The notes under the pieces are model-generated. The model saw nothing but the letters and a program-made list of their open reading frames with translations. It made no database searches and was not told the DNA's origin. From positions 2,046,001 to 2,110,000 of the forward strand of contig NZ_CP113913.1 in assembly GCF_029395355.1 (NCBI RefSeq): a stretch of 64,000 nt of DNA. Reading direction: 5' to 3'. The translations under genes and the position numbers were made by a program. Of the stretch, positions 1 to 64,000 are shown piece by piece (within the stretch, counting starts at the first letter, position 1; the number at the start of each line of letters is the position of its first letter). The stretch is from Bifidobacterium sp. ESL0800 (GTDB lineage: Bacteria; Actinomycetota; Actinomycetes; Actinomycetales; Bifidobacteriaceae).

Positions 1-751
1 CTTCGTCTTTGATAATACAGACGGCGGTAAGTTGCGGTTTTGCGGTCAAAATGGCGTTGATCGTGTGGTCGGCGAAATGAGCGTCGTCATCAAATAACAA
101 TTCCTGCGGGCGGATGCCGGGGTGGGTCGCGCACGCTTCGCGAAACCCTTCCAGGCGTGATTCCGCGCTGTAACGGAGCTGACGGTGATTGGTCTGCCCG
201 ATATACCCGATATCGCGATGGCCAAGTGCGGCCAGATGGTCGACCGCCGTGTGCATGGCGCCTTTGTCGTCGATGCCAACCGTCGCGTCAAAACCGGCGG
301 AAGACGGCACATTGATGCCTATAACCGGGACGTGCATGCTTTTCAGACGTGTGACTTCCTGCGGGTCGATGTCGAAAGAATCGACGATGACTGCGTCCAC
401 ATTGCGGCGCACCGGAAGATTCATGAAGAAATCGCGGCGTTCGGTCGTTGTTGTCATCTGGTACACCGAGATGTCATATCCGGCCGGGTGAAGGACCGAA
501 TCAAGCCCGGAGAAAACGTGTGCGTCGAACCAGGTCGACACCCCGTCGCTGGTGAGCAACGCGACGCGCATAGTCTGTCCGCTTTTGAGGGCCGCCGCAG
601 AGCGCGAAATATGGAAATCAAGTTTTTCGGCTACTTTGAGGACTTTCTCGCGGGTTTGTGACGAGACCAGATCTGGTTTGGTGAATGTGCGGGAGACTGT
701 CGAGATTGAAACTCCCGCGGTCTTGGCGACCTGTTTGATGTCTGTTGTCAT
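1..751 (-). CDS. LacI-family transcriptional regulator, C-terminus cut by window edge
   Basis: Reading from ATG at 751, the protein opens with a LacI helix-turn-helix (DIKQVAKTAGVSISTVSRTF, residues 4-23), then a hinge helix with ISRSAAALKSG and a periplasmic-binding-protein-like sugar domain (TWFDAHVFSGLDSVLHPAGYDI, first 20 residues typical of the paralogues here). About 250 codons are visible and no stop is reached before base 1. It is divergent from the ABC operon starting at 915. It is a clear paralogue of the regulator at 12457-13500: both share WF.AH, the PAGYDI block and RRNVDAVIV. Probably a local repressor of the flanking sugar genes; ligand unknown. Confidence 0.93.
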   Translation of the reverse strand, partial: MTTDIKQVAKTAGVSISTVSRTFTKPDLVSSQTREKVLKVAEKLDFHISRSAAALKSGQTMRVALLTSDGVSTWFDAHVFSGLDSVLHPAGYDISVYQMTTTTERRDFFMNLPVRRNVDAVIVDSFDIDPQEVTRLKSMHVPVIGINVPSSAGFDATVGIDDKGAMHTAVDHLAALGHRDIGYIGQTNHRQLRYSAESRLEGFREACATHPGIRPQELLFDDDAHFADHTINAILTAKPQLTAVCIIKDE

Positions 752-845
752 TTCTCGCCTTCGTGAAGAAATTAGAAAGTCCTACCTATTGATAGTACCG
801 GTAAGTTCAGGATGAATATACTTCCGGAATCGCGGTTTTTTCAAA

Positions 846-874
846 TTGACAGCTTTACAGTTATCAGCTAGTAT
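846..874 (+). promoter_or_regulatory. Sigma-A-like promoter of the first ABC operon
   Basis: TTGACA at 846-851 and TAGTAT at 869-874 are separated by exactly 17 bases, 41 bases before the start codon at 915. The expected transcription start falls inside the palindrome at 881-898. Confidence 0.7.
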
Positions 875-880
875 TCAAAA

Positions 881-898
881 TACCTAAGCGATTAGGTA
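881..898. promoter_or_regulatory. LacI-type operator
   Basis: TACCTAAGCGATTAGGTA is a palindrome with a central CG and one mismatched pair. It lies immediately after the -10 element, so a bound repressor would block initiation. A 12-base piece of the same site (CCTAATCGCTTA) recurs at 6381-6392 in front of the LacI gene at 5350-6369. Confidence 0.75.
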
Positions 899-914
899 AA
901 TTCAAGGAGGATAG

Positions 915-2207
915 ATGAGAAAGTCACTGAAGACGGTTCTTGCTGTCGTAACCAGCATCGCTGCTCTTGTGTCAGTTGCCGGTTGCGGGCGCTCTGACAG
1001 TACGGCGAACAAAGACAGTTCAGCTGTATCCGAGATGGATTCCTCAAAGGCCAAAGGAAACATTTCCGTTTGGGCGATGGGGAACGAAGGCGAGAAAATG
1101 CGCAACTTTGTCAAGGGTTTTGAAAAGGAAAACCCCGATGCAAAGGTTACGGTAACCTCGATTCCATGGACCAGCTACAAGGAGAAATTCCAGACTGCAA
1201 TCGCGGCCGGTACCGGTCCCGATCTGGTTATGATTGGTAATACAGATATGGCAACGTATGGTAGCGCGTTGTCTGAGGTTCCAAAGAACTTTAACCTAAG
1301 CGATTTGGATAAAGGCCTGAAAAAGAGTGCTTTTGTCAAGAACAAGCAGATCGGCGTGCCTTGGTATGTGGATACTCGTGTCGTGTTTTATCGTACGGAT
1401 ATCGCAAAGCAGGCCGGATGGGATCATGCCCCGACCACTTGGGACGAACTGAAGGAAATGGCTACGGCCATGAAGAAGGTGCCCGGGGTCGACTATGGCA
1501 TTTTCATCCCCGTCGGAGGTTTCGACAGCTTCCAGGCCATGATGCCGTTCGGTTTCACCAATGGTGCCGATTTGGTATCCAAAGATAATAAGAAATACAC
1601 GTTTGATACCCCTGAACTCAAGGGGGCCATGAATTATGTGGCCGGTTACTTCAAAGATGGTTTGGCCGATCCCAGCCCGGAAGTAACGCCTGGCTATGAT
1701 ATGGCCCAGTTCGCGTCGGGCAAGGCTCCGATGATGATCGGAGGCCCGACCACGATCGGTCAGGTCAGCGATTTGGGTGGTTCCGGCTTTGGCGACAAGT
1801 TCGCTACGGCCGTGTTGCCCGCGAAGAGCAAGGGAGGAAAGTCGACTTCTTATGTAGGCGGCTGCAACTTCAGCGTGTTCAAGACCTCGAAGAACAAGCA
1901 GTCTGCTTGGAAGTTCATCAAGTGGTTCACTTCCCCGAAGACCGAAGTGGCTTGGTACAAGGCCACCACGGATTTGCCCGCGTCCTCGAAGGCCTGGCAA
2001 GACCAGACCCTCGCGACCGATACCAAACTCACCGCGTTCCACAAGCAGTTGAGCAGCACGCATTCCATGCCTGTCACCACTACCTGGGGCCAGATGGGCT
2101 CGGCGGCCGACAAGGTTTATGAGAAGATCTGCAAGGGTCAAGTCAGTGTTGATGATGGTTTGAAGCAAATGCAGCAGCAGGCGGATTCCATCGGAACAGG
2201 AATGTGA
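915..2207 (+). CDS. Sugar ABC transporter substrate-binding lipoprotein
   Basis: A 430-residue extracellular solute-binding protein of the family-1 sugar type. The N-terminus is a lipoprotein signal: a basic start, a hydrophobic stretch, and lipobox SVAGC with the lipidated Cys near residue 24. The mature part contains the usual lobe motifs (GPDLVMIGNTDMATYG; FASGKAPMMIGGPTTIGQ; WKFIKWFTSPKTEVAWY). AAGGAGG sits 8 bases before ATG 915. The stop overlaps the GTG start of the first permease (2204) by four bases, so translation is probably coupled. It would bind a mono- or oligosaccharide at the cell surface. The substrate is not readable; the downstream GH172 gene hints at a fructose- or arabinose-furanoside. 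Confidence 0.93.
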   Translation: MRKSLKTVLAVVTSIAALVSVAGCGRSDSTANKDSSAVSEMDSSKAKGNISVWAMGNEGEKMRNFVKGFEKENPDAKVTVTSIPWTSYKEKFQTAIAAGTGPDLVMIGNTDMATYGSALSEVPKNFNLSDLDKGLKKSAFVKNKQIGVPWYVDTRVVFYRTDIAKQAGWDHAPTTWDELKEMATAMKKVPGVDYGIFIPVGGFDSFQAMMPFGFTNGADLVSKDNKKYTFDTPELKGAMNYVAGYFKDGLADPSPEVTPGYDMAQFASGKAPMMIGGPTTIGQVSDLGGSGFGDKFATAVLPAKSKGGKSTSYVGGCNFSVFKTSKNKQSAWKFIKWFTSPKTEVAWYKATTDLPASSKAWQDQTLATDTKLTAFHKQLSSTHSMPVTTTWGQMGSAADKVYEKICKGQVSVDDGLKQMQQQADSIGTGM

Positions 2208-3139
2208 AATTGAAGGATAAGCGTCTTACTAGGCGCGCCGGACGGCGTCGTGGAAACATGGGTGTTCTGCGGCGCCGTCGCACGGCAATTGCGTGGGGTT
2301 TTGCGCTGCCCTTTGTTATTGTGTTTGCGGCTTTTATGCTGATTCCGTTGTTGTCATCCCTGGCGATGTCGTTTACCGATATCACTGTGCAGGACGTCAG
2401 AACGCCGTTCAACGTAAATTTCATCGGCTTGCAGAATTACGTTAAGCTGTTCCAGGATCCACGTTACACAAAGTCCCTTGTCACAACGGGCATTTTCGTG
2501 GTTATCGGCCTTCCTCTGACCATGATTATCGCTTTGGCGTTCGCGGTTTCTCTGAATAAGGGTCTGCAGCACGTCAATACGTTTTTCCGTGCATTGTTCT
2601 ATGCGCCAGTGGTGGCGAGTACGGTCGCCGTCTCCGTGGTATGGCGCTATATTCTGCAAAAGGACGGTTTGCTGAATACCGTTTTGGCGGTGTTCGGCAT
2701 TCAGGGGCCTAACTGGTTGCATGACACTCACACTGCTCTGTTCGCTTTGATGGTGATGACCATTTGGCGCAATATGGGCACTTTGATGATCATCTTCCTG
2801 GCCGGGCTTCAGTCGATTCCGGAGGATGTGATGGAGGCGGCCGCCATCGACGGGGCATCGGAATGGAGAAAATTCCGATCGATTACTCTGCCTCTGATGA
2901 AACCGACGCTTCTGCTCGGCATGGTGCTGCAGTCGGTGACATATCTGCAGTTCTTCGAAGAATCGTTCGTCATGACCCAAGGCGGGCCTTTGGATTCGAC
3001 GTTGTCCGCTTCCTACTACATTTACGAAAAGTTCGGATTCGGACAATATGGCGTATCCTCGGCGGCAAGCTATGTCCTGTTCTTCATCATCGCGGTTGTC
3101 AGTGTCCTGCAATTCAGGCTTATGAGGACTAAGGATTAG
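2204..3139 (+). CDS. Sugar ABC transporter permease (MalF type)
   Basis: 311 residues, starting at GTG 2204 overlapping the stop of the binding-protein gene. An N-terminal basic segment (RRAGRRRG) precedes six predicted membrane helices. The EAA loop that contacts the ATPase reads EAAAIDGASEWRKFRSITLP (about residues 210-229). It forms the inner-membrane channel with the permease at 3148. No ATPase gene is present in this operon, as is usual in bifidobacteria, where a shared MsmK-like ATPase encoded elsewhere is thought to serve several importers. Confidence 0.94.
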   Translation: MKLKDKRLTRRAGRRRGNMGVLRRRRTAIAWGFALPFVIVFAAFMLIPLLSSLAMSFTDITVQDVRTPFNVNFIGLQNYVKLFQDPRYTKSLVTTGIFVVIGLPLTMIIALAFAVSLNKGLQHVNTFFRALFYAPVVASTVAVSVVWRYILQKDGLLNTVLAVFGIQGPNWLHDTHTALFALMVMTIWRNMGTLMIIFLAGLQSIPEDVMEAAAIDGASEWRKFRSITLPLMKPTLLLGMVLQSVTYLQFFEESFVMTQGGPLDSTLSASYYIYEKFGFGQYGVSSAASYVLFFIIAVVSVLQFRLMRTKD

Positions 3140-3147
3140 GGGAGAAA

Positions 3148-4029
3148 ATGAGTACTGTAACAATGTCTCCTACTTCTATCCCACACGAGAACAAGCAATC
3201 TCTGTGGACAAGATTTAGAAAAGCGCACGGGATCACCTATGTGATTTTGGCTTTTATCGCGTTTGTCTGGATTTTCCCCTTCTTCTGGATGATTCTGGGG
3301 TCGTTGAAGACGCAACGCGAAATCATGGCCATTCCTCCGACGTTGTGGCCGAAACACGCAACGCTGTCGAATTTCATGAAGTGGTTCACCCAGCTTGATT
3401 TCGGCAATTATTTCATCAACAGCATGGTTGTCGCGATCATTGTGATGCTGGGTAATATGGTGTTCTGCTCCATGGTGGGCTATGCTTTGGCGAAAATCGA
3501 CTTTGCAGGAAAGAATGTCTTGTTCGGTATGGTCATGGTCACCTTGATGGTTCCCGGAGTAGCCACGTTCGTTCCCCTTTTCGTCGAAATCACGAATCTG
3601 CATCTGTTGAATTCCTATGCTTCGCTGATTCTGCCGTTCCTGGCTCAGCCAATCGGCGTCTTCCTGATGCGTCAGTTCATGGCAGGCATACCTGATGCCC
3701 TTCTTGAAGCCGGACGCATCGACGGAGCCGGGGAGCTGAGGATTTTCTTCCAGATTGTTCTGCCTGAATGCAAGCCTCCTCTGGCGACGCTTGCCGTCCT
3801 TACATTCCTCTCGAGCTGGAACAACTTCCTCTGGCCGCTTGTCGCGGCTCAGTCCAACAAGATGTATACGTTGCCTGTGGCGTTGTCGCTATATTCGACA
3901 GGTCAGAACGCCACGGACTACAGTGTTTTGCTGGCAGGTGCGGTACTGGTCATCACTCCTATCCTTCTGCTGTTCATCTTCTTGCAGAAGTACTTCATCC
4001 AGGGTGTTGCCATGACCGGCATCAAGTAA
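3148..4029 (+). CDS. Sugar ABC transporter permease (MalG type)
   Basis: 293 residues with about six membrane helices and the EAA loop EAGRIDGAGELRIFFQIVLP in the C-terminal third. The gene begins 8 bases after the preceding permease stop, with GGGGAGA as ribosome-binding site, and completes the binding protein-permease-permease set. The C-terminus (QKYFIQGVAMTGIK) matches the MalG-type ending QKYxxxGxxxGAVKG. A long inverted repeat at 4101-4142 separates it from the GH172 gene. Confidence 0.94.
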   Translation: MSTVTMSPTSIPHENKQSLWTRFRKAHGITYVILAFIAFVWIFPFFWMILGSLKTQREIMAIPPTLWPKHATLSNFMKWFTQLDFGNYFINSMVVAIIVMLGNMVFCSMVGYALAKIDFAGKNVLFGMVMVTLMVPGVATFVPLFVEITNLHLLNSYASLILPFLAQPIGVFLMRQFMAGIPDALLEAGRIDGAGELRIFFQIVLPECKPPLATLAVLTFLSSWNNFLWPLVAAQSNKMYTLPVALSLYSTGQNATDYSVLLAGAVLVITPILLLFIFLQKYFIQGVAMTGIK

Positions 4030-4100
4030 TAAAAACAGAATGCAGTGTTTGCAGCGCTCGGCGGGTTTTATGGTTGAAGCCGCTGGGGTTGCAATGCGGT

Positions 4101-4142
4101 TGAGGGTTTAAACCAGTGGAGTCAACAAGGTTTAAGCCCTCA
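4101..4142 (+). terminator. Inverted repeat after the ABC operon
   Basis: Arms TGAGGGTTTAAACC (4101-4114) and GGTTTAAGCCCTCA (4129-4142) pair at 13 of 14 positions around a 14-base loop. No T-run follows directly; an oligo-T tract occurs only at about 4171-4179. It could be an attenuating terminator between the importer and GH172, or an operator. Confidence 0.45.
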
Positions 4143-4198
4143 AACTCTGTAATGTTGAATAGTAATAAATTTTTTTTTAGAGAAAGAACTAATCAAAG

Positions 4199-5287
4199 AT
4201 GGAATCACTGACTCGGACTATGCCGTTTGTGAGCAGGTCGATCACGGCTGAGAACCCCGATGGAGCAAAGGGCAAAGGGGGAAGGGCCAGCAGTGAATTG
4301 GGGCCTTCAAGAAAAGGAGCCCCATGCCTGAAGAATATAGCGAGCGGCGCTTCGGTGAACTTGGCCGATATTTCCGGGCCCGGCTGCATCACCCATCTCT
4401 GGTTCACTGTCAACAGCAAAACCGATTCGGCTCATCATTTTGTTTTAAGAGATCTGTTGTTGCGTTTCTATTGGGATGATGAAGCCACCCCGTCGGTAGA
4501 GTGTCCATTGGGGGATTTCTTCTGCAACGGTTTTGGCGCTACGTGTGCGTTTTCTTCATTCCCCGTCGTCGTTGCCCCTAACCGCGGGCTGAACTGCTAC
4601 TGGCGTATGCCTTTTGCCAGGCACGCGCGTATCGAACTTGTCAACCAACACGAAAATCCGATTCCTGATTTCTTCTATCAGGTGGACTATGTGCTTTACG
4701 ACGATCCGTTGCCGGCCGACACCGTTTATTTCCACGCGCAATGGCGCCGTCAGGCGATTACCGAGAAACAGTCGGACTATGTCATTCTAGACAATGTGAA
4801 CGGCTCCGGGCATTATGTCGGCACTTATCTTGCGCTGGCATCGTTGGAACGAGGATGGTGGGGAGAAGGCGAGATGAAGTTCTATATCGACGATGACGGC
4901 GAGTACCCGACGATTTGCGGCACCGGTACCGAAGACTATTTTGGAGGTGCCTGGAGCTTCATGGACCAGGACAGAAAGGAGACGTTTGAACGCAATTACA
5001 CCGCTCCATTCATCGGTTACCCATACTATTCCCGTCATGACCCGTTGGAACCCAGCCTTTACCATAATGATGACATGAACCCGGAGCGCGGTATGTATCG
5101 TTGGCACATCCCCGACCCGATTGTGTTCCGCAAAAACCTGCGTGTGACGCTGCAGCAGATCGGCAGCAGGGAAGGCGGTAATTTTGAACGGCAGGATGAC
5201 ATTTCAAGCGTAGCCTATTGGTACCAGTGTGAGCCGCATACGGTCTTTCCGCCTATGGTATCCGCCGATGAACGCAGGCCAAGGTAG
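4199..5287 (+). CDS. GH172-family glycoside hydrolase (DUF2961)
   Basis: A 362-residue DUF2961 protein, the family now called GH172, whose founding member is an alpha-fructofuranosidase / difructose dianhydride I enzyme of Bifidobacterium dentium; other members cleave D-arabinofuranosides. Hallmarks: SRSITAENPDGAKGKGG at residues 12-28, PGCITHLWFTV (61-71), RFYWDDE..PSVE.PLGDFF (89-108), WGEGE (221-225) and GTGTEDYFGGAW (241-252). The last two motifs hold the acidic residues where the family's catalytic glutamates are expected. There is no signal peptide, so it acts on imported oligosaccharide. It lies downstream of a three-gene importer on the same strand. Exact linkage (fructosyl versus arabinosyl) cannot be read from sequence. 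Confidence 0.88.
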   Translation: MESLTRTMPFVSRSITAENPDGAKGKGGRASSELGPSRKGAPCLKNIASGASVNLADISGPGCITHLWFTVNSKTDSAHHFVLRDLLLRFYWDDEATPSVECPLGDFFCNGFGATCAFSSFPVVVAPNRGLNCYWRMPFARHARIELVNQHENPIPDFFYQVDYVLYDDPLPADTVYFHAQWRRQAITEKQSDYVILDNVNGSGHYVGTYLALASLERGWWGEGEMKFYIDDDGEYPTICGTGTEDYFGGAWSFMDQDRKETFERNYTAPFIGYPYYSRHDPLEPSLYHNDDMNPERGMYRWHIPDPIVFRKNLRVTLQQIGSREGGNFERQDDISSVAYWYQCEPHTVFPPMVSADERRPR

Positions 5288-5349
5288 GCAGCAAAACTAT
5301 AGGTAGGATTTACGGGCGAACCCTCCTCGGTTTTCGGACTGAATGTGGG

Positions 5350-6369
5350 CTAGGCCAAAGGTGCGCGGCCGGTAGTGTTTCGCGGAACTATTGGAGCCGG
5401 AATCAGGGTATGCGGTTCGCTCAAATCTTGTCCATTGAGAAGCGTCAGCAGCTTTTGGGCGGCGATTTGGCCGATTTTCCTTAAGGGCTGCGACACAGAA
5501 GAGATGCCGGTCAGTTCGGAGACATTTGAAGAATCGAAGCCGATGACTGAAACCTGTTGAGGTATGCTGATCCCGTTGTGTATCAGTTCGGTACAGGTCG
5601 CCAATGCGCAATCGTCGGATAGGGTGCATATTGCAGTCGGAGGATTCTCCATTGACAGAAGCCTTGCGATAATTTGACGGGCAGGGCGCTCGCCGTTTTT
5701 GGGCATTACGAAGATTCCGCAATCGGTGAGATGCCTTTCGGCGATGGCATCTTGATAGCCCAGGATTCGCTTATCGGAACTCCATTCATAATCGGGCAGT
5801 AAATTCTCTTGATCAATGAAACAGAAGCGTTTATGGCCTAATCCGGCAAGATAACCTACCACATCTTTCAACGCCTGACGGTCGTCTATTTTTACAGAGC
5901 CTTGGCAACAGGTGTCACTATCCGAATTGACTGAAATAATCGGCATCCCCATGGTGGTGAGCGCGTTGCTTTCTTCGCTGTTCAATGTGAAGGATGCGAT
6001 GAGCCCGTCGGCGTTACGGTTTGCAGGGAGGTTTGCGAAGTATTTTTTCCGTTCATCATCGTTTCCCGCACGATAGACCAGCAAATCATAACCTTTAGGG
6101 CTTAGTACGTCGTAAACGCCGTCTTGCAGATTCCCGTTGGACCAGCCTGTCAGCTGATCGCCGAGAAGAAGGGCGATACGGTCTGTTTTCCCGCTTGCAA
6201 GAGCGGCGGCCGCCTTCGACGCCGTGTAGTTGAGGCTTTTGGCTGCTTCGATGACACGTTGCTGGGTTGTGGCTGCCACATTCGGCTTGTTCTGGAGTGC
6301 CCGCGATGCGGTAAAAGTGGATACGTTCGCCAGCTTGGCAACGTCGGCTATGGTCGCCTTCTTTTTCAT
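5350..6369 (-). CDS. LacI-family transcriptional regulator
   Basis: 339 residues. The HTH is ATIADVAKLANVSTFTASRA (residues 5-24), followed by the hinge KAAAALASGKTDRIALLL and a sugar-sensor domain. It is a paralogue of the regulators at 1-751 and 12457-13500. It converges on the GH172 gene. Its own leader carries CCTAATCGCTTA (6381-6392), a piece of the palindrome over the promoter of the importer at 915, so it is the best candidate repressor of the importer/GH172 genes and of itself. In its mRNA, AGGAG follows directly from this site, so binding could also mask the ribosome-binding region. Confidence 0.93.
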   Translation of the reverse strand: MKKKATIADVAKLANVSTFTASRALQNKPNVAATTQQRVIEAAKSLNYTASKAAAALASGKTDRIALLLGDQLTGWSNGNLQDGVYDVLSPKGYDLLVYRAGNDDERKKYFANLPANRNADGLIASFTLNSEESNALTTMGMPIISVNSDSDTCCQGSVKIDDRQALKDVVGYLAGLGHKRFCFIDQENLLPDYEWSSDKRILGYQDAIAERHLTDCGIFVMPKNGERPARQIIARLLSMENPPTAICTLSDDCALATCTELIHNGISIPQQVSVIGFDSSNVSELTGISSVSQPLRKIGQIAAQKLLTLLNGQDLSEPHTLIPAPIVPRNTTGRAPLA

Positions 6370-6380
6370 TTGGTGCCGCT

Positions 6381-6392
6381 CCTAATCGCTTA
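6381..6392. promoter_or_regulatory. Operator half-copy in front of the LacI gene
   Basis: CCTAATCGCTTA is identical to the reverse complement of 12 central bases of the palindrome at 881-898. It lies 12 bases upstream of the ATG at 6369 on the minus strand, which fits autoregulation. Confidence 0.6.
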
Positions 6393-6760
6393 TGCTCCCT
6401 ATAATACTCAGAGGCGTGATTGTTTTGTTTTGAAGATTATTCGAACGGATACTTGCAAACCCCAACCGGCACGGATGCGGTCCATGAGCTCGATGACCCG
6501 CAGGGTGTCAGCGTGGCGATGGCACCCTGCATTCGCGAGCGAATTGTTGTGCCCGGCCAAGGTCATGTGCCCCGATTGCCTCAGCTGTAGAAAATCGATA
6601 TGCAAGGCGATCCCATATATCAAGGCTGAGTATAATTATCGAGTTCAGACTCGGTCAGGCATCTAATGACAGAGATTCAAACAATGCCGGCATCCAGCCG
6701 CCATTGAATGGCAGAACGCCGGTGGTTGAAAAATGTGTAATAAGTAATATACTAAAATAT
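6393..6760. other. Intergenic region without a recognisable gene
   Basis: Between the LacI gene and the dehydrogenase. A 71-codon minus-strand reading frame at 6408-6623 is present, but I recognise no family and see no good ribosome-binding site. Nothing else supportable is seen before the operator at 6762. Confidence 0.5.
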
Positions 6761-6761
6761 G

Positions 6762-6774
6762 GTAAGCGTTTACA
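6762..6774. promoter_or_regulatory. LacI-type operator before the dehydrogenase gene
   Basis: GTAAGCGTTTACA matches the GalR/LacI consensus TGTAAACGNTTACA with one asymmetric base. Similar sites occur at 10455-10468, 10554-10567 and 13714-13727. Confidence 0.6.
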
Positions 6775-6837
6775 TTTGCGTGATTCCAGTGTTTTAAAGG
6801 TTAAATAATAGTTTTTACCGTAATTCAAGGAGGAAGT

Positions 6838-7875
6838 ATGAAAGCGGTTGTTCTCGAGAAAAAAGGCGTGATCAATGTTCGTCAGGTGCCTGATGTTGAG
6901 TCTCCCGGGCCCGGTGAATTGCGAATCGCTCCCCATACAGTCGGCATATGCGGGTCGGATCTGCATTATTACACGCATGGACGCGTTGGAAAATATGTAG
7001 TCGAAAGTCCGATGATACTCGGGCACGAGGCCTCGGGCACCGTTCTTGAAGTAGGGCCGGGGGTGACGGGGTTCAAGGTAGGCGATCGCGTCGCGTTGGA
7101 GCCCGGCATCCCCGACATGTATTCGAGAGCCGCCAAACTCGGGCTTTACAACATTGATCCCAGCGTGCGTTTCTTTGCCACCCCGCCTGTCGACGGTTGC
7201 CTTTCCGAAGAGGTCATTCACCCTGCGGCGTTTACCTATAAGCTGCCGGACAATATGAGCTTTGGCGAAGGTGCCCTGCTTGAGCCGCTTTCTGTCGGCA
7301 TGTGGGCAGCGACGAAAGCCGCGATCAAACCCGGAGATATCGGGGTGGTGACGGGAGCGGGAACGGTTGGTTTGATGACCGCGGCCTCCGCTTTGGCGGG
7401 CGGTTGCTCCAAGGTGCTCATTTCAGACACGTCGAAAGAGAAGCTTGATATCGCCCGGACGATTGATGGTGTGGTCCCGGTCGATATCACCAAGGAGGAT
7501 CTCATCGCGCGTGTCAATGAGGAAACAGACGGCTGGGGCGCTGACAGGGTCTTCGAGGCATCAGGCAATCTGAAGTCCTACGACAATCTCTGGAAATTGG
7601 GCGCCCCGGGTAACACCACTGTCATTATCGGCATCCCACCGTCCGGCGATGTCCCTATGGATATCACCGAAGTACAGGCGCGTGAGACGAGAATCGAGAA
7701 CGTCTTCCGGTATGCCAACGTCTATCAGAAGGCCATCGATCTCGTTTCGTCCGGTAAGATTAAAATCGGCTCTTTCATTTCCAAGGTCTTTGACATGGAC
7801 GACGCGAAGCAGGCTTTTGACCGGGTCGCCGAAGCTCATCCGGAAGACGTCAAGATTCAGATTGAAGTGGATTAG
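6838..7875 (+). CDS. Medium-chain dehydrogenase, sorbitol/xylitol dehydrogenase-like
   Basis: 345 residues. Expected catalytic zinc ligands are present: C38 (GICGSDLHY), H63/E64 (LGHEASG) and E149 (LLEPLSVG). The NAD-binding glycine motif is GAGTVG at about residue 174. It most resembles polyol dehydrogenases (GRVGKYVVESPMILGHEASG; RFFATPPVDGCLSEEV). The structural-zinc lobe (about residues 92-106), normally with four cysteines, has none. A strong AAGGAGG lies 7 bases before ATG 6838. The upstream operator links it to the local sugar regulon. Substrate is probably a polyol or sugar released by the neighbouring hydrolases. Confidence 0.9.
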   Translation: MKAVVLEKKGVINVRQVPDVESPGPGELRIAPHTVGICGSDLHYYTHGRVGKYVVESPMILGHEASGTVLEVGPGVTGFKVGDRVALEPGIPDMYSRAAKLGLYNIDPSVRFFATPPVDGCLSEEVIHPAAFTYKLPDNMSFGEGALLEPLSVGMWAATKAAIKPGDIGVVTGAGTVGLMTAASALAGGCSKVLISDTSKEKLDIARTIDGVVPVDITKEDLIARVNEETDGWGADRVFEASGNLKSYDNLWKLGAPGNTTVIIGIPPSGDVPMDITEVQARETRIENVFRYANVYQKAIDLVSSGKIKIGSFISKVFDMDDAKQAFDRVAEAHPEDVKIQIEVD

Positions 7876-7928
7876 TTTGTCTTTCGTATTACAGTGAGCA
7901 ATGCGTGCTTGTCGGGAATGGAGTGGGG

Positions 7929-8534
7929 ATGGGTTGGCTTTCACCTGATTCTAAATTCATGCGAGGGTTGTCGGATCTGACGGATGCGATCTGGGTCAAT
8001 ATCCTGATGCTGCTTATTTCCATTCCATTCATCACAATCGGTGCGGCGCTCACGGCGGGTCATGATGCCCTTCGCCGCACGTTAAGCGGTGAAGGGCATG
8101 TCACCAAAAATTTCTTTCATTCTTTTGTCTCGAATTTCCGGCAGGCGACGTTGCTCTGGCTGGTGTTCGGGCTGACGGGTTTGGCGCTTGCGTACAGTTG
8201 GATCGTCCTCCAGATCACGCCATTGCTTATACCAAAATTCGCTCTCACCATTGTCTGGATCATCGGTTTCGAGTGGGTGTGGGCGCTTCAGGCGAGGTTT
8301 GAAAATACCGTTTGGTCGACATTGAAGAATGCTTTTATATTCGGTGTCTCCTACATAGGTTCGACATTGGCTCTCGCTTTTGCGGACTTGTTGTTTCTGG
8401 GCCTTATAGCAGCTTCCTGGTTCTATCTGCCGCAAGGGGAGTTTCTTTTGATAGTGCTTGGGTACGGGTCGATTCTTCTGGTGCACATACCGATCCTCGA
8501 GCACGTTTTTGGACAATATATCAACAACGTATAA
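7929..8534 (+). CDS. YesL-like (DUF624) membrane protein
   Basis: About 201 residues from ATG 7929 (MGWLSPDSKFMRGLSDLTDA), preceded by GGAGTGG; an upstream GTG at 7905 in the same frame is less likely. Four to five hydrophobic helices and a DUF624-like opening (FMRGLSDLTDAIWVNILMLL) are visible. YesL proteins usually sit in pectin or other glycan utilisation loci beside sugar ABC importers, which is the setting here; their biochemical role is unknown. It begins about 50 bases after the dehydrogenase, so the two are probably co-transcribed. Confidence 0.82.
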   Translation: MGWLSPDSKFMRGLSDLTDAIWVNILMLLISIPFITIGAALTAGHDALRRTLSGEGHVTKNFFHSFVSNFRQATLLWLVFGLTGLALAYSWIVLQITPLLIPKFALTIVWIIGFEWVWALQARFENTVWSTLKNAFIFGVSYIGSTLALAFADLLFLGLIAASWFYLPQGEFLLIVLGYGSILLVHIPILEHVFGQYINNV

Positions 8535-8576
8535 ATCTGGCCGGAGCGGGTCAATAATGGTCTCGCCTCGTAACGC

Positions 8577-8616
8577 AAGCGGGCGGAGCCACTTACCTTG
8601 GTGGCTCCGCCCGCTT
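8577..8616. terminator. Bidirectional terminator
   Basis: A perfect 16-bp stem with arms AAGCGGGCGGAGCCAC (8577-8592) and GTGGCTCCGCCCGCTT (8601-8616) and an 8-base loop. It lies between the convergent YesL-like gene and the ABC permease pair. Confidence 0.85.
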
Positions 8617-8643
8617 TACGTTAACGGCTTCGAGAGGCTGTGC

Positions 8644-9480
8644 TCAGCCTTTCACCGCTCCTGTCAACACACCTTTGATGATGTATTTCTGGCAAAGCAG
8701 ATAGAAGAGGATGACGGGAATGATTGCCAGCACGAGGCAGGCCATCAGTGCTCCCATATCAACCGCCCCATATCCGCTTTTGAGGTATTGCACGGCGATC
8801 GGCATGGTTTTGAAGTTCGACAGATCCAAGGTCAGGTAAGGGAGCAGGAAGTCGTTCCAGATCCACATGGTCTCCAGAATCGCCACCGATATGATCGAGG
8901 GGCGCATAATCGGCACGACGATCCTGAAGAAGATGCCGGGCACGGAAGCCCCGTCGATCATCGCGGATTCCTCCAGCTCCTGCGGGATGCCTTTGACGAC
9001 ACCGGTGAAAATGAATACCGCGAGGCCTGCGCCGAAGCCCAGGTAGATGAGCCACAGACCCCAAGGCGTGTTGAAGCCGAGCATATCGGTGAACTTCGAA
9101 AGCGTGAACATCACCATCTGGAACGGTACGATCATGTTGAACAGGAAGAGAGAGTAGAGCGCCTTCGCCGCCCAGTTATTGACGCGTACGATCCACCATG
9201 CGCACATCGAGGTGCAGACCAGAATGAGCAGCACGGAGCCGACTGTGGTCACGACGGTCCAGCCGATACTGGCGATGAAGTCCGTGCGTTCGATGCCGAC
9301 TTCGAAATTCTTGAATCCGACAAACGCGTCTCCGCGTGGTATCGAGAATGTGTTGAGCGCGATGTACGTCTGGTCTTTGAACGCGTTGATGAAGACCAGC
9401 ACGATGGGGAAGACCCAAATCAGGCATACAACGGTAAAGAAGGTCGTCCATAGGCCCGGGTGTTTGACTTTGTCGCTCAT
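8644..9480 (-). CDS. Sugar ABC transporter permease (MalG type)
   Basis: 278 residues with six predicted membrane helices. The EAA loop reads EESAMIDGASVPGIFFRIVV, and the C-terminus QKYIIKGVLTGAVKG is the classic MalG ending. It overlaps the upstream permease (stop 9477) by four bases. No binding protein or ATPase is adjacent. The binding protein at 13809 shares an operator motif with this pair and is the likely partner. Confidence 0.94.
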   Translation of the reverse strand: MSDKVKHPGLWTTFFTVVCLIWVFPIVLVFINAFKDQTYIALNTFSIPRGDAFVGFKNFEVGIERTDFIASIGWTVVTTVGSVLLILVCTSMCAWWIVRVNNWAAKALYSLFLFNMIVPFQMVMFTLSKFTDMLGFNTPWGLWLIYLGFGAGLAVFIFTGVVKGIPQELEESAMIDGASVPGIFFRIVVPIMRPSIISVAILETMWIWNDFLLPYLTLDLSNFKTMPIAVQYLKSGYGAVDMGALMACLVLAIIPVILFYLLCQKYIIKGVLTGAVKG

Positions 9481-10337
9481 GCTTCAACCTCTCTGCTGGT
9501 AGTGAGCCTGTTCTGGATGAGCGCGAGCACGGCCACGATGATGAAGAATATCACCGCTTTTGCCTGCCCGACGCCTTCGAAACCTGCACGTCCGTAAAAT
9601 GTTCGATAGATGTTCAGCGCCATTCCTTCAGAAGTATTTGCCGGGGCGCCGTTGGTCAGCGCAAGGTTCTGGTCGAACATCTTGAATCCGTTGGTCATGG
9701 TCAGGAAGGTGCATACCGTGATTGACGGCATCATCAGCGGGATCGTGACGTGGAACAGCACCTGGCGGCTATTGGCGCCGTCGACGGCCGCCGCTTCCAT
9801 GACGTCGCTCGGCAATGACTGCATGCCGGCGATGTAGATGATCATCATGTAGCCTATTTGCTGCCATGAATACAGGGCGACCAGTCCCCAGAAACCGTAT
9901 ACGCCCGAGAACGAAAGCGATCTGCCCCAGTGTGCGAGGATGCCGTTGAGCAGCAGCATCCAGATATAGCCCAGGACGATGCCGCCGATCAGGTTGGGCA
10001 TGAAGAAGACGGACCGGAAGATGGTCACGCCTCGGAACGTTTTGGTCAGCATGTAAGCGATTGCGAAAGAGACGATGTTGACGAAGATCACGATGATGAC
10101 GGTGAACGCCGTGCTGAAGCGCAGCGCGTGCCAGAAATCAGGATCCTTCAACGCCTCTACGTAGTTGGCCAAACCTATGAACTTGGAATCTGTGACGGTG
10201 GTGAACCGACAGAAGCTCAGATAGATGCCCGTTATGAATGGTACTAAAAACCCTATTATAAACGCAACAAAAGTGGGTAAGGAAAAGAGTGCCCACCATT
10301 TGCGAATTGCTTTGCCTGCCATAGATATCATGGTCAT
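9477..10337 (-). CDS. Sugar ABC transporter permease (MalF type)
   Basis: 286 residues, six membrane helices, EAA loop EAAAVDGANSRQVLFHVTIP. First gene of a two-permease operon read leftward. Its upstream region carries the operator GCAAACGCTTACAA (10455-10468) and is shared divergently with the GH13 gene. It has the usual MalF start (WWALFSLPTFVAFIIGFLVPF). Confidence 0.94.
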   Translation of the reverse strand: MTMISMAGKAIRKWWALFSLPTFVAFIIGFLVPFITGIYLSFCRFTTVTDSKFIGLANYVEALKDPDFWHALRFSTAFTVIIVIFVNIVSFAIAYMLTKTFRGVTIFRSVFFMPNLIGGIVLGYIWMLLLNGILAHWGRSLSFSGVYGFWGLVALYSWQQIGYMMIIYIAGMQSLPSDVMEAAAVDGANSRQVLFHVTIPLMMPSITVCTFLTMTNGFKMFDQNLALTNGAPANTSEGMALNIYRTFYGRAGFEGVGQAKAVIFFIIVAVLALIQNRLTTSREVEA

Positions 10338-10776
10338 GCTCGCTTTCTGCTCTTGAGCAGCTCGTCAATGATTGTATTGGCGAGACCTGCCATGTTTGAG
10401 GTCAACATCATTGATCGGTACCTCTCTATACCTCGTTCAAAAATGTGCCATCTAGCAAACGCTTACAATAGCAGGAAAAAGCAAATAAGTCAATCTTAGA
10501 GGTGGAAACGGGGATTTCTTTATTGATTTTGAAGGGAAAACGCGATGTTATATTGAAAACGTATACATTTTGTGTTTTAATAGAAGGGCGATGAGGCGGA
10601 AGCACCGTATCGTGAGCGGTTCCGTGAGCCATGATTGCCAGCATTCATGGAGAGGATGCGCGGACAAGTCAGCGTGAATTGGTCTGATGCGAGTCGATGC
10701 ATCAGCGGCTTGCGTCGGCGCTTTGCCTCGGATACGGCGTTCTGTCATGTCAGGCAGCTTAAGAAAGGACAGTATA
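10338..10776. promoter_or_regulatory. Divergent control region between permeases and GH13
   Basis: About 440 bases without a credible gene. It holds two operator-like sites: GCAAACGCTTACAA at 10455-10468, nearer the permease side, and TGAAAACGTATACA at 10554-10567, nearer the GH13 side. Both resemble TGTAAACGNTTACA. Confidence 0.6.
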
Positions 10777-12399
10777 ATGGGGGTTTTCCCATCACCGGAA
10801 TGGCTGAAGTCAGCCGTGTTCTACGAAATCTACCCGCAAAGTTTCCGTGATTCAAACGCAGACGGCATCGGGGACCTCAACGGTATCATCGAAAAACTTG
10901 ACTATATCAAGGGCCTGGGGTGCAACGCCCTGTGGATCAATCCTTGCTTTGAATCACCGTTCAAGGATGCCGGTTATGATGTCAGCGACTACTGCAAGAT
11001 CGCTCCACGCTATGGCACGAATGACGACATGATTCGTCTCTTCCGTCAAGCGCACGCAAAAGGGATGCGCGTGCTGCTTGATTTGGTGCCCGGCCATACC
11101 AGCGAAGAGCACGAATGGTTCCGGCAGAGCACGAAAGTCGAACGCAATGAGTATTCCGACCGTTTCATCTGGACCGATGGCGCGTTCAGCGGCTACACCT
11201 TGCCGTTCATCGGCGGAGAGAGCAAGCGCGATGCCGCCTATATCCTCAACTTCTTCAAGTGCCAGCCTGCGCTGAACTATGGTTTTGCCAAGATCGACAG
11301 GCCGTGGCAGATGAGCACGGACTCTCCCGCAGCCCGTGCGACGAAACAGGCAATGGTAGATGTAATGCGTTATTGGCTTTCGCGAGGTTGCGATGGCTTC
11401 CGCGTCGATATGGCACGGTCCCTCGTCAAGAATGACGATGCTCATCATCACGCGACCATCGAGGCGTGGAAGGAAATGCTTTCCCCGGTGAAACAGGAGT
11501 TCCCGGAATCCGCGTTTGTCTCCGAATGGGCAGCGCCTCAGGATGCGCTGAGCGCCGGCTTTGACATGGACTTTTACCTCAACCACGAGAAGACAGCGGT
11601 GCGAGAGGCGAACGGCTACAATCTGCTGGCCCGCCGTTTTGTGAAAGATGGAGAGCAGGAAAAAGACCTGAGTTATTTCACCGCGGATAGCGGCACAAGT
11701 ATCAAGGCATTCCTGGCGGACTACCTGCCGGAATACGAGGCGACGAAAGACAGGGGATACTTCTGCTTCCTGACGTGCAATCACGATACCGTGCGTCTGG
11801 CCCCCCGACTTTCGGATCTGGAGATCAAGATTGCCTACGGTATGCTGTTGACGATGCCGGGTGTGCCGTTCGTCTACTATGGCGACGAAATCGCAATGCG
11901 ATATTATGCCCTTCCGACCAAGGAGGGTGGCTACTTCCGTACGGGAAGTCGAACACCGATGCAGTGGGGTGCTGGCGCCAACCTTGGCTTCTCGCAAGGC
12001 GCGAAAGAGGATCTGTATCTTCCTGTCGACCCGAGCCAGGATGCTCCGACGGTCGAAAAGCAGGAGAAGGATCCGGACTCGATGCTGCATTGGACAAAGT
12101 TGCTGCTTGGGTTGCGCCCGGGGCACCGGGCCCTGCGCGCCGATGGCGGCTTTGAGGTTGTGGCGGCCCCCGAGAACGGCCGGTCATTCGCTTATCTTCG
12201 GTCGGGCGATGACGGTGAGCGTCTGCTGATTGCTCTCAATCCCGGTCTGGAGGATGAACGCGTGGCATTGCCTGACGGGCTGAATCCCGCCGAATCTGAG
12301 GATTGCCTGGCTGCAATAGGACAGGTGCGGCCTGAATCCGGTGAAGAGGGCAACGCGTTGAGTCTTGGGGCGCAGAGCTTTGCTGTGCTGCGCTGCTGA
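10777..12399 (+). CDS. GH13 alpha-glucosidase-like enzyme
   Basis: 540 residues from ATG 10777, preceded by AAGAAAGGA; a longer in-frame extension to 10687 has no ribosome-binding site. The four GH13 motifs are clear: DLVPGH (102-107), GFRVDMA with nucleophile D211, SEW with acid/base E250, and NHD (335-337). The N-terminus (WLKSAVFYEIYPQSFRDSN) and the YYGDEI and TPMQW blocks place it with oligo-1,6-glucosidase / alpha-glucosidase / amylosucrase-like GH13 members. There is no signal peptide, so it acts in the cytoplasm on imported glucosides. Exact bond specificity is not readable. Confidence 0.92.
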   Translation: MGVFPSPEWLKSAVFYEIYPQSFRDSNADGIGDLNGIIEKLDYIKGLGCNALWINPCFESPFKDAGYDVSDYCKIAPRYGTNDDMIRLFRQAHAKGMRVLLDLVPGHTSEEHEWFRQSTKVERNEYSDRFIWTDGAFSGYTLPFIGGESKRDAAYILNFFKCQPALNYGFAKIDRPWQMSTDSPAARATKQAMVDVMRYWLSRGCDGFRVDMARSLVKNDDAHHHATIEAWKEMLSPVKQEFPESAFVSEWAAPQDALSAGFDMDFYLNHEKTAVREANGYNLLARRFVKDGEQEKDLSYFTADSGTSIKAFLADYLPEYEATKDRGYFCFLTCNHDTVRLAPRLSDLEIKIAYGMLLTMPGVPFVYYGDEIAMRYYALPTKEGGYFRTGSRTPMQWGAGANLGFSQGAKEDLYLPVDPSQDAPTVEKQEKDPDSMLHWTKLLLGLRPGHRALRADGGFEVVAAPENGRSFAYLRSGDDGERLLIALNPGLEDERVALPDGLNPAESEDCLAAIGQVRPESGEEGNALSLGAQSFAVLRC

Positions 12400-12456
12400 A
12401 TGATTCAGCAACAATGATTCAGCAACAATGATTCAGCAACGGTGTGCCGTGCCGTT

Positions 12457-13500
12457 TTACCGCTGTTGCATGGCCGGTGCGGCGGCACGGTAAGGTCTTG
12501 TTGAATTTCGAAATACTATCTGTGTGGGCAGGATCTGGTGCTTGACATCGACTTCCTGCCCCTCGAGCATGGCAAGGAGGCGTGTGGCTATGGTCTGCGC
12601 CATTTCGGTCGGATCCTGGCGGATTTCGGTAAGCCCCATTTCCCGGGCGAAGTCAGAATCGTCGACGCTGATGATTGAGATGTCGTCCGGTACGCGGTAG
12701 CCGAACTGTTCGAGCCTGGGCACCAAAGGCACGACCAGCGAATCCTGTTGGCAGCAGATGGCCGTAGGCGTCGGTTGTAGCTGGAAAAGGCTCGTCAAAA
12801 CGTTGTCGATGACGTTTTCCCCTCGGCGCACATTGATGATGGTCGGTTTGATTCCGGCTTCTTCGCAGGCGTCCTTGAAACCCTGGATACGGAAGTTGGT
12901 GGTAAAGTTCAACGTTCCGATGTCCTCTTGCCCGTACTGGTACGCAATAAAAGCGATGTTCCTGTGCCCTATGGAGATCAGGTGCTGTGTGGCCAGACGC
13001 ATCGACTGTCTGTCGTCAATGCGGATCGAAAGGTTAAAAGCGTCCTCCGGCACGGCGTTGATGCCGACAATGGGAACTTTCATGCTGTGAAGTCGGGCGG
13101 AGTCGTTCTCGCTGATGTTGATTGAGGCTACGATCACTGCGTCGACATTGCGGCGAATGGGCAAGGTTTCGAAGAATTTATGCCTGTCGTCACTCGAGAC
13201 GATTCGTTGGAGCGTGATGTCGTATCCTGCCGGCTGGAGGACCGCATTCAGACCTTCGTAGATATGGGCATTGAACCATGTCGAAGGTCGCTCGTTGAAT
13301 AGGAGCGCGATGCGGTAGGTTTTGCCTGCCTGAAGGATCATTGCCGAGCGTGAGATTGAAAAATCGAGGTCTTTTGCCACGGACTTGATTTTCTTGCGTG
13401 TTTTTTCGGCGACGAGTTCCGGATGCTTAAATGTTCTGGAAACGGTTGCAATAGATACGCCAGATAGCTTGGCCACGTCCTCGATGGTTGCTTCTTGCAT
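12457..13500 (-). CDS. LacI-family transcriptional regulator
   Basis: 347 residues from ATG 13500, chosen because GGAGG lies 6 bases upstream on the minus strand; in-frame codons to 13536 are probably not translated. HTH ATIEDVAKLSGVSIATVSRT (residues 4-23), hinge ISRSAMILQAGKTYRIALLF, and a sugar-sensor domain close to that of the regulator at 1-751. It lies between GH13 and the binding protein at 13809, both of which have TGAAAACGNNTNNA-type sites upstream. It is the likely regulator of this second operator family. Confidence 0.93.
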   Translation of the reverse strand: MQEATIEDVAKLSGVSIATVSRTFKHPELVAEKTRKKIKSVAKDLDFSISRSAMILQAGKTYRIALLFNERPSTWFNAHIYEGLNAVLQPAGYDITLQRIVSSDDRHKFFETLPIRRNVDAVIVASINISENDSARLHSMKVPIVGINAVPEDAFNLSIRIDDRQSMRLATQHLISIGHRNIAFIAYQYGQEDIGTLNFTTNFRIQGFKDACEEAGIKPTIINVRRGENVIDNVLTSLFQLQPTPTAICCQQDSLVVPLVPRLEQFGYRVPDDISIISVDDSDFAREMGLTEIRQDPTEMAQTIATRLLAMLEGQEVDVKHQILPTQIVFRNSTRPYRAAAPAMQQR

Positions 13501-13682
13501 GGTTCCTCCGATGATGGTGTGTTTCCTTACATCCAATATGATTATATGATACGGCTAGGCATCTTCTGTCTGTCAACGCTAAGGGGTTCTTGCATTGCGC
13601 GGCTTTCATTGCGCCAATCTGTCGCTCGTTTTTGATTCTGTAGTGACTTTATTGTGATATCGTTTTCGTTTGAAGAGAGTAT

Positions 13683-13728
13683 TTGACAAATAAAAATAAC
13701 GTAGATATACTCATACAAGCGTTTTCAT
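13683..13728 (+). promoter_or_regulatory. Promoter with overlapping LacI-type operator
   Basis: TTGACA (13683-13688) and TATACT (13706-13711) are spaced 17 bases apart. The palindrome-like TACAAGCGTTTTCA (13714-13727) follows at once, covering the predicted transcription start. This is the same promoter-operator arrangement as at 846-898, with a different operator. Confidence 0.75.
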
Positions 13729-13808
13729 AAGAACGACAAAGTTCTGCGATTGTGGGAACGTAATCGGCTGCTTTTTTATTGCCGGGTTTGATTCAGAGAG
13801 GAACAATT

Positions 13809-15146
13809 ATGAAACGTATTAATTCATTGATAGCGGCAGGGGTGGCGGTGACGATTTGCGCCAGCCTGGCCGGCTGCGGGTCTTCTGGCAGCAAGGGTGC
13901 GTCGTCAGACGGTGTGTACTATCTGAACAACAAAAGCGAGATCGTGGATTCCATTCAGGTCTTGGGCAAGAAGTTCACGAAAGAGACCGGAGTGCCTTTC
14001 AATGCGCGAAGCGCGACATCCGGCACCTATGTGCAGACGCTGAAGTCTGAACTGGCCAAGAGCAAGCCTCCCACCGTTTTCCGCGTTCTCGGTCAGGTCG
14101 GCCTCGACCAATACAAGGATTACGCCGCTCCGATTGAAGATACCGAGGCTTACAAGCAGCTTGAGGATAAGTCCGTAGCGCTGCGTTCCGACGACGGCAA
14201 GCACGTCTTGGCCGTGCCGATGGTCAACGAGACCTATGGGTTGATCTATCGCAAGGATCTGCTGCAGAAGTACTTCGATATGCCCGGAGCCAGCATCAAG
14301 AACGTCAAGGACATCAAAGACTTCAAGAGCCTGAAGACCGTAGCGGATGAGATTCAGGCGAACAAGGACAAGCTCGGCCTCGAAGGAGCGTTCTCCTCGA
14401 TGGGCTTCGACGCCTCGTCCTACTTCAGGTGGTACGTGCACCTTTCCAACATGCCGATTGCCTATGAGTTCGAAAAGGACCATATCACCAAGCAGCCTGC
14501 AACGATTAAGGGAACGTTCCTTCCTCAGTTCAAGAACATCACCGATCTTTACATGAACGATTCGACGGTGCCGAAGAACACCCTGGGCAGCAAGACCCTG
14601 AACGATTCGCTCGCCGAATTCAACACCGGCAAGGCGGTCTTCTTCCACAACGGTTCATGGGCTTGGCCTAACATCCGCGACGGCAAGGTGAGCGCCAGCA
14701 ACGTCGGGGCCATCCCGATTTACATCGGAGCTCCGGGAGAGAGCAACTACGGCATGGCCACCGGTTCAGAAACGTACTGGATGGTGAACAAGAAGGCGTC
14801 GCCCAAGGCCATCAAGGCCACCAAGGACTTCCTGAAGTGGTTGGTCACCTCTGACACCGGGCGTGACGAATGGGCGAACACCATGGGCTTCAGCACGCCG
14901 TTCAAGACCTTCACCGGCAAGTATGCCACCAAGAACCCGATCATGCAGGCTGCCAACGAGTACAAGAAGGAAGGCAAGAAGGATGTGCCGTGGGACTTCC
15001 TCTACATTCCTTCCGAACAGTGGAAGTCCGACCTCACGAATGCCCTGCTGGGATATGCTCAAGGCACTAATGGTTGGGACAAGGTGAGCAAGGTGTTCGT
15101 CGACGAGTGGGCGAGTGAGTACAAGATCGCCCATCAATCAAAATAA
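13809..15146 (+). CDS. Sugar ABC transporter substrate-binding lipoprotein
   Basis: 445 residues from ATG 13809 (MKRINSLIAAGVAVTICASL) with AGAGAGGAA upstream. Lipobox SLAGC, lipidated Cys near residue 24. The mature protein has the family-1 solute-binding fold signatures: SGTYVQTLKSELAKSKPPTV, GLIYRKDLLQKYF, AVFFHNGSWAWPNI. Tryptophan- and tyrosine-rich segments such as SSYFRWYVHLSNMP suggest an oligosaccharide ligand. It stands alone on the plus strand; the permeases at 8644-10337 share its operator class and are the likely membrane partners. Confidence 0.92.
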   Translation: MKRINSLIAAGVAVTICASLAGCGSSGSKGASSDGVYYLNNKSEIVDSIQVLGKKFTKETGVPFNARSATSGTYVQTLKSELAKSKPPTVFRVLGQVGLDQYKDYAAPIEDTEAYKQLEDKSVALRSDDGKHVLAVPMVNETYGLIYRKDLLQKYFDMPGASIKNVKDIKDFKSLKTVADEIQANKDKLGLEGAFSSMGFDASSYFRWYVHLSNMPIAYEFEKDHITKQPATIKGTFLPQFKNITDLYMNDSTVPKNTLGSKTLNDSLAEFNTGKAVFFHNGSWAWPNIRDGKVSASNVGAIPIYIGAPGESNYGMATGSETYWMVNKKASPKAIKATKDFLKWLVTSDTGRDEWANTMGFSTPFKTFTGKYATKNPIMQAANEYKKEGKKDVPWDFLYIPSEQWKSDLTNALLGYAQGTNGWDKVSKVFVDEWASEYKIAHQSK

Positions 15147-15204
15147 AGTAGGGCTGTAGGCTGGCGGGGCTTTTCTGCCAACCGATGGCGGCTTTCTTAC
15201 CACA

Positions 15205-15260
15205 AATGGAATGCTGCGGAAACCTGGACAGGCAGTGTCAGGTTTCCGCAGCATTCCATT
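15205..15260. terminator. Long-stem terminator between convergent genes
   Basis: A perfect 21-bp stem (15205-15225 with 15240-15260) and a 14-base loop, between the binding-protein gene and the convergent esterase. Its A/T-flanked ends could terminate transcription in both directions. Confidence 0.85.
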
Positions 15261-15331
15261 ATTCGTATCGGGATGATGCTACGGGACGCGTTTTTTTACG
15301 GGATCGAGGAACGCGCCGTCGGCTGTTCGGT

Positions 15332-16165
15332 TCAGCGTGCGTCGCCGAAATTGCGGTCGAGCCAGGCGATGAACAGCGGCATCCACTGCTGCACGCCTTC
15401 GTCGACGCCGTGTGGGTCATCGGCCCCTGCCACATCGGCGTTGGCCAGCGAGAGGCCGTGATGGCCGGTGGGGAAGAAGTGGGCCTCGACCGGGACCTTG
15501 GCGCACACGCACGCGTCGAATGTCATCTCCGCGCCCTCAACGGGTACCGTCTCGTCGGTGACGGTGTGCCAGATGAAAGTCGGCGGGGTCTTGGCGTCGA
15601 TGTGCCTTTCGATTGAGACCTCCTCGAGCAATTTCTCGTCGTTCTTGCCCTTTGGCCCGAGCAGCTTGTCGAAGCTGTCGCGATGGGCGTATCTGCCGGA
15701 GGTGGTGACGGCGTAGCCGAGCATCAGTCCGTTCGGCCGCACGGCGTCCGGGTCGTAGCCGTGGGCTCGCATGGTCTCGTCGCCTGCGGTGGTGGCGAGG
15801 TTGCCGGCAAGATGCCCGCCCGCTGAGAATCCCGCGGCAACGATGGCATCCGGCTTGATGTGCCAGGCCTCGGCGTTTTCTCGCAGCAGTTTCATGGCTT
15901 CCGCGGCTTCGAGCAAAGCGGTGGGGTAAACGGACGGAGCGCAGGAATATCGCAGTATGGCCGCGTTGTAACCCGCCCCCAGAATTTTGAGCGCGATGGG
16001 TTCGGCCTCGCGGTCGCTGGTGAAGACATAGCCTCCGCCGGGAATGACGAGCACGGTGGGCCGCCGGCGCTGTGGGTCGATTTCCTTGCTGTTGTCGATG
16101 GAATAGACGCTGAAATCAGCTTTGGTGCCGTCAATACCGTCGATGGTCGTGTTGATGTACTGCAT
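15332..16165 (-). CDS. Alpha/beta hydrolase, acetyl-esterase-like
   Basis: 277 residues from ATG 16165. The oxyanion-hole motif is PGGGY instead of HGGGY (IPGGGYVFTSDREAEPIALK, first 20 of the block). Nucleophile serine in GFSAGGHLAG, aspartate in TDETVPV, and catalytic histidine in PTGHHGLSLA near the C-terminus. This pattern is typical of BD-FAE/acetylxylan-esterase-like hydrolases of carbohydrate loci. There is no signal peptide, so it would de-esterify imported acetylated sugars. It converges on the binding-protein gene at 13809. Confidence 0.88.
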   Translation of the reverse strand: MQYINTTIDGIDGTKADFSVYSIDNSKEIDPQRRRPTVLVIPGGGYVFTSDREAEPIALKILGAGYNAAILRYSCAPSVYPTALLEAAEAMKLLRENAEAWHIKPDAIVAAGFSAGGHLAGNLATTAGDETMRAHGYDPDAVRPNGLMLGYAVTTSGRYAHRDSFDKLLGPKGKNDEKLLEEVSIERHIDAKTPPTFIWHTVTDETVPVEGAEMTFDACVCAKVPVEAHFFPTGHHGLSLANADVAGADDPHGVDEGVQQWMPLFIAWLDRNFGDAR

Positions 16166-16606
16166 TGTTCTCAACCTTCTGTCGTGTCGCGTTACTCAAA
16201 TCGGCTCGTTCGTCGCAAATCCGCGTCGGAGCGGGAGCGTCTTCTCATTGATGATTATGGCTCTATCGCCCGACCGTTCTGCCGTTGTCGGGGATTTCGT
16301 AGTAAATGGGAAATTCGGCCGGCCGGCAACTAATGCTATACGTCTGTTTCAGATTGCCGAAGAAACGCAAAGTTCGAGTACCGCAAATTGAATTGTGATA
16401 AGTAATACAGGAAGGGAACCGGTGATATGGCTTGGCTGTAGGGTTTTAGGAACGTTGATGATGCGGTTAATCGGCTGTCCGTCAATCGCGCCGCCGACAC
16501 TTCGTATTATGGCGATATTCAGGTAACGCTGAGGTTTGCGGATAGACTTGTTTCATCGTAATAATGACAGATCGATTCATTTCCGACTGATGAAAGCAGG
16601 AGCAGT
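16166..16606. other. Intergenic region, nothing recognised
   Basis: About 440 bases between divergent esterase and phosphatase genes. It should hold both promoters. I see no operator palindrome or conserved coding sequence. Confidence 0.4.
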
Positions 16607-17476
16607 ATGACAAATCTCAACGCGGACGATACCGGCGACATTACCGGCGATATCAAAGGCGACATTGCCGGCGTCGTTTCCAACGGTGCTGCAGGCGACA
16701 CGGCCTACCTTGACTATCGTCCGAACGGCGACGGGGCCGGGGTCGTTATCGACGGCGTCCCGAACTCCCGCGGAATCGGCGGCTACCCGACGCAGGACGG
16801 CCACAAATTGCGCGACGGCCTCTTCTTCCGCACGGCAGGCCTGAATTTCCTGGGCGAGCATGGCCTCGACGACCTGCACCGTCTCAATGTCAAGGAGGTG
16901 GTGGACCTGCGCGACCCGCTCGAAGTGGAGCAATGGCCGTACACCCTTCCCGACGATATCCATGTCGATCGCGTTCCGCTCTTAAAGACCACCATGACCG
17001 AGCAGGGCGGCATGAAGGAGATGTCCAAAGGCATCGACATGGCCGAAATGTATCACGATATCGTCTTTGGCTCGGCCGAACAGATCGTGCTCATCCTGCG
17101 CAAGCTGCTGAAAGACGACGGCCATCCGATGCTTATCCATTGCACCGCCGGCAAGGACCGCACCGGCATCACCTCGGGCATCCTGATGAGCCTGCTCGGC
17201 GTGAGCGACGACATGGTGGTCTCCTGCTATGCCCAGTCCGGCGCGAACCTCGGCGACGCCTTCAAGAAAGCCGTGCTGAAAGGCCTGAACAGCGATGAAA
17301 AGGGCGTCGGCCAGATCACCGCGGCCCAGACCGCGATGCTCGCCTCGCCGCCGGAACTGATGCGTGGCGTGCTCGCCGGCATCAAGAGCGAATACGGAAG
17401 TGCCGAGCAGTATTGCCTGCAAAACGGTATGAGTGCGGATGAGGTTGCCGGCTTGCGCGCGCTGTTCGTCGAGTAA
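16607..17476 (+). CDS. Tyrosine-protein phosphatase (Tps/LMW-like, CX5R type)
   Basis: 289 residues. The P-loop HCTAGKDRTGITSG (about residues 178-191) is the CX5R signature of the bacterial tyrosine/lipid phosphatase family (PF13350 type). The general region HRLNVKEVVDLRDPLEVEQW and the RGIGGYPTQDG start block also fit. The extreme N-terminus has a short GDITGDIKGDIAG repeat. Cytoplasmic. Substrate unknown: phosphotyrosine proteins or phosphoinositides. It stands between the sugar region and gnd. Confidence 0.9.
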   Translation: MTNLNADDTGDITGDIKGDIAGVVSNGAAGDTAYLDYRPNGDGAGVVIDGVPNSRGIGGYPTQDGHKLRDGLFFRTAGLNFLGEHGLDDLHRLNVKEVVDLRDPLEVEQWPYTLPDDIHVDRVPLLKTTMTEQGGMKEMSKGIDMAEMYHDIVFGSAEQIVLILRKLLKDDGHPMLIHCTAGKDRTGITSGILMSLLGVSDDMVVSCYAQSGANLGDAFKKAVLKGLNSDEKGVGQITAAQTAMLASPPELMRGVLAGIKSEYGSAEQYCLQNGMSADEVAGLRALFVE

Positions 17477-17773
17477 GTCCCCGTGGCAAAACGTTTCTTG
17501 GCCCTGTCGTTGCGTTGGTGACGGCGGGGCCAAGTTTTGAAAGAGCCCGCGCAACGTCATGTTGCCACGGTTTGCTGCCTATGACATATTGCAATGTGGT
17601 ATATTCCACTTTCCGGGAACGCGTATAGGCTTGGATGGCGATAGACTAGGGGAGTATGTTTCGGGTTCGGCAAAGTCCGGAAACATTAAAAACTTAGGCA
17701 GGTTGCAGGGCAAGCCGGGAAACGGTTCCGGTCGTCCGCGCCGTCGAAGAAATGTCAAATTGAAAGGCTAACA

Positions 17774-19234
17774 ATGACGGAAGCTGTAGCAAATATTGGA
17801 GTCGTCGGTCTGGCGGCAATGGGTTCGAACCTCGCGCGTAACCTCGCGCATCACGGCAACACCGTGGCGCTTTACAACCGCCATTACGAGCGCACCGAAA
17901 AGCTCATGGCCGATCACGGCACCGAGGGCAAGTTCGTGCCTGCCAAAACCATCGACGAGTTCGTCGCCTCCCTCACCAAGCCGCGCACGGCCATCATCAT
18001 GGTCAAGGCCGGGGCGCCGACCGACGCAATGATCGAGGCGCTCGCCGATGCCATGGATCCCGGCGATATCATCGTCGACGGCGGCAATTCCTACTTCAAA
18101 GACACCATTCGTCGCGAGAAGGAAATCCGCGCTCGCGGCCTGCACTTCGTCGGTTGCGGTGTTTCCGGCGGCGAAGAGGGCGCGCTGAACGGCCCGTCCA
18201 TGATGCCCGGTGGCACCGATGAGTCCTGGAAGACCCTCGGCCCGATCCTGAAGTCCATCGCCGCGAAGGCGGAGGGCGAGCCCTGCGTCACCCACATCGG
18301 CGAGAACGGTGCCGGCCACTTCGTCAAGATGGTCCACAACGGCATCGAATATGCCGACATGCAGCTCATCGCCGAAAGCTACGATCTGATGCGCCGTGGA
18401 ATGGGTATGACCCCCGACGAGATCGGCGACGTGTTCGAGGCATGGGACAAGACCGAGCTCAATTCGTATCTGATCGAGATCACCGCCGACTTGCTGCATC
18501 AGAAGGACAAGAAGACCGGCAAGCCGCTGGTTGACGTCATCGTCGATCAGGCTGGCATGAAGGGCACCGGCACCTGGACGGTCCAGACCGCCCTCGAGCT
18601 CGGCACTCCCGTCACCGCCATCGCCGAAGGCGTGTTCGCGCGCGGCCTTTCCGACCAGGTCGAGCTGCGTGAAGGCGCCGCCAAGCAGAATCTCGCCGGC
18701 CCTGATGGCAAGCTCGAGTTCGCCGGCGACGACGAGCGCAGGGCTTTCATCGAAGACATTCGTCAAGCGCTCTACGCCTCCAAGATCGTCGCCTACGCGC
18801 AGGGCTTCAACGAGATCAACGACGGGGCCAAGCAGTACGACTGGAAGATCGATCTGGCCGCTGTGGCGCGGATCTGGCGCGGCGGCTGCATCATCCGTGC
18901 CCAGTTCCTCAACGTCGTCTCCGACGCGTTCGAGTCCGGCGAGGCCGACATCTCGCTGCTCTTCGCGCCCTACTTCAAGAGCGCCATCGACAAGGCTCAG
19001 GCTTCCTGGCGCCGTGTGGTCGGCAAGGCTGCGAGCTGCGGCATCCCCGCACCGGTCTTCTCGACCTCGCTTTCCTACTACGACGGCCTGCGTTCCAAGC
19101 GTCTGCCGGCCACCATCATCCAGGCCCAGCGCGATCTCTTCGGCGCGCACACCTACGGCCGCGTCGACGAGCCCGGCGCCTTCCACACCCTGTGGGCCGA
19201 GAAGGACCGTCCGGAAGAAAAGATGAGCGATTGA
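17774..19234 (+). CDS. gnd: 6-phosphogluconate dehydrogenase
   Basis: 486 residues, full length for the long-form enzyme. N-terminal nucleotide-binding motif GLAAMGSNLARNLA, then IVDGGNSYFKDT, the signature GCGVSGGEEGALNGPSMMPG (about residues 131-150), HNGIEYADMQ and DQAGMKGTGTWT. It oxidises and decarboxylates 6-phosphogluconate to ribulose 5-phosphate with NADP. It converges on pgl; opcA and zwf lie just beyond, making this an oxidative pentose-phosphate block. Bifidobacteria run the fructose-6-phosphate phosphoketolase pathway, so these enzymes are mainly for NADPH and pentose supply. Confidence 0.97.
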   Translation: MTEAVANIGVVGLAAMGSNLARNLAHHGNTVALYNRHYERTEKLMADHGTEGKFVPAKTIDEFVASLTKPRTAIIMVKAGAPTDAMIEALADAMDPGDIIVDGGNSYFKDTIRREKEIRARGLHFVGCGVSGGEEGALNGPSMMPGGTDESWKTLGPILKSIAAKAEGEPCVTHIGENGAGHFVKMVHNGIEYADMQLIAESYDLMRRGMGMTPDEIGDVFEAWDKTELNSYLIEITADLLHQKDKKTGKPLVDVIVDQAGMKGTGTWTVQTALELGTPVTAIAEGVFARGLSDQVELREGAAKQNLAGPDGKLEFAGDDERRAFIEDIRQALYASKIVAYAQGFNEINDGAKQYDWKIDLAAVARIWRGGCIIRAQFLNVVSDAFESGEADISLLFAPYFKSAIDKAQASWRRVVGKAASCGIPAPVFSTSLSYYDGLRSKRLPATIIQAQRDLFGAHTYGRVDEPGAFHTLWAEKDRPEEKMSD

Positions 19235-19326
19235 TCGGTTGAACTGATTGGTCGATTGCCGACGCTTAATCGCCTGATTTTCGCAGCCGAGTAAGTATTT
19301 GGTCGGTGGCGAGAATCTGAATTATT

Positions 19327-19379
19327 CCGTCCTTTGTCGGATACCGATAGTTTCGGTATCTGGCGGAGGACGGTTTTGT
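19327..19379 (+). terminator. Terminator after gnd
   Basis: A bulged stem pairs CCGTCC...GATACCGA with TCGGTATC...GGACGG (19327-19373), followed by TTTT. Confidence 0.75.
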
Positions 19380-19679
19380 AGCTGAAGGGTTATGCCTGCT
19401 TTGTTTACGGGCGCAACAGTGCAAATACAGCGGTTAATGCAGGTAAACGGGCTTTGGCGAATGGTTATGTGCAGTTTATCAGCATTGAAAGTAATGGAAA
19501 TCTTGGTCGTGCTGGTAAACGGACTTTGGTGATTCGTAGCGTGCGGTTTGCCAGCACCAAAATCGTGAGAACCTTGATAAAACCGACGAAAACTCTGAAA
19601 TTGTTGAAATATCGTTCGTCAACAACGATGATGTGGTCGGTTTCAGAGATTATTTTGAAACCGACCACGTTGGTGAATA
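19380..19679. terminator. gnd-pgl intergenic region with a pgl-side hairpin
   Basis: About 300 bases with no gene recognised. A 13-bp perfect stem, GTGGTCGGTTTCA (19633-19645) with TGAAACCGACCAC (19656-19668), lies 12 bases beyond the pgl stop and is probably its terminator. A degenerate direct repeat with core GGTAAACGG.CTTTGG is present near 19442 and 19510. Confidence 0.5.
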
Positions 19680-20684
19680 CTACAGTTTGGCCACCGCGTC
19701 GGGCGTGGTGAACCACGCGAATTCTTCGGTGCCGGCGGCAAAGCTGGCAGGATACGCGGGATTGTTGGCGCTCGCGAAAACGGCGGCGGTGGCATCGGCC
19801 TTGCCGGCTCCGCACGTGAGCATCCAGGTGCGGCGGCTGCGGGCCAGCATCGGCGCGGTCATCGAGACGCGCAGCGGCGGCATCTTGGGGGAGTGGGTCA
19901 CGCCGGCGGCTAGTGGATATGTTGATGAGTCTGTTCCTGTGACCTCGGCGGAGGTATCTGTTCTCGTGTCGATTTCGGCGGAAACCCTGGCTTCGGTATT
20001 TGCGCCGGCGGAAGGGTTAAGGTTACTGCTGACGCAAGCAGCTGTTCCGGTGCTGGTTTCATTGGAACCGTTGACGTTGGCTGTGTGAGGCGCAGAGGCG
20101 CCGATCCTGATTTCGTCGTGGCCGGGGAAGAGCGAGGCGAAATGGCCGTCCGGCCCCATGCCGAGGATCAGCAGGTCCATTGCCGGTTCGTCGCCGAGCT
20201 CGCGCTTGAGGGCGGAGTCGTAATCGGCCGCGGCTTTGACGACCAGAGCCTTGTTCTCCTCGTCGCTGGCGGCTGCGACCTGTTCGGGCGTGCGGGTGTC
20301 GGTGGCCATCTCGTGGATGTTGGCCTCGGGCAGGCGTCCGTCGGCGACCAGCTTGTCGAGGAAGCGTTGCCGGGCCTGCCACGAGCTGCGGTCCTCATCG
20401 GTTGCGGCCACGAAGCGGTCGTCGCCCCACCAGAAGTGAACGCGCGTCCAGTCGATGGCGTCGACCAGCGGGTTCGAAGCCATGTAGGTCAGCGCGCGCA
20501 GGATGTCGGATCCGCCGGTCAGCGCCACGTCGTAGCGGCTGCGAATCGGTTTCGCGCCAGCGTCGCCCTTGCCGGACTTGTCACATTCGCTCAGCCCGTC
20601 CAGAATGGCGAGCAAGGTGCGTTGCGCCGCCGCCAAAGCCACGGTTTCCGCGTCCTTATATACTTCCAGTTTTCGATCAGCCAT
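19680..20684 (-). CDS. pgl: 6-phosphogluconolactonase with a low-complexity insertion
   Basis: About 334 residues from ATG 20684 (SD AAGGAG), versus 230-270 usual for the family. Family motifs: VALTGGSDILRAL, WWGDDRFV, DLLILGMGPDGHFASLFPGH and, near the end, VTHSPKMPPLRVSMT. Residues about 196-257, between GHDEIRI and VTHSPK, are a Ser/Thr/Ala-rich stretch (TANVNGSNETSTGTAACVSS and more) with no counterpart in normal enzymes; the frame stays open and both flanks are conserved. It hydrolyses 6-phosphogluconolactone between Zwf and Gnd. It follows opcA on the same strand, after two hairpins. Confidence 0.93.
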   Translation of the reverse strand: MADRKLEVYKDAETVALAAAQRTLLAILDGLSECDKSGKGDAGAKPIRSRYDVALTGGSDILRALTYMASNPLVDAIDWTRVHFWWGDDRFVAATDEDRSSWQARQRFLDKLVADGRLPEANIHEMATDTRTPEQVAAASDEENKALVVKAAADYDSALKRELGDEPAMDLLILGMGPDGHFASLFPGHDEIRIGASAPHTANVNGSNETSTGTAACVSSNLNPSAGANTEARVSAEIDTRTDTSAEVTGTDSSTYPLAAGVTHSPKMPPLRVSMTAPMLARSRRTWMLTCGAGKADATAAVFASANNPAYPASFAAGTEEFAWFTTPDAVAKL

Positions 20685-20825
20685 ATGCAATATGCTCCTT
20701 GTCCATTTACTTCATCCGGACATTTGATTGAATACCACAAGTGTAGATGACTGCCGGTTTGCGCCACTGGCGTCGGTATTTCTAGCGTGTGCGCATTGTG
20801 TTTCGAGCGACGGGCCAGGCTTGAA

Positions 20826-20921
20826 GTGCAAAAAGTGCCATTTAGTATCGCTAAAACGCACTTTTCGCACTGTGCTGTGTAAAAAGTGCGCTTTAACATA
20901 GCTAAAACGCACTTTTCGCAC
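20826..20921. repeat. Two tandem copies of a 45-base palindromic element
   Basis: Copies at 20826-20870 and 20877-20921 are spaced 6 bases apart. Each runs GTGYAAAAAGTGC, then a central part ending GCTAAAACGCACTTTTCGCAC, so each can fold on itself. They lie between opcA and pgl. Possible roles are a transcript-processing or attenuation hairpin, or a mobile palindrome. Confidence 0.8.
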
Positions 20922-20958
20922 GGCACTCTCTTGGCAGAGGCATCAACAATGCCCGGGC

Positions 20959-21933
20959 TCAGCCCTGAACCATGCCCCAGCCCTTGGCGATGACGTCGGC
21001 GTAGACCTCGTCCGGATCGATGCGGCGCAGTTCCTCGCTCAGGCAGTCCTCGAGCGTGCGCAGCGGCATGGCGACACGTTGCGGCGTCTGCCCCGGCTGG
21101 CTGATGACGGCTTCGCGCGAATCCGGGCGCTCCAGCGCAATCGTGCCGTCGGAGCGGTTCAGATAGACGCCGGTGATGGCTTCGGCGCCGGTGACGTAGC
21201 CGAGCTCGACCGGCACGTTGAGTTTCAGCGCGAGCCATGCGGCGAGCAGTTTTAGCGGCAGATAATCGGGCTGTCCGATCACCTTGACGGACTCGATCGG
21301 CAGGTGCGGCGGCTGGTCGATGGTGGTGGCCAGCATCGCGCGCCAGATGGTCAGACGCGTCCAGGAGAAGTCGACGTCCTTGGGCTCCCAGTTGGCACGA
21401 AGCGTGTCAAAGGTCTTGTCGGGGTCGTCCGAACGCAAGGCGTCGGTGATGCGGCTTCCGGCCATCGCTCCCAGCGGGTCCTTAGAAGGGTTCGCCGGCG
21501 GATTGGTCGGCCACCAGGTGACGACCGGTGTATCGGGCACCAGCAGCGGCATAACCAAGGTATCGGTATGCTGGCACAGCCCGCCGCGCGGACGCAGGAT
21601 GATGACCTCGCCCGCACCGGCGTCGGCACCGAAGCGAACCTGCGCGTCGAGGTCGGTCTCGACGTCGCCGGAATCGGTGACATAGCAGTCCGGTTCCTTG
21701 TCGACGTCGCAGAACGGCACTTCCTTGCTGTTCGGCACGATGGCGATGACGCGGCAGGGGTGCTCGCGGCCTGCGAAATTGGCGATTTTCAGCGCGTTTT
21801 CGAGCTCGCTCTCAACGGTCGAGATGATGAGCGTCAAAACGCGGTCGTTGCCGGCCTCGCCGCGCTTTTGATGGAGTTCCTCGATTTTGCGCGCAACGGC
21901 GTCGGTCTGGGTATTCGGCATTTTGATGATCAT
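20959..21933 (-). CDS. opcA: Glucose-6-phosphate dehydrogenase assembly protein OpcA
   Basis: 324 residues from ATG 21933, with GGAGG 6 bases upstream and a four-base ATGA overlap with the zwf stop, indicating translational coupling. Recognised by RVLTLIISTVESELENALKI, ARFGAD/ILRPRGGLCQHTDTLVMPLL, PDTPVVTWWPTNPPANPSKD and SFSWTRLTIWR-like DFSWTRLTIWRAML. OpcA is the actinobacterial/cyanobacterial protein that assembles or activates Zwf. The pairing here matches the usual actinobacterial operon zwf-opcA-pgl. Confidence 0.95.
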   Translation of the reverse strand: MIIKMPNTQTDAVARKIEELHQKRGEAGNDRVLTLIISTVESELENALKIANFAGREHPCRVIAIVPNSKEVPFCDVDKEPDCYVTDSGDVETDLDAQVRFGADAGAGEVIILRPRGGLCQHTDTLVMPLLVPDTPVVTWWPTNPPANPSKDPLGAMAGSRITDALRSDDPDKTFDTLRANWEPKDVDFSWTRLTIWRAMLATTIDQPPHLPIESVKVIGQPDYLPLKLLAAWLALKLNVPVELGYVTGAEAITGVYLNRSDGTIALERPDSREAVISQPGQTPQRVAMPLRTLEDCLSEELRRIDPDEVYADVIAKGWGMVQG

Positions 21934-23468
21934 GGCATCCTCCAATGGCGTCCATCGCGTGCGAGCATTTCGTCGGCAACCTTGGGTCCCCAAGTGCCGG
22001 CGCGGTACGGCTGCGGCTGGCCGAGTGTGGACCAATATTCTTCGATCGGGTCGAGGATCTTCCAGCTCAGGTCGACCTCGGCCGTGGTCGGGAAGAGCGG
22101 CGGATCGCCGAGCAAGACGTCCAAAATCAGGCGCTCGTAGGCCTCGGGCGAGTTCTCGGTGAACGAACGACCGTAGCTGAAGTCCATCGACACGTCGCGC
22201 ACCTCCATGGCGGTGGCGCCGGGCACCTTCGCGCCGAAACGCATGGTGACGCCTTCGTTGGGCTGCACGCGGATGACGATGGCGTTGTTGCCGAGCTCGC
22301 GTACGGCGGTCTGCTCGAAGGGCAGATGCGGGGCGCGTTTGAAGACCACGGCGATCTCGGTGACGCGCTTGCCCAGGCGCTTGCCGGTACGCAGGTAGAA
22401 CGGCACCCCGGCCCAACGGCGCGTGTCGACGCCGAGCGTGATGGCGGCGTAGGTCTCGGTGGTGCTGGACTTGTCGATGCCTTTTTCGTCGAGGTAGCCG
22501 CAGACTTCCTGCGAACCCTGCCATCCCGCGGAATACTGGCCGCGGGCGGTGTAGGCGCCGAGGTCGTGCGGCAGACGGACGGCGGAAAGCACCTTCGTCT
22601 TTTCGGCCGTGAGGTCACTGGCGGCGAAGCTCACCGGCTCCTCCATCGCGGTCAGCGCCATCAGCTGCAAGAGATGATTTTGTATTACGTCTCGCGCGGC
22701 GCCGATGCCGTCATAGTAGCCGGCGCGGCCGCCGATGCCGATGTCCTCGGCCATGGTGATCTGCACGTGGTCGACGTAGTTGGAGTTCCAGATCGGCTCG
22801 AACATGGAGTTGGCAAAGCGCAGCGCCAGCATGTTCTGCACGGTCTCCTTGCCCAGATAGTGGTCGATACGGAAGACCGAGCTCGGGTCGAAGACCTCGG
22901 AGACCACGCGGTCGAGCTCCTTCGCGCTTTTCAGGTCGTGGCCGAACGGTTTCTCGATGATGACCCTGCGCCATGCGTCGTCGTTGGAGCGCGCGAGCCC
23001 GGAATCGGCCAGTTGCTGGGAGACGATGGGGAAGGCGCTCGGCGGCACGGACATGTAGAAGGCGTGGTTGCCGCGCGTGCCGCGGTCGCGGTCGAGTTCC
23101 TTGACCGTCTGGCTCAGGCGCTCGAAGGCCGCCTTGTCGTCGAACGTGCCGGTGACGAAGCGCATGCCCTTGGCGAGGTTCGTCCAGGTCGATTCGCGGA
23201 ACGGCGTGCGGCAGCGAGCCTTCACGCATTCTTCCACGAAGTTGGCGAACTCCTCGTTGCTCCATTCGCGGCGGCCGAATCCGATCAGCCCGAAGCTCGG
23301 CGGCAGCAGCCCGCGGTTGGCCAGATCGTAGATGGCCGGCAGCAGTTTCTTTTTCGCCAGGTCGCCGGTGACGCCGAAAATCACCAGGCTGCAGGGTCCG
23401 GCAATGCGTGGCAGCCGCAGGTCTCGCGGATCGCGCAGAGGGTTCACCCAAGTTTGTTGTTCACTCAT
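21930..23468 (-). CDS. zwf: Glucose-6-phosphate 1-dehydrogenase
   Basis: 512 residues if ATG 23468 is used (MSEQQTWVNPLRDPRDLRLP); an ATG 27 bases further upstream is also open, and neither has an obvious Shine-Dalgarno, so the mRNA may be leaderless. NADP fold IFGVTGDLAKKKLLPAIYDL; active-site motif RIDHYLGKETVQNML; EKPFGHDL; GVPFYLRTGKRL. It oxidises glucose 6-phosphate to 6-phosphogluconolactone. First gene of zwf-opcA-pgl. Confidence 0.96.
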   Translation of the reverse strand: MSEQQTWVNPLRDPRDLRLPRIAGPCSLVIFGVTGDLAKKKLLPAIYDLANRGLLPPSFGLIGFGRREWSNEEFANFVEECVKARCRTPFRESTWTNLAKGMRFVTGTFDDKAAFERLSQTVKELDRDRGTRGNHAFYMSVPPSAFPIVSQQLADSGLARSNDDAWRRVIIEKPFGHDLKSAKELDRVVSEVFDPSSVFRIDHYLGKETVQNMLALRFANSMFEPIWNSNYVDHVQITMAEDIGIGGRAGYYDGIGAARDVIQNHLLQLMALTAMEEPVSFAASDLTAEKTKVLSAVRLPHDLGAYTARGQYSAGWQGSQEVCGYLDEKGIDKSSTTETYAAITLGVDTRRWAGVPFYLRTGKRLGKRVTEIAVVFKRAPHLPFEQTAVRELGNNAIVIRVQPNEGVTMRFGAKVPGATAMEVRDVSMDFSYGRSFTENSPEAYERLILDVLLGDPPLFPTTAEVDLSWKILDPIEEYWSTLGQPQPYRAGTWGPKVADEMLARDGRHWRMP

Positions 23469-24105
23469 AGATAGCAATCGTAGTCGTACTGGCATGTTTG
23501 CGCACGGGGAATGCGTGTAATGAACCGAGGTGTAGCGGGTTTCACACTTACGGCGTCAGCCTTTCGTCGGGGAAGGAACGGACAAGGCGCGGTTTGGAAA
23601 GATGGTGCGAACGATGTGTGCCGAGCCGACAGTCAAGGAGCGTGCTTGAGCGCCTTCCTTGTTGGTCGTGGCGATTCGTGCTGTGCTGGTCGTTTCGTGG
23701 CGGAGTCGCTGATGCAATACGGCTGCGTTGTGACACCTCTTGGAGCGCATTTTCTGCCGCTTGGCCGATACCTGCGTGTGTCGCGAAGTCGTGCGATACA
23801 ACAATAAACGGTAAATAATTAATGCAGGTACGGACGCATCTATTGTCTGGTTTCGGTAGAGGCGGTGTAGAGAGGGAAGGAAACTGATGGCGTTACGGTG
23901 GAAAGGCGGTAAGCCCAGTCTCTCTATTGCCGCAGTATGTGTCATAGCAGCATAGTTGATTTTCAGAGATTGACTGTATTATAAAGGAGGGAGATTTACG
24001 TAGCTGAAAGCACCGGTAAGTTGAGGCGCGAAAGTGAGTCGTCAGCGGTATTGCAGCCGGTTGCTCGTGCTGCGTTTACGAAAAAGAGAAGTGGTGTGAA
24101 CGGGT
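23469..24105. other. Intergenic region, nothing recognised
   Basis: About 640 bases between divergent zwf and the LytTR gene. Short open frames on both strands lack family resemblance. TTGACT and an AAAGGAGGG tract near 23969-23992 may belong to a promoter or leader for the LytTR gene. Confidence 0.4.
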
Positions 24106-24597
24106 ATGGATGTTACGTTTCAGGCTAATTCGGCCTTGCCGCAAGGGCAGGTGAACGTCATCGTTGAGGCATCGGAGTTCAGCAACAACGCGGAGCAAGC
24201 ACTGAAGAGTATCCAGGCTTTGGGTAATCGGCGGGTTTCCGCCATTCCTGTCACCACGCAAACTGGACTGCAGTTGGTGCGCGAGTCAGATATCGTCGCT
24301 TTGGAGGTGCAGGGCAGCTTGGTGCTGATCCGCATCCTCGCTCCGGCCGGGGCCGTTGGCGCCGCCGAAGATGAGGGTGTGCAGGTCGTTGCGACCGCAG
24401 ATACATTGGTGCATGTGTTGAGCCTGTTGCCTGCGACTTGCATCAGGGTTTCCAAGCAAGCTGCCATCAACATCAATCAACTGCAGTCGTTGGAAGGAAG
24501 TTATTCCGGCAATATGACCGCCCATCTTACCGGTGGGATAGATGAGACGGTGAGCCGTCGTTACGTTGACGCTCTACGCAGAGCGATAGGAGCATGA
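24106..24597 (+). CDS. LytTR-domain DNA-binding protein
   Basis: 163 residues. The C-terminal 100 residues are a LytTR domain without receiver: IVALEVQGSLVLIRI, then TLVHVLSLLPATCIRVSKQA and ININQLQSLEGSYSGNMTAH, ending VSRRYVDALRRAIG, the canonical LytTR tail. A 3-base gap separates it from a DUF3021 membrane protein. LytTR plus DUF3021 is a recurring pair in Firmicutes and Actinobacteria, in which the membrane partner restrains the regulator (LytTR regulatory systems). Signal and targets unknown here. Confidence 0.88.
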   Translation: MDVTFQANSALPQGQVNVIVEASEFSNNAEQALKSIQALGNRRVSAIPVTTQTGLQLVRESDIVALEVQGSLVLIRILAPAGAVGAAEDEGVQVVATADTLVHVLSLLPATCIRVSKQAAININQLQSLEGSYSGNMTAHLTGGIDETVSRRYVDALRRAIGA

Positions 24598-24600
24598 ATC

Positions 24601-25203
24601 GTGTTAGAGGAAAATGACAAGGTCGGTAATTCTGTGTCTGGGGATCGCAGTGAACGTTCGTTGCAATCGGGAGAAACGGAACGTCGCGAAGCGAAGGATG
24701 GCAATATGCGCAATGGTCGTTCACACACGCCGGGGAAGAGCAACCTTCGGGTGTCCCATCATGGGCAGCAAGGTATTTTGCACGATCCGCTTTCGCAGAT
24801 TCTTTATCATCTTTTCGCCGCCATTGCCGTAGGCACGGTGATGTTGGTTGTTTTCGAGCTCATCGTCCCGAACTGGATTCCCATCAATAGAATGAGCATA
24901 ATAACGTTGCTTGGCCCGGAGATCGTGGTCGGTCTGCTCGACTATCTGCTGTTCCACGTGGAAGTCTCGCTGTCCATCGCCATTCCGGTTCACTGCGTGT
25001 GCACGTTCGCCGCCTTCAGCGCGTGGGTGTTCGTCAACGGGTGGACGATTGTGTTCCGCGAGCAGCTTGTATATTTCATTCTTTCCTTCGTCGTGATCTA
25101 CGCGTTGGTCTGGCTGGGTCTGATAGTGTATTACAAGTTCGTTGCCTGGGAAATCAACCGCAGCGTTGCCGAGCGTTTCAACCGCAGGCAGGGCCGGCAG
25201 TAG
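24601..25203 (+). CDS. DUF3021-family membrane protein
   Basis: 200 residues from GTG 24601, right after the LytTR gene. The first 60 residues are hydrophilic. Four membrane segments follow (AVGTVMLVVFELIVPNWIPI; LLGPEIVVGLLDYLLF; IAIPVHCVCTFAAFSAWVFV; LVYFILSFVVIYALVWLGLI). The C-terminal WEINRSVAERFNRR is typical. Likely membrane inhibitor or sensor for the adjacent LytTR regulator. The extended N-terminal tail is longer than usual, so an internal start such as ATG 24703 is possible. Confidence 0.82.
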   Translation: MLEENDKVGNSVSGDRSERSLQSGETERREAKDGNMRNGRSHTPGKSNLRVSHHGQQGILHDPLSQILYHLFAAIAVGTVMLVVFELIVPNWIPINRMSIITLLGPEIVVGLLDYLLFHVEVSLSIAIPVHCVCTFAAFSAWVFVNGWTIVFREQLVYFILSFVVIYALVWLGLIVYYKFVAWEINRSVAERFNRRQGRQ

Positions 25204-25495
25204 ACGGATTGTCTGCCCAATAGCTGCTTGTGGTTACCCGTCTCTACGAGAACCGGAGTCAATGTATTGTGCTCGATTTGATAGAGCAGGAGCCAATCAG
25301 ACTCGATGTGCGCCTCGCGAAAAGTGTGAACGTTCCTTGTAAGGGCATGGACGTCGTATTGATGAATTAAAGCAGCGCTGTCTTGCCGCATCAGCAAGTC
25401 GATAGCATAATTGAGTTTATTGAGATCAAAATGCTTTCGCTTGAGTTTTTGACGTCTTTGAGGAACATTCCGGTTCGTTTGGTGGGGCTAAGCAT
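25131..25495 (-). pseudogene. YafQ-family mRNA interferase toxin, frameshifted
   Basis: From ATG 25495 the frame reads MLSPTKRTGMFLKDVK, then goes out of frame. One base over it continues KLKRKHFDLNKLNYAIDLLM, then HALTRNVHTFREAHIESDWL and VETGNHKQLLG. This is a YafQ toxin, with the histidines and aspartate of the catalytic set (HAL, AHIESD, GNH) intact. The break lies in a five-T run (25446-25450, plus strand); one additional base would restore a single frame. The tail overlaps the 3' end of the DUF3021 gene on the other strand. No antitoxin lies upstream. Mutation or sequencing error cannot be told apart here. Confidence 0.8.
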
Positions 25496-25564
25496 TTCTT
25501 AATTCCTACATCAGTCCGTCAACGTTGTCAAAGGTTTGCATCCCGCTGTTCATAACACTGGTCA

Positions 25565-25690
25565 TGTCCAAGGCATGGAGTTGATGCCAGCTTCGCTCAA
25601 TGGGTGACTCACCTTGATGTGAGTGGTTTTGACACCAGCGAGGCAAAGACTATGTCGGGAATGTTCGATAGTCCTAATAAGCATTGGCCG
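25565..25690 (+). pseudogene. Scrap of a BspA-like (DUF285) repeat surface protein
   Basis: The frame WVTHLDVSGFDTSEAKTMSG followed by MFDSP matches the repeat consensus LDVSxFDTSxVTxMSxMF of BspA-like leucine-rich surface proteins. Only about one repeat is left, without start or signal, directly before a hairpin at 25682-25730. The 5' limit given is approximate. Confidence 0.6.
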
Positions 25691-25730
25691 GTGACGGATC
25701 GGATCAGACCGAAGCCGTCACCGGCCAATG
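25682..25730. terminator. Hairpin terminator
   Basis: A perfect 16-bp stem: CATTGGCCGGTGACGG (25682-25697) with CCGTCACCGGCCAATG (25715-25730). Probably the terminator of the lost surface-protein gene. Confidence 0.75.
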
Positions 25731-25792
25731 TCGTATAGATACTTTGCGAATAAACACTGTCGTTCAAAGGGCGAAGTACGTATTTTCGAGTC

Positions 25793-26000
25793 TTAGAGTT
25801 CCGGCTCGATCATGATCTTGACCTGCTCCTTGTCTTCGGCCAGCGCCTTGATGCCGTCGATGCCGTCGTCCAGGCTGACGCGCTTGGCGATGACCGGCTT
25901 GGAAAGCGCGACGAGCTGGAGCTTGCCGGTACGCTGACGCTCAACGCGTGTCGAACGTGGCCTGCGCGCCGGCGCATTCGAACGCGATGTCGCGCAGGCT
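25793..26000 (-). pseudogene. Remnant of a zinc-type alcohol/butanediol dehydrogenase
   Basis: Two fragments in different frames are joined. One, nearest 26000, reads SLRDIAFECAGAQATFDT then stops. The other reads TGKLQLVALSKPVIAKRVSL then DDGIDGIKALAEDKEQVKIM and IEPEL with a stop at 25793. They match the middle and the extreme C-terminus of medium-chain dehydrogenases; the first two thirds and an internal part are missing. It abuts the LRR gene (stop 26011), so the deletion probably came with that insertion or rearrangement. Confidence 0.8.
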
Positions 26001-26010
26001 TGTGGTCCCT

Positions 26011-27786
26011 TTATTCCTTGTGCTTCCTGGCGTATGCGACGATGGTGATCGCAGCTCCTGCCGCCAGGAGGACTGCCGCTGCCGCGATGACGGGAATCAC
26101 AGCGCTGCCGGTGGTCACGAGCTGCTGCTTGGGGGCGGCCTGCGGCTTCTGTTCGGGCTTGGGCTTGGACGGAGCCTTCGGGGCCGGCTGCTGTGGCGTC
26201 GGAGTGGGCGTCGGTGTGGGCGTTGGTATCGGCGTGGGTGTGGGTGTGGGCGTGGGCGTTGGATCGGGCGTTGGTGAGGGAGGTACTAGCCTGCGCTCGA
26301 TGGTGCCGCTGAACTGAACGAGAGTGAGGGAACGGGTCGAGCTTGCCGGGGTGCTGAAAGTAAGGGTGGCATATTTGTTGTATTGCAATGTGCCCTTGTT
26401 CCAGGTGGTGGTCCCCGTCGTGGGATTGTACGAACCCGTCGTGGGATCCAACGTGGGTGTGATGTAGGAACCGTTGAGGTCTTTGGCCGTGGTGATGTTT
26501 AACGGCAGGGAGCTGGTAGCTGGAAGTGTTATGTATTGATCCCAGGCTTTTAGTGTAGCGTTTGGAAGGTCTTTGAGCGGACTGATGTCGCTGATTCTGT
26601 CGTGGCTGATGTCAAGGTCGGTGAGATTGGTGAGGTTTTTCAGCGGTGTGACGTCGCTGATGGGGTTGATGGACAAATCGAGGTCGGTGAGGTGGATGAG
26701 GTTCCTGAGCGGTGTGACGTCGTCGATTTTGGTGCAAGCTATATTAAGGTGGGTGAGGGAGGTGAGATAGCTAAGTGGCGCGATGTCTTTGAGCCACAAA
26801 TTATCTGCCAGCATAAGAGTGGTGAGGTTGACCAGTCCCTTTAGCGGTGTGACGTCTGTGACATCATTAAGGGAAATGTCGAGGTCGGTGAGGTTGGTGA
26901 GTCCTCCCAGTGGTGTGATGTCGCTGATCTCGTTGCGAGCAATGTCGAGGTCGGTGAGGTTGGTGAGTCCTCCCAGTGGTGTGATGTCGCTGATTGCGTT
27001 CACTTCGAGGACGAGGTTGGTGAGGTTGGTGAGGTTTTTCAGCGGCGTGATGTCGCTGATGTTGTTTTCTAAAGCCTTGAGGTTGGTGAGGTTGGTGAGT
27101 TCTTTCAGCGGCGTGACATCGGTGATTTGGTTGCCGGAGATGATTAGCGATGTGAGGTTGGTGAGTCCTTTCAGCAGCGTGACATCGGTGATTTGGTTGC
27201 AAGAGATGTCCAGCGATGTGAGGTTGGTGAGGTATTCGATTCCAGTGAGATCAGTGACTTGATATTCTTCCGGTTTTTGGCCACCCACGCCGACCTGTGT
27301 TGTGGCATTGATTTGCGCTTGTGTGAATGTCGCTTCAATATTCACACCGTTGACGTAGGCCACGGCTTGCGCAAGATTATGGTCGGGGAAGCACTGGGCG
27401 ATGGTGCTGGTGCCGACGGTGCAACCGCTTTGCGGGCTTGGGGCCGGCTTCGAGAGACCTTGCGTGGCGGGTACCAATTGCCGCGTGGGCTGTTGCTGCA
27501 GGTTTTGGCGCTTGGGCATGGAAGTCCGCTTTTGTGTGCCCGTGTTCGACGCTTTCGCGGCTCCGGGAACCGTCTGGCCTTCTGCGTTCTTTGCTTCTTG
27601 GCCTGCTTTCGTCTGGCCGTCGGCCGACGCGCTCTGTGCTGGAACGTTCGCATTGTCGGCGGGTTCCGGGCTGGCCATGGCGCCGGCGGTCGGGATGAGC
27701 ATGGCCAGTCCTGCCAGGGCCGCGATTGATGCGGCGGCGAACCGGTGGGCCCGTGGGTTCTTTTGGGTGTGTTTGCCGCTCGTCAT
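26011..27786 (-). CDS. Internalin-like LRR surface protein with sortase-type tail
   Basis: 591 residues from ATG 27786 (AAAGAGAAG upstream). A signal peptide (FAAASIAALAGLAMLIPTAG) is followed by a Gln/Ala-rich stretch. Ten or more 22-residue repeats of the form LTNLTxLDISxNxISDITPL (about residues 178-408) come next, then a beta-rich cap, then an approximately 28-residue PT repeat (PTPTPTP), LVTTG at about 552, a hydrophobic span and RKHKE. LVTTG plus helix plus basic tail is a variant of LPXTG, so it is probably anchored to the wall by sortase. Role: adhesion or ligand binding (inference). Neighbouring remnants suggest a rearranged locus. Confidence 0.9.
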   Translation of the reverse strand: MTSGKHTQKNPRAHRFAAASIAALAGLAMLIPTAGAMASPEPADNANVPAQSASADGQTKAGQEAKNAEGQTVPGAAKASNTGTQKRTSMPKRQNLQQQPTRQLVPATQGLSKPAPSPQSGCTVGTSTIAQCFPDHNLAQAVAYVNGVNIEATFTQAQINATTQVGVGGQKPEEYQVTDLTGIEYLTNLTSLDISCNQITDVTLLKGLTNLTSLIISGNQITDVTPLKELTNLTNLKALENNISDITPLKNLTNLTNLVLEVNAISDITPLGGLTNLTDLDIARNEISDITPLGGLTNLTDLDISLNDVTDVTPLKGLVNLTTLMLADNLWLKDIAPLSYLTSLTHLNIACTKIDDVTPLRNLIHLTDLDLSINPISDVTPLKNLTNLTDLDISHDRISDISPLKDLPNATLKAWDQYITLPATSSLPLNITTAKDLNGSYITPTLDPTTGSYNPTTGTTTWNKGTLQYNKYATLTFSTPASSTRSLTLVQFSGTIERRLVPPSPTPDPTPTPTPTPTPIPTPTPTPTPTPQQPAPKAPSKPKPEQKPQAAPKQQLVTTGSAVIPVIAAAAVLLAAGAAITIVAYARKHKE

Positions 27787-28189
27787 GCTGCTTCTCTTTC
27801 CGTGTCGACGCCAGTATCGCAACGATGGATGCGGGTTGTGGCCGCGATTCATCCAATGAATTCCACTGTAGCCGTCGCGGAACGGGACAGATGCGGATAA
27901 AGCGTAGCAGGCCGAATACAGCGGGTGAAACGTTTGATATGGCGGGTGAAGCGCGGGAAAGCGAAACGGAGCCCGGCCTTGGTTCGTTTCCGCAAGCCGA
28001 GATGCCGTCAAACGATATTGAGCCGGAGGCGGGCGAAAGGCCGTGAGAGGATAAGGCCGCTTCGGCTTGGAGGCGTGTCCGGGCTTCGGTGTGAGTGCGG
28101 ATGCCGGATGTCCCCGTGTTCCACGGGACCCGGCTTCCGCGTTTTCCGGGCGATTCCGTACAGGGGTATTGGTTCGGCCTAGTGCATCG
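27787..28189. other. Intergenic region, nothing recognised
   Basis: About 400 GC-rich bases between two minus-strand genes. It must contain the LRR gene promoter. No palindrome or conserved coding region is seen. Confidence 0.4.
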
Positions 28190-29392
28190 CTACTTGGTTG
28201 TGGGCCGGGTGCCGGGCAGGGTTGCGTCGGGGTAGTCGAACCTGAGGTAGTCGGTGGCGTTGATGACGGCGTACTGATCGAGCTGCATCGGCCCGGTCCC
28301 GCGGTAGACGATGGCGCACCGTTCGCGAGGCACACCCAGCAGCCCGCCGAGCTTGGCGAGTGTCCTGCCCTGCCTGTCGTGGTAGGTTTTCGATGATTTG
28401 ATCTCCAGCAGTTTCGGCGCCGCGGATTCGTACTTGTCGATCAAGTCCACTTCCTGCTTGTCGGCGTCGCGGTAGAAATACAGTTCCGGCTTTTTGCCTT
28501 CGTTGTAATAGTGTTTCGCCGTCTCCGCAACGATAAGGTTCTCGAATACCGCGCCGAACATTTCGTGGTTGAGCAGCTGTTCCATGCTATGAATGCCCAA
28601 GAGGTTGCACAGCAGGCCGGTGTCGTAGAAGTAGAGTTTCGGTGTCTTGACAACGCGTTTGCCGGCGCTTTTGAAGTACGGGGGCAGAGTGAACAGGATG
28701 TAGCTCGATTCGAGGATCGACAGCCATGATTTCACCGTCCGGAAGCTCACCCCCAGGTCGTTCGCGAGGTTCGTGTAGTTGGTCAGGTTGCCAGTGTTCA
28801 GGGCGCAAAGCCTCAGGAAACGGCGGAAGTCGTCGATGTTGCGGACGTCCAGATAGTCTTTGACGTCGCGCTCGATGTAGCTGCTGATGTAGGCGTCGAA
28901 ATAGGCGTCGAGATCGATGCCGACGTCGTACGGGCGCGGGTAGCCACCGCGCAGCATGAATTCGTCCGCGGAAGGTTTTTGCGCGGAGCCTTGCGCTTCC
29001 ATATAGGAAAGCGGCAGCAGGCGTGCGATGCCGGCTCTCCCGGCGAGCGATTGCTTGACGTTCTTCAGCATCAGGAAATTCTGGGAGCCGGAGAGGATGT
29101 ATTGGCCGGTGGTGCCGCGCCGGTCCGACTCCGTCTGGATCATCGAAAACAGGTCGGGCGCATATTGCGCCTCGTCGATGATGAGCCTGTCCGGGCGGTT
29201 CTCGATGAAGCTGACCGGATCGTTCAGCGCGTTGGCACGTACGTTCGGCCTCTCCAGGTTGATGTACTCGTAGTCGCCGAACACGCTCTGGATGAGCGTG
29301 GACTTGCCGCTTTGGCGGGGCCCGGTGATCGACACCACCGGGAACCACGTCGCGAGTTTCTTGACGTATGTGCTCAAGGTTCGCTCGATCAT
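28190..29392 (-). CDS. AAA_14/DUF4143 ATPase
   Basis: 400 residues. Walker A GPRQSGKST (about residues 23-31), Walker B-like RLIIDEAQYAP, the sensor region ILSGSQNFLMLK, and a C-terminal DUF4143 half (FLRLCALNTGNLTNYTNLAN; LYFYRDADKQEVDLIDKYES) with the PD-(D/E)XK-like VDLI..LLEIKSSKTYH pattern. Such ATPases are common in gut anaerobes; function unknown, with suggestions of DNA or defence roles. Monocistronic. Its upstream region holds a degenerate tandem-repeat array. Confidence 0.92.
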   Translation of the reverse strand: MIERTLSTYVKKLATWFPVVSITGPRQSGKSTLIQSVFGDYEYINLERPNVRANALNDPVSFIENRPDRLIIDEAQYAPDLFSMIQTESDRRGTTGQYILSGSQNFLMLKNVKQSLAGRAGIARLLPLSYMEAQGSAQKPSADEFMLRGGYPRPYDVGIDLDAYFDAYISSYIERDVKDYLDVRNIDDFRRFLRLCALNTGNLTNYTNLANDLGVSFRTVKSWLSILESSYILFTLPPYFKSAGKRVVKTPKLYFYDTGLLCNLLGIHSMEQLLNHEMFGAVFENLIVAETAKHYYNEGKKPELYFYRDADKQEVDLIDKYESAAPKLLEIKSSKTYHDRQGRTLAKLGGLLGVPRERCAIVYRGTGPMQLDQYAVINATDYLRFDYPDATLPGTRPTTK

Positions 29393-29460
29393 ATTCGCCG
29401 CCGTCCGTTCTGTGTTGTTCCGTCCCGTTTCGCGTTAAAGGTTGCTGCGAATTATCGGCT

Positions 29461-29640
29461 AATTCTGACGTAGGATTTCCGATAATCATGACCTAGGCTA
29501 TCGGATAATCCTGACATAGAGTTTCTGGCAATCCTGATATGGGATTTCGGGAGATTATGACGTAGGATTTTCGATAATCGTGACATAGAGTTTCTGGCGA
29601 TCCTGATATAGGAGGCCTGGCGATCCTGATATGGACGGGC
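29461..29640. repeat. Eight degenerate tandem repeats of about 23 bases
   Basis: Units begin at about 29461, 29481, 29504, 29528, 29551, 29573, 29597 and 29620. Consensus GATAATCCTGACATAGGATTT with variants. Units 3-4 and 6-7 are most alike, giving a 69-base higher-order period. Two related units lie at 31107-31153. Confidence 0.75.
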
Positions 29641-29641
29641 A

Positions 29642-29729
29642 GATAGCGCAAAGGTCGGCAGATACGAAATCAAGAATGGCGGATTTCCGCCAATTCCTGA
29701 TTTGTGTCTGTCGACCTTTGTGCGCTATG
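29642..29729 (-). terminator. Long imperfect hairpin after nrdF
   Basis: About 40 bases (29642-29682, beginning GATAGCGCAAAGGTCG) pair with 29687-29729 (ending GACCTTTGTGCGCTATGC) with a few mismatches. It lies just downstream of the nrdF stop on the minus strand. Confidence 0.7.
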
Positions 29730-29742
29730 CGTGCTGTGAAGA

Positions 29743-30795
29743 CTAAAAGTCCCAGTCCTCGTCGTCGGTGGCCTCGGCGTTGCCGATGACGTAGGAGGAG
29801 CCTGAGCCGGAGAAGAAGTCGTGGTTCTCGTCGGCGGAAGGCGAGAGCGCGGCGATGATCTCGGGGCTCACCTTGGTTTCGGCGGCGCTGAACTTGGCCT
29901 CGTAGCCCAGGTTCATCAGGGTCTTGTTGGCGTTGTAGCGCACGAATGCCTGCACGTCGTCGATGAAGTCGAAGCCGGCGTAGACCTGGTCGGAGTACTT
30001 GACCTCGAGCTCGTAAAGCTGGTTCAAGAGATCGTCAGTGTACTTCTTGAGCATTTCCTGGTCGGCCGCGGTGCGGTGCTCGAGGTGGCGCTGGTACTTG
30101 TAGCCGGAGTAGTAGCCGTGGATAGCCTTGTCGCGCAGGATCAGGCGGATCATGTCCGCGGTGTTCATCAGCTTGGCACGGCTGGAGAAGTAGAGCGGCA
30201 GGTAGAAGCCCGCGTACAGCAGCAGCGAGGAGAGCATGACCGCCGCGACCTTGCGCTTGAGCGGGTCATCGGACTGGTACTGCTCCATGACGATGCGCAC
30301 GCGCTCCTGCACGAGGTCGTTGCCCACGGCCCAGCGGTAGGCTTCGTCGATCTGCTCGGAGGAGCAGAGGGTGGAGAAGATGGAGGAGTAGGAGCGGGCG
30401 TGCACCGACTGCATGAAGGCGATGTTGGTGTAGATGGCCTGCTCGTGCTCCGTGAGCGCGTCCGGGATCTGGACAAGCTCGCCGACGGTGGCCTGCTCGG
30501 TGTCGAGCGTGGTCAGCCCGGCGAAGACGCGGACCGTGGTGGTGCGCTCGTGCTCGGTCATGGAGCGCCAGGTCGGGATGTCGTTCGACAGCGGCACCTT
30601 CTCGGGCAGCCAGAAGTTCGCGATGAGGCGGTTCCACACCTCGAGGTCCTTGTCGTCCTGGATGTTGTTCCAGTTGACCGGGCGGATGCGCATGGACTTG
30701 GGGTCCGCACCCTTGGCGAAGGCCGTCGACCACTGCGGAGGCGTCAGCGAATCGGCCATCATCTTGTCATCGGCGAGTTTGACCTCGTATGTCAT
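29743..30795 (-). CDS. nrdF: Class Ib ribonucleotide reductase, beta subunit
   Basis: 350 residues, start ATG 30795 with AAGGAAC upstream. NrdF signatures: MRIRPVNWNNIQDDKDLEVW, LIANFWLPEKVPLSNDIPTW, FMQSVHARSYSSIFSTLCSS and RDKAIHGYYSGYKYQ. The beta subunit holds the dimetal-tyrosyl radical cofactor; the alpha subunit NrdE is not in this window. The C-terminal DEDWDF matches the NrdE-docking tail. Two NrdR boxes about 150-190 bases upstream imply dATP/ATP-responsive repression. Confidence 0.97.
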   Translation of the reverse strand: MTYEVKLADDKMMADSLTPPQWSTAFAKGADPKSMRIRPVNWNNIQDDKDLEVWNRLIANFWLPEKVPLSNDIPTWRSMTEHERTTTVRVFAGLTTLDTEQATVGELVQIPDALTEHEQAIYTNIAFMQSVHARSYSSIFSTLCSSEQIDEAYRWAVGNDLVQERVRIVMEQYQSDDPLKRKVAAVMLSSLLLYAGFYLPLYFSSRAKLMNTADMIRLILRDKAIHGYYSGYKYQRHLEHRTAADQEMLKKYTDDLLNQLYELEVKYSDQVYAGFDFIDDVQAFVRYNANKTLMNLGYEAKFSAAETKVSPEIIAALSPSADENHDFFSGSGSSYVIGNAEATDDEDWDF

Positions 30796-30941
30796 GAGTG
30801 TTCCTTCTTTTCGTGCCGTTCTGTTTTTTTAAAGTTTCGCGGTATTCGCCTTGCGTTTGGGGCAGCCGCTCGCGAATACGTCTGGGAGGGTTCATTCTCC
30901 CGTATTCCGTTGACATTGAGCGGTCGGTTCCCGACAGTGCA

Positions 30942-30987
30942 ACACTACATCTAGTGGTTGGGCAATGCGATACCTCTATATATAGTA
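30942..30987. promoter_or_regulatory. Tandem NrdR boxes
   Basis: Box 1 ACACTACATCTAGTGG (30942-30957) and box 2 ACCTCTATATATAGTA (30972-30987) both resemble ACACWATATMTWGTGT. They are spaced 30 bases centre to centre, close to the three-helical-turn spacing typical of NrdR targets, upstream of nrdF. Confidence 0.75.
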
Positions 30988-31106
30988 ATCGGTCGCCCGT
31001 GGCTTCGCCCTACGGCACGCGGGCCAAAGCTGTGATGTAGCTAACAGAGACGAGCGTCGGTTGTCGGTTTTATGCCGGTTCAATGTCGATCCAATAATAA
31101 GGGCCG

Positions 31107-31153
31107 GCGAAAATCCTGCAGTAGAGTTGGTGAAAATCGTAAGGTAGGATTTT
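31107..31153. repeat. Two more copies of the 23-base repeat
   Basis: GCGAAAATCCTGCAGTAGAG and GTGAAAATCGTAAGGTAGGA begin two units of the same family as 29461-29640. The two groups flank nrdF and its promoter. Confidence 0.5.
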
Positions 31154-31220
31154 GAAAAGTCGTTTGATAACGCTTTTTATAGTCGTTAAATGGAGTCGTA
31201 AAATCCGTCTGAACCGATAC

Positions 31221-31262
31221 ATTGAGCCTGTCATCAGCGTGAGTGTTGATGACAGGCTCAAT
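31221..31262 (-). terminator. Terminator after the GH32 gene
   Basis: A perfect 16-bp stem ATTGAGCCTGTCATCA (31221-31236) with TGATGACAGGCTCAAT (31247-31262) and a 10-base loop, 30 bases beyond the GH32 stop. Confidence 0.85.
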
Positions 31263-31292
31263 ATTATATGGGATTTTGGCTATCGGTGCCGA

Positions 31293-32843
31293 TTACTCGA
31301 GGCCGATGCTTTTGAGGTCGTGGACGGTGAGCCGGTCGACGGCGAGGACGCCGGATTCGGCGGAGAGCAAGACCCCCCGCTTGCCTTCGGACGGGTAGCT
31401 GTAGGAGCTGAGGACGTGCAGGCCGTCGTTGACGTAGACCTCGACGGAGCCGCGGTCGACGTAGACCCGCAGCTTCAGCTCGTCGGCGTTGAGCTCGGCG
31501 TCGGTGAGCTTGGCGGCGCGGTAGCCGCGGTCGCCGCGGGCCGCGGCCTGGCGGTCGACGACCACGGTGCCGGCCTGCGCGTCGTAGGCGACGTAGGTGT
31601 AGGAGCCGTCGGGGGTGGCGTGGACCTTGAGGCCCGCGCGCTCGGCGGTGGTGTCGTTGAGGTTGATGTCCAGTTCGATCTCCACGGCTTCGGCGTCCTC
31701 GTCGACCAGGGCCTCCTCGTTGGCCTCGATGGGGCGGGCGACGTGCTCGAAGGTGTTGATGCGCAGCTTGTCGATCTCGGGCACCGGTACGGTGTGCAGG
31801 TCGCCGTCGGCGCCGAGATAGCATTCGCGGGGCAGGGTCATCTGGCCGCACCAGCCGTCGGACTGCATCGGCGCGCTTTCGCTGAACGGGCTCATCCAGC
31901 CGTACATGATGCGGCGGCCGTTCGCCTCGAACGACTGTGGCGCATAGTAATTCGCACCGGCGTCGAGCAGGCGGAACTCGGTCTCGGGCTTGAACGCCTC
32001 GCCGGGCGTCCAGGTGCCAATCATGTAGCCGGCGTTGTTCTCATTGCGATTCATGTAGCCGCGCGCCTTCGAGCCCATGGCGGAGAAGACGATGACCCAC
32101 TTGGTGTTGCCGTCCTTGTCCTTCAGGGGGAAGAAGTCGGGGCACTCGAGCATGAAGACGTCCGGGTCCGGGTCATCGTAGAGCACGTTCTGGAAGGTCC
32201 AGTTGATCATGTCATCGCTGGTATAGGCCCAGATCTGGCCGCGGTGGTCGGCGGTGGAGACGCCGTGGATCAGGTGCCAGACGCCGTCCTGCTTCCAGAC
32301 TTTCGGGTCGCGGAAGTGGGAATCGACGCGTTCGCGCGGGCAGTCGATGACCATGCCGAGCTTGTTGAGTTTGGTGGCCTCGTCGTCCTCGGCCTCGGCG
32401 AGCATCTGGACCTGCCACTGGCCGTCGGCGTCGTCGCGCCCGTTGGTCCAGCGGTGGCCGGTGTAATAGAACTTGAGTTTGCCGTTGTCGTCGATCACGG
32501 CTGAGCCGGAGAAGACGCCGTCCTTCTCCTGCTCGAGGCTGGGGGCCATGGCGATGGGCTCGCGCCGCCAGGCAGCCATGTCGGCGCTGGAGACGTGGCC
32601 CCAGTGCATCGGGCCCCACTGGGTGCCGTAGGGATGCAGCTGGTAATAGACATGCCAGCGGCCCTTGTAGTAGCACAGGCCGTTCGGGTCGTTGATCCAG
32701 CCGCCGTTCGAGGCGATGTGGTACTTGGGGTACCAGCGGTCCTCGCGCTCGAGGTCGAGCGTCTCGACGCCGGCCTCGGCCTTGGCGAGTTCCTCGTCGT
32801 GGTCGCGGATTGGGGTGTAAACAGGATATTCGGTAGTCATCAT
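31293..32843 (-). CDS. GH32 beta-fructofuranosidase (sucrose hydrolase)
   Basis: 516 residues from ATG 32843. GH32 motifs: WINDPNG with nucleophile D52, FRDPKVW (transition-state aspartate) and ECPDFF (acid/base glutamate). The C-terminal beta-sandwich ends with VYVDRGSVEVYVNDGLHVLS. No signal peptide: cytoplasmic. It hydrolyses sucrose (or its phosphate) and short fructo-oligosaccharides to fructose and glucose. It lies directly downstream of the MFS permease and a LacI gene, the usual bifidobacterial sucrose/FOS locus. No PTS genes are present, so free sucrose rather than sucrose phosphate is the likely substrate. Confidence 0.95.
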   Translation of the reverse strand: MMTTEYPVYTPIRDHDEELAKAEAGVETLDLEREDRWYPKYHIASNGGWINDPNGLCYYKGRWHVYYQLHPYGTQWGPMHWGHVSSADMAAWRREPIAMAPSLEQEKDGVFSGSAVIDDNGKLKFYYTGHRWTNGRDDADGQWQVQMLAEAEDDEATKLNKLGMVIDCPRERVDSHFRDPKVWKQDGVWHLIHGVSTADHRGQIWAYTSDDMINWTFQNVLYDDPDPDVFMLECPDFFPLKDKDGNTKWVIVFSAMGSKARGYMNRNENNAGYMIGTWTPGEAFKPETEFRLLDAGANYYAPQSFEANGRRIMYGWMSPFSESAPMQSDGWCGQMTLPRECYLGADGDLHTVPVPEIDKLRINTFEHVARPIEANEEALVDEDAEAVEIELDINLNDTTAERAGLKVHATPDGSYTYVAYDAQAGTVVVDRQAAARGDRGYRAAKLTDAELNADELKLRVYVDRGSVEVYVNDGLHVLSSYSYPSEGKRGVLLSAESGVLAVDRLTVHDLKSIGLE

Positions 32844-32947
32844 TGATGCCTTTCTCATTGTTCGGTTGATATAAGTAAAACGTAATAGAGAGATTCGCGA
32901 TGTCGGCTGCCCGTGGAACGCCACGAATGCAATATCATATTGTTCCA

Positions 32948-33058
32948 TATTGCAAACATGACGCTGGCCAACTGGTTTGCGTCGCAAACGTAATGCCATA
33001 TCGGGTTCTATTGCAAATGTGACGCTAATCGTGCTGGTTGCGTCACATCTGCAATAGA
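32948..33058. repeat. Two REP-like palindromic elements
   Basis: Copy A, 32948-32995: TATTGCAAACATGACGC pairs with GCGTCGCAAACGTAATG. Copy B, 33007-33058: TCTATTGCAAATGTGACGC pairs with GCGTCACATCTGCAATAGA (18 of 19). They lie between the permease and GH32 genes. Related copies lie at 43111-43218. Confidence 0.75.
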
Positions 33059-33078
33059 CAGAGGATGGTGACGAAACG

Positions 33079-34437
33079 TCAGGCCGGGAGCTGGTCGCTG
33101 GCGGCCTCGGCCTGGATGGCCTCGCCTTGCGCCTCGGCTGCCTTACGGTCCTTAATGCGGATGAACGGATCGCCGCCCACCTGCTGATCATCCTTCTTGA
33201 TCACGAAGTATCCGTAGATCAAAGCGAGAAGGACGATGCCGGAGATGATGAAGAAGGTCGGGCGGGCGCCAACGCGGTCGCGCAGCAGGCCGAGCGGGTT
33301 GGACATGATGACCTGGCCCAGCTGAGAGGCGATCTGGAAGCCGACCATGTAAAGCGTCGCGGAAAGCTTCGTATCGTAATGCAAGGTGAAGTAACGGAAG
33401 GCGGGGAGGCTGAAGAGCGGGGTTTCGATGGCGTGGAACATCTTGACCACGGAGATCATCACGGGGTCGTGGAAGACGCCGCACAGGCCGATACGCAGGC
33501 ACATCACCACAGCGCCGAGCAACAGGGAGTTGCGCACGCCGATATGGTCCATGATCACCGGGACGATGCCCATCATCGCGGACTCGCAGAACACCTCGGC
33601 CGCGTTGAGCACGGAGTACCAATTGTTGCCCTGGGCCGTGGTGGCGAAGAGGCTGGTGTAGTAGTTCGGGAACATCTGCTGGTCGAAGACCGTGTAGAAG
33701 GTGTTGGTGAAGAACATGAAGATGATCAGCGCCCAGAGCGAGCCCATGCCGAGCACGGAAACCATTTCCTTGACGGTCGGGTTGGTGCGCGGTGCGTTCG
33801 GGTCGGCTTCCTTCCGCAGTTCCTCTTTCTGTTCCGCCGGGCGCCAGAAGGCGTAGACGCAGATCATGCCGAGGCCGAAGAGCGAGCCGAGCCAGAAGTT
33901 CAGACGCATGTCGACGTTGAACAGCGGGCCGGCGATCAGCGCGACGACCGCGTAGCCGAAGGAACCCCAGGCACGCGACTGGCCGTATTCGAAGCCGAAG
34001 TGACGGCTGTAGCGTTCGGTGAGTGCCTCGAAAAGCGAGCAACCGGCCATGAAGCCAGCGGAGAGGACGATGGAACCGAGGAGCACGCCGATGTAGCGGG
34101 TGGTGCCGCCGGCTTTGAGCATCGGGGTGTAGACGAACTGGGCGAACGGGCCGACGCAGGCCGCGATGCAGGAGACCACGACGACCAGGCGGCGCTTGAT
34201 GCCGAGGTTGTCTTGCAGAACGCCGTAGACGAACATGATCACGAGCGTCACCGCGGAGTTGATGGAGTAGATGGTGCCCTGTTGCTGGGCGGTCATCCCG
34301 AGGCCCTTGGTCGGGTCGGTAAGCCACCGGGAGAAGAAGGACCACCAGATGCCCCACGAGCAGAAGAACATGAAGATACCGGTGGAACTCTCGAGATACG
34401 AGGGGTTCCGGTACGTTTTGGCGCCTTTGATTGCCAT
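33079..34437 (-). CDS. MFS sucrose/oligosaccharide permease (LacY/CscB family)
   Basis: 452 residues from ATG 34437 (AAGGTGAC upstream). Twelve predicted helices. Family marks include NPSYLESSTGIFMFFCSWGI at the N-terminus, FGFEYGQSRAWGSFGYAVVA (the oligosaccharide:H+ symporter signature) and PLFSLPAFRYFTLHYDTKLS. Imports sucrose or a similar fructoside with protons. Operon or close neighbour of GH32, 235 bases apart with palindromic elements between. Its upstream region has a strong inverted repeat (34549-34580), the probable binding site of the divergent-side LacI regulator. Confidence 0.94.
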   Translation of the reverse strand: MAIKGAKTYRNPSYLESSTGIFMFFCSWGIWWSFFSRWLTDPTKGLGMTAQQQGTIYSINSAVTLVIMFVYGVLQDNLGIKRRLVVVVSCIAACVGPFAQFVYTPMLKAGGTTRYIGVLLGSIVLSAGFMAGCSLFEALTERYSRHFGFEYGQSRAWGSFGYAVVALIAGPLFNVDMRLNFWLGSLFGLGMICVYAFWRPAEQKEELRKEADPNAPRTNPTVKEMVSVLGMGSLWALIIFMFFTNTFYTVFDQQMFPNYYTSLFATTAQGNNWYSVLNAAEVFCESAMMGIVPVIMDHIGVRNSLLLGAVVMCLRIGLCGVFHDPVMISVVKMFHAIETPLFSLPAFRYFTLHYDTKLSATLYMVGFQIASQLGQVIMSNPLGLLRDRVGARPTFFIISGIVLLALIYGYFVIKKDDQQVGGDPFIRIKDRKAAEAQGEAIQAEAASDQLPA

Positions 34438-34548
34438 TTCGTCACCTTTCTTTTCGACATCGCTGCCGCGTGATGTCTTGTTTACTTCCGTCCTTGCCGA
34501 ATTCTGCGGCATTGCCTTAGGCAAGAAACTGGTAAAAATATACGACGA

Positions 34549-34580
34549 GAAACGATTTACGTCAAATTGTAAATCGTTTC
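34549..34580. promoter_or_regulatory. Operator of the sucrose locus
   Basis: Perfect 12-base arms GAAACGATTTAC (34549-34560) and GTAAATCGTTTC (34569-34580) around GTCAAATT. Placed about 110 bases upstream of the permease start and just downstream of the LacI gene. Confidence 0.7.
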
Positions 34581-34666
34581 CGGCGTTTTCAACTAAATAG
34601 AAACCGTATATATGGATTATTTATAGATATCTGTCTAAATTGTTGCGCCGATGGGCGATTCGGCAG

Positions 34667-35728
34667 TTACGGCCGGGCGGTCCCGCGATTGATCACCGAA
34701 CCACGTTCGAGCAGCGTGCAGCGGATGCGTACCGGGTTCGGTGCGTCGAGCGCCGGGATCGCGGCGACGGTTTTCCTGTTGCTGGTCGGATCCAAATCAC
34801 GGCCTTCGATCATCGAGATCAGTTTGCGGGCGCCCCAATAGCCCATTTCGTAATGCGGCAATGCGATGGTGGTCGGCTGCGGCTCGAAGGTCTCCTTGAT
34901 GATGCGGTTGTTGTCGATGCCGACCACGGAAATGTCGTGGCCGACTTCGAGTCCGTGCTCAGCGGCGCACTGGTATACGTACCAGGTGCGGGCGTCGTTG
35001 AAGCAGAAGAAGGCATCTGGGCGTTCGCGCTCGAACAGCTCGGAGACGGCCTTGAGCGCAACGCCGTTATTGCCTACGCTGATGCTGAGTTTGGGGTCAA
35101 TGGGCAACCCGGCTTCTCTGAGGGCTTTTCTGTAGCCTTTCAGGCGCAGCGGTTCGGCGAGGAGATTTTCGTTGCAACCTATATAGGCTATGCGTTTGGC
35201 GCCGGATTTGATGAGGTATGTGGTGGCGTCGTAGCCCATGGCGACTTCGTCGGGAACGATGTACGGTACGCTTCCGTCCGATGACGTCGCGTCGATGAGG
35301 ACGGTGTGTTCGCGTGAAAGCGATTTGGGAACGGCTGACACTCTGTCATACATTTTGGCATACAGATAGCCGTCCACACCGTAGCGTTTGAGCGCGGCTA
35401 TTTCACTGGTTTCGCTGGCCTCGCCGTCCGTATTGACCAAAAGCATCATGTATCCCAGCTCGCTTGCGGCGTCCTGCGCTCCCAGGATCATTTCGCCGGC
35501 GTACGGGGTGGTGGCGATTTCCTCGCTGATGAAACCGACGGTATGGGTGCGGCTGGTGCGCAGGGAGCGGGCGAGGGGGTTGGGACGATAGCCCATTTTC
35601 TTCGCCGTTTTGCGGATATGTTCGGCAAGCTCCTTCTTGACGTGTCCGTTTTCGCGGTGGTTCAGTGCCATCGAGACGGCGGTCACCGATGCTCCGGCCT
35701 CTTTGGCTACCTCTTTGATCGTGGTCAT
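34667..35728 (-). CDS. LacI-family regulator of the sucrose locus
   Basis: 353 residues. HTH TTIKEVAKEAGASVTAVSMA (2-21), hinge NPLARSLRTSRTHTVGFI, sensor domain to the end. It lies upstream of, and on the same strand as, the permease and GH32 genes, a common order in bifidobacterial sucrose (scr/csc-type) clusters. Substrate assignment rests on these neighbours. It is a different subfamily from the three regulators at 1-13.5 kb. Confidence 0.92.
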   Translation of the reverse strand: MTTIKEVAKEAGASVTAVSMALNHRENGHVKKELAEHIRKTAKKMGYRPNPLARSLRTSRTHTVGFISEEIATTPYAGEMILGAQDAASELGYMMLLVNTDGEASETSEIAALKRYGVDGYLYAKMYDRVSAVPKSLSREHTVLIDATSSDGSVPYIVPDEVAMGYDATTYLIKSGAKRIAYIGCNENLLAEPLRLKGYRKALREAGLPIDPKLSISVGNNGVALKAVSELFERERPDAFFCFNDARTWYVYQCAAEHGLEVGHDISVVGIDNNRIIKETFEPQPTTIALPHYEMGYWGARKLISMIEGRDLDPTSNRKTVAAIPALDAPNPVRIRCTLLERGSVINRGTARP

Positions 35729-35837
35729 GATTTGTATAATAACGGTCGCCCATGATGCCGGAACGGTTGTGCACAGTTCTGTATATTCGTGGTGAATATT
35801 AAATAGATATAGAATGACGGAAATGAATCGGCGGGAA

Positions 35838-36602
35838 ATGAAGAAAGTAAATCAGGTATATAAAACGAATAAATCAGCGAAGGCCGTTTGGGGCGATTTG
35901 CTTGCGGTGATGGTGACGCTCGCGCTCGCGGTGAGCGTCGCTCCCGGCTCGGCGCTCGCCGATACCACCGCTACAGGTGGCCAGCAGGCCACGGCGGTGC
36001 TCGATACGTTGCCGGTCAAGGGGCGCGCGCCGAAAACCGGATACAAGCGTACGCAATTCGGGCGTGCCTGGGCCGACGTGGACCGCAACGGCTGCGACAC
36101 CCGCAACGACATTCTGGGGCGCGACCTTACCGGCAAGAAATTCAAGGCAGGGACCCGCGATTGCAAGGTGATGTCGGGCACGCTCGCCGACCCGTACACC
36201 GGCAAGACCATCTATTTCAAGCAGGGCAGGAAGACCTCGGCCAGGGTGCAGATCGACCACGTCGTCGCGCTTTCCAACGCCTGGCAGACCGGGGCGCAGA
36301 AGATCGGCGCCGGGCAGCGCAGGCAGATGGCCAACGACCCGTACAACCTGCTGGCCGTCGACGGGCCGAGCAACCAGCGCAAAAGCGACGGCGACGCGGC
36401 GACTTGGCTGCCGAAGAAAAAGTCGTACCGTTGCTCGTACGTTTCGCGGCAGATCGGCGTGAAGCACAAGTATGGCCTGTGGGTCACCAAGGCCGAAAAG
36501 GCCGCGATGCAGCGCGTGCTTGCCACCTGTCCGACGCAGACGGTGCCGACTGACAGCGGTCCGTTTGCGCGTGCCGCTGCGGCGTCAAAGGTTTTACCGT
36601 GA
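35838..36602 (+). CDS. Secreted HNH (DUF1524-like) nuclease
   Basis: About 254 residues; ATG 35838 has GGCGGGAA just before it, while ATG 35814 gives eight extra residues. A signal peptide (WGDLLAVMVTLALAVSVAPG) is followed by a domain with four cysteines (NGCDTRND, RDCKV, YRCSY, ATCP) and the HNH-type motifs RVQIDHVVALSNAW and DPYNLLAVDGPSNQRKSD. This is the exported DUF1524/HNH nuclease family of actinobacteria. Role is probably extracellular DNA degradation or nutrient acquisition (inference). It diverges from the LacI gene and is not in an operon. Confidence 0.87.
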   Translation: MKKVNQVYKTNKSAKAVWGDLLAVMVTLALAVSVAPGSALADTTATGGQQATAVLDTLPVKGRAPKTGYKRTQFGRAWADVDRNGCDTRNDILGRDLTGKKFKAGTRDCKVMSGTLADPYTGKTIYFKQGRKTSARVQIDHVVALSNAWQTGAQKIGAGQRRQMANDPYNLLAVDGPSNQRKSDGDAATWLPKKKSYRCSYVSRQIGVKHKYGLWVTKAEKAAMQRVLATCPTQTVPTDSGPFARAAAASKVLP

Positions 36603-36870
36603 TTATTAATACAATTACTATGCTTTTGTATGGATAGTGCGGTTTTCGGCGTGATGTGAGATTGTATACATCTTGACAAACGTTGATATTCCAACGATTT
36701 GACGTTTGCTAAACGTATGTCGGGAATGTATAATTCTATACATCGATTCAGCTCCGATGAAGGGGCAGGAACGATATGATAGCGATGTTTAAACGATTCC
36801 GGTTCAATGCTTTTGCAAAACCGCTGGTCGTTTATTCTTGCGTCATCTCACCGATATGAAAGGAACAGCT
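36603..36870. promoter_or_regulatory. Upstream region of the alcohol dehydrogenase
   Basis: Low-GC stretch with a spaced inverted repeat CAAACGT (36677-36683) / ACGTTTG (36702-36708) that could be an operator. No gene seen. Confidence 0.35.
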
Positions 36871-37920
36871 ATGAAAGCCGTTGTGTTTAAAGCGTATAAG
36901 ACATTCCCGTCGCTCGAGGAAGTCGAAAAGCCGACCCCAGGGCCGGGCGAGGTGCTGCTGAAGGTCGCCGGCGCTGGCTGCTGCCATTCCGACGTTTCCG
37001 TCTTCCGCGATTATGACGAGGTCACCGGCGCGCAGACCAAGCCGTCGTTCATCCTCGGCCATGAGACCTCCGGCTGGGTCGAAGAGGTCGGCACCGGCGT
37101 CACCGGCTTCAACAAGGGCGATGCCTACCTGGTCTACGGCCCCACCGGCTGCGGCCACTGCAAGCGCTGCGTCGCCGGCGAAGAGAACTACTGCGAGAAC
37201 ATGGCCACCAACAAGTCGCTGGCCATCGGTCTCGGACGTGACGGCGGCATGGCCGAATACATGGTCGTTCCCGCGCGCAACCTCGTGCCGCTGGGCGACG
37301 CCGACCCGATCGCCGCGGCTCCGCTCGCTGACGCCGCGCTGACTCCGTACCACGCCATCAAGGCTGCGCTGCCTCACCTGCAGGGCGGCGGCAAGTACGC
37401 GCTGGTCATCGGCCTGGGCGGCCTGGGCCAGATCGCCATCCAGATTTTGAAAGCCATCACCGGCGCCACCATCATCGCCACCGACATGAAGCCGGAAGCC
37501 ATGGCCAAGGCCGAGGAAAAGGGTGCCATCACCGTCAAGGGTGATGAGAACGAGGTCGAGAACATCCGCAAGATCACCGGAGGCCGTGGCGTTGACGCCG
37601 CCTTCGATTTCGTTGGCATCGCTCCGACCATCGCTGCTGCGCAGGCCGCTTCCGCCATCGATTCGCGCGTGACCATCGTGGGCATCGCCGGCGGCAAGGC
37701 TTCCTACGACTGGTACAGCAACCCGTGGCAGCAGGAGCTCACCAGCGTCTACTGGGGCTCCATGCCCGAGCTGCACGAGGTCGCCGCGCTCTATCGCGAA
37801 GGCCTGATCACCCCCGAGGTCGAGACCTATTCGATGGACAACGCGCTCGACGCCTACCACAAGCTGGTCGACGGCAAGCTCTCCAAGCGCGCCGTCGTGG
37901 TGCCTCACATGGGTGAGTGA
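36871..37920 (+). CDS. Zinc-dependent alcohol dehydrogenase, NAD(P)
   Basis: 349 residues from ATG 36871 (AAAGGA upstream). Catalytic zinc set C/H/E in CCHSDVS and ILGHETSG; a complete structural-zinc lobe CGHCKRCVAGEENYC; Rossmann motif GLGGLGQIAIQ. Resembles the broad aldehyde/alcohol dehydrogenase group (Rhodococcus-type ADH). Reduces acetaldehyde or larger aldehydes, or oxidises alcohols. Monocistronic. High GC at third codon positions, like housekeeping neighbours. Confidence 0.93.
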   Translation: MKAVVFKAYKTFPSLEEVEKPTPGPGEVLLKVAGAGCCHSDVSVFRDYDEVTGAQTKPSFILGHETSGWVEEVGTGVTGFNKGDAYLVYGPTGCGHCKRCVAGEENYCENMATNKSLAIGLGRDGGMAEYMVVPARNLVPLGDADPIAAAPLADAALTPYHAIKAALPHLQGGGKYALVIGLGGLGQIAIQILKAITGATIIATDMKPEAMAKAEEKGAITVKGDENEVENIRKITGGRGVDAAFDFVGIAPTIAAAQAASAIDSRVTIVGIAGGKASYDWYSNPWQQELTSVYWGSMPELHEVAALYREGLITPEVETYSMDNALDAYHKLVDGKLSKRAVVVPHMGE

Positions 37921-38109
37921 GCGACAGCGAAAAAAGCGAAAATAGTGAGTTAATCGGTCCTGACTGGATTTGATTGAGCGGGTGACGATGCGTTTGTACG
38001 GATGTATCGCCACCCGTTTTCGTAGTGTATGCGCGAAACGTAAAAAATGATTAATCGTAAAGCGAGATGTGCTTTTACAGAACTGTTAATATCCGGTAAA
38101 GGGGCCACT

Positions 38110-38280
38110 ATGGAAATGAACACCGAAATACAGGTTGAGACTGACCGGTAGCTCAGGGATGAGGCTTCGGAAATTCTGGAATCCATGGGACTTGATTTGG
38201 CTACAGCCGTCAATATGTTGCTTAAGCAGATTGTTAATACCCGAAGCCTTCCTTTTAAGCTCAAAGCACCTGAAGTGTGA
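38110..38280 (+). pseudogene. DinJ/RelB-family antitoxin with an in-frame stop
   Basis: ATG 38110 reads MEMNTEIQVETDR, then TAG (38149-38151), then LRDEASEILESMGLDLATAV and NMLLKQIVNTRSLPFKLK to a TGA at 38278. This is the RelB/DinJ ribbon-helix-helix layout, broken only by the nonsense codon at position 14. No toxin gene follows. A decayed YafQ toxin, the normal DinJ partner, is 13 kb away at 25131-25495. Confidence 0.8.
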
Positions 38281-38411
38281 TACCAAAGTCTGGCATAGAT
38301 TCATTTGTTAAGCGGAATGCGCCGGTGGCGAGCGGTGTTGATAGTGCGGACGATAGCTTATATATTGGGTGTAGCGGTACTGATAATTTTTCTTAAAAGT
38401 TGGGGGCAGAC

Positions 38412-38771
38412 ATGCTTTGGTCTTGGATGCATTTGGTTGTGGGCGTTGTGCTGATCGTCGCGGTGGCCGTGGGGCTGCTGGGGCCGGCGAGGATGACGAA
38501 GATCTGGGCGATGATCGCTCGCGTCTGCTATATCCTCATTATTCTGAGCGGAGTCTTTCTGATTGTGCACGCCTGGCCGCATATCACCGTGCTGCTGGTG
38601 GTCAAGATCATTCTTGCGGTCGCGCTGATCGCGCTCGCGGAAATCGGGTTTGCGAAGAAAAGCAAGGATACGGCATCGGCTGTGGCCATCTGGGTGCCGA
38701 TTGCGCTGGTCGTTGTGGTCATGGTGGTCGGCCTCATCGTCTCCCATGGTTTCCCGCTCGTCATGCTGTAA
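38412..38771 (+). CDS. DUF1516 (YisL-like) small membrane protein
   Basis: 119 residues from ATG 38412 (GGGGGCAGAC upstream). Four membrane helices: WMHLVVGVVLIVAVAVGLLG, ARVCYILIILSGVFLIVHAW, VVKIILAVALIALAEIGFAK and a last segment. The order H..R.CYILIILSG...VKIILA...E fits DUF1516/YisL. Function unknown. A second copy follows at 39119. Confidence 0.72.
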   Translation: MLWSWMHLVVGVVLIVAVAVGLLGPARMTKIWAMIARVCYILIILSGVFLIVHAWPHITVLLVVKIILAVALIALAEIGFAKKSKDTASAVAIWVPIALVVVVMVVGLIVSHGFPLVML

Positions 38772-39118
38772 AAGATGCGGCGGTTCCGGCTGTGCGCCTT
38801 GCTTGATGCTGGTGCGGCTGCGAATGCGGCTGTATGGAGGCGTATAAGGGCCGGAACGCTGATTGAACGAGGTTTCATTAAGTTGGAGCCTCGTTTTTGT
38901 TTGTCTGCCAGTCCGTCCATCTGATTGTCTGTTTGGTTGTTTACCTGATTTTTGCGACGGATTTGGTGAAAATGTATCTAAAAATCGGTAACGGAGACTG
39001 TTTTTCGTATATCTTTTCTTTAGAAGACATTGCCGACCGATCGTTGCTGATTGCATTATTGCGGTATCTGATTCGATTCGACAATGTGAGCAGGATGAGA
39101 GAACGAATCGGGGCTGTT
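38772..39118. other. Spacer between two DUF1516 paralogues
   Basis: About 350 bases. An in-frame extension of the second paralogue upstream to 38897 exists, but it has no conserved content. No hairpin or operator recognised. Confidence 0.4.
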
Positions 39119-39496
39119 ATGGTTGTTTGGCGTTGGATGCATATTGTCGCTGGCGTATTGGTGCTGCTCGCGCTGGTGGTAGGTGTGCTTGGGCCGGTCG
39201 GCATGGTCGAGGGTTGGGCGACGGTGGCACGGGTCTGTTACGTCGTGCTTATGGTGAGTGCCGTGCCGACCGTCCTCCACGCGTGGCGAGCCAATTGGCC
39301 GGCGACGATCGTCAAAATCGTTGCGGCGATTGGGCTCATCGGGATGTGCGAGGTCGCTTTCGCGCATCGGCTCCGTGGCGCTGCGCCGCTGCAGACGCTG
39401 TGGATGCCGCTGGTATTCGGCGTGCTGGTATTCGTGCTTGGCCTGTGGCTCGCGCGTGGCAAGCATCGCGGCACCGGTAAGCCGTCACGTCGCTAG
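39119..39496 (+). CDS. DUF1516 (YisL-like) small membrane protein, second copy
   Basis: About 125 residues from ATG 39119. Same pattern as the gene at 38412 (WRWMHIVAGVLVLLALVVGV; ARVCYVVLMVSA; VKIVAAIGLIGMCEVAFAHR), so a tandem duplication that has diverged. A basic tail (RGKHRGTGKPSRR) is specific to this copy. Function unknown. Confidence 0.7.
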   Translation: MVVWRWMHIVAGVLVLLALVVGVLGPVGMVEGWATVARVCYVVLMVSAVPTVLHAWRANWPATIVKIVAAIGLIGMCEVAFAHRLRGAAPLQTLWMPLVFGVLVFVLGLWLARGKHRGTGKPSRR

Positions 39497-39592
39497 CTGT
39501 TGCCGATTTATGGCGCAATCGGCTAGCCCGTATTTGCGACACGCAAAATATGATACGCAAATCGAGAAGTGACTGTATAATGAAGTTTTGTT

Positions 39593-39665
39593 GCCCCTCT
39601 GGCTCAATGGTTAGAGCAGCGTCCTTTTAAGTCGTGGGTTGTGGGTTCGAGTCCCACGGGGGGCA
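39593..39665 (+). tRNA. tRNA-Lys (UUU)
   Basis: A 73-base cloverleaf. Acceptor GCCCCTC pairs with GGGGGGC and ends in discriminator A; D-stem GCTC/GAGC; anticodon loop CTTTTAA giving TTT; T-arm GTGGG-TTCGAGT-CCCAC. One U-U mismatch in the anticodon stem. No encoded CCA. Confidence 0.93.
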
Positions 39666-39683
39666 CGAGCAAGGTATCGTCGT

Positions 39684-39706
39684 AAAGGCGGTGCCTTTTT
39701 TGTTTT
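39684..39706 (+). terminator. Terminator after tRNA-Lys
   Basis: AAAGGC-GGT-GCCTTT followed by TTTGTTTT. Confidence 0.7.
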
Positions 39707-39749
39707 AAGGGTTGCGAGATTTTAGCCGCTGACTCGCTTTCCGGAGTGG

Positions 39750-40079
39750 TCAAGCGCTGTGTTTGTTGAAATTGCCGAGCACGGCGTCGAGCAGTCCGGG
39801 GAAGGCCGTGTCGAATTCCGGGCGACGGAGACGGGCGCTCTGTTGGACGCCGTGATGGTCGCGCCAGACCAGGCCGGATTCGCGGAGCACTTTGAAATGG
39901 TGGGAGGCTGCGGTTTTGGTGATGCCCAGCGCGCGGTAGATATCGCCGCAATGCATCTCGCCGTTGGTGTCGAGCAGCGCGACGATGCGCAGCCGAAGCG
40001 GGTCGCTCAGGGCGAACATTGCTTGCGGTAGGGTGACGTCTTTCGGGTCGGTATGCAGCTGGTCTTTCATGGTTTCCAT
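39750..40079 (-). CDS. ArsR-family regulator
   Basis: About 109 residues, start at ATG 40079 (or 40070). Winged-helix: FALSDPLRLRIVALLDTNGE, CGDIYRALGITKTAASHHFK (recognition helix) and VLRESGLVWRDHHGVQQSAR. No metal-binding Cys motif on alpha-3, so it is more likely a metal-independent ArsR. Divergent from the CMD-family gene at 40157, 77 bases apart; it probably controls that gene. Confidence 0.9.
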   Translation of the reverse strand: METMKDQLHTDPKDVTLPQAMFALSDPLRLRIVALLDTNGEMHCGDIYRALGITKTAASHHFKVLRESGLVWRDHHGVQQSARLRRPEFDTAFPGLLDAVLGNFNKHSA

Positions 40080-40156
40080 GATACGATAATCATATTGGTT
40101 CAATAAACGTTGAACTAAATGAATGATGAATGTTGTGCAGATTAAAGAGGCCAGCA

Positions 40157-40504
40157 ATGATTGATCAAACCATCAACCAGGAAACGGATCGTTTTCTCGC
40201 CGCACGCGACGCGTATAAGGAAGCGAGCCCGCAGGTGGTCGGCGACTTTCTCGCCATGAAGCGCGACGCGTTGAAGCCGGGCGCGCTTGACGGCAAGACC
40301 AAGGCGCTGATCGCCGTACTGATGGGCGTATCGCGCGGCAGCGAACGATGCATCATGACGCACGTACGTGCCGCAGCCGATGCGGGCGTGACTCGTGATG
40401 AACTCATCGAAGGGCTCAACATGACCATCGTTTTCGGTGGCGCCCCTCAATACGGCTATGCCAGCTATGCTCTGAGTGCGTATGATACGTATGTAGCTCG
40501 GTGA
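40157..40504 (+). CDS. Carboxymuconolactone decarboxylase (CMD)/AhpD-like protein
   Basis: 115 residues from ATG 40157 (AAAGAGG upstream). The core KTKALIAVLMGVSRGSERCI then MTHVRAAADAGVTRDELIEG matches CMD-family proteins. The redox motif CxxCxxxH is reduced to SERCxxxH, with only one cysteine, so disulphide chemistry as in AhpD is unlikely. Divergent from an ArsR gene; probably induced by a stress or aromatic signal (inference). Confidence 0.88.
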   Translation: MIDQTINQETDRFLAARDAYKEASPQVVGDFLAMKRDALKPGALDGKTKALIAVLMGVSRGSERCIMTHVRAAADAGVTRDELIEGLNMTIVFGGAPQYGYASYALSAYDTYVAR

Positions 40505-40644
40505 ACTGGCAGATAGGGATTCCGGAAGTTGGCGCGGTGAAGTGACAAATGCGTTTTGTGCAGATGGGGGGCTATACTGTTGCTCCTTCACGTTATGTAT
40601 GACAATCAATAGGGCTCATAGCAACCAAGAAGTAAACTGAGGCC

Positions 40645-42519
40645 ATGCCTTGCACAACATTACTTGTAGGAAAAAATGCCAGCTACGACGGATCCACGCT
40701 CATTGCGCGCAATGACGACAGCGGCGGCGGGCGTTACGACCCGAAGCGGTTTGTCGCAGTGAGCCCGGCCGACCAGCCGCGGCATTATCGCAGCGTGCTG
40801 AGCCACGTCGAAATCGACCTGCCCGACGATCCGTGCGCTTACGTCATGGCACCCAACGCCTTGCGTAACCGAGGCATCCTCGCCGAAGCAGGTGTGAGCG
40901 AGCGCAACGTGGCGATGAGCGCCACCGAGACCATCGCCGTCAACGAACGCGTGCTTGGCGCCGATCCGATGGTCGAGTTGCATACCGTGCCCGCTGGGGG
41001 AGATAGCAAATCTGCTTCTGGCGCAGGTCGTAACGGCGTCAATGGCGCTGAGCCTGCACCGTCCGTCGATGCGCTGTGGGCGTCGATCGGCGAGCCTGAA
41101 CCCTACGACGCGGGTTGCGCCGATGACATCGCCAATCAAGGGCTGGACGTGTACCTTGCCCATGGTGGCGAGAGCCGGCTGCGGCCCGGCGGATTTGTGG
41201 GTGGTAAAGCCGCTGGCGAAAATCCTGCCGAAAGCGCGATTTCGGCCGACCCCAACCGCCGTGAGATTCCCGGCGGTATCGGCGAGGAAGACATTATTAC
41301 TTTGGTGCTGCCCTACGTGCACTCCGCACGCGAAGGTGTCATCCGTCTGGGCGGGTTGCTCGAACGTTACGGCACCTACGAGGCCAACGGCGTGAGTATT
41401 TCCGACGGCGACGAGGTGTGGTACCTCGAATCCATCGGCGGCCACCATTGGATTGCCCGTCGCGTGCCCGACGATTGCTATGCCGCCATCCCCAACCAGC
41501 TCGGTCTTGACCATTTCGACCTCGTGGAAGCGCTCGCCGAACCGAAGCCGGGCGAGGCGGATACCCGCGACTATCTCTGCTCGGCCGATCTGCGTGAGTT
41601 CATCGAGGCCAACCACCTCGACCGCAGCATGGACAGCTCCGAGGAGCATTGGCGCCATCTCAACCCGCGCAAGCTCTTCGGCACCTCCACGTTCCGCGAC
41701 CATATCTACAACACCCCGCGCGCCTGGTACATGCAGCGTTGCCTCAACCCTAGCGAGGACTGGGATTCGCCATCCGCCCGCTATACGCCGATTTCCGACG
41801 ACATCCCGTGGGCGCGCAGGCCGGAAAGCAAGGTCAGCATCGAGGACGTGAGCGTCGTGCTGAGCTCGCATTATCAGGACACCCCGTACGATCCGTATGG
41901 TCACGCGGGCACGCCGGCGACGCGCCACAGCTTCCGTCCGATCGGCATCAGCCGCACCGGCCATCTGGCGATCATGCAGATTCGCGGTTATTTGCCGGAG
42001 GCGGCGGCGAGCTACCAATCCGTGATGTGGCTGGCGTTCGGCTCGCAGCCCACAACCGCCAACGCGCCCTTCTATACCAACGTTTCGTGCACGCCCGCGT
42101 ATCTGCGTGACACCACCGGCGAAGTCTCCACCTCCGCGCTCTACTGGACCAACCGTCTCATCGCGGCGCTCGCCGATGCGCACTTCGACCTGACCGGCAG
42201 CGCCGTCGAGGCGTTCCGCGAGGACATCTTCTCGCACGGCCATCGTTTCGTCGCCGAGGCCGATGCGCGGCTTTTGCAGGCGGTGCGGAAAGCCGCGGCC
42301 GCGCCGGTTGATGGCCAAGAAGCGCAAACCGCTGAGCAGGCGCAATCGGTACTGGACGAACGGCAGACGGATGCGGTGCGTCCGATTATGGAAGCCGCGA
42401 ACCAGCGCATGGCCGACTATCTCGAGGCACGCAACAAGCAGTTGCTCGACAAGGTGCTCTACATTTCCAGCGAGCACATGCACAACGCTTTCGCCCTCTC
42501 CGACCGCCCGCAGCAATAA
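40645..42519 (+). CDS. C69-family dipeptidase with a long insertion
   Basis: 624 residues. Begins MPCTTLLVGKNASYDGSTLI; Cys3 would become the N-terminal nucleophile after processing, as in PepD-type C69 peptidases. Conserved ARNDDSGGGRYDPKR, GGIGEEDIITLVLPYVHSAR, RYGTYEANGVSISDGDEVWY-like block and FRPIGISRTGHLAIMQIRGY are present. Residues about 111-208 are an insertion (Gly/Ala/Ser-rich) between ADPMVE and GGIGEED that normal members lack. Cytoplasmic dipeptide hydrolysis. Monocistronic, closed by a strong hairpin. Confidence 0.92.
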   Translation: MPCTTLLVGKNASYDGSTLIARNDDSGGGRYDPKRFVAVSPADQPRHYRSVLSHVEIDLPDDPCAYVMAPNALRNRGILAEAGVSERNVAMSATETIAVNERVLGADPMVELHTVPAGGDSKSASGAGRNGVNGAEPAPSVDALWASIGEPEPYDAGCADDIANQGLDVYLAHGGESRLRPGGFVGGKAAGENPAESAISADPNRREIPGGIGEEDIITLVLPYVHSAREGVIRLGGLLERYGTYEANGVSISDGDEVWYLESIGGHHWIARRVPDDCYAAIPNQLGLDHFDLVEALAEPKPGEADTRDYLCSADLREFIEANHLDRSMDSSEEHWRHLNPRKLFGTSTFRDHIYNTPRAWYMQRCLNPSEDWDSPSARYTPISDDIPWARRPESKVSIEDVSVVLSSHYQDTPYDPYGHAGTPATRHSFRPIGISRTGHLAIMQIRGYLPEAAASYQSVMWLAFGSQPTTANAPFYTNVSCTPAYLRDTTGEVSTSALYWTNRLIAALADAHFDLTGSAVEAFREDIFSHGHRFVAEADARLLQAVRKAAAAPVDGQEAQTAEQAQSVLDERQTDAVRPIMEAANQRMADYLEARNKQLLDKVLYISSEHMHNAFALSDRPQQ

Positions 42520-42547
42520 CCTGCGGCAGGCAACAGTCGGAGGTAAC

Positions 42548-42605
42548 GTAAAAGGCGATAAGCCGTGGCGCGAAGGGAGACTTCGGCCGGCTTATCGCCT
42601 TTTAC
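42548..42605. terminator. Terminator between dipeptidase and MIF-like gene
   Basis: An 18-bp perfect stem (GTAAAAGGCGATAAGCCG, 42548-42565, with 42588-42605) serving convergent genes. Confidence 0.85.
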
Positions 42606-42649
42606 ACAATTCGTATTAGTGCGGTTTCGGCGCCGACGGATAAGAAAAA

Positions 42650-43003
42650 TCAGAAGTTGCCGCCGTTCCAGCCCCAGTCGCCGGTGGCCGTATAGCGGAT
42701 ATACGTGCGGTCTTCGGGCACGCCGAGCTCGTCGTGCAGCGCGGTCATGATCTGCTTCGACATTGATTCCCAAACCGAGCGGTCGACGCTGCCGGGCTCA
42801 CCCATGACGTTGACCTCGACGTAGGCCGCCGGCAAGTCGCAAGTCCCGCCGAAATAGATCGGCATGTTGTCCTCGAACGGGCACATCAGCCAGCTCTCGG
42901 TCTTTCCGGGGACGGCGGTGATGGCCTTGCCGTACGCGGCCTTCAGGGCCTCGCGCTGCTCGGGAGTGGTGGAAACGGAAACGTGGGTATGAATGACGGG
43001 CAT
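42650..43003 (-). CDS. MIF-like phenylpyruvate tautomerase
   Basis: 117 residues. Begins MPVIHTHVSVSTTPEQREAL, so Pro2 is available as the catalytic base. Contains ESWLMCPFEDNMPIYFGGTC and the C-terminal YIRYTATGDWGWNGGNF, matching bacterial macrophage-migration-inhibitory-factor homologues. Cytoplasmic trimer expected. Substrate uncertain (ketonase/enolase tautomerisation). Faces the dipeptidase gene. Confidence 0.88.
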   Translation of the reverse strand: MPVIHTHVSVSTTPEQREALKAAYGKAITAVPGKTESWLMCPFEDNMPIYFGGTCDLPAAYVEVNVMGEPGSVDRSVWESMSKQIMTALHDELGVPEDRTYIRYTATGDWGWNGGNF

Positions 43004-43110
43004 AATGGCTCCTTCGTTGTGCTTACAAATCCTTGTTTATTGCCACTGACATCTTACGGCGTACGTTGCGTCTGGCGCCGCTCTGATTCCATTTCTGTCA
43101 CGTGCGCATT

Positions 43111-43218
43111 GTTGCGTTTGTGACGCTTCTACGCTGATGAGCGTCACGTTTGCGATCGACCATTGCGGTCCCATTGCATGTGTGACGCTGAGGCGTTTGC
43201 TGGTGTCACGTTTGCGAT
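43111..43218. repeat. Two further REP-like palindromes
   Basis: Copy C, 43111-43156, and copy D, 43173-43218, share TGTGACGC and GTCACGTTTGCGAT arms with the elements at 32948-33058. They lie in the 458-base divergent gap between the MIF-like gene and the mevalonate gene. Confidence 0.65.
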
Positions 43219-43461
43219 CCCGTAGTTGCATTTGCGGCAAACAGGCGGCAATAATGTGGCGGTGGTGCGCAGATTATCGGGGTATTTGGTGCAGGTATGC
43301 CCGTGGCGCCCTACTTTGCTCCGGTTGTGCGTACATTTGGAATGTTGATACGGATTGATATATCGTGCTGTATTGAAAAATATCGCTTGATGATATTTGA
43401 GCAGGCCTATTCCAGCGCGCGGACGTAATCGACGAATCGTGAAGGGAAGGAACGGCAAACG

Positions 43462-46158
43462 ATGAGCGGTAGGCGAGGCCAGGAACCAAGCAGCAGCGTA
43501 GCGACGGCCCCGGGAAAACTGTATATCGCCGGCGAATATGCGGTGGTCGAGCATGGCCATCCGGCCATCCTCATCGCCGTGAACCGTCTGTTGACCGCCC
43601 GCATCACCGAACACGACACTTCTTCCGCTGCAGCTCAACCGCAAACCTTCGGCGTCGACCCCGTCGGCCGCATCCATTCCGCAGGTCACCCCGAGGCGTC
43701 GGTGACCTGGCGGCGTCGCGCGGGACGTGCGGTGCCTGACGTGGAGCAGCCGGGCGCGGCATTCGTGCTTTCCGTCATCCATGCGGTCGAGGAACTGGCC
43801 CAGCAGCAGGGCCGTGATCTCAAGATCTACGACGTCAATATCGAAAGCGAACTGGACGACGCCTCCGGGCGCAAATATGGCTTGGGCTCGTCCGCCGCGG
43901 TGACGGTGGCCATGATGAAGGCGCTGACCGCGTTCTACGGCCTCGAGCTCGACCCGATGCAGCAATACAAACTGGCGTTCGTTTCGGCCAGCCGCGCCCA
44001 GAAGGTCGGCTCAGGCGGAGACTTGGCGGCGAGCCTTTTCGGCGGTTGCATCCGGTTTACTGCTGTCGACCGGCAGTGGGTCACCAACCGCTTGCAGGAC
44101 ACGGCGCTGAGCGATTTGATCACGATGCCTTGGCCGGGGTTGAGCATCGCGCGGCTCCGGGCATTCGGGCCTTCCAGCAGCTTGCGCCTGATGGTGGGAT
44201 GGACCGGCAACCCAGCGTCCACGCCTTCGTTGGTCGGCCATGTCCAGCAGCAAAGCGCCGCCGAACACGAGCGGCTGTATCAGGCCTTTTTGAGCGGCAG
44301 CGATGCCTGTGTCGACGCATTGGCCCAGGCGCTGGTCGCCGATGACGAGCAGGGCGTCATCGCGCACGTGCGCGAGGCCCGCAAGCTCTTGCAGACCCTT
44401 TCTTCGTTCACCGGAGTCATCATCGAGACCCCGGCCTTGCGTGCTCTGGTCGAGGTGGCCGAAAGCCATGGTGCCGCGGCGAAAAGCTCCGGCGCCGGCG
44501 GCGGCGATTGCGGCATTGCGATTGCCGGGCCGAACGCCGACAAAGCGGCGGTTACGCGCGGTTGGCAGGAGAAAAGCATCGTCCCGCTGGATTTGTCGGT
44601 GCACGCTCCGCAGGTCGAACTGGCCGAGTGGATGGGTGAGACCTCGGATTTCATGGCCGCGAGGTTTGCCGGAAATTTTTGTCAGAAAGCCGGGACCAGC
44701 CGCGCCGCCGGAAATGTCGGCAGGGAAGTCGGGACCAGCCGCGCCGCCGGAAATGTCGGCATGGAGGCACCGGCAGGTGAAACCACCGGTATCGTCGATT
44801 CGTTGACTGCTGATTCGTTCTCTGGTGATGTCGGCAGGCGCATGTTCGGTATGAATTCGCGGATTGCGGGGGCGAGTTCGAATCGCAAGGACGACCACGT
44901 GCGTCTCGCGCTCGCCGAGCATGGCGACGCGCAGCGCAACGCCTTTGATGATTTGGCTTTCATGCACCACAGCTTGGGCAGTGTCGATGTCAACGACGTC
45001 GATATGTCTACGAAAGTCTGCGGGACACGCTGGGATATGCCCTTCTATATCAACGCGATGACCGGCGGATCGGCCAAAACCGGTGCTATCAACGCCGCGT
45101 TTGCCCGTGTCGCCGCCGAAACGGGCATGGCCATGGCTTCCGGTTCCCAGCACGCCGCCATCCGCGACCCGGGGCTCGAGCCGACGTTCACCACGATTCG
45201 TAAGCACGATCCGTCCGGTTTCGTCTTTGCCAACGTCGGGCTTTCCGTCAGCGTTGAGCAGGCCCTGCACGCCGTCGAGATGATCGGCGCCGACGCTCTG
45301 CAGATTCACGTCAACGCCGCGCAGGAGCTGGTGATGCCCGAAGGCGCGCGCGATTTCGAGACGTGGCCGGCGCGTATCGCCGCCATCGTCAAGGCCTCGC
45401 CCGTGCCGGTGATGGTCAAGGAAGTCGGCTTCGGCATGAGCGTGCGAACCGTTCGGCAGCTTGCGCAGTTGGGGGTGCGTACCGTCGATGTCAGCGGAAA
45501 AGGCGGTACCGATTTCGCGCGCATTGAGAATGCCAGGCGGCAGGGCCACGAATACGGCTATATGGCCGGTTGGGGCCAGTCCACGGCATTGTGTCTGTTG
45601 GGATTATTGCCCGACATATGTAATACAACAAATAATGATAACGGCATTTGTGCGGCCGAATCGGATTTCGGCGATACGGCAAATAATAAGGCGAGACGCG
45701 GTACGAATGTTACGAGTTCTCGGGCTGATGACGCGAATGATGACGGATGCTCTCATGCGGCCAGTGCCGACTTGCGTGTTGATGGTGCTGGTAGCGTTGG
45801 CGGCATTGAGAGGGTTGACGGCGCCAAAAATGATACAGATTATCATGGTGCTGAAGGTGTTGCCGTGCTCGCTTCCGGCGGTGTGCGCAACCCGCTCGAC
45901 GTGGTGAAGGCGCTCGCGCTGGGAGCTCGAGCCGTCGGTGTTTCCGGCCATTTCCTGCAGGTGCTGAACGCTAGTGGGGCCGATGGCCTGGTTGCTGAAA
46001 TCAACAGCTGGAAGAGCCAGGTGCGCTCGCTGATGGCGCTGCTGGGCGCGAAAACCGTCGCCGATTTGCGGCGCACGGATTTGTTGGTCACCGGCAAAAC
46101 GGCCGAAGAAGCACGGTTGTTAGGCGTAGACCTGTCGGCGCTCGCGTGTCGCCTTTGA
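43462..46158 (+). CDS. Fused phosphomevalonate kinase - type 2 isopentenyl-diphosphate isomerase
   Basis: A single 898-residue frame. Residues 1-395 are a GHMP kinase (APGKLYIAGEYAVVEHGHPA; GLGSSAAV at 140-147; SSGAGGGDCG), the phosphomevalonate kinase pattern. Residues about 400-470 are a linker with a 13-residue tandem repeat (GTSRAAGNVG twice). From 474 (NRKDDHVRLAL) it is an FMN type 2 IDI: AMTGGSAKTG, SGSQHAAIRD, ALQIHVNAAQELVMPEG, VMVKEVGFGMS, VDVSGKGGTDFA, ASGGVRNPLDVV. Residues about 719-798 are a low-complexity insertion after GLLPDI. Acts in the mevalonate route to isoprenoids; no other pathway gene is in the window. Both active sites look complete. Confidence 0.92.
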   Translation: MSGRRGQEPSSSVATAPGKLYIAGEYAVVEHGHPAILIAVNRLLTARITEHDTSSAAAQPQTFGVDPVGRIHSAGHPEASVTWRRRAGRAVPDVEQPGAAFVLSVIHAVEELAQQQGRDLKIYDVNIESELDDASGRKYGLGSSAAVTVAMMKALTAFYGLELDPMQQYKLAFVSASRAQKVGSGGDLAASLFGGCIRFTAVDRQWVTNRLQDTALSDLITMPWPGLSIARLRAFGPSSSLRLMVGWTGNPASTPSLVGHVQQQSAAEHERLYQAFLSGSDACVDALAQALVADDEQGVIAHVREARKLLQTLSSFTGVIIETPALRALVEVAESHGAAAKSSGAGGGDCGIAIAGPNADKAAVTRGWQEKSIVPLDLSVHAPQVELAEWMGETSDFMAARFAGNFCQKAGTSRAAGNVGREVGTSRAAGNVGMEAPAGETTGIVDSLTADSFSGDVGRRMFGMNSRIAGASSNRKDDHVRLALAEHGDAQRNAFDDLAFMHHSLGSVDVNDVDMSTKVCGTRWDMPFYINAMTGGSAKTGAINAAFARVAAETGMAMASGSQHAAIRDPGLEPTFTTIRKHDPSGFVFANVGLSVSVEQALHAVEMIGADALQIHVNAAQELVMPEGARDFETWPARIAAIVKASPVPVMVKEVGFGMSVRTVRQLAQLGVRTVDVSGKGGTDFARIENARRQGHEYGYMAGWGQSTALCLLGLLPDICNTTNNDNGICAAESDFGDTANNKARRGTNVTSSRADDANDDGCSHAASADLRVDGAGSVGGIERVDGAKNDTDYHGAEGVAVLASGGVRNPLDVVKALALGARAVGVSGHFLQVLNASGADGLVAEINSWKSQVRSLMALLGAKTVADLRRTDLLVTGKTAEEARLLGVDLSALACRL

Positions 46159-46279
46159 GCAGCCGGCCGATGTGCCGGTGCCGGCGCGGCACGAATCGAT
46201 GGTCATTATGCCGCTCCGTTGTTTGCCAAAATGTAAATATATACGAAACCGGCTCCAGGCCATCCCGTTTTCGGTGCAT

Positions 46280-46453
46280 TTCGTGATTTTGAGGCCTCTT
46301 GGTGCACCAAGATGGCCTTTTTTGAAGGATTCATGGGTTATTTGCCGAATTTCCGGGTACTTGGTGCACCAAGTGGGCTATTTTTTGAGGAATGAGGGGG
46401 AATTTGTGATTTTTGTGGGTACTTGGTGCACCAAGAGGCCGCAAAATCACGAA
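46280..46453. repeat. Array of CTTGGTGCACCAAG palindromes, 62-base period
   Basis: The 14-base perfect palindrome occurs at 46298-46311, 46360-46373 and 46422-46435, exactly 62 bases apart. The bases between are related too (GGGTACTTGGTGCACCAAG). The outermost copies extend to 32-base arms (46280-46311 and 46422-46453) that are inverted repeats with one mismatch. Confidence 0.9.
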
Positions 46454-46488
46454 TTGCTGAATTCTGGTGGGTGGGCTTCAATAGAAGC

Positions 46489-47058
46489 ATGTTTCCTGCA
46501 TTTTTGAACGAAGACGCCGAAACCGTGGCGAAAGGGTTGCTCGGCTGCACGTTGGTGCGCCAAATCGACGGCGAGACGTTGGCTGTGCGCATCGTGGAAA
46601 CCGAGGCATACGACCAACTTGACCCCGCAAGCCACACCTTCCATGGCAAAAGCGAACGCAACCGCGCGATGTTCGGCCCGTCCGGGCACGCTTATATCTA
46701 TCTGGTCTACGGCACGAACCTGTGTATGAACGTCACCGCATTCGAGGAAGGATTCGGCGCAGGTGCGCTGATTCGCGCCGCCGAACCGGTGGATACTCGG
46801 ACTGTCGAAATCGTCGAAAAGCGTCGTGGCGGCAAACGTATCAAGGATTGCCTCAACGGCCCGGGCAAGATTTGCAAGTCGCTTGGCATCACCATGGATC
46901 TCTACGGCCACGACCTGCGCAAGCCGCCGCTGAAGCTGGAAACGGGCTCGCTGCGCCCCGGCGAACGCGTCGAGGCCACCCAGCGCGTCGGCATCACCAA
47001 AGCCAAGGATCGCCCGCGTCGTTTCGTCATCGCAGGCAACCTGTATCTTTCGCGCTGA
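46489..47058 (+). CDS. 3-methyladenine DNA glycosylase (AAG/Mpg family)
   Basis: 189 residues from ATG 46489; an upstream in-frame start at 46423 lies inside the repeat array and is less likely. Family motifs: LLGCTLVR, VETEAYDQLDPASHTFHG (with the catalytic Glu), NRAMFGPSGHAYIYLVYG, GPGKICKSLGIT. Removes alkylated bases in base-excision repair. The repeat array just upstream may hold its control elements. Confidence 0.94.
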   Translation: MFPAFLNEDAETVAKGLLGCTLVRQIDGETLAVRIVETEAYDQLDPASHTFHGKSERNRAMFGPSGHAYIYLVYGTNLCMNVTAFEEGFGAGALIRAAEPVDTRTVEIVEKRRGGKRIKDCLNGPGKICKSLGITMDLYGHDLRKPPLKLETGSLRPGERVEATQRVGITKAKDRPRRFVIAGNLYLSR

Positions 47059-47076
47059 GACGTCGGCTGTCGTCTG

Positions 47077-48312
47077 CTACATCAGCGCGACCACGATGAC
47101 GACGAGGTTCATCACGCTGGTGGCGGCCTCGATGCCGCCGACCTGCATGGCTTTCATACGCTTGTGACGCGGAAAGATGATGGCAATCAGCAGCAGTACG
47201 GCGGCGGCGATACCCCAAAGCAGACCGGTGAGCATAACGCCGTGCGGCAACGGCAATCCGGCGAAATCCTGCAACAGCGCAGGTGCGGCGAAACTCAGCG
47301 CGGCAAGTACGGCATGATAGGCGACCGAAAGCACGTAATAACCGGAATGGCCGTACTTGCGGAACATGGTTTTGACGAACACGACCGAAGCGTATTCGGT
47401 GAGGATGAAAGCAACTGCGGCCACGACGCCGGCTTTCGGCAGCAGTGGTGAGTCTAGGAAATACGGCGAAAAATACTGAAACGAATGCGGGGCCGCCATA
47501 GCAAGGTGAAGGCCGGATGGCGACAATCTTGACGCAAGGGTTTCGCCTGGGTTCGTCAGTACGAAGAAGTTCGAACCGAGCGAAGTGGCGAGCAAAGCCA
47601 TCCCTCCGGCGGCGGCGACGGAGACCGCGTTGCCCCAGAGCGTACGTTCACTGCGGCGCCAGGCAGCGAGGAAGGAAAGCAAAGCGAGAACGGCGTAGAC
47701 AGGAATCCACCACAGCAATTTCGGAGCTGAAACCAAAACGGGGATGCCGACGACGGCCGTTGCAATGAGGTAAGCGAGCGTGGGAGTGAGGTAGATATTT
47801 GAGCGGTGAGGTTTGCGTGAAGCGAGGGCAGGATTGGTGGCGGAGCCGGTGACGGCAGTAGCTGAGCGGCGCGCCTTGGTGTGGCGTGAGCATTGGATGG
47901 TGCGGTCTGAGCGTTGGATGGTGTGGTCTGAGCGTTGGGCGGTGTGGTCTGAGCGTTGGATGGTGCAACTTGAGCGTTGGGCGGTGCGGTCTGAAACGGA
48001 GGCTTGATCCGGATTATTTCTTGACGAGCCGGTTGCCGTCGAATTTGCGATATTGGCGTTGTTGAGCCTCTTGGCTTCTTCTCGGTGCTTCCGAGCGTCC
48101 TTGACCTCGTGCGAGCGGACGGCGAGCCAGCGGGCCGCGGAGAACTGGAAGCAATAGCACAGCGTCCATGCCGCCAGCAACCAGACATTGCGCCACGAGA
48201 CTCCGCCGATGAAGATGCCGCCGAGCGCGGGGAAGAGCGCCATGACCCACGCTCCGGGCTGGTCCGGCAGCCAGAGTTTTGCGACGTTCTTACGTTCTTT
48301 TGTCTCAATCAT
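47077..48312 (-). CDS. YwiC-like membrane protein with an insertion
   Basis: 411 residues from ATG 48312. YwiC-like opening: LWLPDQPGAWVMALFPALGG, then about ten membrane helices. Residues about 82-170 are a hydrophilic, non-conserved segment with a short tandem repeat (QRSDHTAQRSDHTIQRSDRT) inside what would be a loop. Function of the YwiC family is unknown. It converges on the glycosylase gene, 19 bases from its stop. Confidence 0.8.
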   Translation of the reverse strand: MIETKERKNVAKLWLPDQPGAWVMALFPALGGIFIGGVSWRNVWLLAAWTLCYCFQFSAARWLAVRSHEVKDARKHREEAKRLNNANIANSTATGSSRNNPDQASVSDRTAQRSSCTIQRSDHTAQRSDHTIQRSDRTIQCSRHTKARRSATAVTGSATNPALASRKPHRSNIYLTPTLAYLIATAVVGIPVLVSAPKLLWWIPVYAVLALLSFLAAWRRSERTLWGNAVSVAAAGGMALLATSLGSNFFVLTNPGETLASRLSPSGLHLAMAAPHSFQYFSPYFLDSPLLPKAGVVAAVAFILTEYASVVFVKTMFRKYGHSGYYVLSVAYHAVLAALSFAAPALLQDFAGLPLPHGVMLTGLLWGIAAAVLLLIAIIFPRHKRMKAMQVGGIEAATSVMNLVVIVVALM

Positions 48313-48439
48313 ATCCACTACTTTACTTCATATTTCGCGGAGGCAAGGACTCGGAACCGATTATTTCTACTTAAAAGCAATAATAATAACTATAATATAA
48401 TAACTTCTTGATAAGGCCGAATGGTTTTGACAAATTTGG

Positions 48440-48483
48440 TTTAACGCTTTATCATGTTAGCAGTTGTGCGATAAAGCGTTAAA
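48440..48483. promoter_or_regulatory. Paired operators before the nucleoside hydrolase
   Basis: TTTAACGCTTTATC (48440-48453) and GATAAAGCGTTAAA (48470-48483) are perfect inverted copies, 30 bases centre to centre. The same core occurs at 53345-53360 upstream of ribokinase. Confidence 0.75.
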
Positions 48484-48546
48484 TCAAAGTGGAGTACGTA
48501 CGTTTTATCGTATGATGCAATATTGGCGATTACAAAGGAGTAGACG

Positions 48547-49467
48547 ATGACTGCAAAACCTATCATTATTGATACTGACCCGGGCATTGACGATGCGCTG
48601 GCCATTTCGATTGCCCTGTTCGCCCCGGAAGTGGACATCAAGTTGATCACCACCGTGGCGGGCAATGTGAAGCTCGACTATACGACGACCAACGCCCTGC
48701 GCATCCTGACCTACCTCAACAAGCGCATCCCCGTGGCCCGCGGCGCCAGCGAACCGTTGCTGCGTGCGTTCCGTGACGCCAGCGACGTACACGGCAAGAG
48801 CGGTATGGAAGGCTTCGAATTCCCTGAACCGGACACCTCGCTGCTGTGCGAGCGCAACGCCGTCGACGAGATGCGCCACGTCCTGCTTGCCTCCGACGAG
48901 CCCATCACCTTGGTGCCGATCGGCCCGCTGACCAATATCGCCCTGCTGCTCAAGACCTATCCCGAGGTCAAGGGCCATATCGCCGGCATCGTGATGATGG
49001 GCGGCTCGATCGACCGCGGCAACCAGGACGTGATGTCCGAATTCAACATCAACGTCGACCCGACCGCCGCCAAGATTGTCTTCCGCTCCGGCGTGCCGAT
49101 CACCATGGTCGGCCTCAATATCGGGCTGAAGGCCAAGCTGCTGGCGCAGGACAGCGCCCAGCTGCCGACGATGGGCAAGGTCGGCAAGATGGCTTACGGC
49201 CTGTTCAAGCATTATCGCAGCGGCACCATGGAGACCGGCCAGCCGATGTTCGACCCGACCGCCATGGCCTGCCTGCTCGACCCCGATCTGTTCACGCTGG
49301 TCGACACCTTCGTCGACGTCGAGACCTGCGGCGAGCTGACCACGGGCTGCACCGTCGTCGACCTCGACAACGTCCTGGGCCGGGAGCCGAACGCCAAGGT
49401 CGCCGTCGACATCGACGCCGAGCGTTTCCGCAGCTGGCTGCTTGACCGCGTCAGCAAGTGCGACTGA
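48547..49467 (+). CDS. Inosine/uridine-preferring nucleoside hydrolase
   Basis: 306 residues. Signature IIIDTDPGIDDALAISIALF (residues 5-24) with the calcium-binding aspartates. Also VHGKSGMEGFEFPEPD, GPLTNIALLLKTYPEVK, IVMMGGSIDRGN and FNINVDPTAAKIVF. Splits ribonucleosides into base and ribose. Its ribose feeds the ribokinase at 52310 and PRPP synthase at 53517. Operators upstream tie it to the LacI gene at 51200. An AAAGGAG sits before ATG 48547. Confidence 0.95.
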   Translation: MTAKPIIIDTDPGIDDALAISIALFAPEVDIKLITTVAGNVKLDYTTTNALRILTYLNKRIPVARGASEPLLRAFRDASDVHGKSGMEGFEFPEPDTSLLCERNAVDEMRHVLLASDEPITLVPIGPLTNIALLLKTYPEVKGHIAGIVMMGGSIDRGNQDVMSEFNINVDPTAAKIVFRSGVPITMVGLNIGLKAKLLAQDSAQLPTMGKVGKMAYGLFKHYRSGTMETGQPMFDPTAMACLLDPDLFTLVDTFVDVETCGELTTGCTVVDLDNVLGREPNAKVAVDIDAERFRSWLLDRVSKCD

Positions 49468-49681
49468 TTTTCTAGTCATTTCCTGCTTGCCCGTCAGAGC
49501 GCGTCTGGTTCTTGGGGCTCCTCCGACGGGCGGGCCAAAATCTGTATTGACCTCACAGGGAAGGCGACGTTGGCTTTCCGCTACATGAGGGTGTCTAAAT
49601 ATTTTTGTTGTGGTGTTTCATATTCGAATTCGGTAGGTGTTCTCGCCGGCGGAATTATGAAAATGAGAGAAAGAATTAGGT

Positions 49682-51073
49682 ATGTATCTCGCGCTAGATA
49701 TATTGGGAATCGCCGTGTTCCTGTTGCTGGGATGGGCGCTGTCCGATAACCGGAGAGCCATCAATTGGATGTCGGTAGGCATTATGACGGTGCTGAACAT
49801 CGTCATCGCTTGGTTGCTGACCAGTTTCTCCTGGGGCCGCGCGGCCGTGCAGGTCGCGGCGCAAGGCTTCGCGGAAGTCATCAAGATCTCCTATAAGGGC
49901 ATCAATTTCGCCATCGGCAACTGGGTCGGCCCCAACGGCGTCAACCCCGCGCCCGTGAACTTCATCGTCAGCTCGCTGCTGCCCATCCTGCTCATCGTGC
50001 CGCTGTTCGATACTTTGAGCTACATCGGCTTCCTGCCGTGGGTCATCAAGTGGATCGGCCGCGGCCTGAGCTTCATCACCCGCCAGCCCAAGTTCGAGTC
50101 CTTCTACGCCATCGAAATGATGTTCTTGGGATGCACTGAGGCCCTGGCCGTCTCGAAGGTGCAGCTGCAGAAGACCAGCAAGGAGCGCAACCTGTCGCTG
50201 GCGATGATGTCCATGAGCTGCGTGTCCGCCTCGATCATCGGCTCGTATATCCAGATGATACCGGGCCAGTTCGTGTTGACCGCCATCCCGCTGAACTGCA
50301 TCAACGCGCTGATCGTCGTGGGCATGCTGCACCCGGTGGAAGTCAAGCCCGAAGAGGATGTCATCTACAAGATCGACAACAGCGAAGACGTCAACGATGC
50401 CATTCAGGAGACCGCGGACGCCGAGGCCGGTGTCGTGACGGAAACCTCCGACGCCGCCAAGGCCTCTGAAACCGCGAAGGTCGTCGAAACCTCCGATACC
50501 ACCGATGCCAAGCCCACCTTCAAGGCTCGCGTCGCCAAGTTCTTCCATCGCGACCCGAACAAGCCGCAGAAGGAACCGTATTTCTCCTTCCTCAGCGATT
50601 CCCTGCTCGGCGCCGGCAAGCTGGTGCTGATCATCACCGCCACCGTCATCACCTTCGTGGCCATGACCGGCCTGATCGACAAGCTGCTCGGCCTCATTTG
50701 GGCCAAGCTTTCGCTCGAGAGCATCCTCGGCGTGATCATGTACATCCCGTCGCTGTTGCTCGGCCTCGACCCGGCCACCGCCTGGAGCATGTCGCAGATT
50801 ATGGGCCTGAAGCTCGTCACCAACGAATTCGTGGCGATGGGCGAGGTGACCAAGACCATCGCGACCTTCGCGCCTCACTATCAGGCCGTGCTCGCCGTGT
50901 TCCTCACCTCGTTCGCCAACTTCGGCACGCTCGGCATGATCACCGGCCTTTACCAAGGCATCGTCGACAAAGAGAAGAACTACCTGATCGGCCACAGCGT
51001 CGGACGCATCATGCTCTCCGGCATCCTGGTCAGCCTGCTTTCCGCGGGTATGGCCGGCCTGTTCGTGTGGTGA
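49682..51073 (+). CDS. YjiH-like (nucleoside-recognition/Gate) membrane protein
   Basis: 463 residues. About eight helices. Gate/nucleoside-recognition elements: NWVGPNGVNPAPVNFIVSSL, LPILLIVPLFDTLSYIGFLP, MMFLGCTEALAVSKVQLQKT and the C-terminal YQAVLAVFLTSFANFGTLGM. A hydrophilic Ala/Glu/Thr-rich segment (TADAEAGVVTETSDAAKASE and more, about residues 232-285) interrupts the membrane parts. Probably a nucleoside or base transporter, inferred from context beside the nucleoside hydrolase; the reaction is not proven for this family. Confidence 0.8.
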   Translation: MYLALDILGIAVFLLLGWALSDNRRAINWMSVGIMTVLNIVIAWLLTSFSWGRAAVQVAAQGFAEVIKISYKGINFAIGNWVGPNGVNPAPVNFIVSSLLPILLIVPLFDTLSYIGFLPWVIKWIGRGLSFITRQPKFESFYAIEMMFLGCTEALAVSKVQLQKTSKERNLSLAMMSMSCVSASIIGSYIQMIPGQFVLTAIPLNCINALIVVGMLHPVEVKPEEDVIYKIDNSEDVNDAIQETADAEAGVVTETSDAAKASETAKVVETSDTTDAKPTFKARVAKFFHRDPNKPQKEPYFSFLSDSLLGAGKLVLIITATVITFVAMTGLIDKLLGLIWAKLSLESILGVIMYIPSLLLGLDPATAWSMSQIMGLKLVTNEFVAMGEVTKTIATFAPHYQAVLAVFLTSFANFGTLGMITGLYQGIVDKEKNYLIGHSVGRIMLSGILVSLLSAGMAGLFVW

Positions 51074-51084
51074 TCGCGTAAACG

Positions 51085-51166
51085 TCTGACGGCGGTGTGA
51101 GTTCCGCCGTCAGAAGGCTGAATGCAAAAGTCCCGCAACCGTTTTCGATATGGTTGCGGGACTTTT
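51085..51166. terminator. Two tandem hairpins between convergent genes
   Basis: First stem TCTGACGGCGG (51085-51095) / CCGCCGTCAGA (51104-51114). Second AAAAGTCCCGCAACC (51126-51140) / GGTTGCGGGACTTTT (51152-51166) with T-runs at both outer ends. Confidence 0.85.
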
Positions 51167-51199
51167 CTATGTCGGAACGTTGTCTGGCGGTCGGCTTGG

Positions 51200-52243
51200 C
51201 TAGCGGATATCGGCCACGGTCTTTCTCATCGCAAGCGTGGGGTCGATGAGTTCGTGGACTGGCGAATCGAGCCATGTGCGGTGCTGGTCGTCCTTGTAGG
51301 ACGCGATGCGTTGGCCCATAAGCCGCCAGCAGGTGTCGGCCAGGGCGGGAATGTTCTGGTCGATGGTGGCCAGATCGGAATTGAGCCCGATCCTTCCGGC
51401 GATGTTGTCGTAGCCGATCACCGAGCAGTCTTTGGGCACGCGCACGTCGAGTTCCTCCAGACGTTTCAGAAGGCCGAGAGCCATGAAATCGTTGCAACAG
51501 AAGACCCCGGTGGCTTTCCAGTCGACGATGGAGTCGGCGGCCTGGTAGCCGCTGTCGAGCCGATAGTCGCCTTCGCAGCTGAGCACGGAGGCCTTCTTGA
51601 CGCCGGCCTTTTTGAGACTGTCCATAAACCCGTTCTTTCGGGCGTTGGCGCTCACGGCCGTGCTGTCCCCCGAAATGCAGGCCAGGCGCGTGTGTCCGTT
51701 GTCGATCAGGGCTTTCGCGGCGAGCTCGCCGCCCATGTAGCCGTTCGAGCCGACGGTGTCACACCAGTTGACCTCTTGCAGGCGGTCGGTGAGGATGACG
51801 GGAAAGTTGAGGTGTTCGATGCGCCGGCGCAGGGTTTTCGGCGATTCGACGGATTGCATTGAAGGAATGAGAAAGAGGCCGTCGATACCGCGGGATTCGA
51901 GCTGGCTCAAAAGGTTGAGCTCCGTCTGCTTGGAATCGTTGGAATTGGCGATGATCAGGGAATAGCCATCGGCTGCACACACGTCCTCGATCTTTTTGGC
52001 GAACGAGGCGAAGAACGGGTTTTCGATATCGGGCACGAGCAGCGCCAGCAGCATCGATTGGTTGGTCACCAGACTTCTGGCCATCTGGTTAGGAACGTAA
52101 TGCAATTCCTGAGCCTTGCGCGTGATGAGTTCGCGTTTCTGCGGCGACACCCGTAGCGGATGGTTGTTCAGCACCAGCGAGACCGTGGTTACAGAGACCC
52201 CGGATGCCTTGGCGATGTCACGCAGTGTTGCTCGTTTGCTCAT
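51200..52243 (-). CDS. LacI-family regulator, RbsR-like
   Basis: 347 residues. HTH ATLRDIAKASGVSVTTVSLV (5-24), hinge NQMARSLVTNQSMLLALLVP, sensor domain of the ribose/purine type (LNLLSQLESRGIDGLFLIPS). Directly upstream on the same strand lies ribokinase, 66 bases away. A site AACGCTTTATC is shared by ribokinase and nucleoside hydrolase upstream regions, so it probably represses both; ribose is the expected inducer (inference). Confidence 0.92.
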   Translation of the reverse strand: MSKRATLRDIAKASGVSVTTVSLVLNNHPLRVSPQKRELITRKAQELHYVPNQMARSLVTNQSMLLALLVPDIENPFFASFAKKIEDVCAADGYSLIIANSNDSKQTELNLLSQLESRGIDGLFLIPSMQSVESPKTLRRRIEHLNFPVILTDRLQEVNWCDTVGSNGYMGGELAAKALIDNGHTRLACISGDSTAVSANARKNGFMDSLKKAGVKKASVLSCEGDYRLDSGYQAADSIVDWKATGVFCCNDFMALGLLKRLEELDVRVPKDCSVIGYDNIAGRIGLNSDLATIDQNIPALADTCWRLMGQRIASYKDDQHRTWLDSPVHELIDPTLAMRKTVADIR

Positions 52244-52309
52244 CTGTGCGTTCTCTGTCTTTCTCTGCTGTCCGTACCGGTGTCGGTTTCGGCGATGAAA
52301 TGCGCCGCA

Positions 52310-53290
52310 TCAACTGTTATCGATACTACCAGCAAAGAACGTCTTGATCTGGGCGCTGGTGCCGTAGGAGGCTTGCGCGCCATATCCTGTGGCGGCGTAG
52401 GCGGCCACGTAGGAGGCCAGCGAAGCGGAATCACTCAGCGTAAAGCCCGAGGCGAGGCCGGCCAGCAGCGTGCCCATGAAGGAGTCGCCGCAGCCGGTGG
52501 TGTCCACGGCGTCGATCTTGGCCGCGTCGACATGATAGGTGCTCTCGCCCGTAAGAACCACGGCGCCGTCGCCGCCCAGAGTGACCACCGCTTCCTTGAA
52601 GCCGAAATCGTGCATGGAGCGGGCGATGTAGTTCCAGTCCATGCCCAGCCAGTCGCCGTTCTTGGGCTCGGCGATGTTGAGCAACTGCGCCATCTCGTGC
52701 TCGTTGACCAGCAGGATATCAGCGTACTCGATGAGCGCCTGCGGCAACGTGTCGGTGAAGGGGGAGTCGTTCAAGAGCACTTTGATGCCGGCGTCGTGGC
52801 ACATCTTCGCGGTGGCGGTGACGGTTTCGATCGGGCTTTCCAAGCACAGGCCGAGCACCGACGACTTGAGCAGCACGTCTTTCTGGCTGTCGATATAGGC
52901 CATGTCGACGGTGGCGTTGGACCCGGCGGAGTAGACGATGGTGTTCTCTCCGTTGGCATCCACGGTGATCACTGTGGTGCCGCTGGCGCCGTCGGCGTGC
53001 CGGATATGGGAGGTGTCGACGCCTGCGTCATTGAGCTTGGCCAGCAGGAAATCCGCATTGCTGTCGCTGCCCACGGCTCCGAACATATTGACTTTCGCGC
53101 CGATCCGCGCGGCCGCCGCGGCCTGGTTTCCGGACTTGCCGCCGGGCAGGATGCGCAGCGGGCCCCCGGTGATGGTCTCGCCGGGCTGGGGCAGACGTTT
53201 GGTGGTGACCGTGTAGTCGGCGTTCATTGAGCCGACGATGCTGATTGAACCGGAAATGTCGTCCAGTAAGGAAAGCGTCTTTGCATTCAT
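52310..53290 (-). CDS. rbsK: Ribokinase
   Basis: 326 residues. PfkB signatures GSMNADYTVTTKRLPQPGET and PGGKSGNQAAAAARIGAKVN, and DTTGCGDSFMGTLLAGLASG with the catalytic aspartate. Phosphorylates ribose to ribose 5-phosphate, the input of PRPP synthase at 53517. Transcribed toward the LacI gene, probably one unit. Operator upstream at 53345-53360. Confidence 0.93.
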   Translation of the reverse strand: MNAKTLSLLDDISGSISIVGSMNADYTVTTKRLPQPGETITGGPLRILPGGKSGNQAAAAARIGAKVNMFGAVGSDSNADFLLAKLNDAGVDTSHIRHADGASGTTVITVDANGENTIVYSAGSNATVDMAYIDSQKDVLLKSSVLGLCLESPIETVTATAKMCHDAGIKVLLNDSPFTDTLPQALIEYADILLVNEHEMAQLLNIAEPKNGDWLGMDWNYIARSMHDFGFKEAVVTLGGDGAVVLTGESTYHVDAAKIDAVDTTGCGDSFMGTLLAGLASGFTLSDSASLASYVAAYAATGYGAQASYGTSAQIKTFFAGSIDNS

Positions 53291-53344
53291 TTCATACTCG
53301 ATTCACGTGCGTCTGTGCTATTGGCATATAGATGTATGTATATG

Positions 53345-53360
53345 GTAAAACGCTTTATCA
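53345..53360. promoter_or_regulatory. Operator before ribokinase
   Basis: GTAAAACGCTTTATCA shares AACGCTTTATC with the paired operators at 48440-48483. Confidence 0.65.
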
Positions 53361-53449
53361 AAGAAGTCAAATTATCAGCCCATAAAGAAGGCGCGAAAAG
53401 AAGAGCTAAAGAAGGACCGAATCCGATTGAACGGCCATTTGAACATACG

Positions 53450-53490
53450 ACGGCGCCGGATGAACGTCTGCTTCATTCATCCGGCGCCGT
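53450..53490 (-). terminator. Terminator after prs
   Basis: A 15-bp perfect stem ACGGCGCCGGATGAA (53450-53464) with TTCATCCGGCGCCGT (53476-53490), 27 bases beyond the prs stop. Confidence 0.75.
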
Positions 53491-53516
53491 TACGGAATTT
53501 TGGGTATATACGATGC

Positions 53517-54530
53517 TTACGCGTACATGTTGCGCGGGTGCATGTCTTCGGGCAGGCCGTCCATCAGGCCCGAGACCGAGCCGGATTCGAAGACGGAGCG
53601 GATGCCGGCGGCCAGCAGCGGGGCGATGGAGAGCACGGTCATGTTGGGCAGGCGCTTCTCCTCGGGAATCGGCACGGTGTCCATCAACACGATTTCGCGT
53701 GCGCCGCAGGTCTTGAGCCGCTCGATAGCCGGGCCGGACAGCAGGCCGTGGGTGGCCACCAGCGTCACGGATTTCGCGCCGGCCTCGCGCAGCGTGCGCA
53801 CGGCCTCGCAGATGGTGCCGGCGGTGTCGATCATGTCGTCGACCACCACGCAGTCGCGCTCGCGCACCTCGCCGATGATGCCATGGGCCACGGCGTGGTT
53901 CGGACGCGTGACGTCGCGGGTCTTGTGGATGAAGGCCAGCGGCAGCCCACCGAGCTTGGCGGCCCAGCGCTCGGAGACCTTGATACGTCCGGCGTCAGGA
54001 GAGACGATGGTCGCGTTTTCAAGCGGCATGGAGTTCTTGACGTAGTCGAGCAGCACTGGCATCGCGGTCAGATGGTCGACAGGCCCGTCGAAGAAACCCT
54101 GCTCCTGCGAGGCGTGCAGATCGACGGTCATGATGCGGTCGGCGCCGGCGGTCTGGAAAAGGTCGAACATCAGCCTGGCGGTGATGGGCTCGCGCCCGAG
54201 GCCCTTCTTGTCCTGGCGTGAATAGCCGAGGAACGGCGCGACAACGGTGATGGAACGGGCGGATGCGCGCTTCAGCGCGTCGATCATCAGCAGCTGCTCC
54301 ATGATCCACTTGTTGATCGGGTCGGTGTGCGCCTGCAGCACGAAGACGTCCGCGCCGCGTACCGGTTCGGTATAGCGCACGTACATCTCGCCGTTGGCAA
54401 AGTCGTAGGCCGTGGTCTCCAACGGCACGGTGCCGAGGCATTCCGCCGTGGCCGCCGCCTGCTCCGGGTACGCCCGGCCTGTCACCAATGCCAGTCGCTT
54501 TTTGGACTTACCCTCGAGAATCGCCGACAT
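53517..54530 (-). CDS. prs: Ribose-phosphate pyrophosphokinase (PRPP synthase)
   Basis: 337 residues, start ATG 54530 (GGAAGGTGA upstream). Motifs: DVFVLQAHTDPINKWIMEQL, VVAPFLGYSRQDKKGLGREP, DLHASQEQGFFDGPVDHL, and the PRPP loop DDMIDTAGTICEAV. Makes PRPP from ribose 5-phosphate and ATP for nucleotide, His and Trp synthesis. It stands next to the ribose salvage genes but has its own terminator. Confidence 0.96.
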   Translation of the reverse strand: MSAILEGKSKKRLALVTGRAYPEQAAATAECLGTVPLETTAYDFANGEMYVRYTEPVRGADVFVLQAHTDPINKWIMEQLLMIDALKRASARSITVVAPFLGYSRQDKKGLGREPITARLMFDLFQTAGADRIMTVDLHASQEQGFFDGPVDHLTAMPVLLDYVKNSMPLENATIVSPDAGRIKVSERWAAKLGGLPLAFIHKTRDVTRPNHAVAHGIIGEVRERDCVVVDDMIDTAGTICEAVRTLREAGAKSVTLVATHGLLSGPAIERLKTCGAREIVLMDTVPIPEEKRLPNMTVLSIAPLLAAGIRSVFESGSVSGLMDGLPEDMHPRNMYA

Positions 54531-54673
54531 ATCTCACCTTCCGCTGTAGGTGTGCATTTGGCCTTGCTCTGTGCGAACGAGCAGTGCGCCGCCGGTCGTA
54601 CAAGGTAGGCCGGCAGGCATCGGACGGTCGCCCGAGCCAAGGTTGATCAAAAGAAACCAACTCCAATATACAG

Positions 54674-54716
54674 GCAACCCCGTGCAATTGCCCGAAGCCG
54701 GGTTGCGCGGGGTTGT
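54674..54716. terminator. Hairpin upstream of prs
   Basis: GCAACCCCGTGCAA (54674-54687) pairs with TTGCGCGGGGTTGT (54703-54716) at nearly all positions, in the 280-base gap between the zinc-ribbon gene stop and prs. A terminator or prs leader element. Confidence 0.5.
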
Positions 54717-54809
54717 CTGAAGCGGATCCGTGTCAGTGCATGCTGAGGTCAATGGCCACTTGATCATTGCCTGCGATGTGGAACTCGCGGTCGTCGTTGA
54801 TGAGAGTTT

Positions 54810-56156
54810 TCAGTTGCCTTTGGTGTCGCCGAGCACTTTGTACATGGTTTTGTCCGTTGTGTCGCCATCCACGTTGAAGTAGCCGGCGCTTCCCGCGATT
54901 TGATTGGGGTTTGTTATATATCTTTTGTAGTGCGGATTTCCTTCGAGGCTGTTGTCATACGAACCGATATACAGGTCAATGGTATAGAGGTTACTGTTGC
55001 CACCGGTTTGCAGGTTGGTGAGATCCATATTGAAACCATTGATTTCCAGTGTGGTGACGAGAGGATCGTAAATCGTGAACCGGACAGGTTTGATCGGAGG
55101 ATTGTCGATTTTCCAGCTATCTGATTGGATGGGAGACCCGTGGCAACTCATGGTGAAACTGTCATGGTAGTGCTTATGAGGGTCGCCCGATGCAGCCCAA
55201 TATTCGAAAGATACTTTCTGTGACCCGTCGGGCATCTTGGTGATGCTGTTGATTTTATCGGCGTTGAAAGAAGGATTGAGAATCTCACCTTTCTTGTCTG
55301 CCTTTTTGCATCTTGACGGGACAGTGGTCGCATTGGGATCAGAAAGTTCAAGGCAGTATACGTCGTTTTCTGTCATGACTTTCGCCCGTTTGGTCTTGGA
55401 TGAGCCGAGTTCCATTTTGCTTGCATCTTTGAACTGACCGTTGAGAATATCGTCCAGATACGTTTCGGCAACGGATTTGGGAGTCTGACGGCAGAGCACG
55501 AGATAGCCTGCCAGCAGGGCGGCGGCGACCAGGGCGATGCACAGAAAGACGGATATGCCTATAACGTAGGTCTTTTTTGATTTCCTAGCCTTGAATGTCG
55601 GGCCAGAGGGTACCGTGGCGCTCATTGATTGTTGCGGCGAATAGCTGCCTGCTCCAGGCATTGCGTTCGCGTTTGCCGGCATCGGCGCTGCCTGCGGAGG
55701 CGCACCGAAGCCGCCTGTGGTGAAGTTGCGTTGTACGGATAGTTGAGGTACCGGGTCTGCCGGCCATGTTCCTGTCGGCGTCGGCGCGTTTGCGGGCACA
55801 GGTGCCGGCGCGGTTGGCGGCGTGGGAATGGCTGCAGCCAGCGTGGGCCGGGGTGCGGGCCCGTGAGCCGGCATCGTCTGCATGGCAGCAGCAGTTGGGA
55901 ACGCTGTTGCTGGTTTGGCCCCCGGTGCGGCTGGTGCAGGCATTGCCGAAGGCGTTGGGCTGGCGGCTGTCGGCGGCGCGGACAGAGACGTGGAACCGGG
56001 TGCTGCGGGTGTCGACGTCGTTGAAGGTGTTGGCCCGGCGGCTGTCGGCGGCGTAGACATGGCCGCACTCGGCGTCCCCGCGCCTACGGCCTGCCCGCAG
56101 TTGGTGCAGAATCTTGAGTCTTGCGGCAATGCGCTGCCGCAATGAGGGCACTTCAT
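54810..56156 (-). CDS. Zinc-ribbon membrane protein, TcaA-like
   Basis: 448 residues from ATG 56156. A zinc ribbon (C3, C6, C17, C20: MKCPHCGSALPQDSRFCTNC) is followed by a 170-residue Pro/Ala/Thr linker, one membrane helix (about 197-221) and an extracellular part (AETYLDDILNGQFKDASKME, then a beta-rich end). Layout matches staphylococcal TcaA: cytoplasmic ribbon, single helix, outer repeats. Function unknown here. One of four such genes in a row. Confidence 0.78.
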   Translation of the reverse strand: MKCPHCGSALPQDSRFCTNCGQAVGAGTPSAAMSTPPTAAGPTPSTTSTPAAPGSTSLSAPPTAASPTPSAMPAPAAPGAKPATAFPTAAAMQTMPAHGPAPRPTLAAAIPTPPTAPAPVPANAPTPTGTWPADPVPQLSVQRNFTTGGFGAPPQAAPMPANANAMPGAGSYSPQQSMSATVPSGPTFKARKSKKTYVIGISVFLCIALVAAALLAGYLVLCRQTPKSVAETYLDDILNGQFKDASKMELGSSKTKRAKVMTENDVYCLELSDPNATTVPSRCKKADKKGEILNPSFNADKINSITKMPDGSQKVSFEYWAASGDPHKHYHDSFTMSCHGSPIQSDSWKIDNPPIKPVRFTIYDPLVTTLEINGFNMDLTNLQTGGNSNLYTIDLYIGSYDNSLEGNPHYKRYITNPNQIAGSAGYFNVDGDTTDKTMYKVLGDTKGN

Positions 56157-56313
56157 CTTGATATACAATTCCTTCGATTTTCAGTTTTTGTTATGAAGTT
56201 TTAGTCGTTGATTGTATCTTCGGGCCTTTGGCCCTCGGACTGGTGAGCTTCGGACCGGTGGTCAAAAAGACTGTCGTTCTTCCGGGCCTTTGGCGACTTC
56301 GAGTCTCTGGTTT

Positions 56314-57726
56314 TCAGTCGTTGTTATCGCTGTTGAAAGCCACTTTCACCTTGTTGCCGGAGATGGTGAAGGTGCCGCGGATGCCGTTGGCCGTCGTAGT
56401 GGTGTCGTCCGGCTTCCACTCGTCGTCGTAGCTTTTGCGTTCATAGCTGAGTTTCATCTTCCCGGAGGAACTGGTCGTGCCGAAGGAGCCCTGCTCGATG
56501 TCGATGTAGCTGTCGCTGACCTTCGGATAGGAGACGACGGTCCACGCGAAGTTCCGGTAGTCGTCATCGTCGCCGTAGAAGTACTCGCCGAAGGGGCATC
56601 CATCGGGGTCGGCCTCCTTTTTGGCCGCACATTTATCGATTTTCTTCTTGACCTCACCGTTGAGCGCATCCTTGAGCTTCTGCGTCGGCTTGACCTTCAG
56701 AGTGCCGCTTGATGCCACGCTGGTCACATCGTCGGCGGCTACGGAGTTCAGCTTCACGTCAGAGCCGGTGAGGAAAGGAGAGGAACCGGTCGTCACGGTG
56801 TAACTGCCGGGGTAGACCTTGAGGTTCAGGGTGGTCGTCGTGGTGCTTTCGGAACCGGTGTTGTTGGTCGAGGTCGAGTTCTTGGAGGAGACGGGGATGT
56901 CGTTGACCTTCACCGAGGAGACGACGTTTGGCACGGTCACCTGCAGCTCGCCCACCATGGGGTTGGTGATGGCCCAGTTGTCGAAGAACAGGAACTTGCG
57001 GCCGCTGGTGGCCACGTTGAGCGTCTTGGTGTAGTCGCGGCCGGAGAAGCTGTAGGTGACGATGGCCTGGACCGATCCGTCGGGATTCTCCTTGGTGCTG
57101 GTGATGCGTTGGTTGATGATGGTCCCATCGCTCTGCGCCGCATCGCTGGTCAGCAGCACCGCCTGGGCTCCGCTCACCTGCGGGTCGGCGATTGAATTGG
57201 CCTGGTCGAAATTGCCTGCGGCGATGGCATCGAGGTACGAGTTGATGGTGTTTTTAGGGCCGAATACCGTCGAATTCAATGTGCTGTAGACGATGGCCAG
57301 CAGGATGCACGCGGCGACGGCGACAATGCCGATGATGACGTAACGCTTTTGCTTGGCGGTCATCGGTTTCGCTGCTGTTGCAGAAGGTGCCGCCCCGGGC
57401 GTTGCCGGTATATCCGGTACGCTCGAGACGCCAGGCACGCTCGAGGCGGCGGCGTTGAAGCGCTGCGGGCCGGGGATGCCGGGCGCTTGCGTGGTGTTCG
57501 GCATCGGCATCGCGGCCGGTTGCGGGGCGGGAATCGGCGAGCCGGGCTGTGGTATGCCGGCGACCCCGGGCACAGGCGGAACGCTTCCGGGCGCAGAGGA
57601 AGCCGGGGAGGGGACGGAAACGGGGTTGGCCGGTTGAGGGGCGGCATTGGCTCCGACGGCCTGCCCGCATACGACGCAGAACCGGGAACCTTGGGGCAGT
57701 GGGCTGCCGCAGTTGGTGCAATTCAT
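56314..57726 (-). CDS. Zinc-ribbon membrane protein, TcaA-like
   Basis: 470 residues. Zinc ribbon C3/C6/C17/C20 (MNCTNCGSPLPQGSRFCVVC), a Pro/Ala linker, a helix at about 129-150, and an outer region. The outer block NSYLDAIAAGNFDQANSIAD and RKFLFFDNWAITNPMVGELQ followed by VYPGSYTV resembles the TcaA fold (FFDN..., growth of short repeats with PG-Y motifs). A conserved C-terminal domain of unknown type follows. Function unknown. Confidence 0.8.
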   Translation of the reverse strand: MNCTNCGSPLPQGSRFCVVCGQAVGANAAPQPANPVSVPSPASSAPGSVPPVPGVAGIPQPGSPIPAPQPAAMPMPNTTQAPGIPGPQRFNAAASSVPGVSSVPDIPATPGAAPSATAAKPMTAKQKRYVIIGIVAVAACILLAIVYSTLNSTVFGPKNTINSYLDAIAAGNFDQANSIADPQVSGAQAVLLTSDAAQSDGTIINQRITSTKENPDGSVQAIVTYSFSGRDYTKTLNVATSGRKFLFFDNWAITNPMVGELQVTVPNVVSSVKVNDIPVSSKNSTSTNNTGSESTTTTTLNLKVYPGSYTVTTGSSPFLTGSDVKLNSVAADDVTSVASSGTLKVKPTQKLKDALNGEVKKKIDKCAAKKEADPDGCPFGEYFYGDDDDYRNFAWTVVSYPKVSDSYIDIEQGSFGTTSSSGKMKLSYERKSYDDEWKPDDTTTTANGIRGTFTISGNKVKVAFNSDNND

Positions 57727-57800
57727 CTTTGGATCTCTCTTTCTCCGGCCGGTTCGCGGCCCTGAACTCTGCTTTTGGTTTTTGCTCTTCGATCAATGGC

Positions 57801-57834
57801 TGAGGCCGTCGCCCGTGAGCAGGCGACGGCCTCA
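57801..57834 (-). terminator. Terminator between zinc-ribbon genes
   Basis: TGAGGCCGTCGCC (57801-57813) pairs with GGCGACGGCCTCA (57822-57834); it follows the gene at 57913. Confidence 0.75.
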
Positions 57835-57912
57835 ATCAGCGGCGGAAAGGCGGGCAGCGGCTAATCAATTAGTGATGTCTGTCTTCCCATCGTTTCGGTC
57901 GACGTCCGGTGG

Positions 57913-59901
57913 TTATCGCATTACCGGTGGCTGCGTCGGACCTGCGGTGGGGCCTGACGCGCCAGGTTGGCCTGGGGTATACGTCTGTTGTGGGCTCCCC
58001 GTCGTGGGCGCGCCCGGGACTGACGGTTGTACGCCGGTCCCCGCGAATCCCTGCTGAGGCGTGACCGGATTCTGCCAGGTTGTCGGCATGCCGGTAGTAC
58101 CTGCGGGCATCGTCGGTGTCGCCGGCATTGCGGGTGCTCCGGATTGCGGTGCGAGCGGAGCCGTTGGTGCGCTGGGTGTGGAAGGTGCGGCGGGAGCTGC
58201 CGGGCCAGCTGGCCTGTTGGCCCCGCCGTTTCCGAGTTCGCTGAGACGCTTGAAATTGGCGCCACAGGCGGTGACATAGTCCTTGATGTTCTGCGGGGTC
58301 GGTTCCACGGCTCCGCCTTTGGCGATCTTCCAAAGTTCCGGTACTGAGGCCAATACGGTCGGCCCGAAGGTGATGGCCACCGCCTCGATGGCGAAGGCCC
58401 AGACCGCCGCCAGCAGCGGGTACCACGTCGCGATGGTGATGGACATGCTGTCCGTGGCGTGCTGGGCGCCGAAAGCGGTCAGGCCGAATACCGCGATAAA
58501 CCAGAAAATGGCCGTGGCCACGGGTGCCTTCCATGTGTGGTTCCACTTGGCGTAGAACGGGTCCTGCGTGGTGCGGACCGCGGCGCGCAACGCGATGTAG
58601 AAGGTGACGATGATGAAGACGATGGCCAGCAGGATGAAGATCCATGCCTTGGAGGTGCCAGGTGCCCACTGCTTGGCCGACATGAGGTCGGCGAACGTCA
58701 CCGTGCTCGAGGACTGCGGATCGCTTGCCGTCAGGCCGCCGAAGGACATGATGTCGGTGAGCAGGAACTGCAGGTACGGCATGGCGATCGGGATCATCAG
58801 CAGCGGTGCCGCCGTCTTTACGCCGACGACCATGATGATGAGCGTGATCAGCGCCACGATTGTGGAGAGTAGGGCGTAGAGGGCGAAGGCCTCAACGAAG
58901 GTGCGTGCCGGGCCGCGCATGCGGTGCGAGAAGCGCCAGATGGCGTGGAACACGTCGTTGCTGTCCGAGGCGTACTGGGCCATGGCGTAGCCGATCAGCG
59001 CGCCGATGCCGGCCATGAGGAAGGCCATGAAGAACGTGCGGAACGAAGCACCGCCGAGTGTGGCACCTGCCTTGGCGTCACCGATCGACGCCGCGGTGGT
59101 GAAGGGGAAGATGGCCGCGAGCAGGACGTAGACCAGACCGGCGGCGAGACCGACGACGACGGAGCTGATCACGCCGTTGAATTTGAAGTGTGCCCCCACT
59201 TTGTGCGCGATGAGGTAGGCGCCGAACGCCGCGCCCAGGATCAGCGCGATGCCGGAAAGGCTCATCGGCAGCCAGATCGAGAAGACGGCGCTCATCGTGC
59301 CGTTGGTGGCGTCGGACGAGGCCGAAGCATTGCCGGAGAACGTGCCGGAGACGCCCGCGACCATCATCATGACCAGGACGTGCAGGAAGTCGCTGCTTTT
59401 GACCTTGAGCATTTCGGAGAAATCGCCGAAGGGGAGGCTGCCGATATCGCCCACGGCACTGCTGGACGAGGCCATTTCAAGAATGATGGTGTTGATCAGG
59501 GCGAGCACGGCGGCCGCGCCCACGCCGATGCCCAGCGAGACGCCCATGGTCTTCACGTTCTCCGGGGTGGAGAGGCTTTGGTAGGCACCCTGCAGCTTCT
59601 GCTGCGTGGCGGTGGGTGCTGCCTGTGCGACGGGCGTTACTGCGGGGGCAGGTGCGGAGGCGTATTGTGGCATGCCGGCTGCATTCGGCGCGGCCTGGGC
59701 CGGCATCTGGGGTGCCGCGGCCGGAGCCGCAGGGCCCGCTGGGGATGTGGCCGCGCCGGGCAGCGGAATCGACGGGGACTGCGCTGCCGGGGCCATCGGC
59801 GCTGCCGGTGTCGCTGCCGACGCAGGCTGGGTGCTTTGGCCGCAGTGCGAGCAGAATCTGGAATTTTCCGGGAGCGTCGTTCCGCAATGGGGACAATACA
59901 T
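57913..59901 (-). CDS. Zinc-ribbon polytopic membrane protein
   Basis: 662 residues from ATG 59901 (GGAGAGAC upstream). Zinc ribbon C3/C6/C17/C20 (MYCPHCGTTLPENSRFCSHC), a Pro/Ala linker, about ten membrane helices spanning roughly 170-560, and a Pro-rich C-terminal tail (MPAGTTGMPTTWQNPVTPQQ). Unlike its neighbours it is polytopic. No enzyme motif recognised. A channel or scaffold role is only speculation. Confidence 0.78.
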   Translation of the reverse strand: MYCPHCGTTLPENSRFCSHCGQSTQPASAATPAAPMAPAAQSPSIPLPGAATSPAGPAAPAAAPQMPAQAAPNAAGMPQYASAPAPAVTPVAQAAPTATQQKLQGAYQSLSTPENVKTMGVSLGIGVGAAAVLALINTIILEMASSSSAVGDIGSLPFGDFSEMLKVKSSDFLHVLVMMMVAGVSGTFSGNASASSDATNGTMSAVFSIWLPMSLSGIALILGAAFGAYLIAHKVGAHFKFNGVISSVVVGLAAGLVYVLLAAIFPFTTAASIGDAKAGATLGGASFRTFFMAFLMAGIGALIGYAMAQYASDSNDVFHAIWRFSHRMRGPARTFVEAFALYALLSTIVALITLIIMVVGVKTAAPLLMIPIAMPYLQFLLTDIMSFGGLTASDPQSSSTVTFADLMSAKQWAPGTSKAWIFILLAIVFIIVTFYIALRAAVRTTQDPFYAKWNHTWKAPVATAIFWFIAVFGLTAFGAQHATDSMSITIATWYPLLAAVWAFAIEAVAITFGPTVLASVPELWKIAKGGAVEPTPQNIKDYVTACGANFKRLSELGNGGANRPAGPAAPAAPSTPSAPTAPLAPQSGAPAMPATPTMPAGTTGMPTTWQNPVTPQQGFAGTGVQPSVPGAPTTGSPQQTYTPGQPGASGPTAGPTQPPVMR

Positions 59902-60116
59902 AATGTCTCTCCGTTCTAAGTCTCTGGCAACCCCGACGTTGGGCAGGGCCGATAACCACAGAATATAAGTGAGGGCTAACAATATGGAGGTAGATTATGC
60001 AAAAAATTAGAAATATACAATTATTCGCCTAATTTTCTCGAATCGAGGTGTGGCGGCGAGTCCTGCCGGTATGCTGAGAGAAGAAGAAATCTGCGTGAAA
60101 AGAGGGAGAAAGAGCG

Positions 60117-61592
60117 ATGAAGCGTTGCGTATCGTGCGGTGCGAATCTTGATGACGGTGCCCAGTTCTGTTCCAACTGCGGCAGTGCGCAGGGCGGTGCG
60201 TCCGCGTCCGCGGCTCAGACAGCATGTCCGAAATGCGGAACTCCTGTCAATTCGGGGATGCGGTTCTGCCAGGTCTGTGGAACCCCCTTGACGCCTGCGG
60301 GCACGCCGAACGCCGCGATGCCGCAGCAGGCTCCTGCCTCTGCCCCTGCTATGCAGCAACCCGCGATGCCGCCGATTCCGATGCCTCAGGGCGGTGCACA
60401 GCCGACCCAGCAGTTCCAACCTGTCCAGCTCTCCCAGCCGGCGCAGCCTGCTCCGACCCAGCAGTTCCAGCCCGTGCAGGCAACGGTTCCAACGCAGTCC
60501 GCTCAATTCCAGCAGGGTTATGTGCAGCCGAACCAGCCGAGCGATGGGTATGCCGACACGTCCTCGCAGGCGGGTTCCAACGGCGTTGCAGAGCCGGAGG
60601 CCTCCGACGGCGGCGATGGTGACGGTGACGGCAAAAAGACCAAAAAGGGCAGGAAGAAGTGGATCGCCATCCTGGCCATCATCGTGGTGATCGCGTTGAT
60701 CGCGGCAGGCGGTGGGCTCTGGTGGCACTTCAAGCACGGTTCCGACGCGTCCGGTTCGTCCAAGGCCACCACGTCGGTGACCCGCAAGCACAAGGCCAAG
60801 GATTCCAAATCCAAGAAGGTCGGCAAAGAGGTCAAGGTCTCTGGCTGCCAGCTCGCACCGAAGGCGACGCTGAGCGGCGTCGACCACAGCGACACCACGA
60901 TGCTGGCCAGCTTCGACCTCGACACCAAGTGCGACAAGCAGAACCAGGCGTTCAAGCGTGACAAGGTCAAGGTCATCATCGAAGACAGCAACGCTGTGGT
61001 GGCCTCGGCCGTCTACGATTTCTCCAAGCAGCCGATCGCGTTCAAGGGCGGGTCCGCCAAGGTCACGCTGGCGTACAGCCTCTCCCAGTACTGGCGCCCG
61101 TTCGACGAGATCGAGATCTCGGAAACCAAGGTCACTTTCCAGCCCGGCGAGGCCGGCAACGGGTCGGCGGCAAAGAACGTGAAAAAGGCCTTGGGAGGTG
61201 CCGATGTGCGCGACAGCGACATCGAGCGCTACTCCAAGGAAGCGCTGAAATGGCAGACGGACCACGACGAGAGCCGCGGTTGGGACTTCCACAGTGACGT
61301 ATTCACCACTCAGATCTCCAGCAAGAAGGAAGGCATGAAGGCCGGGGGCAAGACCTGGGAATTCCACGACATCGAGCAGGAATTCCTCGCCAACCGCATC
61401 AAATACCCGAAGGCCATCCTGATTTGGGGCAAGGATTTCGCGCATTACACTCAGAACGGCGCCGACGCCAGCTATTACGTCACCCTTTCCGGCGAGCCCT
61501 TCTCCGACAAGGACGCCGGCAGCAACTGGTGCAAGTCCAACAACCTCAATGCCGACTCGTGCATGGCCGTCAAGACCGGATCCGACGACTGA
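60117..61592 (+). CDS. Double zinc-ribbon membrane protein
   Basis: 491 residues. Two ribbons (C4/C7/C18/C21 and C37/C40/C51/C54), a Gln/Pro linker, one helix (about 181-204) and an extracellular domain of some 290 residues with repeated Lys/Asp patches (SGCQLAPKATLSGVDHSDTT, RYSKEALKWQTDHDESRGWD). Opposite strand to the other three, divergent from 57913. Same cytoplasmic ribbon - helix - outer domain plan. Function unknown. Confidence 0.8.
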   Translation: MKRCVSCGANLDDGAQFCSNCGSAQGGASASAAQTACPKCGTPVNSGMRFCQVCGTPLTPAGTPNAAMPQQAPASAPAMQQPAMPPIPMPQGGAQPTQQFQPVQLSQPAQPAPTQQFQPVQATVPTQSAQFQQGYVQPNQPSDGYADTSSQAGSNGVAEPEASDGGDGDGDGKKTKKGRKKWIAILAIIVVIALIAAGGGLWWHFKHGSDASGSSKATTSVTRKHKAKDSKSKKVGKEVKVSGCQLAPKATLSGVDHSDTTMLASFDLDTKCDKQNQAFKRDKVKVIIEDSNAVVASAVYDFSKQPIAFKGGSAKVTLAYSLSQYWRPFDEIEISETKVTFQPGEAGNGSAAKNVKKALGGADVRDSDIERYSKEALKWQTDHDESRGWDFHSDVFTTQISSKKEGMKAGGKTWEFHDIEQEFLANRIKYPKAILIWGKDFAHYTQNGADASYYVTLSGEPFSDKDAGSNWCKSNNLNADSCMAVKTGSDD

Positions 61593-61764
61593 GCGGCGAT
61601 ATACGTCCTTTGAAGTCGGCCCTTTGAAACTGTCCGGTTGAAGTCGGCCGGAACCACTATTATAGAAAAGCTATGTCTGACGCGGTTTTGCGCCTGAGAT
61701 GGCACGCATACACACTCCTGTCGCGGAAAGACCGCGGCCGACTTTAGTCCGAAGGAGGTGGGTG

Positions 61765-62061
61765 ATGTCTGCACACAAGTATGAACTGATGTTCATCGCC
61801 GATCCGGAGCTTGACGAACGAGCCCTGAAGAAGCTGACCCAAGAGTATATGGAAATCGTCACCAAAGAGGGCGGTTCCGTTTCCGACCCCGATATCTGGG
61901 GACGCCGCAAGCTTGCCTATGAGATCGATGGCAAGAACGAAGGCAACTATGTCGTGGTCAACTACAGCTGCGAGCCGGCGACGAGCGACGAGCTCGACCG
62001 CGTTCTGAACCTGAACGAGTCCGTAATCCGCACGAAGATTCTTCGCAAGGATGTCAAGTAA
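61765..62061 (+). CDS. rpsF: 30S ribosomal protein bS6
   Basis: 98 residues from ATG 61765, chosen for AAGGAGGTGGGTG just before it. KYELMFIADPELDERALKKL, WGRRKLAYEIDGKNEGNYVV and ILRKDVK are typical bS6. First gene of the conserved rpsF-ssb-rpsR-rplI operon. Confidence 0.96.
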   Translation: MSAHKYELMFIADPELDERALKKLTQEYMEIVTKEGGSVSDPDIWGRRKLAYEIDGKNEGNYVVVNYSCEPATSDELDRVLNLNESVIRTKILRKDVK

Positions 62062-62144
62062 GCCCCAACGCGGGAATATTGAATTTTAGTCTATTTGCTT
62101 TTGCTTTAAGTGTTTCAAGGCAAAGCTGGTGAGGAAGGCACGTC

Positions 62145-62786
62145 ATGGCAGCAGGAGATACGGTTATCACGATTATCGGCAACCTTACGGCTGACCCGGA
62201 GCTGCGCACTATCGGCAGCGGTGCGTCGGTCGCGAGTTTCACGATCGCCTCGACGCCGCGTACGTTCAACCGCCAGACCCAGCAGTGGGAGGACGGCAAT
62301 GCGCTGTTCATGCGCTGCTCCGCCTGGCGTGACATGGCCGACCATTGCGCGTCCAGCCTTGCCAAGGGCATGCGCGTGATCGCGCAGGGCCGCTTGCAGC
62401 AGCGTTCGTACACCGCCAACGACGGGAGCAACCGCACGGTTGTGGAGATGACGGTCGACGAGATCGGCCCGTCCCTACGCTACGCCACCGCCCAGGTGCA
62501 ACGTCAGTCGTCTTCGAACGGCGGGTTCCAGGGTGGTTCCCGCAACAACGGAGGCTATAACGGCGGCGCCGGCAACAACGGAGGCGGTTATAACCGTGGC
62601 GGCAACGGCGGATACCAAGGCGGCGCAGGCTACTCGGGCGGCGCTTCCGCCGGTCAGTCCCAGCCGCAAGGCCAGCCTCAGACCGGCAGCGATCCGTGGG
62701 GCAGCTCAGCCAATTCCGGCGACGGGTTCTCGACCTTCGGAGGCAGCTCCGATTTCGGCGGGGATTCCGACGAACCGGAGTTCTAG
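62145..62786 (+). CDS. ssb: Single-stranded DNA-binding protein
   Basis: 213 residues. OB fold with [34 protein letters not shown] and [21 protein letters not shown] Gly/Asn/Gln-rich linker of about 90 residues ends in the acidic tip DEPEF, the protein-interaction tail. Coats single-stranded DNA in replication and repair. Second in the ribosomal-protein operon. Confidence 0.96.
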
Positions 62787-62863
62787 CGGTAGGTACGCGA
62801 AAAGGCGCCAGAAACCCAGAAGACAAGCAATAGACGTTAAACAAGTGTTAAGGAGACATTGAT

Positions 62864-63112
62864 ATGTCACGTAAAAGGCCAAAACCACCAGTCAAGCCGT
62901 TTAAGAAAAAGCCGAACCCGCTGAAGGCTGCGAAGATCACCGAGATCGATTACAAGGACACCACGCTGCTGCGCAAGTTCATCTCCGACCGCGGCAAGAT
63001 TCGCTCGCGTCGCATCACCGGCGTGACCATCCAGGAGCAGCGCGAGATTTCCCGCGCCATCAAGAACGCGCGTGAGATGGCCCTGCTGCCTTACGCCACC
63101 AACGGCCGCTGA
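62864..63112 (+). CDS. rpsR: 30S ribosomal protein bS18
   Basis: 82 residues, typical bS18: [55 protein letters not shown]. Lacks the Cys zinc motif (C-minus type). SD AAGGAG before ATG 62864. Confidence 0.96.
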
Positions 63113-63127
63113 TAGGAGGCAAGAACA

Positions 63128-63574
63128 ATGGCTGAAACCAAAGTTATTCTCACCAAGTCCGTCTCCAACCTCGGTCACTCCGGTGACGTCGTCGAGGTCA
63201 AGCCCGGCTATGCACGCAACTACCTGATCCCGCAGGGCCTCGCCTTCGCGTGGAGCAAGAACGCCGCTTCTCAGATTGAGGCGATGAAGCGCGCACGTCT
63301 GGCCAAGTCCGTGGCCACCCGTGAAGACGCCGTGGCCGCCAAGGCCGCCATCGACGGCACCGTCGTCGAGTTGAGCGCCAAGGTCTCCGAGTCCGGCAAG
63401 CTGTTCGGTGGCATCTCCACCATGGACATCGCTTCCGCTCTGGAATCCAAGGCCGCCGTCGATCCGAAGGCGATCAAGGTCGAGACCATCAAGACCACCG
63501 GCGAATTCCCCGCCACCGTGGCCCTGCACCCGGAAATCTCCGCGAGCTTCACTGTGAAGGTCGTCGCCGAGTAA
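63128..63574 (+). CDS. rplI: 50S ribosomal protein bL9
   Basis: 148 residues. [20 protein letters not shown] and [20 protein letters not shown] are the bL9 signature. Last gene of the operon, 15 bases after rpsR, closed by a hairpin. Confidence 0.96.
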
Positions 63575-63616
63575 TTTCAGGATTCATAACGGTTTATCAC
63601 CGCAAGCTTAAGCAAG

Positions 63617-63650
63617 AAAACCCGCCGAGCACATCGTGCCGGCGGGTTTT
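63617..63650 (+). terminator. Terminator after rplI
   Basis: AAAACCCGCCG (63617-63627) pairs with CGGCGGGTTTT (63640-63650), with an inner GCAC/GTGC stem. Confidence 0.85.
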
Positions 63651-63669
63651 CGTATACGCGGGCAATGCG

Positions 63670-63720
63670 AAAGGGCCGAATCCAGCAGAATCAGAATAAC
63701 TCTGCTGGATTCGGCCCTTT
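63670..63720. terminator. Second hairpin, terminator of the SDR gene
   Basis: A 19-bp perfect stem AAAGGGCCGAATCCAGCAG (63670-63688) with 63702-63720, between rplI and the convergent SDR gene. Confidence 0.85.
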
Positions 63721-63792
63721 GAAATCGATCAGCGACTTACATCTCGCGTCGGCGTCCTATCGTCAACGCCGTCAAGCCGCTAATCGCCGAAA

Positions 63793-64000
63793 TCACTGAG
63801 CGGTGTAGCCGCCGTCGGCCACGAACTCGGAGCCCGTGGAGAACTTGGACTCGTCGCTGGCCAGGAACACAGCCATCCAGGCGATGTCCTCAGGATCGCC
63901 CAAGTGGCCCATAGGGGTCTTGGACTCTTCGAGCGCGACCAGTTCCGGATGCGGATCGACCATCGGGGTGTGGATGTATCCGGGGTGAATGGTGTTGACG
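63793..64000 (-). CDS. Short-chain dehydrogenase/reductase, N-terminus outside window
   Basis: The last 68 codons are seen: VNTIHPGYIHTPMVDPHPEL, VALEESKTPMGHLGDPEDIA, WMAVFLASDESKFSTGSEFV, ADGGYTAQ. This is the classical SDR C-terminus (HPGxxxTPM, GxPxxIAxxxxFLASDxxxxxTGxxxxxDGGY). The catalytic YxxxK and nucleotide-binding parts lie beyond base 64000. Substrate unknown. Confidence 0.93.
   Translation of the reverse strand, partial: VNTIHPGYIHTPMVDPHPELVALEESKTPMGHLGDPEDIAWMAVFLASDESKFSTGSEFVADGGYTAQ

Follow-up and report, generated by a model that had tools for sequence, protein, structure and literature searches.

The window analysed here is a 64,000-nucleotide stretch of the 2.25-Mb genome of Bifidobacterium sp. 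ESL0800 (labelled G000), and the element of interest lies in it between two genes. The upstream gene (43462..46158, forward strand), which is outside the element, is a single 898-aa frame uniting GHMP kinase domains with an FMN-dependent dehydrogenase domain; presumably, it is a mevalonate-pathway fusion. The downstream gene (46489..47058, forward strand) encodes a methylpurine-DNA glycosylase (PF02245) and is regarded as a neighbour and not as a specific target.

The element is an array of three units without assigned strand, each defined on the sequence as a core palindrome with 24 bp on either side: unit 1 (46274..46335), unit 2 (46336..46397) and unit 3 (46398..46459). All three cores (46298..46311, 46360..46373 and 46422..46435) are exact copies of CTTGGTGCACCAAG, and they are flanked by short A/T blocks, which in unit 1 occupy positions 46278-46280, 46287-46290, 46319-46322 and 46329-46331. 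The cores follow each other at start-to-start distances of 62 and 62 bp, as had been stated in the preliminary description, which placed three 14-bp palindromes with 62-bp spacing at 46280-46453. None of 100 shuffles contained at least three matches, and within the window itself no further copies were found at up to two mismatches. The inverted end arms reported at the same time are present at this locus (46276-46311 and 46422-46457; 36 nt, 94% complementary); across the family, however, arms are no more complementary to their own partners (0.378) than to arms of other loci (0.386; 80 units, z = -0.67). The proposal of a folded element was abandoned because the arms lack covariation. For the same reason, and because A/T blocks of either base lie on both sides, an intrinsic terminator was also rejected. 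An Rfam scan of window positions 45500-47500 gave only sub-threshold matches.

Occurrence of the arrays in the genome and in related species

A whole-genome search revealed 46 exact copies of CTTGGTGCACCAAG, while a reversed control pattern gave none. With up to three mismatches allowed, 136 matches were found in this genome vs 78 for the control, and thus near-miss copies are few. All 46 exact cores fall in 24 arrays, and a 25th array has a single core mismatch. A 15-bp form of the core with an extra central base, STTGGTGNCACCAAS (25 exact copies), often ends the arrays; when both forms are counted together, the genome contains 25 arrays with 79 units, and 19 of the 25 have three units (with up to four 14-mers per array). 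GTTGGTGCCACCAAG is frequent at the left end of arrays, as is its reverse complement at the right end. By ORF calling the arrays are intergenic, except that four overlap an ORF start as called with the longest start taken. Flanking genes are arranged in tandem at 17 arrays, divergently at 5 and convergently at 3, with one nuclease gene (see below) added by hand; before this addition the numbers were 19, 4 and 2, and codon usage is the probable cause of the gene having remained uncalled. Next to the array between gpsA and plsC, on its far side, there is a short minisatellite built of GAGGTGGGTGAGAT-like units (about G000:C1:1498424-1498579).

The neighbours of the arrays are diverse, mostly housekeeping genes, including those for thymidylate synthase, adenylosuccinate synthetase, secE-nusG, rimM-trmD, leuA, aconitase and trigger factor, which argues against regulation of a single pathway. 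The preliminary description had considered a binding array for a dimeric regulator of the glycosylase gene. Its specific half is not supported, as arrays also occur at 24 further sites next to genes that are unrelated and mainly of the housekeeping kind, and local regulation of the glycosylase gene is unlikely; the general half, a symmetric protein, is well supported by three properties described below: spacing on a 62-bp grid, a weak/strong code and purifying selection. Two observations had been named there as speaking against any such role. One was a palindrome that is frequent and randomly placed: it is frequent, but its placement is not random. The other was absence from close relatives with the same gene order, and here the picture is divided. 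At the glycosylase locus the same three-unit array is present in G117 and G120, and G121 has three CGCG-type units (one of them decayed), but in ten other genomes (G025, G118, G119, G015, G116, G115, G002, G004, G033 and G028) no array was found in the 450 bp upstream of the gene.

A relaxed tandem pattern was detected in 6 of 112 genomes of the genus, 5 of which are array-rich (forward matches: G000, 39; G115, 32; G117, 38; G120, 49; G121, 43; in the sixth, G116, there was 1). An order-wide scan with the relaxed pattern, covering 396 genomes (374 outside the genus), gave matches only in G000 and one other genome. This sole match beyond the genus (1/374) was judged to be due to chance, its first core being no palindrome, and the same verdict was reached for one lone CTTGGTGCACCAAG-type 14-mer in one of 22 genomes of the order. 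Among the fetched arrays, which were picked by pattern or synteny from the matches listed, the core is of the TGCA type in G000 and G117, occurs in four YGCR forms in G120, and is mostly CGCG in G115 and G121. The core therefore shifts as a set, from TGCA to CGCG, and G120 is the one species with a mixture.

Most fetched arrays of the relatives are flanked by the same genes as arrays of G000 (17/18 in G120, 7/11 in G115 and 1/1 in G116), and judging by the figures for G120 and G115, recent movement looks rare. Gaps without an array are in some cases short (29 bp at rimM-trmD in G119, 89 bp at dapB-MFS in G015) and in others longer (317 bp at leuA-DUF5701 in G015, 11.8 kb at dapB-MFS in G119). 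The last of these intervals (about G119:C1:1869778-1881552, approximately 11.8 kb) contains no nuclease match and is thus a possible hot spot of insertion. Three comparisons of filled and empty places revealed neither a clean insertion nor a target duplication; the whole gap had turned over. Opposite an array found only in G117, G000 carries a different inverted motif of AAAGTGCG/CGCACTTT (G000:C1:1983635-1983816).

No blastn match that would indicate a plasmid or phage origin was found in plasmids or phages. A loose scan of viral contigs returned 35 stretches, all judged to be chance matches: those with a 48-bp spacer, the scorable subset, reached at best -13.8 vs a minimum of 8.7 for the arrays' own spacers, and those without one were assessed by eye only. 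In the literature, chiefly open-access, the CTTGGTGCACCAAG 14-mer was not found in paper texts, and the CGCG-form 14-mer appears in 18 papers, none of which, among the matches listed, deals with such repeats by its title. Word searches, in which subscription journals are little covered, likewise gave no title on this array family among the matches listed, and the accessible part of a repeat survey (PMC12306157) does not mention Bifidobacterium.

Weak/strong code of the spacers and its conservation

The spacers between cores are 48 bp long in 50 of 55 cases. In the 48 distinct spacers, positions 9, 10, 19, 20, 30, 31 and 39 are A or T without exception, and at four of these (9, 10, 19 and 39) the A:T ratio is near 1:1; positions 18-20 and 29-31 lean to AWT. 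G or C occupies positions 4, 5, 44, 45 and 46 in roughly 90% of spacers or more. Counting the core's TT and AA along with the A/T blocks, there are six minor-groove positions in every 62 bp, and the 10.33-bp harmonic has a power of 81 vs a null maximum of 13 (2000 runs). The TpA step is rarer in the A/T blocks (0.088) than in A/T runs of 3-6 bases between genes (0.183). As all 48 spacers share one positional code, and spacers of CRISPR arrays are mutually unrelated, a CRISPR array was rejected.

Past the terminal cores the code persists for about 20 bp and then ends, which assigns to each core a symmetric site of approximately 54 bp. The code is repeated in the fetched arrays of G117 (55 spacers), G120 (34), G115 (21) and G121 (9), of which G117 is no independent sample, most of its arrays being orthologues of G000 arrays. 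Weak or strong pairing is thus fixed at given positions while the base itself is free, and there is no pairing between arms; this pattern is what would be expected if the DNA, as a double strand, were bent around a protein with two-fold symmetry.

Orthologous arrays of G000 and G117 were compared at the 19 of 25 G000 arrays that were usable, six being skipped for gaps or for lack of aligned flanks. The substitutions per site were 105/1555 in flanks, 115/1557 at non-code sites of the spacers and 32/480 at G/C positions, as opposed to 9/479 in block W8-11, 2/360 in block W18-20 and 5/863 in the core. Of the 11 changes in W blocks, 7 were exchanges between A and T, compared with 4 of 105 in the flanks (p = 2e-6). 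An earlier count without the gap and flank filter, which included one misaligned pair, had the same direction. The comparison of G000 with G120 (7/25 G000 arrays usable) gave 120/562 in flanks, 11/174 in W8-11, 2/132 in W18-20 and 17/309 in the core, and that of G117 with G120 (6/27 G117 arrays) gave 89/488, 12/151, 5/114 and 13/267, respectively. The core changed more toward G120 than between G000 and G117, as expected from its shift in core type. The core and A/T blocks are therefore kept between sibling species, and the remainder drifts at the flank rate. In none of the three genome pairs did the G/C positions show significant conservation beyond the flank, and G/C positions 3-6, enriched yet evolving at the flank rate, are unlikely to have a strict role.

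A nuclease-family gene bracketed by arrays

In G000, a single-copy gene of a nuclease family (325 aa; G000:C1:1341047-1342021) lies between two arrays 1.2 kb apart. Close homologues (E below 1e-100) were found in 4 of 112 genomes, i.e. G000, G117 (98% identity to the G000 protein), G120 and G121 (57% each), and all four belong to the five array-rich genomes (p = 8e-7, ignoring phylogeny). The best match in the other 108 genomes has E = 3e-35 (identity up to 38% among the matches listed), and at E up to 0.001 matches occur in 81 of 112 genomes of the genus, with up to seven in each. The gene is bracketed by arrays in 4/4 carriers, and in all of them it occupies the same position, dapB-MFS. The exception is G115, which is array-rich with no close homologue (best E 4e-20; a draft, 94% complete). 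In the available flanks of 26 loci of distant homologues no 62-bp arrays were found. The flanks of distant MTES_1575/DUF559-like homologues might carry other cognate repeats of different design; near one distant DUF559-type homologue in G059 (L176, about 633-684), three CGAACGTTCG palindromes lie 21 bp apart.

The nuclease alleles are of two types (G000/G117, 98% identical; G120/G121, 77%), with 56-57% identity across types, as opposed to the glycosylase, which is 88-92% identical in every pair of the same four genomes. Identity is 53% and 48% outside the nuclease domain vs 70% inside it, i.e. the outside diverges most. In the glycosylase tree, which has good support at only 2 of its 12 inner branches, G120 groups with G000 and G117 (98/97), whereas its nuclease groups with that of G121. 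As far as these sequences tell, the allele split follows the core type and not the glycosylase tree, and the placement of the G120 nuclease is in line with the many CG-bearing cores of this genome; the match of allele and core is imperfect, as G120 cores are a mix of four YGCR forms.

The relationships of the protein are distant. It matches REase_MTES_1575 and DUF559 below threshold (29.3 bits for MTES_1575, cut-off 38.2), NCBIfam gave no match, and the protein has no assigned DNA-binding motif. Residues E175, D208, E219, H225 and D234 do not vary among 12 homologues, and four of them (E175, D208, H225 and D234) were tentatively read by eye as an EDxHD/Vsr-type active site. Profile matches in the PDB include 3r3p, a mobile intron protein (E = 0.059) that we take to be I-Bth0305I, and 3hrl, endonuclease-like (0.49) and presumably a Vsr-like protein; between the two stand NADH dehydrogenase subunits and other unrelated proteins at 0.09 and up. 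Further weak matches were obtained to HNH ZorE2 of PADLOC (0.0006), an HNH profile of PHROG (0.00018) and PHROG 3339, a homing endonuclease (E = 0.0026). Sequence similarity to EDxHD or homing enzymes is thus weak. Vsr reads CTWGG, and the array half-site is CTTGG; this resemblance may be a coincidence.

Interpretation and alternatives

We estimate the probability at roughly 60% that the array is bound by a protein as double-stranded DNA, with the nuclease-family protein as the most likely partner, a link that is drawn across four related species with one exception (G115) and beside which the other DNA-binding family screened was that of Y1 transposases. A different wrapping or bending protein (a nucleoid protein, an Lrp-like octamer or a global regulator), with the nuclease gene as a passenger between arrays, seems rather unlikely, but it gains from the fact that the evidence for wrapping stands independently of the nuclease and from the arrays of G115. 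Moreover, three sites are bound and about 100 bp wrapped by the archaeal Ss-LrpB, according to the accessible text of PMC2995911 and PMC4046817, and three in-phase palindromic sites (with wrapping that is putative for the arrays) are indeed common to both. On the other hand, archaeal Lrp sites are reportedly two or three helical turns apart, as opposed to six in the arrays, and a passenger gene accounts neither for the linkage in 4/4 carriers nor for the co-variation of allele and core type. Purely selfish short repeats without a host function, mobilised or homed by a cognate nuclease, are improbable. Their patchy distribution among relatives, the shortness of some array-less gaps (rimM-trmD in G119, dapB-MFS in G015) and the arrays flanking the nuclease gene would agree with such repeats, but the shared neighbours of most G120 and G115 arrays, the longer gaps in G015 and G119, the lack of a clean insertion or target duplication in the three comparisons and the selection acting on arrays in place do not.

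Strong gyrase sites, similar to BIME-2 or the Mu site, appear very improbable. The E. coli BIME-2/gyrase sites resemble the arrays in being intergenic and repeated, and the E. coli gyrase motif described in the accessible text of PMC6379681 is symmetric, with periodic GC content and probably indirect readout. However, that motif is 130 bp long with a degenerate centre and a phase of 10.75 bp, and it reaches about 65 bp from the centre, while the arrays have a near-invariant 14-mer as their core and a footprint of about 54 bp, the code of terminal units ending about 27 bp from the centre. The phase of the arrays is 10.33 bp, although the harmonic test on a 62-bp unit cannot separate these two values, and a universal enzyme leaves the restriction of arrays to 6 of 112 genomes, i.e. 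to a few species, unexplained. An RNA element (tandem hairpins, terminators or processing sites) can practically be dismissed: the core could pair with itself and T runs follow some units, but arm covariation is absent, the interchange of A and T at block positions keeps no pairing or strand polarity, and arrays sit within gene clusters, e.g. rimM-trmD.

Among known systems, the arrays with their candidate partner resemble REP/REPIN sequences and RAYT in comprising dispersed intergenic palindromes and a single-copy cognate enzyme gene adjoining the repeats (here in 4/4 carriers), but the enzyme is a different, Vsr/EDxHD-like one, and the arrays have a six-turn grid and an A/T phase code. Membership in REP/RAYT was rejected, as there is neither covariation of hairpin arms nor a Y1 (HUH) transposase (PF01797 in 0/3 array genomes, G000, G117 and G120; the control gave matches in 5 of 14). 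Enzyme type and repeat type co-vary also in RAYT/REPIN (PMC3116915, accessible part). With the EDxHD homing endonuclease I-Bth0305I, whose dimer target is reported to be nearly 60 bp long (PMC3943268, accessible part), the array-linked protein may share active-site residues, going by its invariant E, D, E, H and D and its weak match to 3r3p, and the array unit of 62 bp is of similar length. Here, in contrast, dozens of intact target-like sites stand in tandem, and the gene is free-standing between arrays.

We infer that the nuclease-family protein binds the units and that DNA wraps around it. Each 62-bp unit would be a single long symmetric site for a dimer, in which the protein would read the individual bases of the 14-bp palindrome and, about 16 and 25.5 bp on either side of the centre, the narrow minor groove of the A/T blocks; over about 54 bp, the DNA would then have to curve around the protein. 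As the units are six helical turns apart, neighbouring dimers (typically three) would lie on one face of the DNA, where they probably bind cooperatively. The protein encoded at G000:C1:1341047-1342021, as the candidate binder, and the approximately 25 dispersed arrays may co-evolve like the RAYT transposase and REPINs, and the arrays flanking its gene would provide autoregulation. Continuous cutting is unlikely because the genome holds dozens of intact sites, and cutting, if any, would be conditional. For the cell, candidate roles are chromosome architecture, insulation or regulation; alternatively, the pair may simply persist selfishly.

A more specific proposal, which we advance tentatively and at somewhat less than even odds, is that a Vsr/EDxHD-type nuclease is, or has become, a protein that wraps DNA in a sequence-specific manner. 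Its dimers would occupy nucleosome-like 62-bp sites, grouped in threes at about 25 fixed positions between genes, its gene would lie embedded among its own arrays, and the site family and the protein would switch specificity together. If this is true, the wrapping nuclease and its arrays would constitute a bacterial repeat-partner system unrelated to RAYT/REPIN, i.e. a candidate repeat-enzyme partnership that arose separately. The two natural allele types and two sets of sites make its specificity and co-evolution testable. A near error-free natural weak/strong minor-groove code is rare and directly testable as well, and it occurs here in Bifidobacterium, a commensal genus of broad practical interest.
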